From assembly GCF_029714325.1 (NCBI RefSeq), contig NZ_CP121666.1, positions 8,666,501-8,730,500 on the forward strand: DNA of 64,000 nt. The letters run 5' to 3'. This DNA comes from Bradyrhizobium sp. CB1717 (lineage in GTDB: Bacteria; Pseudomonadota; Alphaproteobacteria; Rhizobiales; Xanthobacteraceae). Position 1 is the first letter of the stretch, and each line of letters opens with the position of its first letter. Shown piece by piece: positions 1 to 64,000 of this stretch. The notes under the pieces were generated by a model, which saw only the letters and a list, made by a program, of their open reading frames with translations, searched no databases and had not been told where the DNA came from. A program made the position numbers and the translations under genes.

Positions 1-461
1 ACATGGCGGATCGAGGCGATCGAGGAGATGTTGATGATCGAGCCGCCGCCCTGCTTCACCATCACGGGGATGACGTGCTTCATGGCGAGGTAGGAGCTCT
101 TGAGGTTCACGGTGAAGACGCGATCCCAGCTCTCCTCGGCAACGTCGACGACGCTGCCCATCTCGGCGATGCCGACATTGTTGTCGAGCACGTCGATGCG
201 GCCACAGGCCTTCAGGCACGCCGCCACCATCGCCTCGATTTCGGCAGGACGCGCAACGTCGGCCGTGAACGCCGTCGCCTTGCCGCCTTCGCCCGTGATG
301 ATCTTGGCGGTCTCCTCGGCCGCGGCACCGTTGCGGTCGACACAAAACACCTGCGCGCCCTCGCGCGCAAAGGTCACCGCGGTCGCCTTGCCGTTGCCCC
401 AGCCCGGTCCGATCGAGCCGGCGCCCACCACCATCGCAACCTTGCCCTTGAGCCGATCCAT
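1..461 (-). CDS. SDR family oxidoreductase, 3' end cut by window edge
   Basis: The first 153 codons of a short-chain dehydrogenase read leftward and run off the window. The N-terminus MDRLKGKVAMVVGAGSIGPG carries a Rossmann glycine-rich turn. A D-V-A segment and 'DVLDNNVGIAEMG' (the usual NNAG is NNVG) follow, and the visible part ends in 'IINISSIASIRH', where the catalytic Ser region begins. Tyr-x3-Lys would lie outside the window. The ATG at 461 is preceded by an AGGGAG ribosome site. It lies downstream of the TRAP/DUF1850 genes on the same strand, separated only by a palindromic repeat, so it may be the last gene of that operon. The substrate is unknown. Confidence 0.9.
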   Translation of the reverse strand, partial: MDRLKGKVAMVVGAGSIGPGWGNGKATAVTFAREGAQVFCVDRNGAAAEETAKIITGEGGKATAFTADVARPAEIEAMVAACLKACGRIDVLDNNVGIAEMGSVVDVAEESWDRVFTVNLKSSYLAMKHVIPVMVKQGGGSIINISSIASIRH

Positions 462-487
462 CGCGTTTCTCCCTGTTTATTGTTCTT

Positions 488-557
488 GTAGCCCGGATGG
501 AGCGAAGCGCAATCCGGGGCGGTGGTCCCGGATTACGCTGCGCTCCATCCGGGCTAC
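488..557. repeat. Inverted repeat, 'gtagcccggatgg' family
   Basis: This is an imperfect palindrome. It starts gtagcccggatggagcg and ends with the complement, cgctccatccgggctac. Each arm also has a partly self-complementary core (aagcgcaatccggg / cccggattacgctg). It lies between two same-strand genes. Related copies are seen at 14970-15004 and 45443-45529, so it is a dispersed REP-like intergenic element and not a private terminator. Confidence 0.8.
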
Positions 558-931
558 GGATCGTTGCAAACTCTCATCGTCGTGACGTTAGCACCGATGG
601 GATGCCCGACAATCTCCGACAATGTCCGGCACGTTCCCTCATGGCATAGCCGCCACTCCCCGGCCGCACCGGAATTGCCCAGCACCACCTCCGGCATCGG
701 CGCACGCTGCGCCCGCCATTGAAACCAGCCGTCGACGAGCCGCGCCTCGGGCGGCGGCTCCATGCCGGGACCGGTGCCCTTGACGCGCGCCTGCACCAGT
801 TCGAGGCCGGCGGGTGTTACGCGCCAATCCTCCTGCCACTCGACCTTCGCGATTGAATGCGTCCATGCAAGCGTGAACGCGGACAGCGCCAGCGCCTTCA
901 CGCCGGCGGCTGTTGCGAAGCAGAGGCTCAC
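554..931 (-). CDS. DUF1850 protein, TAXI-TRAP accessory
   Basis: A 125-residue protein read from a GTG that overlaps the stop of the TRAP permease (GTGA), which indicates translational coupling. Residues 1-20 are hydrophobic and could be a signal sequence or anchor (VSLCFATAAGVKALALSAFT). The rest contains the DUF1850-like pattern 'HSIAKVEWQEDW' near the start and a C-terminal 'FQWRAQRAPMPEVVLGNSG' segment. DUF1850 proteins recur next to TAXI-type TRAP transporters and are thought to be extracytoplasmic accessory proteins of unknown role. The start is chosen because upstream in-frame codons all lie deep inside the permease gene. Confidence 0.85.
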   Translation of the reverse strand: MSLCFATAAGVKALALSAFTLAWTHSIAKVEWQEDWRVTPAGLELVQARVKGTGPGMEPPPEARLVDGWFQWRAQRAPMPEVVLGNSGAAGEWRLCHEGTCRTLSEIVGHPIGANVTTMRVCNDP

Positions 932-3036
932 ACCGCCTCGACCGGCGCCGGCGGCCGCTGCCGCCATTGCCACAGCAGAAGCGCAGCGGACAGCACGAAG
1001 CCGGCGGTGTCGCTGAACGCGAAGTCGCCGAGCAGGCAGAACGCGGCGCCGAGCGCGACTAGGCGCTCGACGAGCGTCAGCTTCGTGAACAGGAAGCCGA
1101 TCGCGACCATGCCGAACAGGCCGATCGCCACCAGCGCCTTGACGGTCGCGAGCGCCACCGCGCCGTAGAAGCCGAGTTTTACCGCCATGGGATCGCCGGC
1201 CTGCAGCATCAGGGCCGGCGAATAGACGAAGATGAAGGGAATGACGTAGCCGGCGAGCGCGATGCGCATCGCCTCCCAGCCGATCTTGTCCGGATTCTCC
1301 TTCGCGATCGGCGCTGCCGCGAGCGCGGCGAGCGCCACTGGCGGCGAGAGGTCGGCCATGATGCCGTAATAGAAAGCGAACATGTGGCTCGCGATCAGGG
1401 GCACGCCGAGCTTGGCCAGCGCCGGCGCTGCGAGCGCGGCGGTGATGATGTAGGTCGGGATGGTCGGGATGCCGGTGCCGAGCAGGATCGACAGCAGCAT
1501 GGTCATGATCAGCGCCAGGAACAGGCTCTTCTCGCCGAGCCCGATCACCCAGCCACCAAAAATGGTGCCGACGCCGGTCTGCGACATCATGCCGATGATG
1601 ACGCCGACGATGGCGCAGGCCATGCCGACGGTGATGGCGGATTTGGCACTCTCGGCCAGCGCGTCGCGGCACTCGCGCAGAGCCTTGAACCCGCCGCGGA
1701 CGAACGCGGTGATCACGATCAGCCCGACCACGACGCTCGCGACCGGCACGATCTGGAGGCCGTCACGCGACAGCGCGGCGACGACCAGCGCAAGCCCGAC
1801 CCAGAAGATGATGCGGATCACCGTCGAGGACGCCCCCGTCGTGATGGCGGTGCCGAGGATCAGCGCCACTGTGAGCGCAAGGCCCATGCTGCCGGCATAG
1901 AGCGGGGTAAAGCCCTCGAACAGCATGTAGACGAGGGCTGCGAGCGGCAGCACGAGATACCAGCGCGTCACCAGCGCCTTCCAGGCGCTCGGGATCTCCG
2001 AGCGCTTCATGCCGACGAGGCCATGCTTGCCGGCCTCCAAGTGCACCATCCAGAACGCGGACGCGAAGTAGAGGATCGCGGGGATCGCGGCCGCCTTCAC
2101 GATCTCCGAATATTGGACACCGAGCGTCTCGGCCATGATGAAGGCGACCGCGCCCATCACCGGCGGCATGATCTGGCCGCCCATCGACGCCGTGGCTTCG
2201 ACGCCGGCGGCGAAGGCGCGGCGATAGCCGAACTTGATCATCAGTGGAATGGTGAACTGGCCGACGGTGACGACGTTGGCGACACCCGAGCCGGAGATCG
2301 TGCCCATCATGCCCGACGCGAACACCGCGACCTTGGCAGGTCCGCCGCGGGTGCGGCCGAACAGGCCGAGCGAGACGTCGGTGAACAGCTGGATCATGCC
2401 GGCGCGCTCCAGGAACGAGCCGAACAGGATGAACAGGAAGATGTAGGTCGCCGAGACGTAGATCGGCACGCCGTAGAAGCCTTCGGTGCCGAACGACAGA
2501 TGCGTGACGATCTGGTCGAAATCATAGCCGCGATGGTTGAGCGGCGACGGCAGGTACTGGCCGAAGAACCAGTAGAGCAGGCAGGCACCGCACATCAGCG
2601 GCAGCGCCGCGCCCATCAGGCGCCGCGTGCCCTCGAAGATCAGCACGGCGAGCAGCGTGCCCACCGCGAGATCGAGCTTCGTCGGATCGCCGTCGCGCGC
2701 GATCAGGTCGGCATAGAATATCCACTGGTAGAGGCCACAAAAGAATCCGGCCCCGCCGATCACCCAGCCGAGCGCGCGGCCAAAATTGCTCTTCGCGGTG
2801 AAGTTGGCGATCAGACCGAAGGTGAGCAGAACGAGGAAGCCGACATGGACGCCGCGCACCACCTGGCTCGGCAGATAGTTGAAGGCGGCGACATAGAGCT
2901 GGAAGGTCGCAAACGCGATGCCGATCCAGTAGGCGAGCTGGCCCCACCAGCCCGGACCAAAACCTTCCGGAAAACCGTGCTCGAAATTGTCGAACTCGAC
3001 CTTGATGGGCACTGGAGCACCCTCAGCCTGCAACAT
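928..3036 (-). CDS. TRAP transporter permease, fused 4TM/12TM (DctQ-DctM type)
   Basis: A 702-residue integral membrane protein with hydrophobic segments along its length. A short DctQ-like part (about residues 25-170) is joined to a DctM-like part containing 'GLFGRTRGGPAKVAVFASGM', 'SGSGVANVVTVGQFTIPLM' and 'ATASMGGQIMPPVMGAVAF', typical of TAXI-TRAP permeases. It should take up an organic solute with the ion gradient, using the binding protein encoded upstream. The ATG at 3036 (MLQAEGAPVPIK) has GGGGGA eight bases upstream; a longer frame to 3081 adds only residues encoded by repeat-flanking DNA. Order is binding protein, permease, DUF1850. The substrate cannot be read from sequence. Confidence 0.95.
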   Translation of the reverse strand: MLQAEGAPVPIKVEFDNFEHGFPEGFGPGWWGQLAYWIGIAFATFQLYVAAFNYLPSQVVRGVHVGFLVLLTFGLIANFTAKSNFGRALGWVIGGAGFFCGLYQWIFYADLIARDGDPTKLDLAVGTLLAVLIFEGTRRLMGAALPLMCGACLLYWFFGQYLPSPLNHRGYDFDQIVTHLSFGTEGFYGVPIYVSATYIFLFILFGSFLERAGMIQLFTDVSLGLFGRTRGGPAKVAVFASGMMGTISGSGVANVVTVGQFTIPLMIKFGYRRAFAAGVEATASMGGQIMPPVMGAVAFIMAETLGVQYSEIVKAAAIPAILYFASAFWMVHLEAGKHGLVGMKRSEIPSAWKALVTRWYLVLPLAALVYMLFEGFTPLYAGSMGLALTVALILGTAITTGASSTVIRIIFWVGLALVVAALSRDGLQIVPVASVVVGLIVITAFVRGGFKALRECRDALAESAKSAITVGMACAIVGVIIGMMSQTGVGTIFGGWVIGLGEKSLFLALIMTMLLSILLGTGIPTIPTYIITAALAAPALAKLGVPLIASHMFAFYYGIMADLSPPVALAALAAAPIAKENPDKIGWEAMRIALAGYVIPFIFVYSPALMLQAGDPMAVKLGFYGAVALATVKALVAIGLFGMVAIGFLFTKLTLVERLVALGAAFCLLGDFAFSDTAGFVLSAALLLWQWRQRPPAPVEAV

Positions 3037-3094
3037 CGATAAGTCCCCCGCCCTGAAATTCGTCGTGCCCGACCCCGGCACCCACTCTCACTCC

Positions 3095-3175
3095 GTCATT
3101 CCGGGGCGATGCGAAGCATCGAACCCGGAACCTCGAGATTCCGGGCTCGGCTCTGGCGAGCCGCCCCGGAATGAC
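3095..3175. repeat. Inverted repeat, 'gtcattccggggcg' family
   Basis: A palindromic element between the binding-protein and permease genes. It opens with gtcattccggggcg and closes with cgccccggaatgac, with smaller hairpins inside (gatgcgaagcatc; ggctctggcgagcc). Being within an operon, it may stabilise the upstream binding-protein transcript, as intercistronic hairpins often do. That role is inferred. Confidence 0.75.
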
Positions 3176-3188
3176 AACAGAGGAAGAA

Positions 3189-4136
3189 TTACTTGATCAG
3201 CCCTTTTTCCTTGTAATAGCGGATCGCGCCGGGGTGCAGCGGAACCGGGCTGCCGGTGGCGGCCGTCTCGAGCTTGATCTCCTTGCCGGCCGCATGCGCA
3301 TTCTGCAATTCCGGTAGCGACTCGTAGACCAGTTTCGTCATCTGATAGGCGAGGTCGTCGGAGACGGCGGAGCTGGTCACGAGATAATTGACCACGGCCG
3401 CGGTCGGTACGTCCTTGTCCTGGCCGGTATAGGTGTTGGCGGGAATGGTCGCCGAGATGAAGGGCGGGCCGATCTTGTCGACGGTCTCCTTCGGCACCGA
3501 CACCACCGTGATCGGGCTCGAGGTCGAGAGATCCTTCAGCGAGGCAACGCCGAGGCCGGCCGATTGCAGCGTCGCACCCAGCTGGCGGTTCTTCATGAGG
3601 TCGACGGATTCGGCGAACGGCAGGTACTCGACCTTGCCGAGATCCTTGTAGTTCATGCCGGCGGCGGCCAGGATCGCGCGGGAATTCAGCTCGGTGCCGG
3701 ACTTCGGCGCGCCGACCGACAGGCTCTTGCCCTTGAGGTCGGCCAGCGTCTTGATGCCGCTCTCGGCGGTCGCGACGATCTGGATGTAGTTCGGATAGAT
3801 CGCGCCGATGGTCCGGAGCTTGTCGAGCTTGGTCTTGAAGCCCGCCTCCTCCTCGCCGTCCCAGGCCGCTTTCAGCGAGTCACCCAGCGTGAATGCCAGC
3901 TCGCCGCGGCCCTGCTGCAGCAGGATCAAATTCTCGACCGACGCCTTGGTGGCCTGCACCTGCGTCTTCACGTTCGGAATCTTGTCGCCGTAGATCTTCC
4001 CGATCGCGACCCCGAGCGGATAGTAGACCCCGGAGGTGCCGCCGGTCAGCACGTTAATGAAGGATTGCGCATGCGCGCAAGGTGCCGACGCCGCCAGAGC
4101 CAGAGCCGCGGCCACGCCGAAGAACGTCCGTTTCAT
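3189..4136 (-). CDS. TAXI family TRAP transporter solute-binding protein
   Basis: A 315-residue periplasmic binding protein. Residues 1-23 are a signal peptide (MKRTFFGVAAALALAASAPC then AHA-QS). The mature part starts 'FINVLTGGTSGVYYPLGVAI', the hallmark of the TAXI family, and includes 'DLKGKSLSVGAPKSGTELNS'. It should capture the substrate for the permease encoded downstream. The ATG at 4136 is chosen because the signal peptide begins exactly there; the longer open frame upstream reads as non-coding. A palindromic repeat separates it from the permease gene. TAXI substrates are often dicarboxylates or amino acids such as glutamate, but nothing here decides. Confidence 0.93.
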   Translation of the reverse strand: MKRTFFGVAAALALAASAPCAHAQSFINVLTGGTSGVYYPLGVAIGKIYGDKIPNVKTQVQATKASVENLILLQQGRGELAFTLGDSLKAAWDGEEEAGFKTKLDKLRTIGAIYPNYIQIVATAESGIKTLADLKGKSLSVGAPKSGTELNSRAILAAAGMNYKDLGKVEYLPFAESVDLMKNRQLGATLQSAGLGVASLKDLSTSSPITVVSVPKETVDKIGPPFISATIPANTYTGQDKDVPTAAVVNYLVTSSAVSDDLAYQMTKLVYESLPELQNAHAAGKEIKLETAATGSPVPLHPGAIRYYKEKGLIK

Positions 4137-4308
4137 GATTTTTGTACTCCCCAAACCGGCGGCGAAATTGGCCGGACGAGGGATGCGGGTCAACCCATCC
4201 AAAAGGCAAAACAGCACTGCGGTAAACGGCCGTTCCGGCTGGACTTTTGGGAACCGGCAGGTGCGGCGAGGTGGCGCAGGAGCGCACCTCGCCATAGCTG
4301 GCAAAGTC

Positions 4309-4788
4309 CTACTGGAACGTCATGTCCAGGCACTTGGAGATGTCGGAGCCGAGGCCGGAGGAGATGATGATGCAGCCGCGCACCTTCTGCGTGGTGACGT
4401 CGGCGGCCCAGACCGAGTAGCCGCCGGGACCGAAGAACGAGTTGGTGTTCGGCGGCTCGGTCTCGGTGGCGTCGAAATCATACTTGCCGTCGGTCTCGAA
4501 GATGCGCGGTTTCTTGGTGCAGCCGCCATCGGTCTGGACGTTGATGACCTCCTTGTTGTCCCGCGTCAGCGCCAGCGAGACCTGGCAGCGGAAATATTCC
4601 GAGGTCTTGGTGTTGAAGAGGTAGGTGTAGGACTTGCAGGTCGCCGTGTTCAGCTTGCCCGGGGCAAGGCCGCGGCTGCAGGAAATCCGCTGGTTGTGGC
4701 TGAGCTGGTAATCATCGGCTCGGGCGGCCGGCGCCAACGCCGTGAGCAGCAGCGCGGCAGCCGAGCAGGCTTTAATGACATGGTTCAT
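4309..4788 (-). CDS. Secreted protein of unknown function
   Basis: A 159-residue protein with a signal peptide (MNHVIKACSAAALLLTALAP, cleavage after ARA) and five cysteines in the mature part ('ISCSRGLAPG', 'TATCKSY', 'FRCQVSL', 'DGGCTKK', 'VRGCIII') that could form disulfides in the periplasm. The motif 'GPGGYSVWAADVTTQKVRGC' ends a beta-rich-looking domain. Two ATGs lie nine bases apart (4797, 4788). GGTGGGG sits directly against the first but at good spacing from the second, so 4788 is preferred. The gene is divergent from the small secreted protein at 4983. I do not recognise the family. Confidence 0.8.
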   Translation of the reverse strand: MNHVIKACSAAALLLTALAPAARADDYQLSHNQRISCSRGLAPGKLNTATCKSYTYLFNTKTSEYFRCQVSLALTRDNKEVINVQTDGGCTKKPRIFETDGKYDFDATETEPPNTNSFFGPGGYSVWAADVTTQKVRGCIIISSGLGSDISKCLDMTFQ

Positions 4789-4982
4789 TCGAATCATCCC
4801 CACCAATATTTTTGTCGAATTGCGTTCTAGACGGAAAGCGGAACATAGTCGCGAGGGGACGAAGGGAAAATCACAAACTGCTGGGCGAGACGTGATGCGC
4901 CGCGGCGCTTTCGCGAATTGACCGGGAAATACCGTTCGTGATTTGTTCAAGCGGGCGCCCCGAGGATGGGGAGGATGGAAAC

Positions 4983-5285
4983 ATGGCATTTTCAACGAAG
5001 ACATTTGCAATCGCTGCCGCCCTCGCGGCATTCGCAGCCCCCGCATTGGCGCAGACAGGGCCGACGCCATGGGAGCTCAAGCCCGACACCGGCTACGCCT
5101 ATGACAAGGAGGGCAAGACCTTTTCCTACAAGATGGGCACCAGCAATGCCGGGGAGCTCTTGAAGGGCGCCAAGAAGGTGCCGAAGGGCACGCTGTTCTT
5201 CATCGGCCACAACGGCCAGCTCTACATGCGCAGCGGCCCGTATCTGGAAGGCGACGGCAAGTTCAAGTTCGGGCCGGATCAGTAG
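4983..5285 (+). CDS. Small secreted protein of unknown function
   Basis: A 100-residue protein. Residues 1-20 form a signal peptide (MAFSTKTFAIAAALAAFAAP, cleavage after ALA-QT). The mature part 'WELKPDTGYAYDKEGKTFSY' and 'KGTLFFIGHNGQLYMRSGPY' contains no cysteines. The start is fixed by a GGGGAGGA ribosome site just upstream of the ATG; a longer in-frame extension to 4938 would bury the signal peptide. It is divergent from the secreted protein at 4309-4788, with about 190 bp between them. The function is unknown. Confidence 0.8.
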   Translation: MAFSTKTFAIAAALAAFAAPALAQTGPTPWELKPDTGYAYDKEGKTFSYKMGTSNAGELLKGAKKVPKGTLFFIGHNGQLYMRSGPYLEGDGKFKFGPDQ

Positions 5286-5308
5286 GGGCCGGCTCTCGCC
5301 ACAAGCGA

Positions 5309-5414
5309 GCTGCCGTAGGGTGGGCAAAGGCGCGTCAGCGCCGTGCCCACCAACCGTCAGCAAACTCTGGTCGAAAGCGGAGGGCACGCTTCGCTTTGCC
5401 CACCCTACGGCAGC
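5309..5414. repeat. Inverted repeat, 'gctgccgtagggtgggcaaag' family
   Basis: Outer arms read gctgccgtagggtgggcaaa and ttgcccaccctacggcagc, with an internal gcgtcagcgc hairpin. It fills the gap between two convergent genes, so it could act as a bidirectional transcription barrier. It belongs to the dispersed palindromic elements of this window, distinct in core sequence from the gtagcccgg and gtcatt families. Confidence 0.75.
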
Positions 5415-5436
5415 TTCGCCGGGACGACACCTATGT

Positions 5437-6651
5437 CTAAAACGCCGCCGCCAATTCCCTTGCGCCGGCGTTGTTGCTGTTCGAATCCATCCGCGTGTCC
5501 GTCACCGCGAGCAGCTTGGCCACCGTGTTGTGGCGGATTGCGACCGGGTTGCGCTCGTAGCCGCCGCGCTGGAAGAAGTTCGAGGTCGGCACCTGCTCGC
5601 GCATCGCCTGCGGCATGGTCACCATGTCGAGGCCGGTGCCGTCCCCGGTGAGGTTCATCATCTCGAGCTCGGCCGCGGTGAGCGGACGGCTGTAACCCTT
5701 GGCGCGCGCGAACAGCACCGAGGTGAGCAGCTTGTGGGTCTGCAGCATCGGTCCGATGTCGACGTCCAGCACCATCGCATGCATGGCCCAGCCCTGTGCC
5801 GTGTTGCCGATCTTCTCGTGCTCCGACCAGGTGTCGGGCACCGATTTCGCATGCGCCACCATTTTCTTCAGCACAGCGAGCTTGTGCTCGAGCGCCTGGC
5901 GCGCCGGCCCCGAGGTCCGCGCCACCTTGTCGGAGAGCGCACGGATGAATTCGTGACCCTGCTCTGCGAGCAGCTCGACGCTGTTGGTGGTGAGCAGCTG
6001 GTTGTAGCCCATCGCCGTCGAGATCGCGCGCTTGCCGCCATGCTCGATGCCCGCCTGCACGTCGTAGCTGCCGGTGCCGCCGGTCTCGAACGAATAGACC
6101 CGCACCGCCTGCTCGCGCGTCAGCCCCGAGGCGAGCGCGTAGCGCGCATAGGCGCGCTTGAACTCGACCTCGCTGGACGGCCGCTGCGGCGTGAACTGGT
6201 AGAGCTCCTGCGCCGCGCGCAGGAGGTCGGCGACCACGGGAATCGGCTTCTTGGTCGGTCGCTCCGGCGTTTCCTCCGGCTCCGGATTCACCGGCCGTTT
6301 CGGCCCGGTATAGAGCGGCGGATGCTCCAGCACGTAATCGTCGAGCGTCACTTGCTGCCCGCTGCGCCGCTTGGCGTTGCGGCCTTTCCGCTTCTCGGAG
6401 ATCTGGCTCCAATAGGCACCGGCTTCCTCGTCGAAGGCGGCGCGCGCGGCCTGATATTCCTGCAGCTTGCGGCGATATTCGAGCACGGCGGGCGAGGCGC
6501 CGCCTTGCGCGAAGAACTGCGACAGCAGCTGGGCGTTGGCATTGGCGACGGAAGGCGGCAGCGTGTCGGCCTCGCCGCCACGCGCGGCGGGCGCGAGCAG
6601 AAGAAACGCGACTGGAACCGCAACCAGGCTTTTTCGAATCGATTGATGCAT
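5437..6651 (-). CDS. Exported protein with lysozyme-like segment
   Basis: A 404-residue protein with a signal peptide (about residues 1-26). A charged, Pro-rich linker (120-138, 'VNPEPEETPERPTKKPIP') precedes a C-terminal domain with 'YSFETGGTGSYDVQAGIEHG' and then 'ISTAMGYNQLL'. The Glu189-x-Gly-Gly pattern followed by a Gly-Tyr-Asn-Gln segment resembles the catalytic Glu and GLMQ motifs of lytic transglycosylases, so a peptidoglycan role is possible. This is an inference, since the spacing is not canonical. AGAGGG precedes the ATG. It has no clear operon partner. Confidence 0.7.
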   Translation of the reverse strand: MHQSIRKSLVAVPVAFLLLAPAARGGEADTLPPSVANANAQLLSQFFAQGGASPAVLEYRRKLQEYQAARAAFDEEAGAYWSQISEKRKGRNAKRRSGQQVTLDDYVLEHPPLYTGPKRPVNPEPEETPERPTKKPIPVVADLLRAAQELYQFTPQRPSSEVEFKRAYARYALASGLTREQAVRVYSFETGGTGSYDVQAGIEHGGKRAISTAMGYNQLLTTNSVELLAEQGHEFIRALSDKVARTSGPARQALEHKLAVLKKMVAHAKSVPDTWSEHEKIGNTAQGWAMHAMVLDVDIGPMLQTHKLLTSVLFARAKGYSRPLTAAELEMMNLTGDGTGLDMVTMPQAMREQVPTSNFFQRGGYERNPVAIRHNTVAKLLAVTDTRMDSNSNNAGARELAAAF

Positions 6652-6707
6652 GCTGCCCTCTTAGCAGGCATCCGGTAACCGTCACGTTAACGTGCCGTTT
6701 ACCATCG

Positions 6708-7337
6708 TCACTTCCAGGCGAACACCGGCTGTTCCAGCTCGGCCACGCGGGTCTGCCGCCCCGCCAGCACCTCGCGGAACTGGTAGATCAGCGCCGCCGT
6801 CGGCGCGTGGATCAGACTCATCTGGTGATGAAAGCGGATCACCCGGCGCGCGCTCTCGGGAATGACAGTGAAATCGAAGGCATCCTCGCGCTCGATCGTC
6901 GTGAGCGCGATGCGGTGGACCGAGGCGACCTCATCGGGGTTCGGCCGGATCGCGGCGCTGTCTGCGGCCCAGACCACAACCGGCGTGATCAGATAGCCGG
7001 AGCGGGTCGGATAGTCGTCGAGCGTGCCGAGCACATCGGCGCCGGTGAGGCGAAGGCCGAGCTCCTCGTCGAGCTCGCGCAGCGCCGCCTCGACCGGCGT
7101 CTCGCCGGCATCGCAGCGCCCGCCCGGCAGCGCCCATTGGCCGCGATGGGCGCGCAAATGCGATGCGCGCAGCGTGAGCAGGAACGCGGTGTCGTCGCCC
7201 TCGCCTGCTGCGGTCAATGCGACCGCCACCGCGGCGCGCTTCAGCGCCGGTGCGTCGTCATGCTCCGACAGCCGCGTGAAGGCTGCGCAGGCAGCCGCGA
7301 TATTCCGCCGTGTGGCATCGTCGAACGGTCTCATCAT
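6708..7337 (-). CDS. Nudix hydrolase, CoA-pyrophosphatase-like
   Basis: A 209-residue protein. The full Nudix box lies at about residues 72-94: it starts GGRCDAGE and ends RELDEELGL, matching G-x5-E-x7-R-E-x2-E-E-x-G. Upstream 'RGQWALPGG' is also typical. It should hydrolyse a nucleoside diphosphate linked to another moiety; the N-terminal layout fits the NUDT7/NUDT19/CoA-diphosphatase branch, but the substrate is uncertain. Two adjacent ATGs are possible starts (7337 and 7334) and no strong ribosome site is visible. It is divergent from the thioesterase gene, with under 60 bp between starts. Confidence 0.9.
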   Translation of the reverse strand: MMRPFDDATRRNIAAACAAFTRLSEHDDAPALKRAAVAVALTAAGEGDDTAFLLTLRASHLRAHRGQWALPGGRCDAGETPVEAALRELDEELGLRLTGADVLGTLDDYPTRSGYLITPVVVWAADSAAIRPNPDEVASVHRIALTTIEREDAFDFTVIPESARRVIRFHHQMSLIHAPTAALIYQFREVLAGRQTRVAELEQPVFAWK

Positions 7338-7392
7338 GCTTGACTACACCACGTCCGGCCCCGATGAAATGAGATCGAAGGCCCGCACAGGA

Positions 7393-7830
7393 ATGGACGA
7401 CACGATGACGAGCAAGGCCGCCGCAAGGCTCAAATCTGAGGGCTGGAGCATCCTGGAGACCACCGGCTTCATGCACCTGATTGGCCCGTTGTGGGAGCGC
7501 AAGGTCGACGGCCACTACGAATTCGCACTCGCCACCGAAGACAAGCACCACAACCGCCGCGGCATGGTCCAGGGCGGCGTGACGATGACCTTCGCCGACC
7601 GCACCTGCGGCATGACCGCCCGCTACACCTCCGGCAAGGAATTCATGGCGACGGTGCAGCTCGACACCCATTTCGTCGAGGCCGGCCAGATCGGCGACAT
7701 CCTGATCTCCCGCCCGCGCGTGGTGCGCTCGACCCGCAGCCTGATCTTCATGAGCACCGAGGTGACGGTGGACGACCGCTGCATCGTGATGGCCAATGGC
7801 GTGTTCAAGATCTTGAAGGGGCCGGCGTAG
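7393..7830 (+). CDS. PaaI-type hotdog-fold thioesterase
   Basis: A 145-residue single hotdog-domain protein. 'HHNRRGMVQGGVTMTFADRT' is the conserved helix region of the PaaI/YbgC-like group, where the Asn/Gly-Gly-x2 segment contacts the acyl-CoA. It probably hydrolyses an acyl- or aryl-CoA in the cytoplasm; the natural substrate is unknown. Several in-frame ATGs exist (7336, 7369, 7393, 7405). 7393 is chosen because ACAGGA lies just upstream and 7336 overlaps the start of the divergent Nudix gene. The true start may differ by a few codons. Confidence 0.85.
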   Translation: MDDTMTSKAAARLKSEGWSILETTGFMHLIGPLWERKVDGHYEFALATEDKHHNRRGMVQGGVTMTFADRTCGMTARYTSGKEFMATVQLDTHFVEAGQIGDILISRPRVVRSTRSLIFMSTEVTVDDRCIVMANGVFKILKGPA

Positions 7831-7870
7831 GCGCGCGTTAGGCAGCCCGCTGCCGACCACACCCACCGCC

Positions 7871-7972
7871 GTCATTCCCCGCGAAAGCGGGGAATCCAGT
7901 ACGCCGCGGCCCATCGATTCCATCACTATCGGCTCGGAGTACTGGATCGCCCGGTCAAGCCGGGCGATGACA
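7871..7972. repeat. Inverted repeat, 'gtcattccccgcgaaagcgg' type
   Basis: The left arm gtcattccccgcgaaagcgg carries its own hairpin (ttccccgcgaaagcggggaa). The right arm closes with gatcgcccggtcaagccggg then cgatgacag. 'ccagtac' and 'gtactgg' pair inside. Together with 8004-8084 it fills the 300-bp gap between the thioesterase and the aldo/keto reductase genes; no gene is seen there. Confidence 0.75.
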
Positions 7973-8003
7973 GTTGAGAGTGCGGCAGGTATTTTCCGCC
8001 ACC

Positions 8004-8084
8004 CGTCATTGCGAGCGCAGCGGAGCAATCCAGAATCCCTCCGCGGACACATTTCTGGATTGCTTCGCTGCGCTCGCAATGACG
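8004..8084. repeat. Inverted repeat, 'cgtcattgcgagcgcagcgg' type
   Basis: A near-perfect long palindrome: cgtcattgcgagcgcagcgg (left) against cgctgcgctcgcaatgacgg (right), with caatccagaa / ttctggattg inside and a short loop. It is directly upstream of the aldo/keto reductase ribosome site. It is a second element of the gtcatt-type dispersed palindromes. Confidence 0.8.
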
Positions 8085-8132
8085 GAATGACGCCGCTATG
8101 CTGTATCCGAAAACGCAGCAAGGACTTAGCTC

Positions 8133-9143
8133 ATGCAATACCGCCAGCTCGGCCGCACCGGCCTGAAAGTCTCGCCGATTTGTCTCGGCACCATGATGTT
8201 CGGCGGGCCGACCGATGAAGCTGCCTCGAAGCGGATCATCGACAAGGCGCACGGTGCAGGCATCAATTTCATCGACACCGCGGACGCCTATTCGAAAGGC
8301 GCCTCCGAAGAGGTCGTGGGGCGCGCCATCGCCGGCAACCGCAATGCCTGGGTGCTCGCCACAAAGCTCGCCAACCCTATGGGCGATGATCCCAACCGTG
8401 TCGGCGTGTCGCGACGCTGGGTGTTGCAGGCCGCGGACGAAAGCCTGAAGCGGCTCGGCACCGACCACATCGACATCTACTATCTGCACAAGGAAGACCA
8501 TGCGACGCCGCTGGAGGAGACGGTGCGCGCGATGGGCGACCTGATCCGATCAGGCAAGGTGCGCTATTTCGGCGTCTCCAACTACCGCGCCTGGCGCATC
8601 GCCGAGATCTGCAACATCTGCGACCGGCTCGGCATCGACCGGCCGGCGGTGAGCCAACCCTATTACAACGCGATGAACCGCATGCCCGAAGTCGAGCATT
8701 TTCCGGCCTGCGCCTATTACGGCCTCGGCATCGTGCCCTATAGCCCGCTGGCGCGCGGCGTGCTCACCGGCAAGTACAAGCCGGATGCCGCCCCGGACAA
8801 GGAGACGCGCGCCGGCCGCAACGACACCCGCATGATGCAGACCGAGTGGCGGCCGGAGTCGCTGCAGCTCGCGCAGGAGATCAAGACTCACGCCGAGAAG
8901 AAAGGCATCACCGCCGGCCAGTTCGCGGTCGCCTGGGTGCTGAACTCGGCGTTCGTGACCTCCATCATCGCCGGTCCCCGCACCGAGCAGCAGTGGGACG
9001 ACTATATCCGCGCACTCGACTATCGCTTCACCGCGGAGGACGAGGCGCTGATCGATCGACTAGTCGTGCCGGGCCATCCCTCGACGCCGGGCTACAACGA
9101 TCCGGCCTATCCGATCGAGGGCCGCCGCGCGCGGACGAGCTGA
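8133..9143 (+). CDS. Aldo/keto reductase
   Basis: A 336-residue NADPH-dependent aldo/keto reductase of the YajO/Tas-like group. The catalytic tetrad is visible: Asp48 and Tyr53 in 'NFIDTADAYSKG', Lys78 in 'WVLATKLANP' and His119 in 'IDIYYLHKEDH'. The C-terminal 'VTSIIAGPRTEQQWDDYIRA' is the usual cofactor-proximal region. It should reduce aldehydes or ketones in the cytoplasm; the physiological substrate cannot be told. AAGGA lies eight bases before the ATG. The following TPR gene starts only 15 bp downstream, so the two are probably cotranscribed. Confidence 0.95.
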   Translation: MQYRQLGRTGLKVSPICLGTMMFGGPTDEAASKRIIDKAHGAGINFIDTADAYSKGASEEVVGRAIAGNRNAWVLATKLANPMGDDPNRVGVSRRWVLQAADESLKRLGTDHIDIYYLHKEDHATPLEETVRAMGDLIRSGKVRYFGVSNYRAWRIAEICNICDRLGIDRPAVSQPYYNAMNRMPEVEHFPACAYYGLGIVPYSPLARGVLTGKYKPDAAPDKETRAGRNDTRMMQTEWRPESLQLAQEIKTHAEKKGITAGQFAVAWVLNSAFVTSIIAGPRTEQQWDDYIRALDYRFTAEDEALIDRLVVPGHPSTPGYNDPAYPIEGRRARTS

Positions 9144-9158
9144 CAGCGGGAGACGACG

Positions 9159-10472
9159 ATGCCGCTTGAAGATCGCTACGGTCTTCCGCTTTCTACCTCC
9201 TCGGACGAGGCGGCATCCGCCTATCGCGAGGGCATCGACCTCATGCTCTCGGGCTGGACCGGTACGGCCGAGACGCTGGAGCGCGCGATTGCGGCTGATC
9301 CGGGCTTCGCGCTTGCTCACATTGCCCGCGGCCGCGTCCACGCCTTCTACCAGCAGGGCGATCTCGCGCGGCAGAAGGCGGCGCTGGCGCGCGAGCTCGT
9401 TGCCAGGCGCGGCACGGAGCGCGAGCGCTCGCATGTCGAGACACTGGCGCTGGCGATCGAGGGGCGGCTGCCCGAAGCGATCGCGACGATGTCAAAGCAC
9501 GTCGACGCCTGGCCGCGCGATGCCGTGGTGCTGTCGCTGCCGCTCGGCGCCTTCGGCCTGTTCGCCTTCTCAGGCATGGCCGATCACGACCGCGCGCGGC
9601 ATCAGCTGTGCGAGCGGGTCGCACGGCACTATGGCGAGGACTGGTGGTTTCTCACGATGTCCGGCTGGGCGATGACGGAGAATGGCGATGTCGCGCGCGG
9701 CCGCGCCGTCACCGAGCGTGGCTTCAACCTCCGCCGCACGAACGCCCACGCCGCGCATGCGGTGCTGCATGCGATGTTCGAGGACGGCTCGATCGAGGAA
9801 GCCGATCGTCTCGTCGACGACTGGATCCCCTCTTACGACCGTGCCGGCATCCTGCACGGCCATATCCTGTGGCACCAGGCGCTCGGCGCGCTCGAGCATG
9901 GCGACGCAGCACGCGCGCTCAAGATCTATGCCGACGTGCTCCAGCCTTCCGCCACGCAGGCGCCGCCGCTCAACGTCGTCACTGACGGCGCCTCGCTGCT
10001 CTGGCGCCTGTCCGCCTACGGCCACGCCGTGCCCAGAGCGTTGTGGCTGGAAGCCGACACGGCCGCGCAAAACCTATTTCCAAAATCGAGCCTGCCGTTC
10101 GCCGACGTCCACATGGCGCTGTTCGCTGCGGCAACGCAAAACAATGAGGCGCTGGCGGCGCGGCTTGCCGCGATCGAGCAGCGCCTCGCTGAGGGCAAGC
10201 TGCCCGCCGGTCCCGTGGTCCCCGCGATCTGCCGCGCGCTGGCCGCCTTTGCCGACGAGGACTATGCGGCCTGCGTGCAAATGCTCGCACCCGTCCTCGG
10301 CGAGGTCGTCCGCATCGGCGGCAGCCACGCCCAGCGCGAGCTGATCGAGGACACCTTCATCGTCGCGCTGATGCGCAGCGGCGACGTCCCTCGCGCCCGC
10401 ACCCTGCTCGACGCCCGCCTGCACCGCCGCCCCTCCCTGCGCGATACGCGCTGGCAGGCGACGATGGCTTAG
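9159..10472 (+). CDS. TTC38-like tetratricopeptide repeat protein
   Basis: A 437-residue soluble protein of helical repeats. The start 'YGLPLSTSSDEAASAYREGI' and 'DPGFALAHIARGRVHAFYQQ' are typical of the bacterial TTC38 family, and later repeats include 'GWAMTENGDVARGRAVTERG' and 'NAHAAHAVLHAMFEDGSIEE'. No catalytic motif is present; such proteins are scaffolds of unknown partner. GGGAGA precedes the ATG. The 15-bp spacing from the aldo/keto reductase suggests one transcript, but a functional link is not evident. Confidence 0.88.
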   Translation: MPLEDRYGLPLSTSSDEAASAYREGIDLMLSGWTGTAETLERAIAADPGFALAHIARGRVHAFYQQGDLARQKAALARELVARRGTERERSHVETLALAIEGRLPEAIATMSKHVDAWPRDAVVLSLPLGAFGLFAFSGMADHDRARHQLCERVARHYGEDWWFLTMSGWAMTENGDVARGRAVTERGFNLRRTNAHAAHAVLHAMFEDGSIEEADRLVDDWIPSYDRAGILHGHILWHQALGALEHGDAARALKIYADVLQPSATQAPPLNVVTDGASLLWRLSAYGHAVPRALWLEADTAAQNLFPKSSLPFADVHMALFAAATQNNEALAARLAAIEQRLAEGKLPAGPVVPAICRALAAFADEDYAACVQMLAPVLGEVVRIGGSHAQRELIEDTFIVALMRSGDVPRARTLLDARLHRRPSLRDTRWQATMA

Positions 10473-10662
10473 CTCCGCCACGAAAAAAACACCGGCCTGA
10501 CGGCAAGTGCCCGGCGGGACGGTGGGGCGATTTGGACGAATCGCCAGGGATGGTGCGGTGGTATTCCAGACGGACTCGGCAGCGCGAACGGGATCGCAAC
10601 CAATTTGCGGTTCGATGGTTATGAAGCGGACCTCCAGCGTCCCTTGGCATACGAGCCTGACG

Positions 10663-11253
10663 ATGCGCCTCCGCCGACCGGTCCTCGCAGCAACCCTCGT
10701 CGCCTCCCTTGCAGCTTCGGCAAGCCCTTGTTTCGCCGAGGATTCCAAGCCCATTCCGGTCAACAATCCACCGGCGCAGCAGAACGCCTTGATCGACCTG
10801 CTGGCGCTGATGTCCGGCCAGTGCAAGACGCTGAAGGTCGCGGGCCGCACCTTCGCCTGCAAGACGGTCGCCTACGCCCATGGCGACACGGGCCGGGTCA
10901 ATTTCGCGGTCGCCGTCGACGACCCCAGCGACGAAAACCACGTCGTGTCGTTCTCCGGCGAGAACGGCAAGCGCGCTGACGATAATTCCTACGAGCTGCC
11001 GATCGACCGCATGCTGCTCAACTCCAAGGACCGGCCCAAGGTCGACGGACTGCCGGTACCTGCCGAACAGGCCTCCACCGGCATTTGCCGCCAGACTGGT
11101 AACTTCGCTGCCAGGAAGGTGAACGACGTAACCTGCTCCGCGACCGACAGCGAAGGCCGTCGATATGAACTGCTGTTCGTCTCCGACGGTACGCCGGTGA
11201 GTGTGCGCCGCATCCGGCAATCGTCGCCGTCGATCCAGGACCCGTTCAAGTAG
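10663..11253 (+). CDS. Secreted protein of unknown function
   Basis: A 196-residue protein with a signal peptide (MRLRRPVLAATLVASLAASA, cleavage after CFA-ED). The mature part has cysteines in 'SGQCKTLKVAGRTFACKTV', 'STGICRQTG' and 'NDVTCSATDSEG', probably two disulfides. No known domain is recognised. The frame is open from 10507, and ATGs at 10615 and 10621 are alternatives. 10663 is chosen because the basic n-region of the signal peptide starts there, though no clear ribosome site is visible. It precedes the sensor kinase on the same strand by 144 bp. Confidence 0.7.
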   Translation: MRLRRPVLAATLVASLAASASPCFAEDSKPIPVNNPPAQQNALIDLLALMSGQCKTLKVAGRTFACKTVAYAHGDTGRVNFAVAVDDPSDENHVVSFSGENGKRADDNSYELPIDRMLLNSKDRPKVDGLPVPAEQASTGICRQTGNFAARKVNDVTCSATDSEGRRYELLFVSDGTPVSVRRIRQSSPSIQDPFK

Positions 11254-11397
11254 CGGCACTTCGTCCCGCCCTGCCCGGCAGCGGAGCAGACGCGCATCCT
11301 TCCATTTGAAACTCCGGACCAGGCGGGTATGCTCGCGCGCGCGTCCTCATCGAGGAGGCCCGATTGCAACTGGAGCCGCGGGGCCGAGAGTCCAGCA

Positions 11398-13254
11398 ATG
11401 CGTATGATCACCGGGCTCGTGCGCATCCTGATCGTCTGCCTGCTCGCAAGCCTGTCGCGTGAATGCATCGCAGCCGACGGCCCACGGCAGCGTTCGATCC
11501 TGGTGCTGGAAGAAGCCGACTTTCGCTCGCCCTTCTATTCCGAGATCTTTGCCGGTATCCGCGCCGCCGCGAAGCAGAACGGCAAGGGTCATACGGTGAT
11601 CTACGGCGAAAGCCTCGATCTCGCCCGCTTCCCGGGGCCGGGCTACGAAGAGAGTCTGGTCGGTCATCTCAAGACCAAATATGCGCAGCGGCCGATCGAC
11701 GTCATCGTTTCGATCGGCGTGACATCGGCGAAATTCCTTCAAGCGCGCAAGCAGGACATCTGGCCCGCCGCGCCCGTCGTTTACGGCTTCGTGCCCGATC
11801 TGCCCGAGACGCGCGCGCTGTTCCTGCCCAACACGACAGCCGTCTTCGCAAGGGTGAGACCGGCACAGCTCTTGACCGCAGCGCGCGCCATCGTTCCCGA
11901 CTTGACCCATGTCGTCCTCGTGGGCGAGGCCTGGAAGAATCCACTAACCTACGGACATTGGAAACAGGACTTCGCGGCCGAGATGCCCGATCTCGAAGTC
12001 ACCGATCTGTCCGGCGCGGTGCTGCGTGAGGTCCGCAGCCACGTCGCTTCCCTGCCCGCACGCTCTGCGATCCTGACCTCGGCGATGTATTCCGACGGCG
12101 AAGGCACCTATTATTCCCCCGCCTCGGCGCTCGCACGCGTCGCCGAGAGTGCGAACCGCCCGATCATCATCACATCAGATACGTTCCTCGGGCGCTCGGG
12201 CGTGGGCGGCTTCCTGCTGCTGCCAGAGATCATCGGACGGGAAGCCGGCGAGGTGGCGATGCGGATGCTCGACGGCGAAGCGCCGTCGAGCATCGTTCCG
12301 TTCAGCGGCAACAACGTGAAGCCGATCTTCGACTGGCGGCAGTTGAAGCGCTGGAATGTAGATGAGGTCAGTCTGCCCCCCGGCAGCGAGATACGTTTCC
12401 GCGAACCGAGCTTCTGGGCGCAGTATTACTGGCACTCCATCATCATCGCGGGCGTGGTGCTGATGCAGGCGCTGATGATCACCATTCTGCTGCGCGAGCG
12501 ACGCCTGCGCTTCGTGGCCGAGGTCGAGGCGCGCCAGCGCATGTCGGAGCTCGCCCACATGAACCGCCGCGCCACCGCGGGAGAGATGTCAGTCTCGCTC
12601 GCACACGAGCTGAACCAGCCGCTCGCCGCCATTATGATCAATGCCGAGACGGCCCAGCAGATATTACGGAAGCCGGCGCCCGACCTCGGCGAAGTCAGGG
12701 ACATATTGGACCACATCCGCCGTGACGATCAGCGGGCCGCCGAAGTCATCGGCCGGCTGCGCTCGTTTCTGAAACGAGACCCGACCGAACGGCGCGAGCT
12801 CGACCTCAATGCCACCGTCGGCGAGGTGTTTCGATTCCTCTCCGTGCAAGCCCTGACCCACGATGTCGAACTCGTAACGGAATCGTCGTCCTTGGACATC
12901 CGCGTGAAGGGCGACAAGGTGCAGCTCCAGCAGGCCATCCTGAACATCGTCGTGAACGGCATGGAGGCCGTGTCCGAACTTCCGGACGAGCGGCGCCGCG
13001 TCGTTGGACGAACCAGTCTCACTGAGGGCAACCTCGCCCTTGTCTCCATCGCCGACGCAGGTCACGGCATCCTCGCGGAGAAAGTGACCGAGATCTTCAA
13101 GCCGTTTTTCACGACCAAGGCGCAGGGCATGGGCATCGGTCTCTCGATCGCGCATACCATCGTCCAGGCGCATGGCGGCCGCATCTGGGCCGAAAACGCC
13201 CCGTCAGGGGGCGCCGTCTTTCACGTCAGCCTGCCGCTGGCAGCGCCGCGGTAG
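11398..13254 (+). CDS. Sensor histidine kinase with ABC-substrate-binding-type sensor domain
   Basis: A 618-residue membrane kinase. A signal sequence or anchor (about 1-23) is followed by a periplasmic binding-protein-like domain (about 35-325: 'RSILVLEEADFRSPFYSEIF', 'PIDVIVSIGVTSAKF', 'IIGREAGEVAMRML'). Then come a TM helix near 345-367, the H-box 'SLAHELNQPL' (His403), the N-box 'LNIVVNGMEAV', 'IADAGHGI' and 'FKPFFTTKAQGMGIGLSIAH'. It should sense an extracytoplasmic ligand and autophosphorylate. GAGAG lies seven bases before ATG 11398; a second ATG follows at 11404. No response regulator gene is adjacent, so its partner is elsewhere. Confidence 0.93.
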   Translation: MRMITGLVRILIVCLLASLSRECIAADGPRQRSILVLEEADFRSPFYSEIFAGIRAAAKQNGKGHTVIYGESLDLARFPGPGYEESLVGHLKTKYAQRPIDVIVSIGVTSAKFLQARKQDIWPAAPVVYGFVPDLPETRALFLPNTTAVFARVRPAQLLTAARAIVPDLTHVVLVGEAWKNPLTYGHWKQDFAAEMPDLEVTDLSGAVLREVRSHVASLPARSAILTSAMYSDGEGTYYSPASALARVAESANRPIIITSDTFLGRSGVGGFLLLPEIIGREAGEVAMRMLDGEAPSSIVPFSGNNVKPIFDWRQLKRWNVDEVSLPPGSEIRFREPSFWAQYYWHSIIIAGVVLMQALMITILLRERRLRFVAEVEARQRMSELAHMNRRATAGEMSVSLAHELNQPLAAIMINAETAQQILRKPAPDLGEVRDILDHIRRDDQRAAEVIGRLRSFLKRDPTERRELDLNATVGEVFRFLSVQALTHDVELVTESSSLDIRVKGDKVQLQQAILNIVVNGMEAVSELPDERRRVVGRTSLTEGNLALVSIADAGHGILAEKVTEIFKPFFTTKAQGMGIGLSIAHTIVQAHGGRIWAENAPSGGAVFHVSLPLAAPR

Positions 13255-13276
13255 CGATGCCGTCCCGGCGAAAGCC

Positions 13277-14836
13277 TCACGCGAACGCCTTCTCCAGCGT
13301 CGCGAAGATCACCGCGAGCGACTTGTCGTGGCGGGTCACCGGCGGCACCGGGCGATCGATCTTCATCAGCTGATAGACCGCCATCTGCGCCGCGCGCACC
13401 GAATATTCGACGGTGAAGACGACGTCGTCGGGGATTTCGACGAACTGGCTGACAAAGGCGAGGTTGACCGAATTTTGGGGCACCGGCAACGGCCGGTCGG
13501 CCAGATTGCGCGGCATGAACATGCTGGTGATGTAGGGCATCCGGCAGGGAATGCAGGTCGCAGTCTCGAACATTTCGCGATCGAAATTGAGGTGCCCGCA
13601 GAGCTCGTTCAGGATGTCGGCGCCGCCGCAATCGGACATCGGCTTTCCGACGAAATTGCCGACGCGATCCGGATGCAGCGCATAGCCCCAGAACACCTGC
13701 ACGTCCCTCGGCTGACCGGCGAAATGCGGCTGGTGATACAGCACCACCGACATCAGCCAGTTGGAATCCCTGAACGTGACCAGCCCGCCGGTGCCGGCCC
13801 TGTTGCCGGAAAACGCCTCCATCTTCTCGAAGAAGCGCGGATCGCGGCAGGTGACGGTGAAGGACAGCCAGTAGGATTCGGGAATCGAGGTGTTGAACGC
13901 GGCGGGATTGCCGAATTCGGGGCGCCCTTGCGCGATGGTCTCCCACAGCGCCCAGCCCTGGCTGTCTTTCTTGGTCAGGTGCGGCGCCGGCTCGGTCATG
14001 GTGCCGAGGCTGGAGGCGTCCGTCATCGATCCATTCTGGAAGAACACGAGGTCGCCGTCCTCGAGGCGGACATTGGCGGTGCGGCCGTCGCGGTCGAGCA
14101 CGAGCTGGCGGACCCGCACGCGCCCGCCTTCATCCTCGAGCACCATGTCGGTGACAGCCGTGCCGCGCACGAATTGCACGCCCTGCCGCTTCAGCCAGTC
14201 GGCGAGCGGCCGCACGATCGCGTCATACTGATTGTAGACGGTGCGCTTGACGCCGGCGAGAGTCTCGATGCGCGGAAACTCGTTCATGAAGCGGTGCAGA
14301 TAGCGCTTCAGCTCGACCGCGCTGTGCCAGGGCTGGAAGGCGAAGGTGGTCTGCCACATGTACCAGAAATTCGACTCGAAGAATTTCGGCGACAGCCAGT
14401 CGGTGATGCGGCTGTTGCCGAGCGTCTCCTCCGAGGCCTCGGTGAGCCGCAGCAGCTCGAGCCGGTCGCGCGCCGAGAACCCCATATGCGTCACGTCGAT
14501 CTTGAAGCGGTTGCGGTCGACCAGCCGCGCCTGCGAATGCGCCGGATTTTCCAGATTGAACGCGATCGTCTCCTCGCGCACGCTGAGGCCGGGCTGTTCG
14601 AGCGAGGGGATGCTCGACAGCAGGTCCCAGGTGCATTCGTAGTGATCGGTGGTGAGCATGCGCCCGCCGCGCAGCGAATAGGCGCCGCTCGCGAGCAGCG
14701 CACCGTCGAGGCTGCCGCCGACCAGCGGCTGCGCCTCGTAGATCACGATGTCGCGTCCCGGCAGCTGCGCGTCGCGAACCAGGAACGCCGCGCCCGCGAG
14801 CGATCCGATGCCACCGCCGATGAAATACGCCTTCAT
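13277..14836 (-). CDS. ohyA: Oleate hydratase
   Basis: A 519-residue FAD-dependent fatty acid hydratase that adds water to the 9,10 double bond of oleate-type acids. The N-terminal FAD turn is 'KAYFIGGGIGSLAGAAFLVR'. Family motifs 'TTDHYECTWDLLSSIPSL', 'FESNFWYMWQTTFAFQPWHS', 'NQYDAIVRPLADWLKRQGV' and 'TCIPCRMPYITSMFMPRN' are all present. The ATG at 14836 has GAGG seven bases upstream; a frame extension to 14896 is not supported. It is convergent with the sensor kinase (22 bp between stops). Roles proposed for the family are detoxification of unsaturated fatty acids and membrane stress. Confidence 0.95.
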   Translation of the reverse strand: MKAYFIGGGIGSLAGAAFLVRDAQLPGRDIVIYEAQPLVGGSLDGALLASGAYSLRGGRMLTTDHYECTWDLLSSIPSLEQPGLSVREETIAFNLENPAHSQARLVDRNRFKIDVTHMGFSARDRLELLRLTEASEETLGNSRITDWLSPKFFESNFWYMWQTTFAFQPWHSAVELKRYLHRFMNEFPRIETLAGVKRTVYNQYDAIVRPLADWLKRQGVQFVRGTAVTDMVLEDEGGRVRVRQLVLDRDGRTANVRLEDGDLVFFQNGSMTDASSLGTMTEPAPHLTKKDSQGWALWETIAQGRPEFGNPAAFNTSIPESYWLSFTVTCRDPRFFEKMEAFSGNRAGTGGLVTFRDSNWLMSVVLYHQPHFAGQPRDVQVFWGYALHPDRVGNFVGKPMSDCGGADILNELCGHLNFDREMFETATCIPCRMPYITSMFMPRNLADRPLPVPQNSVNLAFVSQFVEIPDDVVFTVEYSVRAAQMAVYQLMKIDRPVPPVTRHDKSLAVIFATLEKAFA

Positions 14837-14969
14837 GACTTGCCTCGATTGCAATTCCACTTTCCAAAGCGACATTGCATGGCGGGGCGCAGCCAAAGTT
14901 GCGCTGGATCAAGCAGGGCGAGAGCCGCGAATCACGTCGACGTTATTGCCGCGGCTTCACCGAATGCGG

Positions 14970-15004
14970 CGGTCCCGGATTGCGCTGCGCTCCATCCGGG
15001 CTAC
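14970..15004. repeat. Solo hairpin of the 'gtagcccgg' family
   Basis: A single hairpin, tcccggattgcgctgcgc followed by tccatccgggctacga, corresponding to one arm of the longer elements at 488-557 and 45443-45529. It lies in the gap between the oleate hydratase and isochorismatase-type genes, which otherwise shows no gene. Confidence 0.7.
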
Positions 15005-15100
15005 GAACCTGCAACGACGTCACGAAACGAGGGAAGATTGGCATTGCGCCCGGTCGATCGCTGCGCATAGTCGGCTCGACAAACGTCTGAAGGCCCCACC

Positions 15101-15670
15101 ATGCCCACGCCCCTCCCTGCCCTCGTCGTGGTCGACGTCCAGCGCGCGTTCGACGAATGGGAGGCGGCGGGCAAGCGGCGCAACAATCCCGATGCGGTGG
15201 CGCGCATCGCCGAACTGCTCGCAGCGTTCCGGACAAACCGCGCGCCGATCTTCCACATCCGCCACGAGGGCACGAGGCCGAATTCGTCATTCCTGCCGTC
15301 GCGCTCAGGCTACGCGGTCAAGGACGAGGCGCGCGAACAGGACGGCGAGCCCGTCATCGACAAGCGCGTCAACAGCGCCTTCATCGGTACGGATCTCGAA
15401 ACGCGCCTGCGCGAAGCTGGCATCACCACACTCGTCATCTGCGGCGCCACCACCAATCATTGCGTCGAGACGACGGCGCGGATGGCCGGCAATCTCGGCT
15501 TCGATGCGCGCCTCGTGCGCGACGCGACCTGGACGTTCGACCGGATCGGGCCCGATGGTGACGCGCATTCCGCCGAGGAGATCCACGCGATGACGCTGTC
15601 GAATCTCAACGGCGAATTCGCGCGCATCGTCACGGCAGACGAGGTGATCGCATCATTCGCGGCGGAGTGA
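15101..15670 (+). CDS. Cysteine hydrolase, isochorismatase family
   Basis: A 189-residue hydrolase. The catalytic triad is visible: Asp12 in 'ALVVVDVQRAF', Lys88 in 'VIDKRVNSAF' and Cys121 in 'ICGATTNHCVETTARMAG'. This fits the nicotinamidase/isochorismatase-like group (cysteine hydrolases acting on amides or enol ethers); the substrate is not determinable. GAAGG sits seven bases before the ATG. It is monocistronic and divergent from the oleate hydratase gene. Confidence 0.93.
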   Translation: MPTPLPALVVVDVQRAFDEWEAAGKRRNNPDAVARIAELLAAFRTNRAPIFHIRHEGTRPNSSFLPSRSGYAVKDEAREQDGEPVIDKRVNSAFIGTDLETRLREAGITTLVICGATTNHCVETTARMAGNLGFDARLVRDATWTFDRIGPDGDAHSAEEIHAMTLSNLNGEFARIVTADEVIASFAAE

Positions 15671-15833
15671 TGGCAACAATGCGGTCAGCGCGGATGATGC
15701 GACAATAAATCCCACGACACGCGATCATCATTACGAGTCAGACATCGCGCGCTGCGTCGTTTCGACGCCCGCACTGGCCGGAACGCAGCCAGCCCCCATG
15801 TGTTGTCACACGACATTCAACTGGAGTGACGAC

Positions 15834-16136
15834 ATGAAGTATCTCATTGCCGCGATGGCCATCGGTGCCGCGGCGCTTGTCGGCGGATCGGCGGCGAACG
15901 CGGCCAACAGCACGAGCGCGAAGCAGAACGCGCCGACCGACATCAGCGCGCAGCACCGGCACCATTATGGCCACCGCCATCATCACTGGCGCCATCACAA
16001 CCACGGCTATTATCGTCCGCACTACCGGAACTACGGCTATTACCCGCGGCACCACGGCTACTATGGCGGCGGACCGTACGGCTATTACGGCGGCGGCCCC
16101 AGCGTCACGTTCGGCTTTGGCGGCAGCCGCTGGTAA
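15834..16136 (+). CDS. Small secreted His/Tyr/Gly-rich protein
   Basis: A 100-residue protein with a signal peptide (MKYLIAAMAIGAAALVGGSA, then ANA-AN). The mature part is unusual: a His-dense stretch near residues 40-56 ('HRHHYGHRHHHWRHH') is followed by Tyr/Gly/Arg repeats ('YYRPHYRNYGYY', 'GYYGGGPYGYYGGG'). Clustered His suggests metal binding and the Tyr/Gly tail suggests a disordered or surface-adhesive segment; both are inferences. GGAG lies eight bases before the ATG and a strong terminator follows. Similar small GY-rich exported proteins are common in rhizobia, with no assigned role. Confidence 0.85.
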   Translation: MKYLIAAMAIGAAALVGGSAANAANSTSAKQNAPTDISAQHRHHYGHRHHHWRHHNHGYYRPHYRNYGYYPRHHGYYGGGPYGYYGGGPSVTFGFGGSRW

Positions 16137-16153
16137 ACTGGCACGGACGAACG

Positions 16154-16181
16154 AAAGGCCCGCGCATGCGCGGGCCTTTTT
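16154..16181 (+). terminator. Rho-independent terminator of the His/Tyr-rich gene
   Basis: A perfect 20-base GC-rich palindrome (ggcccgcgcatgcgcgggcc, 16157-16176) is followed by five T on the plus strand and preceded by AAA. It lies 20 bp after the stop of the His/Tyr-rich gene. The stop codon of the convergent amine oxidase gene lies in the T tract, so the structure may serve both directions. Confidence 0.9.
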
Positions 16182-17452
16182 CATCCGCGCAACATCATCT
16201 CCGCCGTCGCCAGCCCGCTCGCCAGCGCGGCCTCGACCGTACCCATGTCGCGGCCGCGATAGAGCGCTTCGCCCGAGAACAGCACGGCACCATCTGCGCG
16301 CGCGAGGATCGCCTGCGCATCGCGCGTGCGCGGCGTCGCCCAGGAATAGGCGCCGCGGGCGAAAGGGTCATGCGCCCAGTTGGCCGCCGCCGCCGCGACG
16401 AGCTCGCGCGCGACGTCCTCGCGGCGCAGGCTGAAGATCGCGGCGAGCGAGTCCAGGCCAGCGTCGACCAATCCTTGCGAATCAAGATGCGACAGCTCCG
16501 CCGTCCGCGGGCCGCCGAACCAGCCGGTGAGCACGGGATGCGCGTCCGGATGGCGCGTCCACCACACCGGAATGGCCTGCTCCGACAGCAGGAAGGTCAT
16601 ATCGGCGAGATCCGGCTTGCGCTCACGCCACCATGGCCGCGCGAAGCGCAGCAGGATTTTGATCACGCTGCCGAAGCCGATGTCGTCGGCAGCAGCGGCC
16701 TTCATCCGCGCAGCCGCGGGCAGAGCGATGTCCGGCAGCAACGGCAGCGGCACGGTGACGATCACGCGATCGCAGCCGTGCACCTCGCCATTGGCGCAAC
16801 GGACGAAGAGGGCGCCGCCCTCTTCGTCGATGGCCGTCACCACGCAGCCGAAGCGGATCGCGGCGCCATGCCCGCGGCACTCTTCCGCCAGGATTTCGAT
16901 CAGCGCGCCGTAGCCGCCGACGATGCGCGCCTGGGCGTGATGCCCGCCGTCCATCCATTCCTCGCGCAGCGCCAGGATGGAGGCGCGCGCCGGATCGGCC
17001 GCATCGTAACCTTCGACCATGCGCTCGATGGAATGGCGCAGCCGCTCGTATTTTGGTCCGGCAAAGAACCGCCGCAGGAAATCAGCGACGGTGAGATCGT
17101 CCTTCAACGCCCCGAGCACGGCATGCAGCCTTGCCTCATGCGGATCGTGCCGCTCTTCGCGCGAGAGCCCTGTGCCATCAAAGCTCCATTGCTTGCCCTC
17201 GATCTCCCGAAGCGGCAGCCCCGCCTCGCGCAGCAAAGCGCGCGTGACCGGCGCTTCGCCATGGATGAATTCGGCGCCGCCATCGGCGGGATAGCCGAAC
17301 TCCGATGCCGGCAGTGGATGGATGCGGCCGCCGCAGCGCTCGCGTGCTTCGAGGATGGTCACCCTCTTGCCGGCGCGCGCGAGCTCACGCGCCGCCATCA
17401 GGCCTGCCGCACCGGCGCCGACGATGACAATGTGCTCTGGTGTATCAGGCAT
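16181..17452 (-). CDS. Flavin-dependent amine oxidase family protein
   Basis: A 423-residue FAD oxidoreductase. The dinucleotide-binding turn 'IVIVGAGAAGLMAARELARA' is followed by the MAO-type 'EARERCGGRIHPLP' motif. The C-terminal FAD region 'GAVLFSGEALYRGRDMGTVE' is typical of monoamine/polyamine oxidases. It should oxidise an amine or related substrate in the cytoplasm. It is the last of three close leftward genes: nine bases separate it from the RibD-C gene and 19 separate that from the barrel protein. The substrate is unknown. Confidence 0.92.
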   Translation of the reverse strand: MPDTPEHIVIVGAGAAGLMAARELARAGKRVTILEARERCGGRIHPLPASEFGYPADGGAEFIHGEAPVTRALLREAGLPLREIEGKQWSFDGTGLSREERHDPHEARLHAVLGALKDDLTVADFLRRFFAGPKYERLRHSIERMVEGYDAADPARASILALREEWMDGGHHAQARIVGGYGALIEILAEECRGHGAAIRFGCVVTAIDEEGGALFVRCANGEVHGCDRVIVTVPLPLLPDIALPAAARMKAAAADDIGFGSVIKILLRFARPWWRERKPDLADMTFLLSEQAIPVWWTRHPDAHPVLTGWFGGPRTAELSHLDSQGLVDAGLDSLAAIFSLRREDVARELVAAAAANWAHDPFARGAYSWATPRTRDAQAILARADGAVLFSGEALYRGRDMGTVEAALASGLATAEMMLRG

Positions 17453-17461
17453 GGCGGCGCG

Positions 17462-18172
17462 CTATCCGGCCACGCCTTGCGGATCATTCTTGATCAGATA
17501 GCGCAGCAGCAGGACACCGCCACCGAGCTCCCGCACGCTGTCCAGCGTCATCGCAGCAAGCGGCGCGCGCTTGTCGCTGTCCGCTTCCGTCGAGTCGAAC
17601 ACGAAGGGTGCGCCCTTGGCGCCGTCGATCGCGGGGCTGAGGATCAGATTGAATTCGTCGATCAGACCGGCGCGCAGGAAGGCGCCGTTGGCGACGCCGC
17701 CGCCCTCCACCAGCAGCCGTTTCACTCCCAGCTCGTGATTGAGGATGTCGAGCGCCAGCGCCAGGTCGATCTCGGACTTGCCCACGAAGATGTAGGACAC
17801 GCCCTCGCCGCGCAGCCCCGCGAGATGCGAATCCGGCACGCTCTCGGTCAGCACCACCACAATCGGATCGCCGCCGATATCGGAGCGGCCCCAGCCGATC
17901 TTGCCCTGCGCGTCGAGCACCACGCCATAGGTCTTCGCATCGCGCCGCGCGAACCAGTTCTGACGCGGAAAGGTCTCGCCCGACATCGCGGGATAGGGCT
18001 TGCCCTTGGCGAACTCCGAGCCGGTGACGCGGCCGATCACCCAGGCATCGCCGCCGAGCTCCTCGTGGATCTTCTCGAACCAGTCCGTGCCCGCGCCCTT
18101 CGGTCGCCAGCGGCTGGGATGCGTGCGGCCGTCGAGGCTCGAATGCATCAGGCAGATGACATACGGCTTCAT
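17462..18172 (-). CDS. RibD C-terminal/DHFR-type reductase
   Basis: A 236-residue protein of the RibD-C fold. 'MKPYVICLMHSSLDGRTHPS' begins the domain, and 'KRLLVEGGGVANGAFLRAGL' and 'DEFNLILSPAIDG' are the conserved NADPH-binding and C-terminal motifs. RibD itself reduces a pyrimidine in riboflavin synthesis, but stand-alone members act on unknown substrates. No deaminase domain is present. GGAG lies seven bases before the ATG. It is the middle gene of the leftward operon with the amine oxidase and the nitrobindin-like barrel. Confidence 0.9.
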   Translation of the reverse strand: MKPYVICLMHSSLDGRTHPSRWRPKGAGTDWFEKIHEELGGDAWVIGRVTGSEFAKGKPYPAMSGETFPRQNWFARRDAKTYGVVLDAQGKIGWGRSDIGGDPIVVVLTESVPDSHLAGLRGEGVSYIFVGKSEIDLALALDILNHELGVKRLLVEGGGVANGAFLRAGLIDEFNLILSPAIDGAKGAPFVFDSTEADSDKRAPLAAMTLDSVRELGGGVLLLRYLIKNDPQGVAG

Positions 18173-18191
18173 GCAAATCTCCGGATGACGC

Positions 18192-18863
18192 TCACGCCGC
18201 CGTTCCGCTGCCGCCGTCGGCTTTGGCGCGATCGTTGACGATCACCGCGAGCGGATTGAGCTTTGGCGGTGCTACGAGCTGGAGCGTGTTGGCGTCGTGG
18301 TGATTGAACGGCGCGCCGCGGACGAACAACTCGGTCTGGATCAGATAGGTCCAGCTTCCATCGTCGTTGAAGGTGATGTCGCAGCGATAGGAATCCGTGC
18401 GGAAGGCCTGTTCCAGGAAGTCGGTCGAGCAGATCCCGTAAGCGGTATCGCCGCGCTTGGCGGTGACGGAGATCTTCCGGTCATCCGGCGCGGCCTTGCC
18501 CGAGGCCAGCAGCACCTGCCCGCGCGGGATCGCCAGCGTCTGCATGATCAGCCCGGTCGCGGGCTCCCACAGCCAGTAGCCGACCTGGTCGTGGAAGGTG
18601 ATGTCTTCTTCCGGCGTGTTGATGTGGATGTGATAGCGCAAGCCATAGAACAGCTGCGGGCCGTTCGCCTGCGGATCGATCGGGTCCATCCGGACGCGCT
18701 CGATGAAGGTCCGCCGCTCCGGCCCGTCCGCCTTCGGATTGATGTCGATGCCCTTGTCCGCCTGCCACGTGCCGGCAAGACGGCGAAGCGGGCCGAGATT
18801 GGCAAGGGCGTCGGGCGAGACGTCCTCGGGCTCGGTGAAGATGTCGGCGGGAATGGGGAGCAT
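18192..18863 (-). CDS. Nitrobindin-like (FABP/THAP4-type) beta-barrel protein
   Basis: A 223-residue protein. 'LANLGPLRRLAGTWQADKGI' matches the GxWxG-like start of the haem-binding beta-barrel family (nitrobindin, lipocalin-like). 'TFHDQVGYWLWEPATGLIMQ' and 'IPRGQVLLASG' are the conserved central strands. Such barrels bind haem or a hydrophobic ligand; the axial His cannot be assigned with certainty. The ATG at 18863 has GAGG six bases upstream, and the longer frame to 19142 overlaps the divergent kinase. First gene of the leftward operon. Confidence 0.82.
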   Translation of the reverse strand: MLPIPADIFTEPEDVSPDALANLGPLRRLAGTWQADKGIDINPKADGPERRTFIERVRMDPIDPQANGPQLFYGLRYHIHINTPEEDITFHDQVGYWLWEPATGLIMQTLAIPRGQVLLASGKAAPDDRKISVTAKRGDTAYGICSTDFLEQAFRTDSYRCDITFNDDGSWTYLIQTELFVRGAPFNHHDANTLQLVAPPKLNPLAVIVNDRAKADGGSGTAA

Positions 18864-18999
18864 GGGAACCTCGCGTCGTTGCGGGAGGCAGCAATAGCAC
18901 AAGGCCAGCGCAAAACTACTGGGACGGAACCAGAAGCCGTGCCGGACGTTGTCGGCCGTTGAGTCTTCGAAATCCGGGCTCGGTTGGGCAAGGGTGCCC

Positions 19000-21120
19000 A
19001 TGTCACGCGTCGCGGGGAGTTCGGTGCTGTCTGAGAAAGCCGCTCGGCAGTCAACTGATGCAAGCTTCCTCGCCGATGGCGGCGAGCTGGGCGCGATGAT
19101 GCGCGCCCTCGACTGGTCGGACTCGCCGCTCGGCCCCCCCAATCATTGGTCACAGGCCCTCCGGACGACGGTCGGCATGCTGCTGGCGGCGCAAGCCCAG
19201 ATCGTTCTGTTCTGGGGGCCCGATTTTGTCGCGCTCTACAATGATGCCTATGCGCCGGGCATCGGCGCCAATCATCCCCGCGCCCTCGGCCGCCCGGCGA
19301 TCGAGAATTGGGGGGAGCTGTGGGACGATCTCGAACCGCTGCTGGCCGGCGTCCGCCGAACGCGGACAACATTCGCCGCAAAGGACCGCCCCTTCTACGT
19401 CGAGCGTCACGGTTACGGCGAGACGAGTTACTGGGACGTCTCCTATTCGGCCATACCGGATGACGATGGCTCGGTCGGCGGCGTCCTCTGCATCGTCTCC
19501 GAGACCACCGAGCGTGTTCTCGGCGAGACCCAGCTGCGGGCCAGCGAAGCGCGCTACAGGGAGCTCAATACCACGCTCGAACAGCGTGTGGCCGAACGCA
19601 CCGCCGAGCGGCACCTGCTCGCCACGATCGTGGAAACCACCGACGGACAGATTCAGGCCCTCGATCTCGATTACCGCTGGCTCGCCATCAACGCGTCCTG
19701 CGCCGATGCCTATCAGCGCATCTTCGGCAAGCGGCCGAAGGTCGGCGATTCCCTGCACGAATTCCTCGCCGACCGTCCGGAGCATCTTGCTGCGGCCACG
19801 GCGATCTGGAGCCGCGCGCTGGGCGGCGAAGCCTTCACCACAATCGAGGAATTCGGCGATCCCCGCTTCGACCGCCGCGTCTACGAGATGAAGTTCGAGG
19901 CGCTGCGCGCGCCGGATGGCACACGGACCGGAGCGTTCCTGACCGGGATGGACGTGACCGATCGCCTGGAGGAGCAGGCGCGTCTCGCACAGGCGGAGGA
20001 GGCGCTGCGTCAGGCCCAGAAGATGGAGGCCATGGGCCAACTCACCGGCGGCGTCGCGCATGACTTCAACAATCTTCTCACACCGATCGTCGGCCTGCTC
20101 GACAGGTTCCAGCGCAGGGGCATCGGCAGCGAGCGCGAGCACCGCCTGATCGCCGGCGCAGCGCAGGCGGCCGAGCGCGCCAAGACCCTGGTGCAGCGTC
20201 TCCTCGCCTTTGCGCGCCGGCAACCGCTGCAGGCCGTCCCGGTCAATATCAGCCGGCTCGTCGCCGAGATGGGCGACCTGATCTCGAGCACGACCGGACC
20301 ACAGATCCAGGTGACGGTGGACGCGCCCGAAGGGCTTCCCGAGGCGATGGCCGATCCCAACCAGGTCGAGATGGCGATCCTGAACCTCAGCGTGAATGCA
20401 CGGGATGCCATGCCCGACGGCGGCAAGTTGCGCATCTCGGCCAAGGCCCGCACGGTCGAGCGCGCACACACATCGGGACTGATGCCGGGCACCTATGTCT
20501 GCATCGCGGTCGCCGATACCGGCATTGGCATGGACGAGGAGACACTGGCTCACGCCGTCGAGCCGTTCTTCTCGACCAAGGGCGTCGGACAAGGCACCGG
20601 CCTCGGGCTTTCGATGGTCCACGGCCTCGCGTCCCAGCTCGGCGGCGCGCTCACGATCAGGAGTGCCGTGGGGGCCGGGACGACGGTGGAGTTATGGCTG
20701 CCGGTGAGCTACGTGACCCCAGGCGCGATCGACATCATCTCTCGGCCAAAACTGCAGCCGCTTGCCGCCGGCACGGCGCTGCTGGTGGACGACGAACCGC
20801 TGGTGCGCATGAGTACCGCCGAGATGCTGAGCGAGCTCGGCTACAGGGTCGTCGAGGCGGCCTCGGCGGAAGACGCCCTTCAGCGCGTCAGGGAGGGCCT
20901 TCGGCCGAACCTGCTCGTCACCGACCATCTCATGCCGGGCATGAGCGGCACCGACCTCGGCCGCATCCTGCGCGATCAATACCCCGAGCTCCAGATCCTC
21001 GTCGTCTCAGGCTACGCCAACAGCGAAGGCATCACGCCGGATTTGTCGCGGCTGACAAAGCCATTCCGGAGCGACGAGCTGGCGGCGAGCCTTGCGAACC
21101 TCACCAAGGTGGCGCAGTAG
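19000..21120 (+). CDS. Hybrid sensor histidine kinase with PAS domains and receiver
   Basis: A 706-residue cytoplasmic protein with no TM helix. The N-terminal part ('LDWSDSPLGPPNHWSQALRT') is the PAS-like module common in rhizobial kinases. A coiled coil (near 195-220) and a second PAS (about 220-320) follow. The H-box 'GGVAHDFNNLL' puts the phospho-His at about 354; 'ILNLSVNARDAMP', 'DTGIGMDEE' and 'GQGTGLGLSMVHG' complete the kinase. The receiver (about 590-700) has Asp642 in 'LLVTDHLMPGMSG' and the conserved Lys in 'RLTKPF'. ATG 19000 has AAGGG upstream; an earlier TTG at 18949 is less likely. No output regulator is adjacent. Confidence 0.93.
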   Translation: MSRVAGSSVLSEKAARQSTDASFLADGGELGAMMRALDWSDSPLGPPNHWSQALRTTVGMLLAAQAQIVLFWGPDFVALYNDAYAPGIGANHPRALGRPAIENWGELWDDLEPLLAGVRRTRTTFAAKDRPFYVERHGYGETSYWDVSYSAIPDDDGSVGGVLCIVSETTERVLGETQLRASEARYRELNTTLEQRVAERTAERHLLATIVETTDGQIQALDLDYRWLAINASCADAYQRIFGKRPKVGDSLHEFLADRPEHLAAATAIWSRALGGEAFTTIEEFGDPRFDRRVYEMKFEALRAPDGTRTGAFLTGMDVTDRLEEQARLAQAEEALRQAQKMEAMGQLTGGVAHDFNNLLTPIVGLLDRFQRRGIGSEREHRLIAGAAQAAERAKTLVQRLLAFARRQPLQAVPVNISRLVAEMGDLISSTTGPQIQVTVDAPEGLPEAMADPNQVEMAILNLSVNARDAMPDGGKLRISAKARTVERAHTSGLMPGTYVCIAVADTGIGMDEETLAHAVEPFFSTKGVGQGTGLGLSMVHGLASQLGGALTIRSAVGAGTTVELWLPVSYVTPGAIDIISRPKLQPLAAGTALLVDDEPLVRMSTAEMLSELGYRVVEAASAEDALQRVREGLRPNLLVTDHLMPGMSGTDLGRILRDQYPELQILVVSGYANSEGITPDLSRLTKPFRSDELAASLANLTKVAQ

Positions 21121-21146
21121 GCCGCGGGACCGCCGCGCATCAGCTC

Positions 21147-21233
21147 GTAGCCCGCATGAGCGAAGCGATATGCGGGAACGGTAGCCCCCAGAACCTGGAC
21201 AAGACCCGGATGTCGCTTCGCTCATCCGGCTAC
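21147..21233. repeat. Inverted repeat, 'gtagcccgcatgagcgaagc' type
   Basis: Outer arms gtagcccgcatgagcgaagc and gcttcgctcatccggctac enclose a smaller pair (gatatgcggg / cccggatgtc). It lies between the convergent hybrid kinase and the Cys-rich secreted protein genes. It is related in design and partly in sequence to the gtagcccgg elements. Confidence 0.75.
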
Positions 21234-21274
21234 TTGAGTGAACACTGGCCCGGTCAACTACAGCCGCAACTCTT

Positions 21275-21778
21275 TCAACGCCAACCCGCCGCGAGTGCCA
21301 CGCTGCTGCAATACGCCGAGGTCTCACCCGATCGCCAGCCGGTGACGCGTCCCGCCTCTTTGCACTCGTCGTAGCTCTTGTAGTTGCCGACGTTTCGACA
21401 CGTAGCCGAGTACACACCGCCCGTCGCGTTGCAACCGACCCAGGGCTGGTTGCCGGTCTTGAAGCTCGATTGGCAGCCACCGACGCAACTGCCCGTCGAG
21501 CGCTCGAGCTTGGCAAGCTTGGCGGCATCCGACATCGGCGCAGCCGATGCCGTCGAAATCACTGACGGCGTGCCGGAGGCGGGACGGCGCGCTGTCACGT
21601 GATGTGCCGGCCGGTGTGGCCGCACAGCGTGCTCCGGCGCATCGACCGTGACGCCGGGAATCTGGGTGTCCGCAGGTGTCGGTTGAGACATTGCCGTGCC
21701 GCCAAGAGCGCACAACAGCAGTCCGATCGAAGAGACGGCGAGAGCGGGACGCGCAACGAAGCGTGACGACAGCGTCAT
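21275..21778 (-). CDS. Secreted Cys-rich protein of unknown function
   Basis: A 167-residue protein with a signal peptide (MTLSSRFVARPALAVSSIGL..., cleavage near TAMS-QP). A Pro/Ala/His-rich low-complexity middle follows, and then a compact C-terminal domain with six cysteines ('STGSCVGGCQSSF', 'WVGCNATGG', 'SATCRNVG', 'YDECKEAG', 'SAYCSSV'), likely three disulfides. Two ATGs lie six bases apart. AAGGA touches the first (21784) but has good spacing to the second, so 21778 is preferred. I do not recognise the C-terminal domain. Confidence 0.75.
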   Translation of the reverse strand: MTLSSRFVARPALAVSSIGLLLCALGGTAMSQPTPADTQIPGVTVDAPEHAVRPHRPAHHVTARRPASGTPSVISTASAAPMSDAAKLAKLERSTGSCVGGCQSSFKTGNQPWVGCNATGGVYSATCRNVGNYKSYDECKEAGRVTGWRSGETSAYCSSVALAAGWR

Positions 21779-21915
21779 GGCCATGTCCTTCCAGATGCGG
21801 GGACGGCCAATTCCATCCCCGCGCGGAAGGATACTATGCCTCAATTGAAGTTGCATGGAATAATCATGCAACTTGACGTGAATCTACCGCAACTGGCTGA
21901 AGCGCCCGCGCCGCT

Positions 21916-23235
21916 TCAGCCCGCCTTCGCCCCCGTGATGGCCGCAAGCGCCTCGACGAGGCGGTCGAGATCGGCCTCATCGGTGTAGAGCGCCGGCGTC
22001 ACGCGGATGCATTGGCCCTTGGCGACGCCCGCCCGGCGAACCGTCAGGATCTTGTGCGTGTCCCTGAGCTTCGCCACGATGGCGTCGTTGTCGGCCTTGC
22101 TGGTCTTGCCGGCGAGGCGGAAGGACGTGATCGCACCATAGAGGCCGGCCTCGTCCGGCGTCAGGATCTCGAGATCCCTGAAGCCCCTGCTGCGGCTGAC
22201 CCAGTAGTCGCGCAGATAGCGCAGCCGCGCCTGTTTCGCCGCAGCGCCGATCTGCTGATGGAGCTCGACGGCCGTGGGCACCGTCAGCACCGTGGCGAAA
22301 TTGACCGTGCCGGTGTGCACCCGCGAGCGGATGTCGGTTTCCGGAAAGTCCTCGTCGCCGAGGTCGCGGTCGATGGCGGCGAGGCGGTCCTTCTTGATGT
22401 AGAGGAAGCCCACGCCGACCGGCGCGCCGATCCATTTGTGCAGGTTGAAGCCGACGAAATCGACCTCGAGCTCGCTTACCCTGAAGTCCATCTGTCCCCA
22501 GGAATGAGCGGCATCGAGGATGACGTCGATACCTTTCGCCTTTGCCATGCGCGCGATCTCGGCGACCGGCATGATGAGGCCGGTGCGATGACTGACATGG
22601 GTGAGGAGGAGAAGCCTGGTCTTCGGATTGGCCTCGAGCGCGCGCGCATAGGCGTCGAGCACGCCCTGACGGGTGGCCGGCTCCGGCACATCGAATTTGA
22701 CCACGTCGACACCGCGGCGCGCCTTCAGCGCATTCATGGCGTACTGCATCGAATCATAGTCGAGGTCGGCGTAGAGCACGCTGTCGCCGGGCTTCAGCCT
22801 GTTGTAGCCGCTGATGAGCAGCTGCAGCGCTTCGGTGGCACCGCGGGTGAGCGCGATCTCCTCCGGCGCAGCTCCAAGCGCCGCCGCCACCTTGGCCCGC
22901 ACGGCCTCGAAATCCGCGCCTGCGCGCTGCCGCGCGTAATAGGTGTTCTGATAGTTGACCATGTCGGACAGGCGGATGAACTCGCGCCTCACCGGCTCGG
23001 CCATGATGCCCCAGAAGCCGTTCTCCAGATTGACGACGTCAGGCGTCACGGCATAGAGCCCCTTCACGGCCGTCCAATAGGCCTTGTCGGTGGCGATTGC
23101 GGCCACAGGTCCGGTCGGCTGCGGCGGCAGGCCCTCGGCGGCAAGCACCGGCGCCGCCAGCGGCGCGACGGCCGCGGCCGCGAGGCCCTTCAGGATCGAC
23201 CGGCGGTCGGAAAAAATTGTCTTGATCAGTTGCAT
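21916..23235 (-). CDS. Tat-exported PLP-dependent aminotransferase class V enzyme
   Basis: A 439-residue protein. The N-terminus 'SDRRSILKGLAAAAVAPLAA' is a twin-arginine signal, so a folded, cofactor-loaded enzyme is exported. The PLP fold is clear: 'ALTRGATEALQLLISGYNRL', Asp241 in 'VILDAAHSWGQ' and the Schiff-base Lys267 in 'VGFNLHKWIGAPVG'. It is closest in pattern to isopenicillin-N-epimerase-like and cysteine-desulfurase-like class V enzymes. The ATG at 23235 follows GGAGAGTGGAC; extension to 23424 is unsupported. A periplasmic PLP enzyme is uncommon and its substrate is unknown. Confidence 0.9.
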   Translation of the reverse strand: MQLIKTIFSDRRSILKGLAAAAVAPLAAPVLAAEGLPPQPTGPVAAIATDKAYWTAVKGLYAVTPDVVNLENGFWGIMAEPVRREFIRLSDMVNYQNTYYARQRAGADFEAVRAKVAAALGAAPEEIALTRGATEALQLLISGYNRLKPGDSVLYADLDYDSMQYAMNALKARRGVDVVKFDVPEPATRQGVLDAYARALEANPKTRLLLLTHVSHRTGLIMPVAEIARMAKAKGIDVILDAAHSWGQMDFRVSELEVDFVGFNLHKWIGAPVGVGFLYIKKDRLAAIDRDLGDEDFPETDIRSRVHTGTVNFATVLTVPTAVELHQQIGAAAKQARLRYLRDYWVSRSRGFRDLEILTPDEAGLYGAITSFRLAGKTSKADNDAIVAKLRDTHKILTVRRAGVAKGQCIRVTPALYTDEADLDRLVEALAAITGAKAG

Positions 23236-23395
23236 GTCCACTCTCCGCGAAGCGCGGCGAAAGGAGCAGCATTCATTGACCGGGCGATGACAATCCGATG
23301 ATTGCCGGCGACCCCGCACAGGGAATGTGCGTGCATCGTGCGGGCGGTCGCGGGAATGAGGGCCGCTGATCGCGGCCCTCAGCCGAAGGCCGCGC

Positions 23396-23641
23396 TCAAG
23401 CCGCTTCCGACATCGATTTCGCACGCTGCTCGAGCACGCCGATCGTCGACACCAGATTGTCGCGTCGCGCGCGAAGATTGGCCGCGAGCAGCGGATAGGT
23501 CGACTGGTTCACGTCGAACACCCCGGTTCTCGCTTCTTCCTCGAGAATGTCGGTGTTCAGCAGCCGAACACGCCACCACAAATCGGCGATCAACGCATCA
23601 AGCTGGAGTTCACCAGCACCAGAACGGGACACTTCCTGCAT
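23396..23641 (-). CDS. Small hypothetical protein, helical
   Basis: An 81-residue protein ('MQEVSRSGAGELQLDALIAD', 'FDVNQSTYPLLAANLRARRD', ending 'RAKSMSEAA') that looks all-helical, without Cys or a signal peptide. The ATG at 23641 has GAGG seven bases upstream; a longer frame to 23791 has no ribosome site. It is the last gene before the AT-rich stretch and the insertion sequence, so it marks the left border of the accessory block. The function is unknown. Confidence 0.7.
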   Translation of the reverse strand: MQEVSRSGAGELQLDALIADLWWRVRLLNTDILEEEARTGVFDVNQSTYPLLAANLRARRDNLVSTIGVLEQRAKSMSEAA

Positions 23642-23931
23642 CACTTGCCTCAACCTGAAACGGCCACCTCTGCTGGGGCCTGGATTGGTCCCGACTGAGC
23701 AAGCGGAGTGCCAGGAATGGGCGGGCGGGATCTGGTTCAGGAGCGAGCAGCGCGATGGTCGAGCGCCAGTCAGCGCAAACCACGAACTCATATATAATTG
23801 AAATTGCTATATAAATTCAATTTTCGCGGGAGCATCGGCTAACTACGTGCTCCCAACGGTTTCCGCCGAGTGAGCTGCTGCCGGTTTGATGGACACCGAG
23901 ATTAGGTGTTTCATGAAGCCGGAGGTGGGCG

Positions 23932-24222
23932 ATGAAGAGACGGAAGTTCAGTCGCGAGTTCAAGGTCGAGGCGGTTAAGCTGGTTCGGGAACGTGGTGTG
24001 TCGGTGGCGCAAGCCGGCCGTGACCTGGACGTTCATGAGAACGTTCTGCGTAAATGGGTGAAGGAGTTCGGCTCCCACCCGGCGCAAGCCTTTCCCGGCC
24101 ACGGGCAGATGAAGCCGGAGCAGCAGGAGATCGACCGGCTGCGCCGTGAGGTCGCCAAGCTGAAGGCCGAGCGGGATATCCTAAAAAAGGCCGCAGCCTA
24201 CTTCGCGAAGGAAGCGACATGA
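23932..24222 (+). CDS. IS3-family transposase OrfA
   Basis: A 96-residue protein. The N-terminal helix-turn-helix 'KFSREFKVEAVKLVRERGVS' binds the terminal repeats. The C-terminal leucine-zipper-like coiled coil ('EQQEIDRLRREVAKLKAERD') mediates multimerisation, and the protein ends 'ILKKAAAYFAKEAT'. The stop overlaps the orfB ATG (ATGA). The codons CTA AAA AAG before the end form a heptamer for -1 frameshifting into orfB. Confidence 0.96.
   Translation: MKRRKFSREFKVEAVKLVRERGVSVAQAGRDLDVHENVLRKWVKEFGSHPAQAFPGHGQMKPEQQEIDRLRREVAKLKAERDILKKAAAYFAKEAT
24182..24189 (+). other. Programmed -1 frameshift site of the IS3 element
   Basis: The run tAAAAAAG is read as A-AAA-AAG in the orfA frame. A one-base backward slip puts ribosomes into the orfB frame, which is open from here through the orfB ATG at 24219 and beyond. 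This would make the fused OrfAB transposase expected for IS3-family elements. The site and the frames are visible; slippage itself is inferred. Confidence 0.8.
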
Positions 24223-25085
24223 AGTTCGCCTTCGTCGCGAAGCACCGGACGATCTGGCCGGTGGCATGGCTATGCGATGCGCTGGGAGTTTCGCGGTCGG
24301 GCTTCCATGCCTGGCTGAACCGCTCTCCCAGCGCCAGATCCCGCAGCGACGAGGAGCTCGGTGGCAAGGTCAAGGCCAGCTTTGTCGCCAGCGACCGCAC
24401 CTATGGCGCGCGCCGGGTCTGGCGCGATCTGCTCGCCGGTGGGGCTGACTGCGGCCTGCACCGGATTGAGCGGCTGATGCGCCTGCAAGGCCTGCGGGCG
24501 CGGCCGCGACGTCGGCGCTTGCCGAAGGACAGCGACGATCGACAGCTCGAGACCGTACCGGCGAACCTCCTTGACCGGCAGTTCGCCGCCGAACGGCCGA
24601 ACCAGAAGTGGATCGCCGACTTCACCTATCTCTGGACGGCCGAAGGCTGGCTCTACGTGGCGGCGGTGATCGACCTGTTCTCACGCCGCGTGGTGGGCTG
24701 GTCGATGAGTGCCGCCATGACGGCACAGCTTGTGGCGGACGCATTGTTGATGGCCGTCTGGCGACGCGGCAAGCCGGATGCGCTGTTGCATCACTCCGAC
24801 CAGGGCAGCCAATACACCAGCGAGCAGTTCCAGCGCCTGATGGCCGACCATGGCATCGTCTGCAGCATGAGCCGCTCCGGCAATGTCTGGGACAATGCGG
24901 CGATGGAGAGCTTCTTCTCCTCGCTCAAGACCGAGCGTACAGCTAACAAGATTTATCGAACCAGAGACGAGGCACGCGCCGATGTGTTCGACTACATCGA
25001 ACGATTTTACAACACGACCCGCAGGCACTCGACTATCGGCTATCTCAGCCCGGTTGAGTTCGAGCGCAAGGTGGGATTAGCTTAA
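24219..25085 (+). CDS. IS3-family transposase OrfB (DDE integrase)
   Basis: A 288-residue catalytic subunit. An HTH-21-like N-terminus ('DRTYGARRVWRDLLAGG') precedes the rve integrase core. DDE residues are Asp in 'KWIADFTYLWTAEGW', Asp in 'LLHHSDQGSQYTSEQF' and Glu in 'GNVWDNAAMESFFSSLK'. The C-terminus 'TRRHSTIGYLSPVEFE' is typical. It is full length with no frameshift or stop. It is expressed either from its own ATG overlapping the orfA stop or as OrfAB by frameshifting. Confidence 0.97.
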   Translation: MKFAFVAKHRTIWPVAWLCDALGVSRSGFHAWLNRSPSARSRSDEELGGKVKASFVASDRTYGARRVWRDLLAGGADCGLHRIERLMRLQGLRARPRRRRLPKDSDDRQLETVPANLLDRQFAAERPNQKWIADFTYLWTAEGWLYVAAVIDLFSRRVVGWSMSAAMTAQLVADALLMAVWRRGKPDALLHHSDQGSQYTSEQFQRLMADHGIVCSMSRSGNVWDNAAMESFFSSLKTERTANKIYRTRDEARADVFDYIERFYNTTRRHSTIGYLSPVEFERKVGLA

Positions 25086-25115
25086 CCGGGTGTCCGTCAA
25101 ACCGGCAGCAGCTCA

Positions 25116-25379
25116 GAGCTTATGATGGACGCGGCTTGGCGGCCCGCGCCACGGCCGCGCTCTGAGCTGCCCAGCACCAGAGCCAAGCAGGATTGGAGAC
25201 CAGGCTTCGAGACTGGCGCAGGCCCCGAGGGCGGCTCGTTGGCCGACCGCATTGATTGGGATAATGATCGTTGCCGGTCGCCTTGGCTTCTTCGGCGACC
25301 ACGCCCACCTCGCCAAATTCCCAATGCTTCGCAGCCTTTCCGGCGCAACTGCTGGTTTACCGTGGGTAAGCTTTGTGCC
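25116..25379. other. 264-bp gap between IS element and haem-protein gene
   Basis: No confident gene is seen. A plus-strand frame is open from about 25126 and has an ATG at 25264 encoding 39 residues ('MIVAGRLGFFGDHAHLAKFP' to 'LPWVSFVP'). Its TGA overlaps the start ATG of the haem-protein gene (ATGA). This may be the tail of a gene truncated before the IS arrived, or chance. Any promoter for the downstream genes must lie here or inside the IS. No clean sigma70 boxes are obvious. Confidence 0.4.
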
Positions 25380-27122
25380 ATGAACGATGTCACCGCTCGA
25401 ACGAACGCCGATGCCTTGACCGAGAGACGCCTCGCTCAGACCAAGACTCGAGAAAGCCCGCCACGCACCGATGTCGGGACGATCATCCTCCATTGGGCAA
25501 TCGCGCTCGCGTTCGTCATATGCCTCGTTACCGGCATACGCATCGCAGCGGACGCGCTGCACGCCCCCTTCTCGAAATGGCTTGCTCCGGTCCTGCCGCA
25601 GGGCGAGATCTTTTCCTGGCATTTCCTCGCCGGGCTTGCCGTCTTCTTCTGCGGGTCGGCCTACGTCGCCTACCTCGCGCGCAGCGGCCTCGTCGAGCGC
25701 AACAGCCCCAAGAAGACGCGCATCCTCGCGATGCGCGCCCCGGCTCGCCTCAAGTGGGGAGCCGTCAACGTCTTCCTGCACTGGTTCGCCTATGCGCTCG
25801 TGATCTTCCTCACGGGGACGGGCGTCATGATGTATCTCGGCTATGGCGGCTGGTGGGCTTATCTCCACTCGACCGCCGCCTTCGTCGCGCTCGTCTATAT
25901 CTTCGCGCATGTCGCCGCGCATTATCTCTATGGCGGCTGGCAGCAGATTTTCCGGGTGTTTCGGCCGACGCCGCTCGCGATCACGAAGGCCGTACGGCCG
26001 AGGCCTCTTCTCATCGCCGCTGCAATCGGGGTGGCCGTCGCGTGCGGCGTCGCCGGGCTCGACTGGGCGACGCGCGATACGCTCGTCATCGCGCGGGTGA
26101 GCGCCGCGCCCAAGCTCGACGGCGCCATGGGAGATCCCGCCTGGTCGCGCGCGCTCCCCGTCTTCATTCGCACGCAGCAAGGTGCCAATCTCGGCGGATC
26201 GGGCGAATCGCTCGTGGAGGTGCGCGCCCTGCACGACGGGCAGAAGATCTATTTTGCCTTCCGCTGGGAGGATCCCACGCGCTCCCTCCGCCGCATTCCG
26301 ATCATCAAGCAAGAGGATGGCTGGCACGCCCTCGACGAGCGTGCGGGTCTGCAAGACGCCTCCGACTTCTACGAGGATAAGCTGGCGGTCATTTTCTCGG
26401 ATAATCCATCGCTCGGCGGCGCAGGCGCGACGGATCTCGGCGCCAACCCGCTGCCCGGCAAACCGATGCCGATCAACGGCCGGGGCTTCCACTTCACGAC
26501 GGATGGCAGCTACATAGACATGTGGCAGTGGAAGGCATCGCGCGGGGGCATGCTCGGGCGCGTCGACAGCCAATATATCGGCCCGCCCTACGCCCCGACC
26601 CTGGCCGAGCAGAATTACGATGCCCGCTATCAGGGCGGCTATTGGAATAAGCCTGGCCGCTCTCTTTATTCGTATAACTTCAAGTTCATCCACCGGGACG
26701 ACAAAGGGCCCGTCACGGTTCTGCGGCTTCCCAAGGACTTGAAGGCGCAAGTCGCGGCCCTCGGCAAATTCGATCTTAATCCCAACAGCAGCGACGACGA
26801 GAACGGCCGCTGGTACATGTTCGACGGGGAGAGCGAACCCTACACTCCAGAGGCCGACGCGAGGATTCCCGTCGGCACGATCCTGCCCGGCGTGATCATT
26901 GCCGGCGACACCGAAGGAGAGCGAGCCAATGTCGCCGGGGTTTCAAAATGGAGCAACGGACATTGGACGCTCGAGCTGACGCGCAACATGAAAAGCGATG
27001 GCAGATATGACAAAGCCTTCGTGCCAGGCCGCGATCTCTACATGTGGGTCGCTGTCTTCGACCATACACAGACGCGGCATGCGAGTCATAACCGTCCGGT
27101 GCGTGTCGTGTCGGAGAAATAG
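25380..27122 (+). CDS. Cytochrome b561-like membrane domain fused to ethylbenzene-dehydrogenase-type haem-binding domain
   Basis: A 580-residue two-domain protein. Residues about 35-225 hold membrane helices with haem-ligand-like His ('TIILHWAIAL', 'FSWHFLAG', 'VFLHWFAYAL', 'YLHSTAAF', 'IFAHVAAHYL'), as in b561/formate-dehydrogenase-gamma cytochromes. A last TM helix leads to an extracytoplasmic domain (about 240-580) starting 'ARVSAAPKLDGAMGDPAWSR', with 'KIYFAFRWEDPTRSL', 'EDKLAVIF' and 'RGFHFTTDGSYIDMWQWKAS'. That matches the b-haem-binding gamma subunit type of ethylbenzene dehydrogenase. No molybdenum or Fe-S subunit is encoded nearby. It probably moves electrons across the membrane; the partner is likely the reductase encoded next. 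Confidence 0.85.
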   Translation: MNDVTARTNADALTERRLAQTKTRESPPRTDVGTIILHWAIALAFVICLVTGIRIAADALHAPFSKWLAPVLPQGEIFSWHFLAGLAVFFCGSAYVAYLARSGLVERNSPKKTRILAMRAPARLKWGAVNVFLHWFAYALVIFLTGTGVMMYLGYGGWWAYLHSTAAFVALVYIFAHVAAHYLYGGWQQIFRVFRPTPLAITKAVRPRPLLIAAAIGVAVACGVAGLDWATRDTLVIARVSAAPKLDGAMGDPAWSRALPVFIRTQQGANLGGSGESLVEVRALHDGQKIYFAFRWEDPTRSLRRIPIIKQEDGWHALDERAGLQDASDFYEDKLAVIFSDNPSLGGAGATDLGANPLPGKPMPINGRGFHFTTDGSYIDMWQWKASRGGMLGRVDSQYIGPPYAPTLAEQNYDARYQGGYWNKPGRSLYSYNFKFIHRDDKGPVTVLRLPKDLKAQVAALGKFDLNPNSSDDENGRWYMFDGESEPYTPEADARIPVGTILPGVIIAGDTEGERANVAGVSKWSNGHWTLELTRNMKSDGRYDKAFVPGRDLYMWVAVFDHTQTRHASHNRPVRVVSEK

Positions 27123-27216
27123 GCGTCTCATGACGGGCGAAGGGCTCGACCGGAGGCTACTGCGGCGCGGCTCTGCTGAAGCCTGGCGTCGCCCTCACCC
27201 GCGCATCGCATTCTGG

Positions 27217-27244
27217 GTGGGCGAGCAGTGGCCTGCTCGCCCAC
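27217..27244 (+). promoter_or_regulatory. Intercistronic 12-bp-stem hairpin
   Basis: gtgggcgagcag and ctgctcgcccac form a perfect 12-bp stem with a TGGC loop. It lies 94 bp after the haem-protein stop and 25 bp before the reductase ATG. No T tract follows, so it is not a standard terminator. Attenuation or mRNA stabilisation between the two genes is more likely. Confidence 0.65.
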
Positions 27245-27269
27245 ATTCGCAGCGCCTAGAGGCCTCGCG

Positions 27270-28280
27270 ATGAAGAGGCATTGTCGGCTCGTCATCAACG
27301 GCAAGCCCGTCGAAGCCCGCGCCGGCGAAAGCCTGATCGACGCGGCGCTCGGCGGCGCAATTCTCGTTCCACACGACTGCAGATCGGGACAATGTCAGAG
27401 CTGCCGGGTGACGGTCGTTTCGGGCTCGGTCGATGACGGCGGCTCGGGCCATGGCCGCACTGTGCTCGCCTGCCAGGCAGCGGTCGCAGGCGATGCCGAG
27501 ATCGAATTCGAAGAACTGCCGCTACCGGTGAAGCGGGCGGGCGCCGTCACCGAGATCAACCAGCTCTCGTCGGAGATCGCCGAGGTCGTGCTGACGACCT
27601 CAGCGCCGCTCGAGTTTCGGCCGGGCCAATATGTGCGCGTCAAGTTTTCCGGCTATCCTGCGCGCGAGTTCAGCCCGACCTTCAGGCTCGATGGTTCCTT
27701 CAAGCAAGTCGAACTCGTCTTCCACATCCGGTGCCTGCCCGACGGCACCGTGTCGGGGCAGCTCGGCAAAGCCATCAGGCTAGGCCATGCGGCGCATGTG
27801 CAAGGCCCCTTCGGACAAGCCTATCTGCGACAGGGCGAGGGGCCGCTGGTGCTGGTCGCCGGCGGAGCAGGCTGGGCCCCGATCTGGGCGCTCGCCCGCT
27901 CGGCGCGCTCGACCCAGCGCAACCGCGAGATGGCGGTCGTCGCCGGCAGCCGGGATGTCGATAATCTCTATATGCTTCCCTCGTTGCAGTGGCTGATCGA
28001 CGACGGTGTCCGCGACGTCATTGCGACGACGGAGGTCGGGTCTACCCTGCCGATCAGGCCCGGGCGCCCATCGCACTACCTGCCCCTGCTTGGGCTGGAG
28101 GATACGGTCTACGTCGCCGGCCCCGTTGGTCTCGTCGAGATCGTGAAGAACAAGGCGCACTCGGCCAATGCGCAGTGCTACGCCGATCCTTTCCTGCCGA
28201 GCTCTCAAGCCCCATCGCTGATGGACAAAGTCACCCGTCTATGGCGAAGCCGGGAGCAGCCTCATCGCCCCGGTCTGTGA
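27270..28280 (+). CDS. 2Fe-2S ferredoxin-NAD(P)H reductase (oxygenase-reductase type)
   Basis: A 336-residue electron-transfer flavoprotein. The N-terminal plant-type ferredoxin domain has Cys37, Cys42, Cys45 and Cys68 ('HDCRSGQCQSCRVTV', 'TVLACQAAV'). The FAD domain has 'QYVRVKF' and 'REFSPTF' in place of RxYS. The NAD domain has 'LVLVAGGAGWAPIWALA' and ends near 'VYVAGPVGLVEIV'. Such proteins pass electrons from NAD(P)H through FAD to the iron-sulfur cluster. TAGAGG lies seven bases before ATG 27270. With no oxygenase nearby, the adjacent cytochrome-type protein is its most likely acceptor. Confidence 0.9.
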   Translation: MKRHCRLVINGKPVEARAGESLIDAALGGAILVPHDCRSGQCQSCRVTVVSGSVDDGGSGHGRTVLACQAAVAGDAEIEFEELPLPVKRAGAVTEINQLSSEIAEVVLTTSAPLEFRPGQYVRVKFSGYPAREFSPTFRLDGSFKQVELVFHIRCLPDGTVSGQLGKAIRLGHAAHVQGPFGQAYLRQGEGPLVLVAGGAGWAPIWALARSARSTQRNREMAVVAGSRDVDNLYMLPSLQWLIDDGVRDVIATTEVGSTLPIRPGRPSHYLPLLGLEDTVYVAGPVGLVEIVKNKAHSANAQCYADPFLPSSQAPSLMDKVTRLWRSREQPHRPGL

Positions 28281-28327
28281 GCCGATGCCGAGTTCGGCAG
28301 CGTCGGCGGCCGCCGAGCCCCGGCGCC

Positions 28328-29131
28328 TCACGGCTTGACGGGCAGACTACCGAGGCTGGTGATGACGTCGGCTGCTTTCTGCGCATCGGCAAACCGCAGG
28401 AAGGCCAGGGCGTCCGGATCCTGCAACGTATTCAAATAGATCAGCGCCAGCACCACGCTCGAGGGATAATCCGCGTCCGTCGGGTAGTGGCCGTCCACGC
28501 GAAGCACCGTGAGACCCTGTTCCAACGGCCGCGAGAAAGGACCGAAGCCGATCGCGCCTTGAACTTCGCGAACCGTCTCGATCGCTTCCTGTGTGGTCGT
28601 TGCTATCTTCGATTTCTCGGTGATCTCGAGATCATGCCAGCCGGGCATGCTGGCCCGTAGCACGGTGAGAGTGCTGTCCTGGTCCTCGCGCCGCACGACG
28701 CGGATGCGCATATCGGCGCCGCCCAGCTCCTTCCAATTCGCAACGCGGCCCGAATAGATCGCAACGAGCTGAGCGCTTGTGACGGCACTCACTCCGCAGC
28801 CGGGATGGACGATGAAAGCTGAGGGGAGACGGGCGATCGCCTTGTAGACCATCCCGGAAGCCGCTTCGGCGTCGGTCAGGCGGCGTGCGACGCGCCCTAA
28901 GATCGCCTTACCGGACCCCACGGCCGCGATGCCTCCGCCAGAACCGATGCTCGGCGGGACCTCAACCTGTGCCGATCCTTCCTGCTGCATGAAGCTCGCG
29001 GCGATGGCGCGCAGGACATCGATGCCGTCTCCGGTCCCGACGATGTCGAGCTTGCGTGTTTCGGCGCCAGCGGCATTCACCACCGCAAGGCAAAGGCCCA
29101 AAAGGGCTGCCATTATCCTCGAAAATGCCAT
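28328..29131 (-). CDS. PstS-like periplasmic binding protein
   Basis: A 267-residue protein with a signal peptide (MAFSRIMAALLGLCLAVVNA, cleavage near AGA-ET). 'RKLDIVGTGDGIDVLRAIAA', 'IGSGGGIAAVGSGKAILGRV' and 'LVAIYSGRVANWKELGGADM' follow the PstS/PBP-like pattern that binds phosphate-type anions. It lacks neighbouring pstC, pstA or pstB, so uptake is unlikely to be its only job. It is divergent from the GGDEF-EAL receptor gene (275 bp between), which has a large periplasmic domain, so a ligand-presenting role is plausible. The start at 29131 is chosen by the signal peptide. Confidence 0.85.
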   Translation of the reverse strand: MAFSRIMAALLGLCLAVVNAAGAETRKLDIVGTGDGIDVLRAIAASFMQQEGSAQVEVPPSIGSGGGIAAVGSGKAILGRVARRLTDAEAASGMVYKAIARLPSAFIVHPGCGVSAVTSAQLVAIYSGRVANWKELGGADMRIRVVRREDQDSTLTVLRASMPGWHDLEITEKSKIATTTQEAIETVREVQGAIGFGPFSRPLEQGLTVLRVDGHYPTDADYPSSVVLALIYLNTLQDPDALAFLRFADAQKAADVITSLGSLPVKP

Positions 29132-29406
29132 TGCAGACCCCTTCGAACCACGAGGTGCACAATCTGGCAAAGAAACCTAAACCTTCTGTTGTCGCAACGC
29201 CGTGCCTTTTGGAATCATCAGCGTGGCGAACAGAAAGTGAAAGTACACAATCTGATGGTTTCGAAAAACCAATTGGTAATTAACTAGGCACAAATAGACG
29301 AGAAATAGACGATTTAGAGGGTTTCACTCGCCTAAATTCGGCGCCTGGAAGACAAGTCAGTGGGGGCCTCAGCGAGCGACATTTGATCGGTCCCCGCAAG
29401 TTCAGG
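29132..29406. promoter_or_regulatory. Divergent promoter region, PstS-like/GGDEF-EAL
   Basis: 275 bp between two divergent genes, with a visibly AT-richer centre (29220-29300: aaccaattggtaattaact, acaaatagacgagaaatag). It must hold the promoters of both genes. The tandem 'aaatagacga' (twice, 29290-29315) could be a regulator site. No confident -35/-10 pair is assigned. Confidence 0.5.
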
Positions 29407-32010
29407 ATGCTGGCAGTAGTGGCGACTGACACCGATATGACGAAGGCATCGAAGGCGCCGCTCCGCTGGCGTCGTTGGGCCGTTCCGTCCGGGGTTCCAG
29501 GTTTCCCCTCGTCTATCGCCATGCGCCTTGTTGCCGTCGTGCTCGCGACCGGCGTGCTCGGGCTCGGCCTCATCGGTGGCTTGACGGCGCTACGCCTGCA
29601 GCAGCAACTGGGGCAGCAGGCTGCGGCACTGGGTGAACTCTCGGAAGACCAGCTCGCTCATCGCCTCGACGGCGAGGCGCAGTTGGCGCGCGCGCGAATC
29701 GAGGTCCTCGGCGCAGAAACCGCATCACGCCTGCGTCAGATCGCTCAGCGCGCCGATGTCGCCAAGGCGGTCGCCTCGAACAACGATGTGACGATCCGCG
29801 AGCTGCTCAGCATAGTTGCTTCGACCTCCGGCTTCGAAAGGCTGATCGCCTTCGACGAAACCGGCCGCGTGATCGGTGCCAACACGCCCCTCGACCTCCT
29901 CGCTCTGAACGGGGCCATCGAGGGGACCGACCTCTCTGTCAATCTCAGGTCGATCCTCAAGCACAATAGCCGCTCGCACCCGCGGGGTGAGGAAGGCACC
30001 TATGAGCTCAAATCAGGTGAATTGTCAGCGCTTGGCCTGCCGCAGCGCCACACCATAGCGCACACCGCAATCGAGCCCGTGTTCGACGACTTCGGCGACC
30101 TCATCGGCGCGCTTGTCGCCATCCGACCGCTCGGGCGGACGGAAGGGACTCTCGAGAACTTCACTTCGCTAGCCAATGCCGGCGTGGTCATCATCACGGG
30201 AGACAACGAGATCGTGTCGTCCGCGGGGCCTGAAGGGGTGAAATTCAGCAGCGCCAGGACGCGTTTGGGCGGGCTGCAGCGCTCGGATGACGGCAACTAC
30301 GTCGCGCGCTGTGTCGAATATGAGGCGACGCTCAAGGTGTGTACGTTCGCGAGCGCATCGCTCGTGACGACGACACGCGATCAGATGTTCCAGATCGGCG
30401 CCGCCCATACCCGTTCGCTGATGTGGCAGTTCCTGGCATCCGCGGCGCTGGCGCTCGGTGCCTTGGTCATCGCGCTATTGGTCGCCGTGAGGCACATCAC
30501 GAAAGGGCTTTCGGCGCTCGCCAAGACCGCCCAGGAAATCGCGGGAGGCAATCTCGACGTTCCGTTCCGCGCAACGGGCATCGGCGAGGTTCGCGGCCTC
30601 GGCCTCGCATTCGAGCGAATGCTGACGCATTTGCGGGCCAGCACGCGAAGAATTCGTCAGCTCGCTTTCTACGATACGGTGAGCCGCATTCCCAATCGGG
30701 AGAAGATGCGCCTCGATGCGCCGGCGCTCATCGACGCTGAGGAAGGCGGAGCGCTGTTCTTCCTCGACCTCGATGGCTTCAAATCCATCAACGACACTTT
30801 CGGGCACAAGGCTGGCGACGAGCTGCTAAAGATGGTGGCCGAGCGCTTGAGCAATTTGCTGACGTCCAAGGTCGCTGCCGGCAAAAGTCTGCTCGCCCGG
30901 GTCGGGGGCGACGAGTTCGTCGCCATCATCGCCGGGGTGAAGACGGTCGAGGCCGCGAGCCTCTGTGCCCGCGAGATGATCGACACGCTGCAGGTTTCGT
31001 TCAAGCTCCAGAGCAACCATGCGACCATCGGCGTCAGCATCGGCGTTGCGATCTGGCCCACCCACGGCACGACCTATGACGATCTCCTGATCCGCGCCGA
31101 CCTTGCGATGTACGTCGCGAAGAGCTCGGGACGCAATACCCATGCGTTCTTCACTCCGGATCTTGCAGAGGTCGCGCGTGCCCGGCATGCGCTCGAAACC
31201 GATCTCGCCTTGGCGATCCGCAATGAAGAGCTCATCGTCCATTACCAGCCCAAGGTGTCCTGCGTGGATGGCCGCATCGTCGGGGTGGAGGCGCTGGCGC
31301 GCTGGCATCATCCGAAGGAGGGCAACATTCCTCCTCAGCGCTTCATCAAGATCGCGGAAGAGATCGGCCTCATCATGGAGATCGACCGCTTTGTGCTCAG
31401 GCGCGCGCTCGCCGAAATCGGGGGCTTGATCCGGGCCGGCTCAAACCTCGTGCTCGCCGTCAATGTCGCAGCGACGGAAATCGAGGACCCGCTGTTCATC
31501 AAGGATATCGTCACGACCGTTCGCAAGGCCGACTTCCCGCCGCCACACCTCGAGATCGAGGTCACAGAGTCGGTCGCGATGCGCAATCCTGATGTCGTGC
31601 GCGAGAGAATAAGCCTGCTCAGGCAATTGGGCATACGCTTCGCAATGGACGATTTCGGAGCCGGCTATTCGAATCTTTCGACGCTGGCGAGGCTCCCCTT
31701 CGACGCCGTGAAGCTCGATCGCACGCTCGTCGCGGGTGTCGCGGAAGACCGCGAGAAGCAGACGATCCTTCGCCTCGCGCTCGGACTTGCGGACGAATTG
31801 GGGTTTGAAACGGTCGTAGAAGGCATCGAAACGGCCGAAGACCTTCGGTTCGCGGCCGAAAACGGCGCGACCATGGCCCAAGGTTATATTTTCTCTCCGC
31901 CGGTATCGCTCGAAGAGTTCACGGTCCTGCTCCAGCCGACCCTTTTGGCTTCGGCGGTCGAAGTGGCGCCCAGGCGACACGGAGCGGAGCGGCAGGCTGC
32001 TATCCGCTGA
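29407..32010 (+). CDS. Membrane GGDEF-EAL cyclic-di-GMP enzyme with periplasmic sensor domain
   Basis: About 867 residues. TM1 (about 38-62), a periplasmic sensor region (about 65-335), TM2 (about 338-360) and HAMP ('LSALAKTAQEIAGGNLDVPF') are followed by GGDEF and EAL domains. The GGDEF motif is intact ('ARVGGDEFVAI', near residue 500), so cyclase activity is expected. The EAL domain is intact too: 'GVEALARWHHP', 'EVTESVAM', 'AMDDFGAGYSN', 'VKLDRTLVAG', 'VVEGIET', 'AQGYIFSPP'. The protein could both make and break cyclic di-GMP. The start is uncertain: TTG 29383, ATG 29407 and ATG 29437 are possible and none has a strong ribosome site. Confidence 0.93.
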   Translation: MLAVVATDTDMTKASKAPLRWRRWAVPSGVPGFPSSIAMRLVAVVLATGVLGLGLIGGLTALRLQQQLGQQAAALGELSEDQLAHRLDGEAQLARARIEVLGAETASRLRQIAQRADVAKAVASNNDVTIRELLSIVASTSGFERLIAFDETGRVIGANTPLDLLALNGAIEGTDLSVNLRSILKHNSRSHPRGEEGTYELKSGELSALGLPQRHTIAHTAIEPVFDDFGDLIGALVAIRPLGRTEGTLENFTSLANAGVVIITGDNEIVSSAGPEGVKFSSARTRLGGLQRSDDGNYVARCVEYEATLKVCTFASASLVTTTRDQMFQIGAAHTRSLMWQFLASAALALGALVIALLVAVRHITKGLSALAKTAQEIAGGNLDVPFRATGIGEVRGLGLAFERMLTHLRASTRRIRQLAFYDTVSRIPNREKMRLDAPALIDAEEGGALFFLDLDGFKSINDTFGHKAGDELLKMVAERLSNLLTSKVAAGKSLLARVGGDEFVAIIAGVKTVEAASLCAREMIDTLQVSFKLQSNHATIGVSIGVAIWPTHGTTYDDLLIRADLAMYVAKSSGRNTHAFFTPDLAEVARARHALETDLALAIRNEELIVHYQPKVSCVDGRIVGVEALARWHHPKEGNIPPQRFIKIAEEIGLIMEIDRFVLRRALAEIGGLIRAGSNLVLAVNVAATEIEDPLFIKDIVTTVRKADFPPPHLEIEVTESVAMRNPDVVRERISLLRQLGIRFAMDDFGAGYSNLSTLARLPFDAVKLDRTLVAGVAEDREKQTILRLALGLADELGFETVVEGIETAEDLRFAAENGATMAQGYIFSPPVSLEEFTVLLQPTLLASAVEVAPRRHGAERQAAIR

Positions 32011-32109
32011 GGCGTCGGCGACGACACCGCCGCAGATGCCGATCGGGGACCGAACAGGCCTGCGAGAGCCCTGCAATGGCTCGCGGTTTTATACCGAATG
32101 GTGGGGAAA

Positions 32110-32185
32110 TGGTGCCCAGGGGCGGAATCGAACCACCGACACTGCGATTTTCAGTCGCATGCTCTACCAACTGAGCTACCTGGGC
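32110..32185 (-). tRNA. tRNA-Phe (GAA)
   Basis: A 76-nt cloverleaf on the minus strand with an encoded 3' CCA. The acceptor stem GCCCAGG pairs with CCTGGGC, the D-arm contains AGCTCAGTTGGTAGAGC, the anticodon stem-loop TGCGA-CTGAAAA-TCGCA has anticodon GAA, and the T-arm contains GGTTCGATTCC. Its 3' end faces the 23.8-32.1 kb accessory block, a common integration geometry, but no integrase or duplicated tRNA end is seen. Confidence 0.97.
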
Positions 32186-32371
32186 GTGCTCCAAGAGAGG
32201 GGCCAAAGCCCATCGAGCGGGCGGTTTATAGTGGGCCGAGAGCTGCCTGTCCACCCACGCTTCGCCTTTGGCTTCGCGGGGGGTGGCCCGGCTGTGCACA
32301 AGGTGGGGCGGGCTGGCCGCGGCTGGCGCGCGGCGCATTGGCCATTCTCTTAAATAATTGAAATCATTTGA

Positions 32372-32554
32372 CTATTCAACATCATCCGCCTCGTCGTCGC
32401 GGCCGGGGATGACGTAGGAGCCTTTCAGCCAGCGGTTCAGATCGACGTCGCGGCAGCGCGAGGAGCAGAACGGGCGGGTGGCCTGCGCCTGCGGCTTGCC
32501 GCAGATCGGGCAGGTTTTGAGCGGCCCGGCGGGCTTGTTGACCTGGTCGTCCAT
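32372..32554 (-). CDS. yacG: DNA gyrase inhibitor YacG, zinc-binding
   Basis: A 60-residue protein with the four-cysteine zinc ribbon 'LKTCPICGKPQ' and 'FCSSRCRDVDLNRWLKGSY', diagnostic for YacG. In E. coli YacG binds zinc and inhibits DNA gyrase by blocking DNA binding. The acidic tail 'GRDDEADDVE' is usual in alphaproteobacteria. It lies downstream of maf and next to tRNA-Phe, as is often seen in rhizobia. Confidence 0.95.
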   Translation of the reverse strand: MDDQVNKPAGPLKTCPICGKPQAQATRPFCSSRCRDVDLNRWLKGSYVIPGRDDEADDVE

Positions 32555-32706
32555 GAGATGCGCAGCTTACACGGGGTGAGGGAGTTCAAGCGCCTGTCGG
32601 CGAACGGGTTCCTGGAGCACCGGCGCGTGCACCGCCGCCCGGACCCGGCCAGGCCATTCTACTGTGCATGGGGTTGTTTTCGAGGTTTTTGTCGGCGGCC
32701 TGGCGC

Positions 32707-33336
32707 TCACACCGCAGTGGAGTTGAGCCAGCCGAAGCGGATCGGAAACCCCTCGCCGCCCAGCAGCGTCGTGGTCTCGTAGAGTGGCAGGCCGACCACG
32801 TTGGAATAGGAGCCGACCATCTTGACCACGAAGGAGCCGGCGATGCCCTGCACGGCATAGCCGCCGGCTTTGCCGCGCCATTCGCCGGAGCCGATATAGG
32901 CCTGGATGTCGTCCTCCGAGAGGCGCTTGAAGCGGACGCGGGTCTCGACCAGGCGCTGGCGGAAGGCCTCGCGCGGGGTGACGAGGCAAATCGCGGTGTA
33001 GACGCGGTGGTTGCGGCCCGACAGCAGCCGCAGACACTGCGCGGCTTCGTCGACGAGATTGGCCTTGGGCAGGATGCGGCGGCCGACCGCCACCACCGTA
33101 TCGGCGGAGAGGATAAAGGAGCCGCGCAGCTCGTCGTCGAGCTGCACCGATTTGAGTGCCGCATCGGCCTTGGCGCGCGCGAGCCGGTTGGCGCAGGCGC
33201 GCGGCAGCTCACCCCGCCGCGGCGTCTCGTCGACGTCGGCCGGCCGGAGCGCGTCCGGCTCGATGCCGGCCTGGTTGAGCAGCGACAGGCGTCGCGGCGA
33301 ACCGGAGGCAAGTACGAATTTGGGGCGGCCGAGCAT
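32707..33336 (-). CDS. maf: Maf family nucleotide pyrophosphatase
   Basis: A 209-residue house-cleaning pyrophosphatase that hydrolyses modified or non-canonical nucleoside triphosphates. The signature '[20 protein letters not shown]' is followed by '[10 protein letters not shown]' (catalytic Asp) and '[20 protein letters not shown]'. '[14 protein letters not shown]' is the conserved C-terminal motif. It is the fifth gene of the leftward core cluster. 155 bp separate it from the upstream phosphatase gene, so it may have its own promoter. Confidence 0.96.
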
Positions 33337-33491
33337 CAGGTGATTTGGGGGATGAGGCAGGGGTGAATTGCGCGCGGAACCTATCGGAAGGGGGCTGATT
33401 TCACAACCCGGGAACCCGGACTTTGCTTATTCGAGGTGTCCGACATCGCTGTGCCCTCAGTCTGTGACGCGGGTGTTACGCCCGCCGGATG

Positions 33492-33959
33492 CTACCCGCT
33501 CGCCGCGCCGACCTTGGCAAACCGCCGGCGGATGCGCAGCAGGAGCTGGTCGCAAACCTCGCGGTAGGCGGCGAGCTTCTGGTCGCGGCTGCCCTCGATG
33601 GTAGTGGGATCCTGGGTCGGCCAGTATTCGACATCGGCGGCAAGCGTGCGGGTCAGCTCCAGCGCCTTGTGGTGCGCCTCCGGCGACAGCGTGATGATGA
33701 GGTCGAAATTCAGCCCCTCCCAATCCTCCAGCTCCTCGAAGGTCTGCGGCTTGTGGCTAGAGATGTCCTGACCGAGCTCGCCCATCACGGCGACCGCGAA
33801 GGGATCGAGCTCGCCCTTCCTCGCCCCGGCGGACTTCACGTAGAGACCTTGCGGAAACATGTGCTGCAGCAGGCTCTCGGCCATCGGCGAGCGCACGCTG
33901 TTCATCGCGCAGGCGAACAGCACCGATTGCGGATCGCGTGCGCGTGGCGGACCCGCCAT
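33492..33959 (-). CDS. Low-molecular-weight phosphatase/arsenate reductase-like protein
   Basis: A 155-residue protein. The catalytic P-loop Cys17-x5-Arg23 is in 'VLFACAMNSVRSPMAESLLQ'. 'FDLIITLSPEAHHKALEL' and 'VEYWPTQDPTTIEGS' (general acid Asp) match the LMW tyrosine phosphatase fold. Arsenate reductases share this fold, so the activity is not certain. The ATG at 33959 starts 5 nt after the UPF0262 stop, with AAGGG from the end of that gene as ribosome site; a TTG at 33977 is unlikely. It is cotranscribed with hisD and UPF0262. Confidence 0.93.
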   Translation of the reverse strand: MAGPPRARDPQSVLFACAMNSVRSPMAESLLQHMFPQGLYVKSAGARKGELDPFAVAVMGELGQDISSHKPQTFEELEDWEGLNFDLIITLSPEAHHKALELTRTLAADVEYWPTQDPTTIEGSRDQKLAAYREVCDQLLLRIRRRFAKVGAASG

Positions 33960-33964
33960 CGCGC

Positions 33965-34462
33965 TTAGCCCTTCCAATGAAGGACGGTAATGAGCGTGAA
34001 CAGCCGGCGCGAGGTCTCGAAATCGACCCGCACCTTGCCCTTCAGCCGCTCCTGCAGCGTGCGCGATCCCTCGTCATGGATGCCGCGGCGGCCCATGTCG
34101 ATGGCCTCGATCTTGTCCGGTGTCGCGGTGCGGATCGCCTGGTAGTAGCTGTCGCAGATCATGAAATAGTCCTTCACGATCCGCCGGAACGGCGTCAGCG
34201 AGAGCAGATGCGCGACCACGGGCGATCCGTCCTCGCGGCGGATGTCGAACATCAGGCGGTTGCCGGTGATGCCGATATGCAGCGTGAACGGCCCCTTCCC
34301 GTCCGCGCCATCGGGCGCGAACAGGTTCTGCTCGATCAGGTCGTAGATCGCGATCGCGCGCTCATGCTCGATGTCCGGCCCGGAACGGCCGATCGATTCC
34401 TCGTCGAGGGTGACCGCGACGATGCGATTGCTGGAGTCGTCCTGTTCGGGCGGCTTTGTCAT
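33965..34462 (-). CDS. UPF0262 family protein
   Basis: A 165-residue conserved alphaproteobacterial protein of unknown function. Diagnostic stretches are '[20 protein letters not shown]', '[15 protein letters not shown]' and '[20 protein letters not shown]'. The start ATG overlaps the hisD stop by four bases (ATGA), and its own stop is 5 nt before the phosphatase gene. This tight coupling with hisD is the usual rhizobial arrangement. Confidence 0.96.
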
Positions 34463-35754
34463 GACAGATTGAGGCGCAATCCAATCGAGCGCGAATGGGC
34501 ATCCAGTCCCTCCGCCTTGCCGAGCGTCATCGCGGCAGGTCCCAGCGCGCGGAGCTGATCCGGGCCGCATTTCAGGATCGAGGTGCGCTTCATGAAGTCG
34601 TGCACCGACAGGCCTGAGGAGAATCGCGCCGAGCGCGCCGTCGGCAGCACGTGGTTGGAGCCGCCGACATAGTCGCCGATCGCCTCCGGCGTATGGGCCC
34701 CAAGGAACACCGCGCCGGCATTGCGGATCTTTGCCGCGAGCGCGTCGGGATCGACGGTCATGATCTCGAGATGCTCGGCCGCGATCGCGTCCGCGAGCGG
34801 GATGGCGTCGGCGAGATTCTTCACCATGATGACGGCGCCGAAATCGGCCCACGAACTGCCTGCGATCGCCGCGCGCGGCAGCGTCTTCAGCTGCGCCTCG
34901 ACGGCCTTTTCGACATCGGCGGCAAGCCGCGCCGAATCGGTGATCAGGATCGATTGCGCGCTGGCATCGTGCTCTGCTTGCGCCAAGAGATCAGCGGCGA
35001 TCCAGTCGGCGTTGCCGGTGTCGTCGGCAATCACCAGCACCTCGGAGGGACCGGCGATCATGTCGATGCCGACCTTGCCGAACACCAGCCGTTTTGCGGC
35101 GGCGACATAGGCATTGCCGGGCCCGACGATTTTTGCGACCGGCGCGATGGTCGCTGTGCCGTGCGCGAGCGCGGCCACGGCCTGCGCACCACCGACGCGG
35201 TAGATCTCGGTGACGCCGCCGAGATGGGCTGCCGCCAGCACCAGCGGATTGAGCTTGCCGTCTGGCGAGGGCACCACCATCACGAGGCGCGCAACGCCAG
35301 CGACCTTCGCAGGCACCGCATTCATCAGCACCGACGACGGATAGGCCGCGGTGCCGCCGGGGACGTAGAGGCCGGCGGATTCGATCGCGGTGTAGCGCCA
35401 GCCGAGCTCGACGCCGAGTGGATCGGTGAAGCGCTCGTCCTTCGGCAGCTGGCGGCTGTGGTAGGTCTCGATGCGGTCGCGCGCGAGCTTGAGCGCGTCC
35501 AGCGTCGGGGCATCGCAAATCTTCACCGCAGCATCGATCTCTGCAGCGGTGACGCGCAGGCCGGATGCATCCAGCTTCAGCCGGTCGAATTTTGCGGTGG
35601 CCTCGAGCAGCGCCGCATCGCCCCGCTTCGCCACATCGTCGACGATGGCGCGCGCGGCGGCCTCCACGTCGGCCGAAACCTCGCGCTTGGCGGCGAGGAA
35701 GGCCGCGAATCGCTGGTCGAAATCGGCGCTGCTGCGGTCGAGACGGACGGGCAT
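34459..35754 (-). CDS. hisD: Histidinol dehydrogenase
   Basis: A 431-residue zinc enzyme that performs the last two oxidations of histidine synthesis, L-histidinol to L-histidine, with two NAD+. '[20 protein letters not shown]' and '[20 protein letters not shown]' are signatures. '[13 protein letters not shown]' carries the catalytic Glu/His and '[20 protein letters not shown]' the C-terminal His. Full length. It is the first gene of the tight cluster with UPF0262 and the phosphatase. A long inverted repeat separates it from the DUF2948 gene. Confidence 0.98.
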
Positions 35755-35849
35755 TTTGGCTTGGCTTCCGGCTGGTCTTTGGGGCGGATTGGCTCACCCG
35801 GGCCCCCTGCTCAATGGCGCGGCGGCCCCCCGCCGTCAACCCTTGGAAG

Positions 35850-36012
35850 GTGTCGTCCCGGCCTAGTGCGCAATTGCGCACGGGGGCCGGGACCCATATC
35901 CACCGGCGGTAATTATTGGGCATATCGGAGCCCCATCTCGTTTCAACAACAAAGCCTTGGGGTTATGGGTCCAGGCCCCCGTGCGCAATCGCGCACTAGG
36001 CCGGGACGACAC
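35850..36012. repeat. Long inverted repeat with 49-bp arms
   Basis: The left arm (35850-35898) reads gtgtcgtcccggcctagtgc, gcaattgcgcacgggggccg, then ggaccc-ata. The right arm (35964-36012) is its near-exact complement, from tatgggtcc to cgggacgacac. Each arm also contains the palindrome gtgcgcaa(t)tgcgcac. The 65-bp centre is AT-richer (ggtaattattgggcatatc). It lies between DUF2948 and hisD on one strand. It is the largest and most regular palindrome of the window. Confidence 0.85.
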
Positions 36013-36023
36013 TGTAGGCCACC

Positions 36024-36473
36024 TCACCCCTCCCCTTCGACCTCCACGCCCGTCCCCAGGTCGTCCGCACCCAGATCCGTCAGCTCGCATTCCAGGCATT
36101 CGACGTCGAGGCGGATGGCGCCGCCCTGGGCGAACAGCAGGAGGGCGCTGCCGCCGGGCTCCTCGGCGCGGCCGTCCTGGGGGTGAAACTCGATGCCGAC
36201 GAGGTCCAGAACCTTGTCCAGCGCGCCCAAATCGATATTGCGCGATTTGCAGGCGAGCACGCGGTCGAAGCGGAGCGCGGCGACCAGCCGGCGCGGCTCG
36301 GTCTCGCCGTCCAGGGTCTGCTCCCAGTCCAGCCGGCTCATTCCGACCACCAGGCGCTTCTCGCCCTGCCGCCAGATGATGTCCGAGGCCTGCACGCGGG
36401 CGTCCTGGACATGGGCCGAGATCACGGCGAGGTCGTCGGCATCGAGCGCGATCATTTTGAGCTGGGGAGACAT
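36024..36473 (-). CDS. DUF2948 family protein
   Basis: A 149-residue conserved alphaproteobacterial protein of unknown function. It begins 'MSPQLKMIALDADDLAVISA' and contains 'DARVQASDIIWRQGEKRLVV' and 'RVLACKSRNIDL', as in DUF2948 proteins encoded upstream of hisD. It ends in an acidic 'DLGTGVEVEGEG'. The ATG at 36473 has AAGGAGAA about ten bases upstream; extension to 36536 is not supported. Confidence 0.92.
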   Translation of the reverse strand: MSPQLKMIALDADDLAVISAHVQDARVQASDIIWRQGEKRLVVGMSRLDWEQTLDGETEPRRLVAALRFDRVLACKSRNIDLGALDKVLDLVGIEFHPQDGRAEEPGGSALLLFAQGGAIRLDVECLECELTDLGADDLGTGVEVEGEG

Positions 36474-36554
36474 CGCCGGCGCTTCTCCTTCAGGGCGGAC
36501 GGGGCTCAACGCGCGCAGGCGCCGAAATTTCCTCACAACTAACGGGCCGGCCGG

Positions 36555-37214
36555 CTAGATGCTATTGATATCCTCCATCTCCAGCACCTTCCGTGGATAC
36601 CCTTCCCGGGCAACATGGATCATGGCGCGGCCCATCTGCTCGGTCGAGGTGACGAGCCTGGGCGAAATCCGGCGCAGCACCGACCAGAGCGGCCAGGTTG
36701 CGGTATACACGGCCTGCACCCAGGCAGTCTTGGAACGGGCGCCGTGCAGCGGCTGGATTGCGCCGGGCCGGAACATGTAGGCGCCCTTGAACGGCAGCTT
36801 GAGGAGATCGTTCTCGGTCTTGCCCTTGATCCGGGCCCACATCCGCGACCCCTGCTCGGTGGAATCGGTGCCGGCGCCGGTGACGTAAGTTAAGGTCATC
36901 TGCGGATTGAGCCGCGCCAGCGTCGTCGCGGCCGCGAGCGTGAGGTCGTAGGTGAGGTGGCGGTAGCGCTCCTCGCTCATGCCGATCGAGGAGACGCCGA
37001 GGCAGAAAAAGCAGGCGTCGAAGCCTGTGAGCTCGGCTTCGATCGCTGAATAGTTCAGGAAGTCATCGTGGATGATCTCGGCGAGCTTGGCGTCGCGCAC
37101 GCCGGTCGGGCTACGCCCGACCACGAGCACACGCTCGATCCCGGGATCGATCAGGCATTCGCGCAAGACGCCCTGCCCGACCATGCCGGTCGCGCCGAAG
37201 ATGATCACGCGCAT
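36555..37214 (-). CDS. NAD(P)-binding Rossmann protein, atypical SDR
   Basis: A 219-residue protein beginning 'MRVIIFGATGMVGQGVLREC' (GxxGxxG). 'ACFFCLGVSSIGMSEERYRH', 'TLTYVTGAGTDS' and 'AYMFRPGAIQPLHGARS' fit the atypical SDR/HTATIP2-like group, often annotated as an epimerase. ATG 37214 has GGGGAC upstream. An alternative ATG at 37244 overlaps the stop of the preceding SDR gene (ATGA) and would add ten residues. It is cotranscribed with that SDR, divergent from the TetR gene. The substrate is unknown. Confidence 0.85.
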   Translation of the reverse strand: MRVIIFGATGMVGQGVLRECLIDPGIERVLVVGRSPTGVRDAKLAEIIHDDFLNYSAIEAELTGFDACFFCLGVSSIGMSEERYRHLTYDLTLAAATTLARLNPQMTLTYVTGAGTDSTEQGSRMWARIKGKTENDLLKLPFKGAYMFRPGAIQPLHGARSKTAWVQAVYTATWPLWSVLRRISPRLVTSTEQMGRAMIHVAREGYPRKVLEMEDINSI

Positions 37215-37240
37215 CGCGACGTCCCCAACAATGTCGCGGC

Positions 37241-38179
37241 TCATGCAGCGACCGCGATCTCGTCGAAGGATACACCGGTCAGCGTTGCCGAGACATCCCA
37301 CAGCATCGCAGCCGCGGCAAAGTCCTTCGCCTGCGGCATGATCCGCGCAGGCGCGGGCGCCCCCTTCAGTTCGTAAAATCCGTTCGGACCGTAATAGCCG
37401 CCCGGTTCAGCACCGGGCGAGGTCGCCGCGAACAGCGTCGGCAACGCGCCCTCGGCCGCGGACTGGCTCATCAACGGCTGAAGCAACCGGCCGACCCGCC
37501 ACTGGAATGTGTTGGCGCCCGGCCCGTTCGAAATGAGATCGGTCCGCGCATAGCCGGGATGGGCGGCAAGGCTCGTCACACCCCAGCCGGCGGCGAGGCT
37601 GCGGCGCTGCAACTCCAGCGCAAACATCAGCATCGCGAGCTTGGACTGGCAATAGGCCCGCCAGGGACGATAGGAATGCCTGCCTTGCAGATCGTCAAAA
37701 TTGATCGCGCCGGAGCGGTGCGCAAGGCTGGAGAGATTGACGACACGCGGCGCCTTCGCCCGGCGAAGCTGCGGCAGCAGACGCGCCGTCAGCGCGTAAT
37801 GGCCGAGATAGTTGGTGCCGAGCTGCATCTCGAAACCATCCTCGGTCTGCTGCCGCTTCGGCAGCGCCATCACGCCGGCATTGTTGACGAGCAGATCGAG
37901 CTGCTCGTTGCCAGCGGCAAAGCGCCTGGCGAAATCGGCGACGGAGGACTGGCTGGCGAGGTCGAGATGCTCATAGGCGATCAAGGCGTTGGGAAACCGC
38001 TCGCAAATGCTCTCGATCGCCCGCAGGCCCTTTGCGTCGCTGCGCCCGGTGAGTATGACAATGGCACCGGCGCCCGCCAGCGCCATCGCAGTCTCGTAAC
38101 CGAGCCCGCCGGTGGCGCCGGTCACGACCGCGGTCTTGCCGCTGAGGGAGAGAATGTCTGCCGTGGTCCAGTCGGTCAT
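37241..38179 (-). CDS. SDR oxidoreductase, retinol-dehydrogenase-like
   Basis: A 312-residue classical SDR. The cofactor turn is 'KTAVVTGATGGLGYETAMAL', followed by 'LDLLVNNAGVMALP' and the catalytic Ser in 'VVNLSSLAHRSG' with Tyr-x3-Lys in 'RAYCQSKLAML'. The arrangement is close to retinol dehydrogenase/WWOX-type SDRs. First gene of a two-gene leftward unit with the atypical SDR, divergent from a TetR regulator. The TetR operator at 38228-38240 lies 48 bp upstream of its start, which suggests TetR control. Confidence 0.92.
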   Translation of the reverse strand: MTDWTTADILSLSGKTAVVTGATGGLGYETAMALAGAGAIVILTGRSDAKGLRAIESICERFPNALIAYEHLDLASQSSVADFARRFAAGNEQLDLLVNNAGVMALPKRQQTEDGFEMQLGTNYLGHYALTARLLPQLRRAKAPRVVNLSSLAHRSGAINFDDLQGRHSYRPWRAYCQSKLAMLMFALELQRRSLAAGWGVTSLAAHPGYARTDLISNGPGANTFQWRVGRLLQPLMSQSAAEGALPTLFAATSPGAEPGGYYGPNGFYELKGAPAPARIMPQAKDFAAAAMLWDVSATLTGVSFDEIAVAA

Positions 38180-38227
38180 GCCGTGTCTCCGTTCGGCCTT
38201 ACAAAAAGCCCGCGACGGGTCTAAATG

Positions 38228-38240
38228 TGCACTGAGTGCA
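38228..38240. promoter_or_regulatory. Palindromic TetR operator between divergent genes
   Basis: TGCACT-G-AGTGCA is a perfect 6-1-6 palindrome flanked by AAATG and AATTTGCA. It sits 22 bp before the TetR start and 48 bp before the SDR start. This is the usual position for a TetR operator controlling both genes. The palindrome is visible; binding is inferred. Confidence 0.75.
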
Positions 38241-38262
38241 AATTTGCAAGAGGTGAAATGAT

Positions 38263-38904
38263 TTGAAGGCTTCGAAAGCGGTCAGGAAAGGCGCCAAGCC
38301 ATTGTCAGCGGCCGCAAAATCGGCGCCCTCTGCCGGCCTGCGCCAGCGCAAGCAGCAGGAGACTCGCGAGCGGCTGACCCGCGCAGCGATGGCGCTGTTC
38401 CTGGAGCGCGGCTTCGAGGCCACGACCATCGACGACATCGCGGCGGCGGCCGACGTCTCGCGCCGCAGCTTCTTCCACTACTTCGCGTCGAAGGAGGACG
38501 TCGTTTCCGCCTGGCAGGAGGACGCCGCGGCCGCGCTGGTCACCGAGATCCTGGCACGGCCCGCGGAGGAATCCATGCTGACCGCGGCGGAGAATGCGAT
38601 CGCAGCGGCAGTCAAGCGGATCGATCCCGCGGAAGCCGCCGCAATGTCGCGGCTCAAGCGCGACAATCCCGCACTCCACGCCCGCGACCAGCTCAAATAC
38701 GAGAAGCTCGAGCGCGCGCTGGCGGAAGGGCTTGCACGGCGTGCGCGAAACAAATCGGACCAGCTGAAGGCGCGGCTCGTCGCGATGATCTCGACCGGCG
38801 CGATGCGCGTCGGTGGCGAGAGCTGGATCGGCGAGGGTGTGCGCGAAAAGCCGGAGGCGTTCGTGAAGCGCACCTTCGATGCGATCCGGGCGATATTGAA
38901 GTGA
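38263..38904 (+). CDS. TetR/AcrR family regulator
   Basis: A 213-residue repressor-type protein. The HTH lies at about residues 35-85 ('RERLTRAAMALFLERGFEAT', 'IDDIAAAADVSRRSFFHYFA'). The C-terminal domain is generic. The N-terminal extension is basic (MKASKAVRKGAKPLS). The start is a TTG with AAGAGG nine bases upstream; a nearby ATG (38258) is out of frame. It is divergent from the SDR pair and probably represses it and itself through the palindrome upstream. Confidence 0.92.
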   Translation: MKASKAVRKGAKPLSAAAKSAPSAGLRQRKQQETRERLTRAAMALFLERGFEATTIDDIAAAADVSRRSFFHYFASKEDVVSAWQEDAAAALVTEILARPAEESMLTAAENAIAAAVKRIDPAEAAAMSRLKRDNPALHARDQLKYEKLERALAEGLARRARNKSDQLKARLVAMISTGAMRVGGESWIGEGVREKPEAFVKRTFDAIRAILK

Positions 38905-38910
38905 GCCGCT

Positions 38911-38935
38911 TACCCTCCCCTGGAGGGGGAGGGTA
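38911..38935. terminator. Hairpin between convergent TetR and hydrolase genes
   Basis: taccctcccc and ggggagggta form a 10-bp stem with a five-base loop, directly after the TetR stop and just before the end of the convergent hydrolase gene. No T tract follows, so it is a terminator-like or REP-type hairpin, not a canonical terminator. Confidence 0.5.
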
Positions 38936-38950
38936 GGAGTCGCGTCCCGC

Positions 38951-39775
38951 TCACTCCTTGAAAAACGCCAGCAGGTCGGCGTTGATCGTTTCAGCGTGGG
39001 TGGTCGGCATGCCGTGCGGAAAACCCTTGTAGGTTTTCAGGATGCCCTTCTTGAGCAGCTTGGCCGAGAGCGGCGCCGAATCGGCATAGGGAACGATCTG
39101 GTCGTCGTCGCCGTGCATCACCAGCACGGGAACGTTGATCTTCTTCAGGTCCTCGGTGAAGTCGGTCTGCGAGAACGCGACGATGCCGTCGTAATGCGCC
39201 TTCGCGCCGCCCATCATGCCCTGGCGCCACCAATTCTCGATCACCGCTTCCAGTGGCTTTGCGCCGGGGCGGTTGTAGCCGTAGAACGGGCCCGCCGCGA
39301 TGTCGCGGTAAAATGCGGAGCGGCCGGCGGCGAGCTGGGCCTGGAAATCATCGAACACGCTCTTCGGCAGGCCGCCGGGATTGGCCGCGGTCTGCACCAT
39401 CAGCGGCGGCACCGCCGAGAGGATCGCAGCCTTCGCGACGCGGCTCTCGCCGTGACGCGCGATGTAGTGCACGACCTCGCCGCCGCCGGTGGAGTGGCCG
39501 ACATGGATGGCGTTCTTGAGATCGAGATGCGCGGTAAGCGCGGCGAGATCGTCGGCATAATGATCCATGTCGTGACCGTCGGCGACCTGCGCCGAGCGGC
39601 CGTGACCGCGGCGGTCATGAGCGATGACGCGATAACCGCGCGTGACGAAATACATCATCTGCGCGTCCCAATCGTCCGACGACAGCGGCCAGCCATGGCT
39701 GAACACGATCGGCTGCCCCGCGCCCCAGTCCTTGTAGAAAATCTCGACGCCGTCTTTGGTGGTGATGGTGGGCAT
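38951..39775 (-). CDS. Alpha/beta hydrolase, non-haem haloperoxidase type
   Basis: A 274-residue hydrolase beginning '[20 protein letters not shown]'. Oxyanion '[12 protein letters not shown]', nucleophile Ser95 in '[14 protein letters not shown]', Asp near 225 in '[11 protein letters not shown]' and His254 in '[10 protein letters not shown]' form the triad. This matches cofactor-free chloroperoxidases/arylesterases, which produce peracids in vitro; the physiological role is usually ester hydrolysis. AAGGAG lies seven bases before the ATG. Monocistronic. Confidence 0.95.
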
Positions 39776-39900
39776 TGGAGGGCTCCTTCAGTGAGAATCG
39801 GTCCGGGGCCCGCGAGACGCGAGCCGACGAGGCGGAGATGGTCGTGCGACGATACGAGGTCGAGACCTCGCACCGGCCTGCGGCGATGAGAATCGTGTGA

Positions 39901-40407
39901 TCAGGCAAACGCCATGGGCTTGTAGCGGCGCCAGGCCCCGATCGTCAGCACCACGAAGAACACCAGCACGATGCCCTGCACCACGGCAAACACCGGACCG
40001 GAGGGCGGCGCCGGCGGCACGGCGGGCGCAAGCGCGGCGAGTGCCGGCACTTTCAGGAACGACTGGATCACCAGCACGAAGACGTTGAAATAAAGCGAGA
40101 TCATCGCGGTCACGATGTAGACCGGACGCCAGACGCCGGAGAGCTTCATGCCGTAGAGCGCGAGGCAGGCGACCGCGAGCAGCACCAGCGAGATGATGCC
40201 GATGATGTGCGAGGGCAGCAGCTCCTTGAACGGAAACAGGAAGCCGGTGGCGCTGGTGAGAATGGTGAACAGCAGGAAGATCGCGGTGAGGCCGGGCATC
40301 GACTTCGAGCCGAGCAGACCGAACATCACGACGAAGCCGGCGACGATCGCGATCAGGCTGATGACGACATGGATCAGTGTAATGGCAGACAGGCTCAATC
40401 CAAACAT
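39901..40407 (-). CDS. Integral membrane protein of unknown function
   Basis: A 168-residue protein with five predicted TM helices ('LIHVVISLIAIVAGFVVMFG', 'GLTAIFLLFTILTSATGFLF', 'IIGIISLVLLAVACLALYG', 'VYIVTAMISLYFNVFVLVIQ', 'VVQGIVLVFFVVLTIGAW') and a Pro/Ala loop before the last. No catalytic motif is visible. Such five-TM proteins are common in Bradyrhizobium without known function. No operon partner. Confidence 0.8.
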   Translation of the reverse strand: MFGLSLSAITLIHVVISLIAIVAGFVVMFGLLGSKSMPGLTAIFLLFTILTSATGFLFPFKELLPSHIIGIISLVLLAVACLALYGMKLSGVWRPVYIVTAMISLYFNVFVLVIQSFLKVPALAALAPAVPPAPPSGPVFAVVQGIVLVFFVVLTIGAWRRYKPMAFA

Positions 40408-40590
40408 CTCACTCTCTCCATGGGGAAACAGCGAGATGGTATTACGGTCCTCATTGGATGGCTACACACGCAATGTCACAGGCTTGCGCACAGCCATGCG
40501 TCATCGTGCGAATCGACAAACGCATGGCTGAATTTTTTGCAGCGCTGTCGCAAACGACAGCAGGCTTTCGACGAAAGTTGAATCGATCCC
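40408..40590. other. Gap with a short palindrome
   Basis: The 183 bp upstream of the membrane-protein gene hold gctgtcg-caaa-cgacagc (40544-40561), a perfect 7-bp inverted repeat next to a T6 run. It could be an operator or hairpin; no gene is seen. Confidence 0.4.
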
Positions 40591-40899
40591 TCACACGTCC
40601 TTGGTGTCGAAGATCAGGAGGTCGGCGCCGCCGCTGGCGAATTTCGGCACGTCGGCGCCGGTCGCCTTGCCTTCCGGACTGGCGAATGCGGCCTGGATGT
40701 CGGCCACGCTGTCGAAGGTGAGAATGGCGACGAGATGGATGCCGGAAGGACCTGCGGGAGATGCGACGGGTCCCTTGCTGACGGCGTATTTCTTCAGGCC
40801 GGGAAGCTTTTTCGCGAGCGGAATGTGCGTCTCGGCATAGTACTTGTCGAAGGCCGCAGCATCCTTGGGTGTTTTGTACAGCACGACGATTTCAGCCAT
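40591..40899 (-). CDS. EthD-type dimeric alpha/beta-barrel protein
   Basis: A 102-residue protein. 'AEIVVLYKTPKDAAAFDKYY', 'ETHIPLAKKLPGLKKY' and 'LVAILTFDSVADIQAAFASP' are the EthD ferredoxin-like pattern, with the His of 'ETHIPLA' conserved. EthD was found with an ether-degrading P450 system, but most members are of unknown role. GGGAGGA precedes ATG 40899; extension to 40986 is not needed. Confidence 0.92.
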   Translation of the reverse strand: MAEIVVLYKTPKDAAAFDKYYAETHIPLAKKLPGLKKYAVSKGPVASPAGPSGIHLVAILTFDSVADIQAAFASPEGKATGADVPKFASGGADLLIFDTKDV

Positions 40900-41024
40900 T
40901 GAGTCCTCCCTTGGGAATCCTGTTTTTTCCGCGCGCGATTGGCCTCGCGACGAGTGGATAGTCTGTAGTTGTCGGCAAGATGGCAAGCCGGATTCGGCTT
41001 GCCATTCCCTTGCCTTCTCCTTGA

Positions 41025-42731
41025 CTAAAGCGCCGGTTTTGCGGCGTCGCCGAGATAGCCGTGCAGGGAGGCCACGACCTGGGCGCCTTCGCCGATGGCG
41101 CCGCCGACGCGCTTGACCGAGCCGGAGCGGACGTCACCGACGGCGTAGACGCCGGGCACGGAGGTCTCGAGCGGCGCCACCAGCTTGCCCTGGTTCAGCT
41201 CGGACTGCGCGCCTGTGACGACGAAGCCGCCGCGATCGAGCGTCACGCCGCAGCCGTGCAGCCAGGAGGTGGCGGGATCGGCGCCGACGAACAGGAACAG
41301 GTTGCGGATGTCGGCTTCATCCTCATCCGTCGACAGCCGGCTCTTCCAGCGGACGCGCCGCAGCAACGAGGTCTCGTCGCCTTCGAGCGCGGTGATCTCG
41401 GTGTTGAACATCAATTCGATGTTCGGCGTCGCTTCGATGCGCTCGATGAGATAACGCGACATGCTGGCGCCCAGGCCGCCGCCGCGGATGATCATCAGCA
41501 CGCGTTTGGCATGGCCCGACAGGAACACCGCAGCCTGGCCCGCCGAATTGCCGGCACCGACCAGCGCCACCTCCTCACCGGCGCAGAGCCGCGCCTCAAC
41601 AGGCGAGGCCCAGTACCAGACGCCGCGGCCCTCGAACTTGTCGAGATTCGCGATCTCGGGGCGGCGATAGCGCGCGCCGCTGGCGACCACCACCGCGCGC
41701 GAGCGCAAGGTGTCGCCGCAATCCAGCGCCAGCGCGAAGGTGCCGTTGGCGCGCGAGCAATCCAGCGAGCTCACCGACATCGGAATCATGATGTCCGCGC
41801 CGAATTTCTGCGCCTGGGTGAAAGCGCGGCCCGCCAGCGCCTGGCCGGAGATGCCGGTCGGAAACCCCAGATAATTCTCGATGCGCGCGCTGGCGCCGGC
41901 CTGGCCGCCGAAGGCGCGGGTGTCGACGACCGCGACCGAGAGACCTTCGGAGGCCGCGTAGACCGCGGTCGCGAGCCCTGCCGGTCCGCAGCCGACGATG
42001 GCGACATCGTAGATGCGGCCGTCCTTGGCCCCGCCGATCATGCCGATGGCGCGACCGAGCTCGGTCTCGCTGGGATTGCGCAGCACCGTGCCGCCGGCCG
42101 TGACGACGAGCGGCCAATCTTCCGGCTTCGGCGAATAGCGCGCGATCAGCTCGGCGGCGTCATGCTCGCTGCTGGGATCGAGCAGATGATGCGGCTGGCC
42201 GTTGCGGGTGAGAAAGCCCTGCAGGCGCACCACGCCGGCCGAGTTCGACGGCCCGATCAGCACGGGGCCGCCGATGCCGCCCTGGATCAGATTGACCCGG
42301 CGCAGGATCAGCGCGCGCATGATGCGCTCGCCAAGCTCAGCCTCGGCCACCAGCAGCGCGCGCAGCCGGTCCGGCGGGACGAGCAGCACCTCGACATCGC
42401 CCTCGGCGCGGCCGTCGACCAGCGCCGGCCGGCCCGAGAGCTGGCCGAGCTCGGCCAGGAACTGCCCCGGTCCTTGATCGATCACCGGGGTGACGTGACC
42501 GAGACCGTCGCGCTGGGAGATGGCGACGTGGCCGGCCAGCACCACGAACATGCCGGGCCCGGGCTTGCCGGTCTCGAACAGGAATTCGCCGTCCTTATAG
42601 TGCCGGAGCTCGCCGAAATGGCGCAGGCGCTCGATCTCGACTTGCATCAGCGTCGGAAAGGTCTGCTCGGGACGCGTGAACTGCGCCATCAGCGCCTCCC
42701 GGTCGGTTCGTTGCACCTCGTCCTGCGCCAT
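41025..42731 (-). CDS. Cyclic-nucleotide-binding domain fused to thioredoxin-reductase-like flavoprotein
   Basis: A 568-residue three-part protein. A cNMP-binding domain (about 20-150: 'GELRHYKDGEFLFETGKPGP', 'GQFLAELGQLSGRPALVDGR') and a glutaredoxin-like segment (about 155-230) precede an FAD/NADPH thioredoxin-reductase fold ('DVAIVGCGPAGLATAVYAAS', 'VALVGAGNSAGQAAVFLSGH', 'GVYAVGDVRSGSVKR'). The position of the redox-active CxxC reads 'VWYWASPVEARLCAG', so the two cysteines are missing and disulfide reduction by the normal route is impossible. Ferredoxin-type or diaphorase-like roles are alternatives. Start 42731 is chosen by spacing to GAGCGGGA. Confidence 0.93.
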   Translation of the reverse strand: MAQDEVQRTDREALMAQFTRPEQTFPTLMQVEIERLRHFGELRHYKDGEFLFETGKPGPGMFVVLAGHVAISQRDGLGHVTPVIDQGPGQFLAELGQLSGRPALVDGRAEGDVEVLLVPPDRLRALLVAEAELGERIMRALILRRVNLIQGGIGGPVLIGPSNSAGVVRLQGFLTRNGQPHHLLDPSSEHDAAELIARYSPKPEDWPLVVTAGGTVLRNPSETELGRAIGMIGGAKDGRIYDVAIVGCGPAGLATAVYAASEGLSVAVVDTRAFGGQAGASARIENYLGFPTGISGQALAGRAFTQAQKFGADIMIPMSVSSLDCSRANGTFALALDCGDTLRSRAVVVASGARYRRPEIANLDKFEGRGVWYWASPVEARLCAGEEVALVGAGNSAGQAAVFLSGHAKRVLMIIRGGGLGASMSRYLIERIEATPNIELMFNTEITALEGDETSLLRRVRWKSRLSTDEDEADIRNLFLFVGADPATSWLHGCGVTLDRGGFVVTGAQSELNQGKLVAPLETSVPGVYAVGDVRSGSVKRVGGAIGEGAQVVASLHGYLGDAAKPAL

Positions 42732-42770
42732 CGTCATTCCCGCTCATTTCAAAAATCTAGCTGCCGGTCT

Positions 42771-42971
42771 TCAAGCGCCGGTCTTGCCGGCGGTCCCCTC
42801 ATTTAGGGAACCTTCGTCGTTCTGCGAGGGGTCAGCGCTTGCCGCGCGCTCGCGCGCCTGCAGCTTCCGCCGCTTCAGGTTCTCGCGCAGCGCCGATTTC
42901 AGCCGGTCGTCCCGGGATCCCCGGCCCTGTTTCGAACTCTGGCTCGTGCTCTTGTCGTTCCGGTCAGTCAT
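42771..42971 (-). CDS. Small charged hypothetical protein
   Basis: A 66-residue, highly charged protein ('MTDRNDKSTSQSSKQGRGSR', 'LKSALRENLKRRKLQARERA', ending 'NEGTAGKTGA'), with a basic amphipathic centre and an acidic/polar tail. No Cys, no signal peptide. GGACT lies before ATG 42971. It is encoded 39 bp upstream of the thioredoxin-reductase-like gene, so probably cotranscribed. The function is unknown. Confidence 0.7.
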   Translation of the reverse strand: MTDRNDKSTSQSSKQGRGSRDDRLKSALRENLKRRKLQARERAASADPSQNDEGSLNEGTAGKTGA

Positions 42972-43285
42972 CAAAAGTCCATCGCAGCGATCGGCCATAA
43001 CATGCCCAACGAACATGGCAGCTCAAGAGGCGAGCGCGATCCGATCGTGCGAAACTCGAAATGGATCGAATCCGCCCCCCGGGCCAACTGGCCAGTTGGG
43101 CGGGATATCGCCCTCTAATCGGCGGAAAGTCGGCCGTTTCAAGCGAAAACGGGCATTTCGGCCCCGATATCGGCCCGATTTTCTCGTTTTGACGGGGCTA
43201 GCAAGCTTGCACAGGAGGGGGGCTTGTGGCAGATATCGGCCCGCTTGGTAGGCCCCTGTGGCGGCCGATTCTGATCCCAGCACAT
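42972..43285. other. 314-bp gap upstream of tRNA-Thr
   Basis: No gene is supported. The stretch repeats 'gatatcggcccg' twice (near 43169 and 43231) and the related 'gggatatcgcc' near 43101. Several short GC-rich palindromes are present (ggccaactggcc; ccgatatcgg). The tRNA-Thr promoter must lie in its right part. Confidence 0.5.
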
Positions 43286-43360
43286 GCTGCCGTAGCTCAG
43301 TGGTAGAGCACTCCATTGGTAATGGAGAGGTCGACAGTTCAATCCTGTCTGGCAGCACCA
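43286..43360 (+). tRNA. tRNA-Thr (GGT)
   Basis: A 75-nt cloverleaf with an encoded CCA. The acceptor stem GCTGCCG pairs imperfectly with TGGCAGC, the D-arm contains AGCTCAGTGGTAGAGC, the anticodon arm CTCCA-TTGGTAA-TGGAG has anticodon GGT, and the T-arm is ACAGTTCAATCCTGT. Confidence 0.97.
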
Positions 43361-43417
43361 TTCTCTTCGTTCAATCAGACATGAATCGGCGTTCTCGCGG
43401 CATCTGACGCCCGAGTT

Positions 43418-44091
43418 TTGCTCTTCTCTTTCGCCCTCCTCTGTGAAGAGGGCGCAGGGAAGGCCGGGTGCCGGCTGGCACCCACGGTCCACTGTGCGAA
43501 AGCATACGCAAAAAACTTGCACAGCGGCATACAGGTGAAGCCCAACACACGGCCTTCCCTGCGCGATGGTTTGACGGCGTATGCCTGCTCTCCCCGGAGC
43601 CGAGTTCCTTCTGGCCTCCGTCACCTCGCGAATTGGCGATGCCTCCAGGCCCGGTTGAGCCTCAAAACATCTCCGCAAGGCTTGACCGTAGCAACGACGG
43701 TCAGGACCACATGGTTTTGCCGTACGCGTCGGCCCGGCTTCGCTTTAGTAGCTTCGCCGGACACCGCGCCGTCCGTCCGCACGGAGCAAGGACCTCACGA
43801 GGTTCATCTCGCCCTGGTCCCGCCTTCACGTGCCCGGCGCTGCCGCGTCCACCGCACCCCGATCCACGTTCGTTACGACGTACGATCGCCCCTCTCCGGG
43901 GACCGGGATGGCGGGATAGTGCCGCAAATCCGAATTTCGGTAAAGCGGAATATCTTTGCGGGAGGGGGTTGACGGGGTTTTGGCGGGAGGTGGGTGTTTT
44001 GCCCGACGGGTCAGATTGGCGTGCATTGAGAACACAGGCCGACACGTCCCAAGACCTGATTGTCCTCGTGGCTGTTGGGCCGCGCAGGTAA
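43418..44091 (+). repeat. Dispersed Rhizobiales intergenic element (spurious-ORF family)
   Basis: About 670 bp downstream of tRNA-Thr. Several long overlapping frames are open on both strands but have no ribosome sites and no domain content. The opening (gaagagggcgcagggaaggc then cgggtgccggctggcaccca) and the encoded 'MPAGTHGPLCE' and 'AFPARWFDG' strings are, from memory, a recurrent sequence mis-annotated as proteins in many rhizobial genomes. It contains hairpins (gccggctggc; tcctctgtgaagagg). It may be a mobile or structured RNA element. The identification from memory is not verified here. Confidence 0.5.
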
Positions 44092-44093
44092 GG

Positions 44094-44387
44094 TTAATTC
44101 TTCCTTTCGATTGTCGGTAAAATTTTATCTATTATCGTCTTCTCATTCATGACGAACCAGAGGCTCCGATAGTGTTTGCGTTTTGCCTGATCGTGACTGG
44201 GACTGTGCTGCTTCTGTCGGGCTTGGTTGCCTTCGGCTTTCATAGAAACTCGCTGCACTCGATGGCGTTGCTGTAGCCGAGCCAGGCTTCCCTGCGTCCG
44301 GATCTCTCCGGCCACGACCTGAGCATACGCGGCGGGATTGCCGGCGCCTTCAGGGGACTTGCAGCGAAGCCACGAGTTGCGGCTCAT
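44094..44387 (-). CDS. Doubtful small ORF, basic
   Basis: A 97-residue frame ('MSRNSWLRCKSPEGAGNPAA' start, 'LWFVMNEKTIIDKILPTIER' end). It is Gln/Arg/Lys-rich with no recognisable domain. CAGG lies seven bases before the ATG. The DNA at its 3' end is AT-rich compared with neighbours, which suggests foreign or decaying sequence. It may be non-coding. Confidence 0.3.
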   Translation of the reverse strand: MSRNSWLRCKSPEGAGNPAAYAQVVAGEIRTQGSLARLQQRHRVQRVSMKAEGNQARQKQHSPSHDQAKRKHYRSLWFVMNEKTIIDKILPTIERKN

Positions 44388-44407
44388 CGACGCGCCTGAA
44401 CCGCGGC

Positions 44408-44512
44408 CTACCCCTTACCGACACTCGAGCTGCTCAAGGCCTGCCCCATAGCGGACCATGCGCTGGCGAGCTTTTCGAGAAGATGCAGTCGCACTGTCCG
44501 TTTGCCCTCCAT
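44408..44512 (-). CDS. Doubtful 34-codon ORF
   Basis: A 34-residue frame ('MEGKRTVRLHLLEKLASAWS' then 'AMGQALSSSSVGKG') directly upstream of the 97-residue frame on the same strand. It has an amphipathic helix-like centre. No good ribosome site is present (GAGA about nine bases upstream). It is offered only as a possible first gene of a tiny operon. Confidence 0.25.
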   Translation of the reverse strand: MEGKRTVRLHLLEKLASAWSAMGQALSSSSVGKG

Positions 44513-44553
44513 AGTGATAGTCTCATACCTCGCGTTCTGTCCGGGAGGACACA

Positions 44554-44757
44554 ATGGGATGGTTTGACGGGCTGTTTGGAAGGACGTCGGCGCCTACGAC
44601 CCCACTCTTTGCGAGATTCAGGCGGAAGTCACGGGCCCCGACTGATCCTGATCTTCTGAGGATTGCCAAGGACCGAAAAGGGCATGTCTCGAAGAGAGCC
44701 GTAAGAGACGAATATAATCGGCTGCTCCTGGAGAAGTACGCGCACGATAAGTCGTGA
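44554..44757 (+). CDS. Small basic hypothetical protein
   Basis: A 67-residue protein ('MGWFDGLFGRTSAPTTPLFA', 'LRIAKDRKGHVSKRAVRDEY', ending 'LEKYAHDKS') with an aromatic N-terminus and a basic helical C-terminus. The strong ribosome site GGGAGGA at six-base spacing supports translation. No known domain and no clear partner. Confidence 0.65.
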   Translation: MGWFDGLFGRTSAPTTPLFARFRRKSRAPTDPDLLRIAKDRKGHVSKRAVRDEYNRLLLEKYAHDKS

Positions 44758-44790
44758 CGTCCAGCTCGCAGGACGGGCGGAGCGGAGCCC

Positions 44791-44878
44791 GTAGGATGGG
44801 TAGAGCGAAGCGAAACCCATCAGCATGTCGCTCGTGACGAAACGTGATGGGTTTCGCAAGTGCTCTACCCATCCTACG
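44791..44878. repeat. Inverted repeat, 'gtaggatgggtagagcgaag' family
   Basis: Arms gtaggatgggtagagcgaag and cttgcgaaacccatc-type complement (gatgggtttcgcaagtgctc then tacccatcctac). 'gcgaaacccat' and 'atgggtttcgc' pair inside. A second copy with the same arms lies at 46847-46969. It is a third family of dispersed palindromes. Confidence 0.8.
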
Positions 44879-44883
44879 CGTGA

Positions 44884-45360
44884 TCAATTGCCATCATTCG
44901 CCCGCTGCCCGGCGAAGCGATCGTCGGAGCGGCGCAGCCGTCGGCACAGCTCGCGATTGATGTTCTGCAGGACGATCACATAGGCGTGGATATCGGCCTT
45001 GTAGCAGGCGTAGAGCTTTCGGGCCGTCAGCTCGTACAGCACGGTCGGGCTCTCCGTGACCACCGTGGCCGAGCGATTTTGCATTTCGATCAGCGTCATC
45101 TCGCCGAAGAAATCACCAGGCGCCAGACGGGAAATCGGGACGACGCTCCCTGAATTCGTGCGTTTGCTCACTGCCAGCCGTCCGGACTTGACGATGAACA
45201 TTGACTGCCCCGGCTCGCCTTCGGCCACGACGATTGTTCCGGCATCGAAGCGGCACTCGACCAGCATCGAGATCAGGAGGTCGAGGCTCGGATCCGGAAG
45301 ACCGCCGAAGAACGGCGTCGCCAGCAGGAACGCTTTCAGATCGGGGGCCGTGACAGTCAT
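44884..45360 (-). CDS. Cyclic-nucleotide-binding domain protein
   Basis: A 158-residue single-domain protein. 'RFDAGTIVVAEGEPGQSMFI', 'VKSGRLAVSK' and 'LAPGDFFGEMTLIEMQNRSA' form the cNMP-binding beta-roll and phosphate-binding cassette (Gly-Glu-x7-Arg-Ser-Ala). There is no DNA-binding HTH and no effector domain, so it may act as a stand-alone sensor or as an adaptor for another protein. It is not adjacent to a cyclase gene. Confidence 0.93.
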   Translation of the reverse strand: MTVTAPDLKAFLLATPFFGGLPDPSLDLLISMLVECRFDAGTIVVAEGEPGQSMFIVKSGRLAVSKRTNSGSVVPISRLAPGDFFGEMTLIEMQNRSATVVTESPTVLYELTARKLYACYKADIHAYVIVLQNINRELCRRLRRSDDRFAGQRANDGN

Positions 45361-45442
45361 CGCGCAAGGATACGCCCCGTCGCTACTTGCGGCAAGCAGA
45401 GCAGATTGGCGCTGACAGCGCCCGGCATTGCTTGAAAGTCGC

Positions 45443-45529
45443 GTAGCCCGGATGGAGCGTGAGCGTAATCCGGGACCATCGGTCGCGAACGCAGTCGTCC
45501 CGGATTGCGCTTCGCTCCATCCGGGCTAC
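45443..45529. repeat. Inverted repeat, 'gtagcccggatgg' family (second full copy)
   Basis: The outer arms gtagcccggatggagcg and cgctccatccgggctac are identical to those of 488-557. The inner arms differ (gtaatccggga / tcccggattgc), and the centre is an unrelated loop. It lies between the convergent-side end of the haem-protein gene and the cNMP gene. Confidence 0.8.
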
Positions 45530-45532
45530 GAA

Positions 45533-46192
45533 CTATCCGGGCCGGCGCCCCGTGATCGCGTGTGCGCGCGCATCTCCGCGCAACGCCCGCCGCTTTCGCC
45601 ACACCTGCAGGTCAATCATGACTTTCACGGTTGCCGCGAGGACGAGCGCGCACAGCGCCGCCTTCGAGATCGTCTCCATCGTGCCCTCGATCAGCAGGCA
45701 ATGGACCACGCTGCCTGCGACGATGACGATCGCCAGCGGCATGTGAACGAAGCGCCAGGTTCGCGGCCGCAATCCCAAGCGCCGGCGCAGCAGAGCCAGC
45801 AGCGCGACGATGAAGATCGCCCACATGGCGGTCACGCCAAAGGGAGAGAACGGCGTCGGCGATGTGTAGGTCAGGGCGTCGATCATGTCGGGCGGGCTGG
45901 TGATCCAGAGGCCGGCGACATGGATCACGATCGCAAGGGCCAGCGCGCCGCCGATCCAGTGATGGGCGCGCCGTCCGCGATAGGCCGACAGCGGCGGCAA
46001 ATAGCCGCCGATCAGCAGGGGCTGAACGAGCACGAGGCCTAGCGCAATGATGCCGGCAAATCCGGCGAGGATGTAGACCGGACCGCGCCATGCGAGCTGC
46101 TCGCTTGCCGCAGCAAGCGCGATCGGCACGCCGATGGCCAAGGCAAGAGCGGCCCAGATCAGGATCACCCGGGCCAATTTCCACCGCGTCAT
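45533..46192 (-). CDS. Ferric-reductase-like transmembrane haem protein
   Basis: A 219-residue protein with about six TM helices. Candidate haem-ligand His are in 'RRAHHWIGGALAL', 'AIVIHVAGL', 'WRFVHMPLA' and 'SVVHCLLIEG', fitting the YedZ/ferric-reductase-like bis-haem fold. It has no NAD- or FAD-binding domain. It is encoded 12 bp downstream of the Tat-exported dioxygenase-like gene, so the two probably work together; electron delivery to the exported protein is an inference. Confidence 0.85.
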   Translation of the reverse strand: MTRWKLARVILIWAALALAIGVPIALAAASEQLAWRGPVYILAGFAGIIALGLVLVQPLLIGGYLPPLSAYRGRRAHHWIGGALALAIVIHVAGLWITSPPDMIDALTYTSPTPFSPFGVTAMWAIFIVALLALLRRRLGLRPRTWRFVHMPLAIVIVAGSVVHCLLIEGTMETISKAALCALVLAATVKVMIDLQVWRKRRALRGDARAHAITGRRPG

Positions 46193-46204
46193 TCGCTGGC
46201 CCGG

Positions 46205-46708
46205 TCAGGCCGGCTGCAGGACGAAGTGCGCCTCGAGGCTGGTCTCCTTCGCGCTCCGCATCACCGGGCGCAGGAAGACGGTCTTGAACTCACCGCTGTC
46301 ATAGGCGAGGTGGCCATGCGGCTGGCCGAAGATCGGAATGATCTGCGGCATCTCGAGCCGGAACTTGCCGTCCTTGTCGGTGAGCGTGGCGCCGTGACTC
46401 TGCGGCTCGTGCTCCTGACCTTCAATCGTATGCGCCCAGATCTGGATGCGCTGTCCGGCCATCGGCGCGCCGTCGCCGGCGCGCCGGACGGTGCCGCTCA
46501 TCCAGAAGCCGCCCTTGCCGATGCGGTCCACGATCGCCGCGCCCTTGCGATAGTTGTTCGCTCCGCCCGACATCGACTCGGTCGGTGCGAGGCCGTCCGC
46601 GCGGGCCGGCAACAGCAGCCCGGGAAACCCGCTTGCGAAAACCCCGGTTGCGAGGACGGAGCCGCCGGCGGCGAGAAGGGTGCGGCGGTTGAAGACGACC
46701 ACGGTCAT
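46205..46708 (-). CDS. Tat-exported intradiol dioxygenase-like protein
   Basis: A 167-residue protein. The N-terminus 'MTVVVFNRRTLLAAGGSVLA' is a twin-arginine signal. The mature part has the beta-sandwich pattern of intradiol ring-cleaving enzymes ('WMSGTVRRAGDGAPMAGQRI', 'GATLTDKDGKFRLEMP') and an HxH pair in 'GQPHGHLAYDSG' like the iron His ligands. It is short, so one or both tyrosine ligands are not assignable and catalysis is uncertain. AGGAGGAA precedes the ATG. Coupled with a membrane haem protein. Confidence 0.8.
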   Translation of the reverse strand: MTVVVFNRRTLLAAGGSVLATGVFASGFPGLLLPARADGLAPTESMSGGANNYRKGAAIVDRIGKGGFWMSGTVRRAGDGAPMAGQRIQIWAHTIEGQEHEPQSHGATLTDKDGKFRLEMPQIIPIFGQPHGHLAYDSGEFKTVFLRPVMRSAKETSLEAHFVLQPA

Positions 46709-46846
46709 GTCAGTTCCTCCTGGCGCCCAGGCAATGGCTTTGCTGAGGGTACAACAACAGGCGCAAAACGCCCAGTTGGGACAAAGGGCGCAACAGGTCG
46801 CAATAACAGTGTTGTGAACGGAGGTGCGGACCACTCAGACAGCTTC

Positions 46847-46969
46847 GTAGGACGGGTAGAGCGACTTGTCCGCCGTAGCTCAAAGGGCGAAGGCGGAAGC
46901 GAAACCCATCGAGGCCTTGCCTCGATGACGAAACATGATGGGTTTCGCAAGTGTTCTACCCATCCTACA
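46847..46969. repeat. Inverted repeat, 'gtaggacgggtagagcg' family (second copy)
   Basis: Arms gtaggacgggtagagcgact (left) and gttctacccatcctac (right) with the inner pair gcgaaacccatc / gatgggtttcgc match the element at 44791-44878. A private hairpin (cgaggccttgcctcg) sits at the tip. It is downstream of the 58-residue protein gene. Confidence 0.8.
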
Positions 46970-46975
46970 CGCTAT

Positions 46976-47152
46976 TCAGCCACGCTTGCCCTGTTGTCGT
47001 TCAAGGCGGAGCCTTTGTGCTCTCATGCGTTTGATCTCTTCATTGAGAGCGTCGGTTTTTTCATCGAGGCGTGAATTCTCTGATTTCGGCTCGTCGCGCT
47101 GACGTATCTTTTCGAGCGCTTTCTCAACCGAGAGCTTGGTCGGATCGGCCAT
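46976..47152 (-). CDS. Small coiled-coil hypothetical protein
   Basis: A 58-residue, highly charged helical protein ('MADPTKLSVEKALEKIRQRD', 'LDEKTDALNEEIKRMRAQRL'), with heptad-like spacing suggesting a coiled coil. GGAGAGG five bases before ATG 47152 supports translation. No known family; similar short helical proteins occur in Bradyrhizobium without known role. Confidence 0.7.
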   Translation of the reverse strand: MADPTKLSVEKALEKIRQRDEPKSENSRLDEKTDALNEEIKRMRAQRLRLERQQGKRG

Positions 47153-47402
47153 GATACCTCTCCAGAAGGACATCGAAGCAACCAATGTTGGAAAGCCAGG
47201 TGTCGAATGTTGACGTAAGTCAAGCCCACGCTGAAAGTCCGCTGGGTCAAAAACGTTGTCTGGGCGGTTCGCCGGTCACCCGCGACAATTCCGAATGGCA
47301 CAATTGCGCCCGTGTTGAACCGACACCGCAACGCTAACATTCGGGCCCGACGGTATTACATATGGAGGCCCGGCGCGTTGCGCCCCTCACCGGTATCCTC
47401 GC

Positions 47403-48410
<1,008 letters not shown>

Positions 48411-48526
48411 ACCAGGCTCCGGCTGGAACATGCGTGAGATTGCAGGCCCCGCGATGGTGCCCTAAACTCGGGATATGGAAAGGTAGCGTAGCGCCGATCC
48501 CTCAAGGCTAGATCGGAGGATCGGCG

Positions 48527-49255
48527 ATGGATGTGATCCGCAGCCGCGCGTTCGAGTTCATCGAGACGGTGCAGGCGCTTTCCGACACCGCGAGTGTCCT
48601 GGACGCCATGGGGCGCATGCTCGGCGAGTACGGCCCCGACCAGTTCTGTTGCGCCTATGTCGCGCCGCTCTCGACCGAGGCCCCGCGCGAGGCCGTTCTC
48701 GCCCATCGGCTGCCGCCCGGCTTTCTGGACATGTATTCCACCGAGCAGTTCGTCTGGGACGATCCGGCGCTGCGCTACTGCAAGACGACGCTGCGCCCGT
48801 TCCGATGGTTCAGGGAAGCGCCGTTCGATCCGACCCGGGAGCCGCGCGCGGTCGAACTGGTCCGCCGCGCCCGCGACTTCGGCCTGCTCGACGGCGTGAT
48901 GGTCCCGATCGCTTCACCCGCCAACCGCATCGGTCAGGTGTTCTTCGGCGGCCGCGAGATCGATCTGCCGGAGCGTGATTTGCCGGCCCTCCATCTCATG
49001 GCGCTTTATGCCTTCGACCGGGCGCTGGCACTGCGCGGCCAGCCCGAGGCACGAACACTCGCGCTGTCTCTGCGTGAGTGCGAGGTGCTGACACTGGCTG
49101 CGATCGGGCGATCCACCGAGGAGATTGCCGACGCCTTGACGATCTCGGCGCGCACCGTGAAGGCGCACGTCAAGAACTGCTGCAAGAAGCTCGGCGCGAC
49201 AACCCGCACGCAAGCCGTGATGATCGCCATGCGCGACCGGATCATCTCGCCCTGA
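48527..49255 (+). CDS. LuxR-type quorum-sensing regulator, solo
   Basis: A 242-residue protein. The N-terminal autoinducer-binding domain carries Tyr, Asp-Pro and Trp at the TraR-like positions ('MYSTEQFVWDDPALRYC', 'FRWFREAPF'); the TraR Trp57 position appears to be Phe in 'PGFLDMY'. The C-terminal GerE HTH is 'SLRECEVLTLAAIGRSTEEI' and 'ISARTVKAHVKNCCKKLGAT'. GGAGG lies seven bases before the ATG. No luxI homologue is in the window, so it is a LuxR solo that may detect a signal made elsewhere. Convergent with the tannase operon end. Confidence 0.93.
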   Translation: MDVIRSRAFEFIETVQALSDTASVLDAMGRMLGEYGPDQFCCAYVAPLSTEAPREAVLAHRLPPGFLDMYSTEQFVWDDPALRYCKTTLRPFRWFREAPFDPTREPRAVELVRRARDFGLLDGVMVPIASPANRIGQVFFGGREIDLPERDLPALHLMALYAFDRALALRGQPEARTLALSLRECEVLTLAAIGRSTEEIADALTISARTVKAHVKNCCKKLGATTRTQAVMIAMRDRIISP

Positions 49256-49260
49256 TCGCG

Positions 49261-50949
49261 CTACGGGGTGGTGCAGATGAAGCTCTCGGCCGTCTCGATG
49301 CTGCCACTGCCGAGATAGCGGGTCTGGCGAGGATAGGGGCACAGCGGCCGGCTGCGTCCCGGCCAGGGCGTCGTCGCACCGGCGCGCGCCTCGATGCTGT
49401 CCGGCGCGCGGCCCTGCTCGACCCAGGCCACCAGCGGTGTCAGCACGTCGAAGCTATCGGTGGCAGGGCCTCCCGAGCAATGGTTCATGCCGGGCACGAG
49501 GAAGAGGCGGGCGAATTCGGCCGTCTCCTTCTCTCCGCCCGCAGCATTGGTGAGCCGCTTGTACCAGTCCAGCGTATCCAGCGCCGAGAACGTGGGATCG
49601 CTGACGCCGTGATAGAGCAGCAGCTTGCCGCGCCGCTGACGGAACGCGGAGAGATCGACTGAATTTGCGGAGATCGTCTGCACGGAGGATTCCGGCATCG
49701 CCGCGCTCGTGCCGAAAATCCTGGCATGGGCGGCCGTGACATCCACGGTGCGGTAGAAGTCGTAAACGGCCTCCGCTTCACTCGCCAGCGGCGAATGGGG
49801 TGGGGTCATGTAGAGATATGCCAGGGTCGCGCCAAAGGACACGTTGAAGGCGTTGACGCGGCTGTCGGGCGCGGTGCCGAGAATCCAGCGCCGCCATCCG
49901 TCCGTGGCAATTCCGGAGTCGTATGGATACGGCGCGTAGATCCGGCGGCCCTGTGCCGTGGTCGGCCCCTCGAAATAGTTTTCGAGCGCCGCGACCTGGG
50001 CGGCGGAGAGACAGCTCGCGGTCTTCGCGGCGGGACATTGCAGCGTGCGCGGCGAAAAGCGACAGGCGGGTACATTGTCGATGATGCCGTCGGCAAGTCC
50101 GTCGGCTTCATCGCAGGACTGAACGACCGCCCTGGAGAGCAATTCCATATCCGCCCTCGACAGCGCCTCCGCCAGAATGGGGCGGCCATCCGGAGCTTTC
50201 GGCGAAATCGCCGCGAAGCCTTGCGTCGAGGCGGCTCCTGCAAGTCCCTTCTCCGGCATTCGAAAAGCCGGGGCACCGGCGGCGACCCCATCGAAGTGCT
50301 CGGGGAAGCGCTGCGTGAGCGCCATTCCGTGCCGCCCGCCGTTGGAGCAGCCCAGGAAATAGGAATATGTCGGCGAGCGGCCGTAATAGGCCTGGATGAA
50401 TTGCCTGGCCCGCCGCGTCACGACGTCGTCGGCGCGATAGCCGAAATCGATCCGCGCCTGCGGGTCGAGGCCGAAACTGGCGCCGCCGAGCGGGCCCGGC
50501 GCATTGCTGTGCCCGGCATCGGTCGTGACCGTCGCGTATCCCTGGTTGAGCGCGCTCGGCTGCCCGCCGCCGGGCAGCGCATCTCCGTTGCCGAGGACGC
50601 CGTCAGTGCCGCCCTGCCCCTGGAACACGAAGCGGCCGTTCCACGCTTCCGGCAATCTGAGATGCAGGCCGATGGCGAATTTCTGGCCGTCGACGCCGGT
50701 GCGCTCGTCCAGATAGGCGATCACTTCGCAATGCGCGGGCAGTCCACCGGCCGCAGGACGCGGCTGAGCTTCGCTGATGCGCATCGCCGGACCAGCTTCC
50801 GACTGGAGCCGATCACATGCGATCACGGGCGAGATGGTGTCGCTGCCGGCGGCCGCGGTCCCGGCGGAGACAATGCCTCCGATGAGGGCAAGCGCCGCAC
50901 AGGTCCAAAACTGGCGGTGCAGCCTTCGTCGTGCCGAGACCATCAACAT
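49261..50949 (-). CDS. Tannase/feruloyl esterase family protein
   Basis: A 562-residue secreted esterase. A signal peptide (about residues 3-34) is followed by the catalytic domain with Cys201-Ser202 in 'YFLGCSNGGRHGMALTQRF', an Asp in 'HGVSDPTFSALD' and His-Cys in 'LVPGMNHCSGG'. The CS and HC pair forms the family disulfide next to the triad. It should release aromatic acids (gallic, ferulic or related) from esters outside the cytoplasm. Last gene of the seven-gene leftward operon. Start 50949 or 50943; the TTG at 50973 is unlikely. Confidence 0.92.
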   Translation of the reverse strand: MLMVSARRRLHRQFWTCAALALIGGIVSAGTAAAGSDTISPVIACDRLQSEAGPAMRISEAQPRPAAGGLPAHCEVIAYLDERTGVDGQKFAIGLHLRLPEAWNGRFVFQGQGGTDGVLGNGDALPGGGQPSALNQGYATVTTDAGHSNAPGPLGGASFGLDPQARIDFGYRADDVVTRRARQFIQAYYGRSPTYSYFLGCSNGGRHGMALTQRFPEHFDGVAAGAPAFRMPEKGLAGAASTQGFAAISPKAPDGRPILAEALSRADMELLSRAVVQSCDEADGLADGIIDNVPACRFSPRTLQCPAAKTASCLSAAQVAALENYFEGPTTAQGRRIYAPYPYDSGIATDGWRRWILGTAPDSRVNAFNVSFGATLAYLYMTPPHSPLASEAEAVYDFYRTVDVTAAHARIFGTSAAMPESSVQTISANSVDLSAFRQRRGKLLLYHGVSDPTFSALDTLDWYKRLTNAAGGEKETAEFARLFLVPGMNHCSGGPATDSFDVLTPLVAWVEQGRAPDSIEARAGATTPWPGRSRPLCPYPRQTRYLGSGSIETAESFICTTP

Positions 50950-50973
50950 CCGCCCCGATCGTGAACGCCCCAA

Positions 50974-51849
50974 CTAGTCCGGAAAGCCGAACAGCTTTGC
51001 AGGATTTTGCACCAGGATCTTTTCCAGCTCGGCCTGATCGGGCGCGTAGCGGTACATCAGCTCGAGCAGATCGGCGTCGTTCGGCGGCTGCTTGACGGAG
51101 ACCGGGTGCGGCCAGTCGCTGGCCCAGACGCAGCGGTCGGGGGCGGCCTCGATATAGGCGCGCGCGATCGGGATGACGTCGTCATAGGGCGGGCCGGCCT
51201 TCGAGGTCTTCTCGCCGAGCGACAGCATGACCCAGAAATTGCCCTTGGCCAGCAGCTCCAGCATCTTGCGCAGGTTCGGATCGTTCCTGCCGGCCTCGGG
51301 GTCGGGGCGCGCCATGTGGTCGATCAGCACGGGGACGTCGAGATTCTCGTACTTGGCGACGCTCGACATGATGCCGTCCTTCTCCGGCTGGATCTTGACG
51401 TACCAGCCGAGCTCGCGGATGCGCGCGATGGCGCGGGCGAAGTCGGCATCCGAGAGCACGGCGCCGAGCTCCTGGCGGAAGCTGAAGCGCGCGCCGCGCA
51501 CGCCGGCATCGTGCAGCTTGGAAAGATACGCGTCGCTCGCCTCGGCGAACACCAGCGCATTGGCGCAGCCGCGATAGTTCGGGCCCATCGCGGCGAGGCC
51601 GTCGAGCACGACGGCATGGTCGGCGCCGTAGGTCGTGGTCTGCACGATGATGCCGCGCTCGATGCCGAGCGTCTTGTGCATGCGCAGCGCTGCTTCCCAG
51701 GTTGCGGTCGGCATCCGATACGCCGCGCCGGGGCGCTCCGGATATTTGTCGATCGGCCCCAGCACGTGAAACTGGCTGTCGATGGTCTTTGGCGGCGGCG
51801 CCTTCACCGGGCGGCGCGGGTTGGGATCGAACGGCAGATAGGTCGGCAT
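50974..51849 (-). CDS. Amidohydrolase, LigI/2-pyrone-4,6-dicarboxylate lactonase-like
   Basis: A 291-residue TIM-barrel hydrolase. 'KTIDSQFHVLGPIDKYPERP' starts the barrel, 'TTTYGADHAVVLDGLAAMGP' follows, 'VLIDHMARPD' gives a His, and 'CVWASDWPHP' holds the terminal Asp. This fits the LigI-like cog3618 group that opens lactones of aromatic degradation without metal. GAGGAG lies eight bases before ATG 51849. It is 12 bp downstream of the RidA gene in the operon. The exact lactone is unknown. Confidence 0.9.
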   Translation of the reverse strand: MPTYLPFDPNPRRPVKAPPPKTIDSQFHVLGPIDKYPERPGAAYRMPTATWEAALRMHKTLGIERGIIVQTTTYGADHAVVLDGLAAMGPNYRGCANALVFAEASDAYLSKLHDAGVRGARFSFRQELGAVLSDADFARAIARIRELGWYVKIQPEKDGIMSSVAKYENLDVPVLIDHMARPDPEAGRNDPNLRKMLELLAKGNFWVMLSLGEKTSKAGPPYDDVIPIARAYIEAAPDRCVWASDWPHPVSVKQPPNDADLLELMYRYAPDQAELEKILVQNPAKLFGFPD

Positions 51850-51861
51850 GCGCAAAACTCC

Positions 51862-52257
51862 TCAGTCGATCACGGCGGTGAAGTCGCACTGCACCAGCGC
51901 GCCGCCATCCATGTTGTCCATCGGCAGCGCGTGGCGCGCCGGGCGCGAATGCTCGTCCGGAAACATCTTCAGCCACTCGACATTGACCGGGCCGCGCTGC
52001 GAGCGGTCCTTCAGCCACACCGTCATCTTGATGATGTCGTCGGTGGTGCCGCCGGCGGCCTCCACCGTCGCCTTCATATGCGCGAACATGTTGGCGCATT
52101 GGGCGTCGAGACTTTCGGGCATCGCATTGGTCGCGGGATCGCGGCCGAGGATGACGCCGGACATCACGAGATTGCCGATGCGGCAGGCGTTTGGAATCGG
52201 GTTGACGTGCTTGAAGCCGCCGATGTGGATGCTCTTGCGCCGCGATTGACCCGTCAT
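51862..52257 (-). CDS. RidA family protein
   Basis: A 131-residue YjgF/YER057c/UK114 protein. 'RIGNLVMSGVILGRDPATN', 'QCANMFAHMKATVEAAGG' and 'RPARHALPMDNMDGGALVQC' follow the family pattern, with the Arg that binds carboxylates in 'SRPARHAL'. RidA proteins hydrolyse enamines/imines; some in aromatic operons are 2-aminomuconate deaminases. Either role fits here. GGGAGC precedes ATG 52257. It lies between the hydratase and LigI-like genes. Confidence 0.92.
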   Translation of the reverse strand: MTGQSRRKSIHIGGFKHVNPIPNACRIGNLVMSGVILGRDPATNAMPESLDAQCANMFAHMKATVEAAGGTTDDIIKMTVWLKDRSQRGPVNVEWLKMFPDEHSRPARHALPMDNMDGGALVQCDFTAVID

Positions 52258-52282
52258 GATGCGCTCCCTGCTTGTTGTTGCT

Positions 52283-53086
52283 TCAGACGAACTGGCACGA
52301 CACCGAGCCGAAGGCGCCGTAGTCGGCGTGGAACGTGTCACCGCGGCGGATGTCGACCGGACGCGTGAACGAACCCGCCAGCACCACCTCGCCGGCGGCG
52401 AGATATTCGTCATGCGGCGCGAGGCGGTTGGCGAGCCAGGCGATGCCGTTGGCGGGGTGATTGAGCACGCCGGCGGCAAGGCCGGTCTCCTCGACCTCGC
52501 CGTTGCGGAACAGGAGCGCGCCGATCCAGCGCAAATCCGCATCCATCGGGCGGATCGGCCGGCCGCCGAGCACCAGCGCGGCGTTGGCCGCGTTGTCCGA
52601 GATCGTGTCCATCACCTTGCGCGTCTTGCCCGTCTCAGGGTCGACGCGATGCATGCGCGTCTCCAGAATCTCCAGCGCGGGCGTGACGTAGTCGGTGGCG
52701 TTGAGCACGTCGAAGATGGTGCAATCGGGCCCGCGCAGCGGCGCCTTCAGCACGAAGGCGAGCTCGACCTCGATGCGCGGCGCGTGGAAGCGGTCGAACG
52801 GGATCGGCGTCGCATCGGCATAGAACATGTCGGCGAACAGCACGCCGTAGTCTGGCTCGTTGATGCCGACCGCGTTCTGCATCGCCTTCGAGGTCAGGCC
52901 GATCTTGTGGCCCCTGATGACGCGGCCGCGGCCGAGCTGAAGTTTTGTCCAGGTGCGCTGGACCGCGTAGGCATCCTCGATGCTGAAGTCCGAATACTCT
53001 TTCGAGAACATCGGGATCAGCGTCTTGGTGCGCTCGGCTTCATCGAGACGTGCGGCAAGGCGTTCGATCGTGGCGGCGTCCAGCAT
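52283..53086 (-). CDS. hpaH: 2-oxo-hept-4-ene-1,7-dioate hydratase (HpaH/MhpD family)
   Basis: A 267-residue hydratase that adds water to a 2-oxo-enoate in meta-cleavage pathways. '[20 protein letters not shown]' and '[20 protein letters not shown]' match HpaH; the metal-binding E-x-E is in '[20 protein letters not shown]'. Its ATG is 3 bp after the FAH-family stop, with GGAG inside that gene. The HpaH assignment is by overall pattern; MhpD-like hydratases acting on other 2-oxo acids are the alternative. Confidence 0.9.
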
Positions 53087-53089
53087 ATC

Positions 53090-53950
53090 TTATTGCTCCG
53101 CAGCAACGGTGTTGCGCAGCACGCCGATGCGGCTCGACTCGACCTCGACGACGTCGCCGACTTTCAGCCAGCGCGGCGGATCGAAGCGCGCGCCGGCGCC
53201 TGTCGGCGTACCCGTGACGATCATGTCGCCGGGCTTCAGCGTCGCGAAGGTCGAGAGATAGGAGATGATGAAATCGAACGGGAACATCAGCCGCTCGGTG
53301 GTGTCCTGCTGCCGCACCTCGCCGTTGACGCGCGTGATGATGTCATGCGGCCCCCGCGGATCGAGCTCGTCCGCCGTGACGATCCACGGACCGATGCTGC
53401 CGGAGCGATCGAAATTCTTGCCTTGCGTGACGTTGAACTTGCCGTGGCGCAGCCAGTCGCGGATCGTACCCTCGTTGCACAGCGTCATGCCGAAGATGTG
53501 CGCCCACGCCTTCTCGCGCGGGATGTGGCGGCCGCCTTGTCCGATCACGATGACGAGCTCGCCTTCATAGTCGAGCTGCTCCGAAACCTTCGGCTTCTCC
53601 AGCGGCTGACCGGAGCCGGTCATCGAGGACATGCTGCGCACGAACAGGCTGGGATATTTTGGCAGGTCCGAATTGTCTTTGTACTCGGCATTGCGCTCGG
53701 CGTAGTTGACGCCGATGCACCAGAGCTTTTCCGGCGCCAGCACCGGCGGCAGCAGGACGAGCTTGTCCAGCGCGTAGTCCGGCTTTTGCCCGGCGACAGC
53801 TTCCTTCGCATCGGCCAGCGCGTTGGCCGCGATCAGTGCCTTCACGTCGGAATAGTCGCGGCCGATGCGCTTGGTCAGATCGACCACACCGCCTTCGACA
53901 GCCGCGCCATAGCGCGGCTCGCCGTCCAGGAGATAGCTCAGGAGTCGCAT
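53090..53950 (-). CDS. Fumarylacetoacetate hydrolase family protein
   Basis: A 286-residue protein. 'CIGVNYAERNAEYKDNSDLP' starts the FAH domain and metal ligands are in 'LDYEGELVIVIG'. 'MTLCNEGTIRDWLRHGKFN', 'TQGKNFDRSGSIGPWIV' and 'VTGTPTGAGARFDPPRWLK' are typical. In meta-cleavage pathways such enzymes are decarboxylases or isomerases (HpaG-like) or hydrolyse beta-diketones. ATGs lie six bases apart; GGAGGA touches the first (53956) and has eight-base spacing to 53950. It is encoded just before HpaH. Confidence 0.92.
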   Translation of the reverse strand: MRLLSYLLDGEPRYGAAVEGGVVDLTKRIGRDYSDVKALIAANALADAKEAVAGQKPDYALDKLVLLPPVLAPEKLWCIGVNYAERNAEYKDNSDLPKYPSLFVRSMSSMTGSGQPLEKPKVSEQLDYEGELVIVIGQGGRHIPREKAWAHIFGMTLCNEGTIRDWLRHGKFNVTQGKNFDRSGSIGPWIVTADELDPRGPHDIITRVNGEVRQQDTTERLMFPFDFIISYLSTFATLKPGDMIVTGTPTGAGARFDPPRWLKVGDVVEVESSRIGVLRNTVAAEQ

Positions 53951-54004
53951 TGTCATTTCCTCCGATGATCTTGAGGCAGCCTGGCCCGCGACGGGCCCGC
54001 GCAC

Positions 54005-54622
54005 TCAGTCTTTCGATTTGGGGGTCTGGAAGACGGTGTTCAGCGTCACGATCTCGCCGAGGCGGGCGTAGCGCGGGCCGCCGATGCGCGCGATCGGGTC
54101 GAGCGCTCTGGTCTCGACCTTGCCGTCGTTCACGAGGCCGTCGCGCAAATGGAACATCACGACCTCGCCGACGATGAGCCGGCTCTTGGCATCGCCGAAT
54201 TCGAGGCACTGCCGGAAGCGGCACTCCATCGCGACGGGTGCAGCGCCAAGCCGCGGCACCTTGATGCGCTCGCAAGGCAGCGTCTCCAGCCCGAGATGCT
54301 CGACCTCGCTGATCTCAGGCGGATGCTCGACCGAGCTGTCGTGCACCGCGTTCATCAGGGGTGTATCGGCGATGTGGATCACATATTCCTCGGTGTCGAG
54401 GATGTTGTGCGCGGTGTCCTTGTAGTCGGCGCCCTTGCGGCCGACGCTGATGGCGAGCATCGGCGGCTTCTGCGAGACGAAGGTGAAGGCGCTGAACGGC
54501 GCGAGGTTGAGCACGCCCTTGCTTGACAGGCTCGTGACCCAGGCGATCGGACGCGGCACCACGATGCCGGTCATCAGGCGGTAGATGCGCTCGGCGCCGA
54601 GCTCGGTGGGGTCGATCCGCAT
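54005..54622 (-). CDS. Flavin reductase-like FMN-binding protein
   Basis: A 205-residue protein. 'RLMTGIVVPRPIAWVTSLSS', 'LNLAPFSAFTFVSQKPPMLA' and 'KDTAHNILDTEEYVIHIADT' are the FMN-binding split-barrel motifs. It can supply reduced flavin to a monooxygenase or act on a small aromatic itself. No monooxygenase is in the operon; the LLM protein at 47403 is a possible but distant partner. Its ATG follows the Bug-protein stop by 3 bp. Confidence 0.9.
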   Translation of the reverse strand: MRIDPTELGAERIYRLMTGIVVPRPIAWVTSLSSKGVLNLAPFSAFTFVSQKPPMLAISVGRKGADYKDTAHNILDTEEYVIHIADTPLMNAVHDSSVEHPPEISEVEHLGLETLPCERIKVPRLGAAPVAMECRFRQCLEFGDAKSRLIVGEVVMFHLRDGLVNDGKVETRALDPIARIGGPRYARLGEIVTLNTVFQTPKSKD

Positions 54623-54625
54623 CGA

Positions 54626-55591
54626 TCATTCAGCCCTGATGTTGGCCTTGCGCACGACCGGGATCCACTTGGCGTCCTCGCGCTCGAGATAAGCCCTGAA
54701 CTCCGCGGGCGTCATCACTGTTGCTTCGCCGCCGAGTTTTTCGAACTTGTCGACGACGCCGGGGTCTTTCAGGATCGCGATCAGCGTCTCGTGCAGCTTG
54801 TCCACGACAGGCGCCGGCGTGCCTGCCGGCGCGAACAGGCCGGTAAAGGTCTGGCCGTCAAAGTCCTTGTAGCCGAGCTCGGCGAAGGTCGGGACGTCAG
54901 GCAGCGACTTCAGGCGATGCGGGCTGGTGACGGCGAGCGCGCGGAACAGGCCGGCCTTGATGTGCTGGAGACTGACCGTGAGCTGGTCGAATGCGAACTG
55001 CACCTGGCCGCCGAGCAGATCGTTGACCGCCGGCGCATTGCCGCGATAGTGCGCGGTCACCCATTGCAGCTCGAGGTTCGACTGCATCAGCTCGCTGAGC
55101 AGATGGTTGGTGGTGCCGGGGCCGGGCGAGGCCATGGTCAGCTTGCCGGGCTCACGCTTGGCGAGGTCGATGAATTCCTTGAAGTTGCTGGCCTGCACCG
55201 ACGGATGCACCTCGAGCACCAGCGGCGTCATCGAGATGGTCGAGATCGGCAGGAAGTCCTTCTTCCAGTTATAGGCCTCGCGCTTGTTGATTTCGGTTGC
55301 AAACAGCACCGGGCCGTTGGCGCCGACGAACAGCGTGTAGCCGTCGGGCGCGGATTTCGCGAAGGCCTCGCCCGCGATCATGCCGCCGGCGCCGGCCTTG
55401 TTCTCGATGATGAAGGGCTGGCCGAGCTTTTCCTGGAGCTTGTCGGCGATGATGCGCGCCGCGCTGTCGACATTGCCGCCGGCGGGATAAGGCACGATGA
55501 GCTTGACGTTGCGCGTCGGCCATTGCTCGCCCGACGCGGGACCTGCCAGCATCGCGGCTGCAGCAGCGATGGCAATCCAGATTAATCTCAT
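54626..55591 (-). CDS. Tripartite tricarboxylate transporter-type (Bug) binding protein
   Basis: A 321-residue periplasmic binding protein with a signal peptide (MRLIWIAIAAAAAMLAGPAS). 'WPTRNVKLIVPYPAGGNVDS', 'AGAGGMIAGEAFAKSAPDGY' and 'LPDVPTFAELGYKDFDG' are Bug family signatures. It should bind a carboxylate, here perhaps an aromatic acid, for TctAB-type uptake; no tctA or tctB is in the window. GGGAGG precedes ATG 55591. First gene of the leftward catabolic operon, divergent from IclR. Confidence 0.95.
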   Translation of the reverse strand: MRLIWIAIAAAAAMLAGPASGEQWPTRNVKLIVPYPAGGNVDSAARIIADKLQEKLGQPFIIENKAGAGGMIAGEAFAKSAPDGYTLFVGANGPVLFATEINKREAYNWKKDFLPISTISMTPLVLEVHPSVQASNFKEFIDLAKREPGKLTMASPGPGTTNHLLSELMQSNLELQWVTAHYRGNAPAVNDLLGGQVQFAFDQLTVSLQHIKAGLFRALAVTSPHRLKSLPDVPTFAELGYKDFDGQTFTGLFAPAGTPAPVVDKLHETLIAILKDPGVVDKFEKLGGEATVMTPAEFRAYLEREDAKWIPVVRKANIRAE

Positions 55592-55714
55592 GTTAACCTC
55601 CCAGCAGCGCTTCCAATTCCAGTATCCGGTGCCGATGACGTCGCGCACGGCATCCCGATCGCGGCGCAATCTCCAGATGCGCACTTTACCTGTCGAGTGA
55701 ATTGTGGCGTTCTC
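55592..55714. promoter_or_regulatory. Divergent promoter region, Bug operon/IclR
   Basis: 123 bp upstream of the seven-gene operon. It should contain the operon promoter and activator site. The palindrome starting at 55715 bounds it. No clear sigma70 pair is assigned on the minus strand. Confidence 0.5.
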
Positions 55715-55729
55715 GTCCATATTATGGAC
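55715..55729. promoter_or_regulatory. Palindromic IclR-type operator
   Basis: GTCCATA-T-TATGGAC is a perfect 7-1-7 palindrome that contains the likely IclR start ATG (55724). Binding here would block IclR expression (autorepression), and the position upstream of the divergent catabolic operon could also control that operon. The palindrome is visible; the regulator assignment follows from position and family habit. Confidence 0.75.
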
Positions 55730-56515
55730 AGAACCAGATTGACCCGCAACGCCATGGAACCGCGGCAGGGCGCGCAAGCGATCCGGCGCGCGCTCGCGGT
55801 GCTGCGTATTCTTGCCGCAGGCCGCGAGGACGGTGTGCCATTGGCCGAGGTGGTGCGGACCACCGGCCTCACCCGCCCGACCGTGCATCGCATCGTCCAT
55901 GTGCTGATCGAGGAAGGCATCGTCGAGCGGCATGCGCGCACCGGCCGCTACGCGATCGGCAACCAGGTGCCGGAGCTCGCGCTGGCGCGTCCCCGGCCGT
56001 CGCGGCTGCTGATCGCCGCCAATCCCTCGCTGCAACGTGCATCCGCCGCGATCGGCGACACGCTGTTCCTGACCGTGCGCACCGGCAACGACACGCTGTG
56101 CGTCGACCGCAGGATCGGCGTCTATCCGATCCAGGTGCTGTCGATCGAGGTCGGCGCGCGCCGGCCGCTCGGCGTCTCCAGCGCAGGCGTCGCCATCCTG
56201 GCCGCGATGCCGACGCCGGAGGCGCGAAAAATCGTCGCGGCCAATGAGAAGCGGTTCGAGGCCTATCGGACCGATGTCGCGACGGTGCTCGGCGAAGTCA
56301 CCGCTGCGCGACGGCTGGGATACGGCATGAGGGAGATCGGCCTGGTGCAGGGCACGAAATCGATCTCGACCTGGATCAAGACCCCGGACGGGCAGCCCGC
56401 CGCGGCGATGACCGTCTCCGCCGTTCGCACAAGGCTCGGGCCGCGGCGCGAGCAGGAGGTCGCGGAGATTTTGTTGCGGGAGGCGCGGATCATCGAGCAG
56501 GCGATCGGGGGTTAG
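55724..56515 (+). CDS. IclR family transcriptional regulator
   Basis: A 263-residue regulator. The winged HTH (about residues 17-78: 'AIRRALAVLRILAAGREDGV', 'TTGLTRPTVHRIVHVLIEEG') is followed by the IclR effector domain ('TLFLTVRTGNDTLCVDRRIG', 'VGARRPLGVSSAGVAILAAM', 'IGLVQGTKSISTWIKTPDGQ'). It probably senses an aromatic acid or pathway intermediate and controls the divergent operon. ATG 55724 lies inside a palindrome; ATG 55754 is an alternative start that would free the operator from the coding region. Confidence 0.93.
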   Translation: MDRTRLTRNAMEPRQGAQAIRRALAVLRILAAGREDGVPLAEVVRTTGLTRPTVHRIVHVLIEEGIVERHARTGRYAIGNQVPELALARPRPSRLLIAANPSLQRASAAIGDTLFLTVRTGNDTLCVDRRIGVYPIQVLSIEVGARRPLGVSSAGVAILAAMPTPEARKIVAANEKRFEAYRTDVATVLGEVTAARRLGYGMREIGLVQGTKSISTWIKTPDGQPAAAMTVSAVRTRLGPRREQEVAEILLREARIIEQAIGG

Positions 56516-56519
56516 CTTC

Positions 56520-56654
56520 GCCTCTCCCCGCCTGCGGGGAGAGGCCGGAATTCGAGCGAAGCTTGAATTCCGGGTGCGGGGCAGTCTCCGCGAGTCACCG
56601 TCCCCGTGGAGACTCCCCCTCACCCCAACCCTCTCCCCGCAAGCGGGGCGAGGG
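56520..56654. repeat. Composite palindromic element, 'cctctccccgc' family
   Basis: Four stacked hairpins: cctctccccgcc-tgcggggagagg; ccggaattcgagcgaagcttg-type pairing with aattccgg; agtctcc...ggagact; and cctctccccgcaagcggggcgaggg-like closing. The first and last arms are similar. It lies between IclR and metY, with nothing else there except short upstream ATGs of metY. A related element is at 61797-61943. Confidence 0.75.
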
Positions 56655-56770
56655 AGTGCACCGCCGTCGCGGCTGGAGCTCGCTTCAAACCCAGCGCTGT
56701 CAATGGCTGACTTCGCGCGCCTTTTTATGGCACAACGGCCACCCTTACCGACCGATCAACGAGGCCACGC

Positions 56771-58066
56771 ATGCCCGCGCCAAAGCCGCCTGCCTTCGAA
56801 ACCCTGAGCCTGCATGCGGGCCAGCATCCGGATCCCACGACCGGTGCCCGGGCGGTGCCGATCTACCAGACCACGTCCTACGTGTTCCAGGATTCCGACC
56901 ACGCCGCCGCGCTGTTCAACCTGGAGCGCGCCGGCCACATCTATACGCGCATCTCCAATCCGACCACGGGCGTGCTGGAGGAGCGGCTCGCGGCGCTGGA
57001 AGGCGGCGTCGGCGCGATCTGCACCGCGAGCGGCCAGGCGGCGATGCACCTGGCCATCGCTACACTGCTGAGCGCCGGCGACCACATCGTGGCGTCGAGC
57101 TCGCTCTATGGCGGCACCATCAACCTTTTGGCGCACACGCTGCCGCGCTTCGGCATCACGACGACGTTCGTCAAGCCGCGCGACCTCGGCGCGTTTCGCG
57201 CCGCGATCAAGCCGAACACGAAGCTGGTGATCGGCGAGACCATCGGCAATCCCGGGCTGGAAGTGCTGGACATTCCCAAGGTCGCCGCGATCGCGCATGA
57301 GGCAAAGATTCCGCTGCTGATCGACAACACCTTTGCCACGCCCTATCTCAGCCGCCCGATCGAGCTCGGTGCCGACATCGTCATGCATTCGGCGACCAAA
57401 TGGATCGGCGGCCACGGCATCGCGATCGGCGGCGCCATCGTCGACGGCGGCCGGTTCGACTGGCGTGGCTCCGGCAAGTTCGGCGTGCTGACGGAGCCCT
57501 ATGGCGGCTATCACGGCATCGTCTTCGACGAGCAGTTCGGCACGGCAGCCTTCATCATGCGCGCGCGCACCGAGGGCCTGCGCGATTTCGGTGCCTGCCT
57601 GTCGCCGACCAACGCATTCCAGCTGCTCCAGGGCGTGGAGACGCTGGGCGTGCGCATGGACCGCCACATGCAGAACACGCACTCCGTGCTGGAGGCGCTG
57701 AAATCCAACAAGGCCGTGGACTGGGTGCTGCATCCCTCGCTCGAGGACCACACGGACTATCAGCTCGCCAAGACGCTGCTGCCGCGTGGCGCCGGCTCGA
57801 TCGTCTCCTTCGGCATCAAGGGTGGCCGGCCCGCGGGACGCAAGTTCATCGAATCTCTGCGCATGATCAGCCACCTCGCCAATGTCGGCGACGCCAAGAC
57901 GCTGGTGATCCACCCCGCCTCGACCACGCATCAGCAGATGGATGCCGAGCAGCTCAAGGCCGCCGGCATCGGCGAAGAGCTGGTGCGGCTCTCGGTCGGC
58001 ATCGAGACCGCCTCCGACATCATCGACGACCTCAACCAAGCGCTGCGCATCTCCCAAAAGGCCTGA
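56771..58066 (+). CDS. metY: O-acetylhomoserine sulfhydrylase-type enzyme
   Basis: A 431-residue PLP enzyme of the Cys/Met-metabolism family. 'PIYQTTSYVFQDSDHAAALF', 'YTRISNPTTGVLEERLAALE' and 'ASSSLYGGTINLLAHTLPRF' precede the Schiff-base Lys210 in 'DIVMHSATKWIGGHGIAIGG'. The length and the 80-residue insert after the Lys fit MetY, which makes homocysteine from O-acetylhomoserine and sulfide. GAGG lies six bases before the ATG. A hydrolase gene follows 4 bp later. No riboswitch of the SAM-II type was recognised upstream. Confidence 0.94.
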   Translation: MPAPKPPAFETLSLHAGQHPDPTTGARAVPIYQTTSYVFQDSDHAAALFNLERAGHIYTRISNPTTGVLEERLAALEGGVGAICTASGQAAMHLAIATLLSAGDHIVASSSLYGGTINLLAHTLPRFGITTTFVKPRDLGAFRAAIKPNTKLVIGETIGNPGLEVLDIPKVAAIAHEAKIPLLIDNTFATPYLSRPIELGADIVMHSATKWIGGHGIAIGGAIVDGGRFDWRGSGKFGVLTEPYGGYHGIVFDEQFGTAAFIMRARTEGLRDFGACLSPTNAFQLLQGVETLGVRMDRHMQNTHSVLEALKSNKAVDWVLHPSLEDHTDYQLAKTLLPRGAGSIVSFGIKGGRPAGRKFIESLRMISHLANVGDAKTLVIHPASTTHQQMDAEQLKAAGIGEELVRLSVGIETASDIIDDLNQALRISQKA

Positions 58067-58070
58067 CATC

Positions 58071-58853
58071 ATGAAGCTTTCCGTCAACGGCACTGATGTG
58101 TTTGTCGCAACCGGGGGCCGCGACTTCGACAAGTCGCTGCCCGCGGTCGTCTTCATCCATGGCGCCGGCTTCGATCATTCGACCTGGGCGCTGCATACGC
58201 GCTGGTTCGCCCATCATGGTTTTAGCGTGCTGGCGCCCGACCTGCCCGGACACGGCCGCTCCGCCGGACCTTCGCTCGACAGCATCTCAGAGATGGCCGA
58301 CTGGACGGCGGCGCTGCTCAATGCCGCCGGCGCCGCGAAGGCGCATCTGATCGGTCACTCCATGGGATCGCTGATCTCGCTGGAGACGGCGGCGCGGCAT
58401 CCCGACAAGGTCTCGGCGCTGAGCCTGATCGGCACCGCCGCGACCATGACGGTCGGCCCGGATCTCTTGAAGGCGGCCGAAGCCAACTCGCAGGATGCCA
58501 ACGACATGGTCGCGATCTGGGGCCTCGGCTTCAACGCGGAACTCGGCGGCAGCCTCGCGCCGGGTCTGTGGATGCACGGCGGCGCGCAAGCCGTGCTGAA
58601 GGCTTGCGAGCCGGGTGTGCTGTTCAGGGATTTGTCGGCCTGCAATGCCTACGCGAATGCGCTTGCCGCTGCGGCGAGCGTGAAGGTGCCGACGACGCTC
58701 ATTCTCGGCGAGCGGGACATGATGACGCCGGCCAAGGCGGGCAAGGCGCTTGCAGCCGCGATCCCGCATGCGAAGACCGTCGTGGTGCCCGGCGCCGGCC
58801 ACATGATCATGGCCGAGCGGCCGGATGAGCTGCTGGCGGCGCTGAGGAACTAA
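58071..58853 (+). CDS. Alpha/beta hydrolase
   Basis: A 260-residue hydrolase. Oxyanion 'VVFIHGAGFDHSTWA', nucleophile Ser97 in 'AHLIGHSMGSLISLE', acid in 'LILGERDMMTPAKAG' and His in 'VVPGAGHMIMAERP' form the triad. The start is fixed by position: ATG 58071 is 4 bp after the metY stop and uses AAAAGG at the end of metY. Cotranscription with metY suggests, but does not prove, a link with O-acyl-homoserine chemistry. Confidence 0.92.
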   Translation: MKLSVNGTDVFVATGGRDFDKSLPAVVFIHGAGFDHSTWALHTRWFAHHGFSVLAPDLPGHGRSAGPSLDSISEMADWTAALLNAAGAAKAHLIGHSMGSLISLETAARHPDKVSALSLIGTAATMTVGPDLLKAAEANSQDANDMVAIWGLGFNAELGGSLAPGLWMHGGAQAVLKACEPGVLFRDLSACNAYANALAAAASVKVPTTLILGERDMMTPAKAGKALAAAIPHAKTVVVPGAGHMIMAERPDELLAALRN

Positions 58854-58921
58854 GCGGATCGATCTCCTGCCTTGCGCGTTGCGGTCAGACATCCCTCTGA
58901 ATCAAGAAGGGGAACTCGACC

Positions 58922-59425
58922 ATGCCAAGACAGGAAATCATTCGCAAAGCCAGGCAGGACAAGCGCGCCGGCAAGTCGGCCAGCACGCAGGCCGGCGAAT
59001 TCGTCAAGGACGAGATCGACAGGATCCGGAAAGGCAAGCACGGCGCGCGCTCGACCAAGCAGGCCATCGCCATCGGCCTCTCCGAGGCGCGTCGCGCCGG
59101 CGTCGATCTGCCGCCGCCGCGCAAGGGACGCACCAAGAAGTCGACGCGCCGCAGCGCCAAATATGCCTATGAGGTCGGCCAGGGCAAACGCACGCCGAAG
59201 CGTCGGCCGAACGTGTCTCGCGCCGTCGAGAACGTCCTGAAGAAGGAGCCGCGCTCCACGGCATCGCGCGGCGCGCTGTCGAAACAGGCCAAGCGGGCTG
59301 CAAGCCGCCGAACCGCCGCGTCCCGCTCAGCCGCCGCGCGGAAAGCGAGCCACACCAAGGGATCGAAGGTCCGCTCCGCCGCCGCAAAGAAGGCGGCACG
59401 CACCAGGGCGCGCCGCAAAGGCTGA
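58922..59425 (+). CDS. Lys/Arg-rich DUF6496-type protein
   Basis: A 167-residue, very basic protein. The N-terminal part 'RAGKSASTQAGEFVKDEIDR' and 'HGARSTKQAIAIGLSEARRA' resembles DUF6496; the C-terminal half is low-complexity and histone-H1-like ('SRRTAASRSAAARKASHTKG', 'AAAKKAARTRARRKG'). Nucleic-acid binding is likely from composition. AAGGGGA is upstream of the ATG. Convergent with ssuA. Confidence 0.85.
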   Translation: MPRQEIIRKARQDKRAGKSASTQAGEFVKDEIDRIRKGKHGARSTKQAIAIGLSEARRAGVDLPPPRKGRTKKSTRRSAKYAYEVGQGKRTPKRRPNVSRAVENVLKKEPRSTASRGALSKQAKRAASRRTAASRSAAARKASHTKGSKVRSAAAKKAARTRARRKG

Positions 59426-59439
59426 TCAGTCGCGCCGGC

Positions 59440-60393
59440 TCACGAGCCCGGCGTCCATTTCCAGACGATGTCGGAGACGTTGACCGGCTTCGGGATCAGG
59501 CCGAGCTTTGCGAAACGGTCGGCGACGGCCTGCTGGCTTGCGGCAATTCCGGCATCCAGCGGCACGACGCGGAAGTTGGAGCGATCCACGAACCGCCTGA
59601 CGGCCTCGATGTCAACGCCGGTCGCCTCTGCTTGCGCTTTGGCGACGTCCTCGTGGTGTTCGTTGGCCCAGACGCCCTCCGATGCAAAGGTCGTGTTGAG
59701 CTTCGCGACCAGCGCCGGATACTTCTCCACGAAATCCGTGTTGGCGACGTAGAACGCATTCGGCTTGTGCACGTCCTTGTCGAAAGCGATGACGCGCGCG
59801 CTCTCCTTCAATTCGGCGAGCGCGAGATACGGATCCCAGATCGACCAGGCATCGACCGAGCCCTTGACGAAGGCGGCCGTCGCATCGGCCGGCGCAAGCG
59901 GTGCCGGCGTGATGTCGGACCAGGAGAGGCCGGCTTTTTCGAGCGCCGCGACCAGGAGATTATGCGCGCTCGATCCCTTGCCGAAGGCAACGCGCTTGCC
60001 CTTGAGCTCGGCGATCGTCTTGATGGCCGAGTCCTTCGGCACGATGATCGCCTGGGTGTTGCCGTCCGATTTCACCGCGGCAACGTAGCGGATCTTGGCG
60101 CCGCCGGCCTGCGCGAAGATCGGTGGGGAGTCGCCGACATAGCCGAAATCGACGCTGCCGACATTGATGGCTTCCAGCAGCGGCGGACCGAACTGGAAAT
60201 CGACCCACTTGATCTCGATGCCCAGCGGCTTGAACGCGTTTTCCAACGTCTGGCGCTGACGTACCGCCGGGAAGAAACCGCCCTTCTGCGTGCCGATGCG
60301 GATTTCCGCCGGCTTGTCCTCGGCGCGCGCGGGGGCCGCAAGGGCGGTCGCGAGCAGGAGCGTCGTTGCAAGGATGTGTCGTCGGGTAATCAT
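59440..60393 (-). CDS. ssuA: Sulfonate/aliphatic-type ABC transporter binding protein, SsuA-like
   Basis: A 317-residue periplasmic binding protein with a signal peptide (MITRRHILATTLLLATALAA). 'IRIGTQKGGFFPAVRQRQTL', 'GIEIKWVDFQFGPPLLEAIN', 'VDFGYVGDSPPIFAQAGGAK' and 'ELKGKRVAFGKGSSAHNLLV' match aliphatic sulfonate SBPs; taurine, nitrate and other ligands occur in the same fold. AAAGGA lies seven bases before the ATG. No permease or ATPase gene follows (the next gene is convergent), so it is an orphan here. A 73-residue gene and a polycysteine leader ORF lie upstream. Confidence 0.93.
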   Translation of the reverse strand: MITRRHILATTLLLATALAAPARAEDKPAEIRIGTQKGGFFPAVRQRQTLENAFKPLGIEIKWVDFQFGPPLLEAINVGSVDFGYVGDSPPIFAQAGGAKIRYVAAVKSDGNTQAIIVPKDSAIKTIAELKGKRVAFGKGSSAHNLLVAALEKAGLSWSDITPAPLAPADATAAFVKGSVDAWSIWDPYLALAELKESARVIAFDKDVHKPNAFYVANTDFVEKYPALVAKLNTTFASEGVWANEHHEDVAKAQAEATGVDIEAVRRFVDRSNFRVVPLDAGIAASQQAVADRFAKLGLIPKPVNVSDIVWKWTPGS

Positions 60394-60414
60394 GACTCGG
60401 TCCTTTCGGTGAGA

Positions 60415-60636
60415 TCAGTTGGCGAGGAATTGCGAGCTCGCGCGACGGCTACGCTCGGAGAACACGGCACGGGCGGCGCGCTCGGCCTCGCGGGCCGAGC
60501 GGAACTGGCGGCCATCGAGACTGTCGAACAGGCGCTCGGAGGAAAAGAAGCGGAAGCCGCGCTCATCTCTCGTGATGATGCCGGCGGCGCAGTCGTGGAT
60601 CTCGATGATGTAGGCGTTCGACTGGGTCTGGGACAT
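60415..60636 (-). CDS. Small hypothetical protein upstream of ssuA
   Basis: A 73-residue protein ('MSQTQSNAYIIEIHDCAAGI', 'RFFSSERLFDSLDGRQFRSA', ending 'RRASSQFLAN') with one Cys. It is encoded 21 bp before ssuA and 86 bp after the leader ORF. The N-terminal 'YIIEIHDCAAGIITRDERGF' looks like a beta hairpin domain seen in small rhizobial proteins. A GCCG-AATTTC-CGGC hairpin sits just before its start and may control translation. The function is unknown. Confidence 0.7.
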   Translation of the reverse strand: MSQTQSNAYIIEIHDCAAGIITRDERGFRFFSSERLFDSLDGRQFRSAREAERAARAVFSERSRRASSQFLAN

Positions 60637-60722
60637 GGCTGCTCGTTCGCCGGAAATTCGGCGTTCCTGTCTTGGAAGTTCAAGTCTTGGGATTTGCGGT
60701 GTGAGGTGCTGCTAGGAGACGG
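60637..60722 (-). promoter_or_regulatory. Putative attenuator/ribosome-site hairpin region
   Basis: 86 bp between the leader-ORF stop and the 73-residue gene. CGCCGAATTTCCGGCG forms a hairpin about 14 bases before the downstream ATG. The direct repeat CAAGAC...CAAGAC lies upstream. Such a region could switch between structures when a ribosome stalls at the four Cys codons. Structure is suggested by eye only. Confidence 0.45.
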
Positions 60723-60818
60723 TCAGCAGCAACAACAGGCGCCCGTGGCCGCCGAGAAACAGCGCAGCGTCATGCATGCCTGCATGTCGTTCTGATTGCG
60801 CTGGTGGTCGGTTCTCAT
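60723..60818 (-). CDS. Polycysteine leader peptide (candidate cysteine attenuator)
   Basis: A 31-residue frame: MRTDHQRNQNDMQACMTLRC then FSAATGACCCC and stop. Four consecutive Cys codons (TGT TGT TGC TGC) lie immediately before TGA, and two more Cys are at residues 15 and 20. A TTGACC-17-GATATT promoter lies about 40 bp upstream of the start on the same strand. No strong ribosome site is visible (GAG at about 14 bases). Polycysteine upstream ORFs that attenuate downstream genes in response to cysteine are known in mycobacteria; here the downstream genes are a small ORF and an ssuA-like sulfur-source binding protein. It is outside normal gene-length limits, so usually missed. Confidence 0.7.
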   Translation of the reverse strand: MRTDHQRNQNDMQACMTLRCFSAATGACCCC

Positions 60819-60857
60819 ATCGCGGTTTCAAGCTCGAGGAGCAGTCTCTACGCTCCG

Positions 60858-60886
60858 AATATCGAGCGGTTGGCGCGATTGGTCAA
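60858..60886 (-). promoter_or_regulatory. Sigma70-type promoter of the leader/ssuA unit
   Basis: On the minus strand TTGACC (60886-60881) and GATATT (60863-60858) are separated by exactly 17 bases. A transcript would start near 60851 and give a 5' UTR of roughly 30-35 nt before the leader ATG. No other gene on this strand could use it. Confidence 0.65.
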
Positions 60887-61045
60887 TGAAATGGCTATCC
60901 ATATTTGGGACCGGCGCGCTCAGGCGCTTCTCCCGCCGCAAGCGCTGACAGACGGATTCATCTCGCGATGAGTTCAACGCGCGCGAGCGGCAAGCATGAT
61001 ACGCTTCGAGCAACCGAACGACCGATGATTTGGGAGGTTCCAGGC

Positions 61046-61777
61046 ATGGCGGATACTCTGAAGGGGCGCACAGCGCTCGTGACCGGCGGCTCGCGCGGAA
61101 TTGGCGCCGCCGTCTGTCGTGCGCTGGCCGAAGCAGGTGCAGCGGTGGCCATCAACTGCCGCGAGGGAATCGGCCAGGCCGAACAGCTCGCAGGCGAGAT
61201 CGGCAAGCAGGGCGGCCGCGCCATCGTCGTCGCCGCCGACGTCTCGCAAGCCGAGGCCGTGGCCGATATGGTCGAGCGCGTCACGGCCGGGCTCGGGCCG
61301 ATCGACATCCTCGTCAACAATGCCGGCATCGCGATCGCGCGCGGCGTCGACGATCTCACCGAGGACGATTTCGACCGCACCATCCTGGTCAATTTAAAAT
61401 CGGCGTTCCTGTGCACGCAGGCGGTGCTGCCGTCGATGCGCGCAAGGACATGGGGTCGCATCGTCAACAGCTCCTCGGGCGCGGCGCGCGGTGCCGGCTC
61501 GATCGGGCCGCACTACAATGCATCCAAGGCCGGCATGGAGGGTCTCACGCGCGGCTATGCGGCGCGGCTGGTGATGGAGGGCATCACCGTCAACGCGGTG
61601 GCGCCGTCGCTGATCGAGACCGACATGATGAGCGGCCAGCCTCAGCTCGTCAGCCGCATCCCGCTCGGCCGCTTCGGCACGCCGGAGGAGGTGGCGAAAG
61701 CGGTGATGCTGCTGGTCGACAATGCCTACATGACCGGGCAGACGGTCGCGCTGAGCGGCGGCATGGCGTTTAACTGA
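61046..61777 (+). CDS. SDR oxidoreductase, FabG-like
   Basis: A 243-residue classical SDR. 'RTALVTGGSRGIGAAVCRAL' (cofactor turn), 'IDILVNNAGIAIARG', catalytic Ser in 'IVNSSSGAARGAGSIG' and Tyr-x3-Lys in 'PHYNASKAGMEGLTRG' are all intact. It ends 'YMTGQTVALSGGMAFN', as in 3-oxoacyl-ACP reductases. GGGAGG lies eight bases before ATG 61046; the longer frame to 60905 reads through the promoter region of the leader unit. The physiological substrate is not known. Confidence 0.94.
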   Translation: MADTLKGRTALVTGGSRGIGAAVCRALAEAGAAVAINCREGIGQAEQLAGEIGKQGGRAIVVAADVSQAEAVADMVERVTAGLGPIDILVNNAGIAIARGVDDLTEDDFDRTILVNLKSAFLCTQAVLPSMRARTWGRIVNSSSGAARGAGSIGPHYNASKAGMEGLTRGYAARLVMEGITVNAVAPSLIETDMMSGQPQLVSRIPLGRFGTPEEVAKAVMLLVDNAYMTGQTVALSGGMAFN

Positions 61778-61796
61778 AGCGGAGCGGCAGGCTCCT

Positions 61797-61943
61797 CTTC
61801 CTTCTCCCCTTGCGGGAGAAGGTGGCGCGAAGCGCCGGATGAGGGGTTCTCTCCGCACGCAACGCTTTTCGTAAGGATGGAGACCCCTCACCCGTCTCGC
61901 CGCTATCGCGGCGAGCCACCCTCTCCCGCAAGGGGAGAGGGGA
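61797..61943. repeat. Palindromic element, 'ccttctccccttgcgggag' family
   Basis: Outer arms ccttctccccttgcgggaga and tctcccgcaaggggagagg; the inner pair is gatgaggggt / acccctcaccc. Tip hairpins are ggcgcgaagcgcc and cgccgctatcgcggcg. It separates convergent SDR and PPOX-type genes. Its arm motif recalls the element at 56520-56654. Confidence 0.8.
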
Positions 61944-61951
61944 AAACAGAG

Positions 61952-62563
61952 CTACCACATCGTCGCGGCAGCACGTTCCGGCCAGATGCGATCGTACTCC
62001 GCGCCGCCGACCTTGTTCTGGCTCATCTCGGCGAGGATCTGGCCGGGCGTCGGCAGCGTCTTCGGATCGACGCGCTTGTCGGGATTCCAGAGATCGGAGC
62101 GGACGATGGCGCGGGCGCACTGGAAGTAGATTTCCTCGACGTTCATCACCATGACGCTGCGCGGCGCCTTGCCCTCGACCTTGAACGAGTCGAGCAAGCC
62201 CGGATCGATCGACAGATGCGCGCGTCCGTTGGCGCGCACCGCGTTGCCGGAGCCGGGGATCAGGAACATCAGCGACACCCGGGGGTCGCGCACGATGTTG
62301 CGCAGGGAATCGACCCGGTTGTTGCCACGGCGGTCCGGCAGCATCAGCGTCCTGGGATCGTGAATGCGGACGAAGCCGGGTAGATCGCCGCGCGGCGAGC
62401 AGTCGATACCCTCGGGCCCGATGGTGGCGAGCGCGGCGAACGGCGCCTTCTCGATGAAGATGCGGTAGAGCGGCGTGACGTGGTCGGCGACTTTCACGGT
62501 CGAGGCGTCATTGGTGACGCCGTAGATGGCCTCAAGCTGTTCGACCGTCTCGATCACTGTCAT
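61952..62563 (-). CDS. Pyridoxamine 5'-phosphate oxidase-like FMN protein
   Basis: A 203-residue split-barrel protein. 'FAALATIGPEGIDCSPRGDL', 'LMLPDRRGNNRVDSLRNIVR' and 'VSLMFLIPGSGNAVRANGRA' match the MSMEG_1061-type FMN-dependent PPOX-like family; 'EIYFQCARAIVRSDLWNP' is the conserved C-terminal segment. It may reduce or oxidise a small molecule, and true pyridoxamine-phosphate oxidase activity is unlikely. AAGGAGAG precedes the ATG. It is 26 bp downstream of phnN and may be cotranscribed. Confidence 0.92.
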   Translation of the reverse strand: MTVIETVEQLEAIYGVTNDASTVKVADHVTPLYRIFIEKAPFAALATIGPEGIDCSPRGDLPGFVRIHDPRTLMLPDRRGNNRVDSLRNIVRDPRVSLMFLIPGSGNAVRANGRAHLSIDPGLLDSFKVEGKAPRSVMVMNVEEIYFQCARAIVRSDLWNPDKRVDPKTLPTPGQILAEMSQNKVGGAEYDRIWPERAAATMW

Positions 62564-62589
62564 CTTCCACGCTCTCCTTGTTGCGCCAG

Positions 62590-63186
62590 CTATTCGTGCC
62601 AGCCTTCGTTCCTGATCACGCGCACGAGCTGGCGGCTGTGATACTCCGCGCTGCCGGCGTTGAGGATGGTGACGTCGGCCTGCGCCGACGCATCATCGAC
62701 GCTGCGCGACAGCCGCTCCGCGATGTTGCCGTCGCTGTGCCGGGCGCGCGCGGCGAGGCGCTGCGCCAGCACGTCCGGCGGCGCCGTGATCGCGACCACC
62801 ACGACATTGGCATAGGCCTGACGCAGCGCGGCGATCACGGTGCGCGAGACGTTCGCGACGACCGCGCGGCCCGCGCGGATGTCGTCGTTGATCTCGAGCG
62901 GCAGCGCATAAGAATGCCCGTGCGCCTCCCAGTACACGGCGAAGTCGCCATGCTCGCGCGCGCGGCGGAAGTCGTCCTGACTCACCGCGATATTGTCTTC
63001 GTCGGCCGATGACGCACGCGTCACGATACGGCGCGGGAAGACGATGTCGGGATCGTCGCTGCAGGCCGCTTGCGCCAGCCGCAGCAAAGTATCCTTGCCG
63101 GCGCCGCTGGGGCCGACCACGAGCACGAGCCGGCCGGGGCCGGTCGCACCCGCTTCATCCTGCGTCGCGGTCGCGATCTCGCTCAT
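62590..63186 (-). CDS. phnN: Ribose 1,5-bisphosphokinase PhnN
   Basis: A 198-residue kinase of the guanylate-kinase fold that converts ribose 1,5-bisphosphate to PRPP in phosphonate (C-P lyase) degradation. P-loop 'LVLVVGPSGAGKDTLLRLAQ', then 'VFPRRIVTRAS' and 'YWEAHGHSYALPLEINDDIR' are PhnN-like. Its start overlaps the phnM stop by four bases (ATGA), so both come from one transcript with C-P lyase genes expected beyond the right edge. Confidence 0.95.
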   Translation of the reverse strand: MSEIATATQDEAGATGPGRLVLVVGPSGAGKDTLLRLAQAACSDDPDIVFPRRIVTRASSADEDNIAVSQDDFRRAREHGDFAVYWEAHGHSYALPLEINDDIRAGRAVVANVSRTVIAALRQAYANVVVVAITAPPDVLAQRLAARARHSDGNIAERLSRSVDDASAQADVTILNAGSAEYHSRQLVRVIRNEGWHE

Positions 63187-64000
63187 GCGACGCGGTATCC
63201 TTCGCGCCAGACGCTGCGGACCACGGGAACGTGGCCTGCGACATGCACGCGGATCAAATCGGCGCGCTTGCCGGTCGCCACCTCGCCGCGATCGGTGAGG
63301 CCGACCGCCTCGGCGGGCGCCTTGGTCACGGTGCGAACCGCCGCCGGAAGGCTGATCGCCGGCACATGCTCCGGCAATTGCAGCGCGGCCATCAGCAGGC
63401 TCGACGGGATGTAATCCGACGACAGGATGTCGAGCAGGCCTTCGCGCGCGAGATCGACCGCAGCGATGTTGCCGGAGTGCGAGCCGCCGCGCACGACGTT
63501 GGGCGCGCCCATCAGGATGTCGATGCCGGCCTGATGCAGGCCGCGCGCGGCCTCCAGCGTGGTCGGGAATTCCGCCACCGAAACGCGATCGCGCACGGCG
63601 TCCGCGACGTTCTCCTCGGTGGTGTCGTCGTGGCTGGCCAGAGGGATCCTGTACTCATGGGCCAGCGCCACGATCTCGCGCATGTTGGCCGCGGCATAGA
63701 GCCTCTGATATTCGAAGCGCTTTGCGAACAGCTCGTCGAGCTCGGCATCGGTCTTGCCGCCGCCCTTGCCGCGATAATAGTCGCGCAGCTTGACCTCGTC
63801 GCGGAACTGGCGCTGGCCCGGCGTGTGGTCCATCAGCGACATCAGCTTGACGTCGGGCCGGTCGATCAGCTCCTTGGCTTCCTCGACCACGCTCGGCATC
63901 GGGATTTCGCAGCGCAGGTGCAGGAAGTGGTCGGCGCGCAGCAGGCTGGCCTCGCGCGCGGTGGTGATGGCGGCAGCGAGCACGCCGGCGCGGCCATCGA
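63183..64000 (-). CDS. phnM: Ribose-1-methylphosphonate 5-triphosphate diphosphatase PhnM, 5' end cut by window edge
   Basis: The C-terminal 271 codons of PhnM; the frame stays open through the right edge ('DGRAGVLAAAITTAREASLL'), so the real start lies outside. 'HFLHLRCEIPMPSVVEEAKE', 'SLMDHTPGQRQFRDE', 'IPLASHDDTTEENVADAV' and 'ILSSDYIPSSLLMAALQL' are PhnM signatures with the metal His/Asp of the amidohydrolase fold. It releases pyrophosphate from the triphosphate intermediate of phosphonate breakdown. A GTG near 63983 is not the true start. Confidence 0.96.
   Translation of the reverse strand, partial: DGRAGVLAAAITTAREASLLRADHFLHLRCEIPMPSVVEEAKELIDRPDVKLMSLMDHTPGQRQFRDEVKLRDYYRGKGGGKTDAELDELFAKRFEYQRLYAAANMREIVALAHEYRIPLASHDDTTEENVADAVRDRVSVAEFPTTLEAARGLHQAGIDILMGAPNVVRGGSHSGNIAAVDLAREGLLDILSSDYIPSSLLMAALQLPEHVPAISLPAAVRTVTKAPAEAVGLTDRGEVATGKRADLIRVHVAGHVPVVRSVWREGYRVA

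Follow-up and report, generated by a model that had tools for sequence, protein, structure and literature searches.

A conserved leader ORF ending in a cysteine run lies ahead of a small-protein gene in Bradyrhizobium and is a candidate cysteine-codon attenuator

The window analyzed here is a stretch of 64,000 nucleotides from Bradyrhizobium sp. CB1717. On its minus strand, a leader ORF of 31 codons with the 3' end GGC GCC TGT TGT TGC TGC TGA (Gly-Ala-Cys-Cys-Cys-Cys-stop) is followed on the same strand by a gene for a 73-residue protein and then by an ssuA-like gene, and a promoter-like sequence lies just upstream of the leader (Table 1). These elements had been described in an earlier note on this DNA, and all of them were confirmed at their positions. 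Four Cys codons followed by TGA occur at eight sites in the 9.23-Mb genome, and only at this site were the small gene and a recognized sulfur gene found downstream (the other downstream ORFs were named by reading). The match of the ssuA-like gene to PRK11553 was below the cut-off of that model. The opposite strand encodes, some 1.4 kb past the ssuA-like gene, a Cys/Met-metabolism PLP enzyme (PF01053; 56771-58066, +), which we take, by reading, to be a possible O-acetylhomoserine sulfhydrylase.

Table 1. Features of the leader region and the two genes behind it, in window coordinates.
Feature	Position	Strand	Remarks
Promoter-like TTGACC-17-GATATT	60858..60886	-	9 of 12 consensus letters; conserved in relatives
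5' element ACTGCTC	60839..60845	-	close to the predicted start of transcription; complement of GAGCAGT, which precedes the start codon of the small gene; candidate anti-initiation element
Leader ORF MRTDHQRNQNDMQACMTLRCFSAATGACCCC	60818..60723	-	31 codons plus stop; C-terminal RCFSAATGACCCC-stop
Conserved core Arg-Cys-Phe-Ser-Ala-Ala-Thr-Gly-Ala-Cys	60735..60764	-	77 loci; codon-position variation
Four-Cys codon run TGT TGT TGC TGC, then TGA	60726..60737	-	run length differs among relatives
ACAGGA, candidate Shine-Dalgarno	60665..60670	-	complementary to the leader's GCC-TGT (Ala-Cys) codons
Hairpin CGCCG-AATTTC-CGGCG	60648..60663	-	between ACAGGA and the start codon
GAGCAG	60639..60644	-	immediately ahead of the start codon of the small gene
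Small-protein gene, 73 residues, family without a name	60415..60636	-	first gene after the leader
ssuA-like gene, sulfonate-type substrate-binding protein	59440..60393	-	TIGR01728, 254.5 bits (cut-off 163.5)

One promoter-like match was found compared to 0.1 expected from shuffles. It predicts a transcript start near 60851, approximately 33 nt upstream of the first leader ATG at 60818. In Bradyrhizobium, a strongly conserved block, AAATATGGATAGCCATTTCATTGACC, covers the -35 hexamer and sequence upstream of it (window about 60880-60910, minus strand) and is possibly an activator site. Candidate start codons of the leader are the in-frame ATGs at residues 1, 12 and 16, kept in 72, 71 and 71 of 77 leaders, respectively; at one locus (L262) the N-terminal part does not share the frame of the core, which leaves just the internal ATGs.

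Of 60 related genomes, 16 gave a match to the leader region in a DNA search. When named genomes were scanned with the small protein and the best 80 of 141 loci were taken (by title 77 Bradyrhizobium and one each of Frankia sp., a Burkholderiales MAG and a Xanthobacteraceae MAG), the leader core was present in 77 of these 80; in the other three the sequence stretch ended short of the core position. The conserved part extends beyond the run alone and comprises RC[F/V]SAATGAC plus the Cys run. In the 77 leaders from the best 80 of 141 loci, minority letters in the core numbered 36, 12 and 144 at codon positions 1, 2 and 3, respectively, compared to 242, 279 and 314 in the 17 codons before it. Since variation in the core falls mainly at third codon positions, the leader is translated and under selection, and the counts by codon position indicate that selection retains the peptide sequence of the core, whereas the N-terminal part is free to drift. 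By hand count, the 77 leaders ended in CCCC (58), CCC (5), CC (4), CCRC (2), CCCR (1), CR (6) and CS (1). The first Cys codon of the run was TGT in 77 of 77 leaders, and the fourth was TGC in all 60 rows that have one; this pattern could stem from decoding speed or from pairing with ACAGG. In one genome (G225; L064 and L173) the core occurs without a Cys run (RCFSAATGQTPSTS) and the small gene was not found there, possibly a decayed copy.

Frames upstream of the small gene, ending 40-145 nt ahead of it, were then scored for Cys in their last eight residues. Among 78 examinable named loci (from the best 80 of 141), 63 had at least three and 55 at least four Cys, compared to 0.26% and 0.03% of shuffles, respectively. 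Outside this group, at least three Cys were found at 18 of 78 other Hyphomicrobiales loci (0.26% of shuffles) and at 8 of 26 loci of other orders (0.19% of shuffles), so that the other families together had a Cys-run leader at 26 of 104 loci compared to 0.2-0.3% of shuffles. Ends such as CCCCCC, CCGCCCC and MCCCRR occur there at the same place in leaders of different sequence, examples being VHGACRMSCCCCCC, EKPGGKMCCGCCCC, VEPLRRSMMCCCRR, MRLFTSRCCCSCCR, PMTPMRKSILCCCR and WRDMTSHDGCCCCN. Because the sequences before the run are mutually unlike in these families, they carry the mark of a leader whose codons are read. No upstream frame with at least two Cys in its last eight residues was present at 48 of the 78 other Hyphomicrobiales loci and at 9 of the 26 loci of other orders, and in some other families leaders with a single Cys were seen by inspection (HFSAVTAMCSRA, GRCRP). 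Cys-ending leaders are not confined to Bradyrhizobium.

The 73-residue ORF had no Pfam or NCBIfam match. A profile of this ORF and its relatives found matches in 78 of 120 relatives; profile searches found the family in 119 of 397 genomes at the level of the order and, when a broader profile (A3) was used, in 38 of 385 at the level of the class. In the first 61 residues after the start, Cys makes up 0.18% and Met 0.40% of residues (8416 residues from 138 related sequences). An AlphaFold2 model has three strands and two helices (pLDDT 81.6), and structural comparison of the model gave no clear relative. A second paralog of the small protein exists in Bradyrhizobium. At the loci of this paralog, a leader with at least three Cys in the last eight residues was found in 0 of 13 examined (0% of shuffles) and the tested sulfur genes were directly downstream in 0 of 14; the copy in the window's own genome (G000:C1:2191292-2191471, L147) has neither Cys leader nor SAM-II-like element, and no tested sulfur gene behind it.

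Genes directly after the small gene at representative loci were named by NCBIfam, in some cases below the cut-offs of the models, and the names included sulfate-binding protein, MetN, MetQ, O-acetylhomoserine sulfhydrylase, alkanesulfonate monooxygenase, taurine dioxygenase and the SsuA family. At the 80 named loci (best 80 of 141) these were SsuA at 55 and SsuD, MetQ and TauD at one each; at 114 other loci, which were not de-duplicated, they were MetN at 10, Sbp at 8, SsuA and MetY at 2 each, and at one locus a gene without NCBIfam match that we take, by reading, to be TauE-like. Sulfate, methionine, sulfonate or taurine genes thus follow at 58 of the 80 named loci (best 80 of 141) and at 23 of the 114 others, and none of the tested sulfur genes lies directly behind the small gene at 22 and 91 loci of these two sets, respectively. 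The earlier note had placed the leader ahead of the ssuA-like gene; this is the usual order at the best 80 of 141 named loci, but the immediate partner of the leader is the 73-residue gene. Since the small gene often has no sulfur gene behind it, the small protein itself is probably a main target. A lack of conservation of the Cys run or of its frame had been named in the earlier note as a result that would overturn its reading, which withstood this check: the core was kept at 77 of 80 loci (best 80 of 141) with variation mainly at third positions, Cys-ending leaders of other sequence occur elsewhere, and sulfur genes lie downstream.

In other families, the stretch before the leader contains CCGCGG-GAUUUGA-GCUUGCGCCGCGUCACCAAACGCUAAAGC, which resembles the SAM-II riboswitch. 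Both share AUUUG...GCUUGC...GCUAAAG, and Rfam SAM_alpha (RF00521) scored 28.8-29.7 bits in four loci of relatives; the element in relatives, unlike the known riboswitch, remains under the gathering score of 36 and is followed by a Cys leader. In L116 the score was 29.3 bits (E 7e-5 for 371 bases), 3 of 17 loci scored 28.8-29.7 bits at E 0.1 or better, and 0 of 40 loci reached the gathering score. A model built from 26 loci had matches with E of 3e-9 or lower at 68 of 99 loci (42 of 73 without the training loci; L181 and L183 among the 99 belong to the window's genus). It also matched 6 of 8 further class-level loci, one of which (L360) coincides with a training locus. Matches lie directly before the Cys leader and the small gene, for instance at L116:1226-1298, L229:510-582 and L354:1871-1943(-), with 65 more loci. 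The model had no match in the window and none below E 0.008 at 37 Bradyrhizobium-type or same-family loci. The SAM-II-like element and the Cys leader thus stand in tandem outside Bradyrhizobium.

Between the leader and the small gene, the ACAGGA, the CGCCG/CGGCG hairpin and GAGCAG are all kept in Bradyrhizobium, and the ACTGCTC is conserved in most Bradyrhizobium rows. The ACUGCUC/GAGCAGU pair covaries in L309 (AUUGCUC/GAGCAAU) and L292 (GACUGU/ACAGUC), and native pairs bound better than permuted ones (p 0.0004, in 37 loci chosen from 86 and with relatedness not removed), but only 20-33 of 40 rows were paired per column of the alignment. The GCC-UGU/ACAGG pairs formed in 36-39 of 40 rows and show little covariation because they are mostly invariant. 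The hairpin was paired in 37-40 of 40 rows with few compensatory changes within the genus, and hairpins of different sequence were seen by inspection at the equivalent place in other families. Pairing between the Cys run and the spacer was weak compared to shuffles (Stouffer p 0.0018 for 39 loci and 0.049 for 24 of them; mean z -0.65 for 38), and for the Cys run and the post-stop region native pairs were no different from permuted ones (p 0.40). When a ribosome stalled at the first Cys codon was simulated, accessibility of the Shine-Dalgarno sequence rose by 0.05 (control 0.01) at 75 loci and by 0.07 (control 0.10) at 18 other loci.

The leader is probably a cysteine-codon leader-peptide attenuator that resembles those of mycobacteria and is not homologous to them. 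The leader is conserved and translated, Cys-rich ends recur, their place before one small-protein family is fixed and the neighbors are sulfur genes, all of which support this reading, as do the low content of sulfur residues in the small protein and the SAM-II-like element at 68 of 99 loci. Points against it are the CR and CS ends (6 and 1 of 77), the families with single-Cys or Cys-poor leaders, the loci without sulfur genes, the G225 core without a run, the weak results for Cys-run pairing and for the simulated stall, and the finding of no terminator-like site in 79 Bradyrhizobium-type regions. From the sequences we infer a response to cysteine, ribosome stalling and a switch. Transcription would begin near 60851 and a ribosome would translate the leader. 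With ample charged Cys-tRNA it would read through the Cys run and leave, and the RNA after the leader would hold the next gene low; with cysteine short it would stall at the Cys codons, and the small protein, together with the sulfur-uptake gene where present, would be expressed. In other families, the SAM-II-like riboswitch in front would contribute a SAM signal.

The switch itself could act on translation or on transcription. Under translation control, the Ala-Cys codons or the 5' ACUGCUC would mask the Shine-Dalgarno or start region, and a stalled ribosome would expose it. Transcription attenuation, by Rho-dependent termination or by a terminator, is the less probable form, although it keeps a fair share of plausibility: a terminator-like hairpin with a T run precedes the small gene at 5 of 80 other Hyphomicrobiales loci, but none was found among 79 Bradyrhizobium-type or 28 class-level regions. 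The five loci are L214:2172-2196(-), L199, L216, L223 and L230, where leaders mostly end in GRCRP or similar with a single Cys, and a stricter scan of three of them confirmed the site in L214, found none in L230 and placed that of L216 elsewhere only. No intrinsic terminator lies between leader and small gene in the window, and the terminator/antiterminator alternative of a classical attenuator was seen neither there nor in the 79 Bradyrhizobium-type regions. The earlier note had expected a stall to change the fold of 60637-60722; with no intrinsic terminator there and little shift of accessibility in the simulated stall, this part of its account was not borne out. The pairing and stall tests were weak and no terminator-like site was found in the 79 Bradyrhizobium-type regions; the attenuator reading is kept as the probable one, with translation control as the favored candidate for the switch.

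The Cys run could instead be only part of an arrest sequence, the nascent RC[F/V]SAATGAC stalling the ribosome on a sulfur metabolite. Arg, Cys, Ser, Ala, Ala, Thr, Gly and Cys of the core are nearly fixed despite third-position drift, which exceeds what a codon-counting attenuator needs, the single-Cys leaders retain the remaining core, and a related-looking SLRHFSAVTAMC occurs in another family; several other families nevertheless differ before the run, only the run and its place recurring, and an arrest peptide is considered unlikely. Action of the peptide in trans, as a thiol-, metal- or RNA-binding microprotein whose proximity to sulfur genes reflects co-expression, would fit the conservation at the peptide level and has a rhizobial precedent in the S. 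meliloti leader peptide peTrpL, for which trans action has been proposed. It appears very improbable, since between families the core is lost and the Cys-rich end kept, and at the loci examined the leader was always read within a brief interval ahead of the small gene. A chance ORF can practically be dismissed: UGY repeats are common in GC-rich genomes and this genome holds eight Cys4-stop sites, but conservation, the codon-position pattern and the shuffles contradict it.

Polycysteine leader ORFs of mycobacteria were reportedly described by Canestrari et al. in 2020. The mycobacterial attenuators and the attenuator proposed here share a short ORF with contiguous Cys codons near the stop, a position before sulfur genes and no conserved terminator, and both the terminal Cys run and the downstream sulfur genes were found here (58 of the best 80 of 141 named loci; the ssuA-like gene in the window). 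The mycobacterial ORFs are leaderless, whereas the Bradyrhizobium ORF is probably not, its first ATG lying behind the predicted transcript start; the peptide and the phylum also differ, a conserved small-protein gene stands between, and outside Bradyrhizobium a SAM-II-like element lies in front. The mycobacterial leaders are reported to have been shown to be cysteine-responsive (PMC9031893), actinobacterial leader peptides whose Cys runs lie close to the stop codon were predicted before cys operons (Seliverstov et al. 2005; PMC1262725), and the Rhodobacterales Cys uORF uORFC-8-2 was predicted to stall ribosomes before cysS (PMC8632094). Like the present leader, uORFC-8-2 is an alphaproteobacterial uORF with tandem Cys codons, but its Cys are at positions 14 and 15 and a terminator stem with a U run follows; here the genes are other ones, the Cys are C-terminal, and neither cysS downstream nor such a terminator after the uORF was found in the window. 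The terminator/antiterminator of the trpL-type attenuators of rhizobia was not found in the window either. The earlier note knew of no established rhizobial equivalent; a cysteine attenuator had already been predicted in the Alphaproteobacteria, namely uORFC-8-2 (PMC8632094), but neither a rhizobial Cys leader of this kind nor a SAM-II and Cys-leader tandem was found in the literature searched, which left out most subscription papers. Within the scope of that search, the small protein, the targets and the tandem with the riboswitch appear to be new.

Taken over the class, the data would fit a switch with two inputs in many Alphaproteobacteria, a SAM-II-like riboswitch for SAM and a Cys-run leader for charged Cys-tRNA, with a nearly sulfur-free small protein as its main output, often alone, and with only the cysteine half kept in Bradyrhizobium, linked to sulfonate uptake. 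This is put forward tentatively, its chance of being right falling somewhat short of even. If the attenuator reading is true, direct reading of the cysteine supply by ribosomes extends to a large group of bacteria that live in soil, in water or with plants; until now such control has been described for mycobacteria and, as a prediction, for a single tRNA-synthetase gene of Rhodobacterales. The SAM-II-like tandem would then join the two sulfur amino acids as inputs of one RNA device. The variation of the Cys run from CCCC to CR offers natural variants for the number of codons an attenuator needs. The finding also points to a small-protein family that lies repeatedly beside the leader and may have a role in sulfur starvation.
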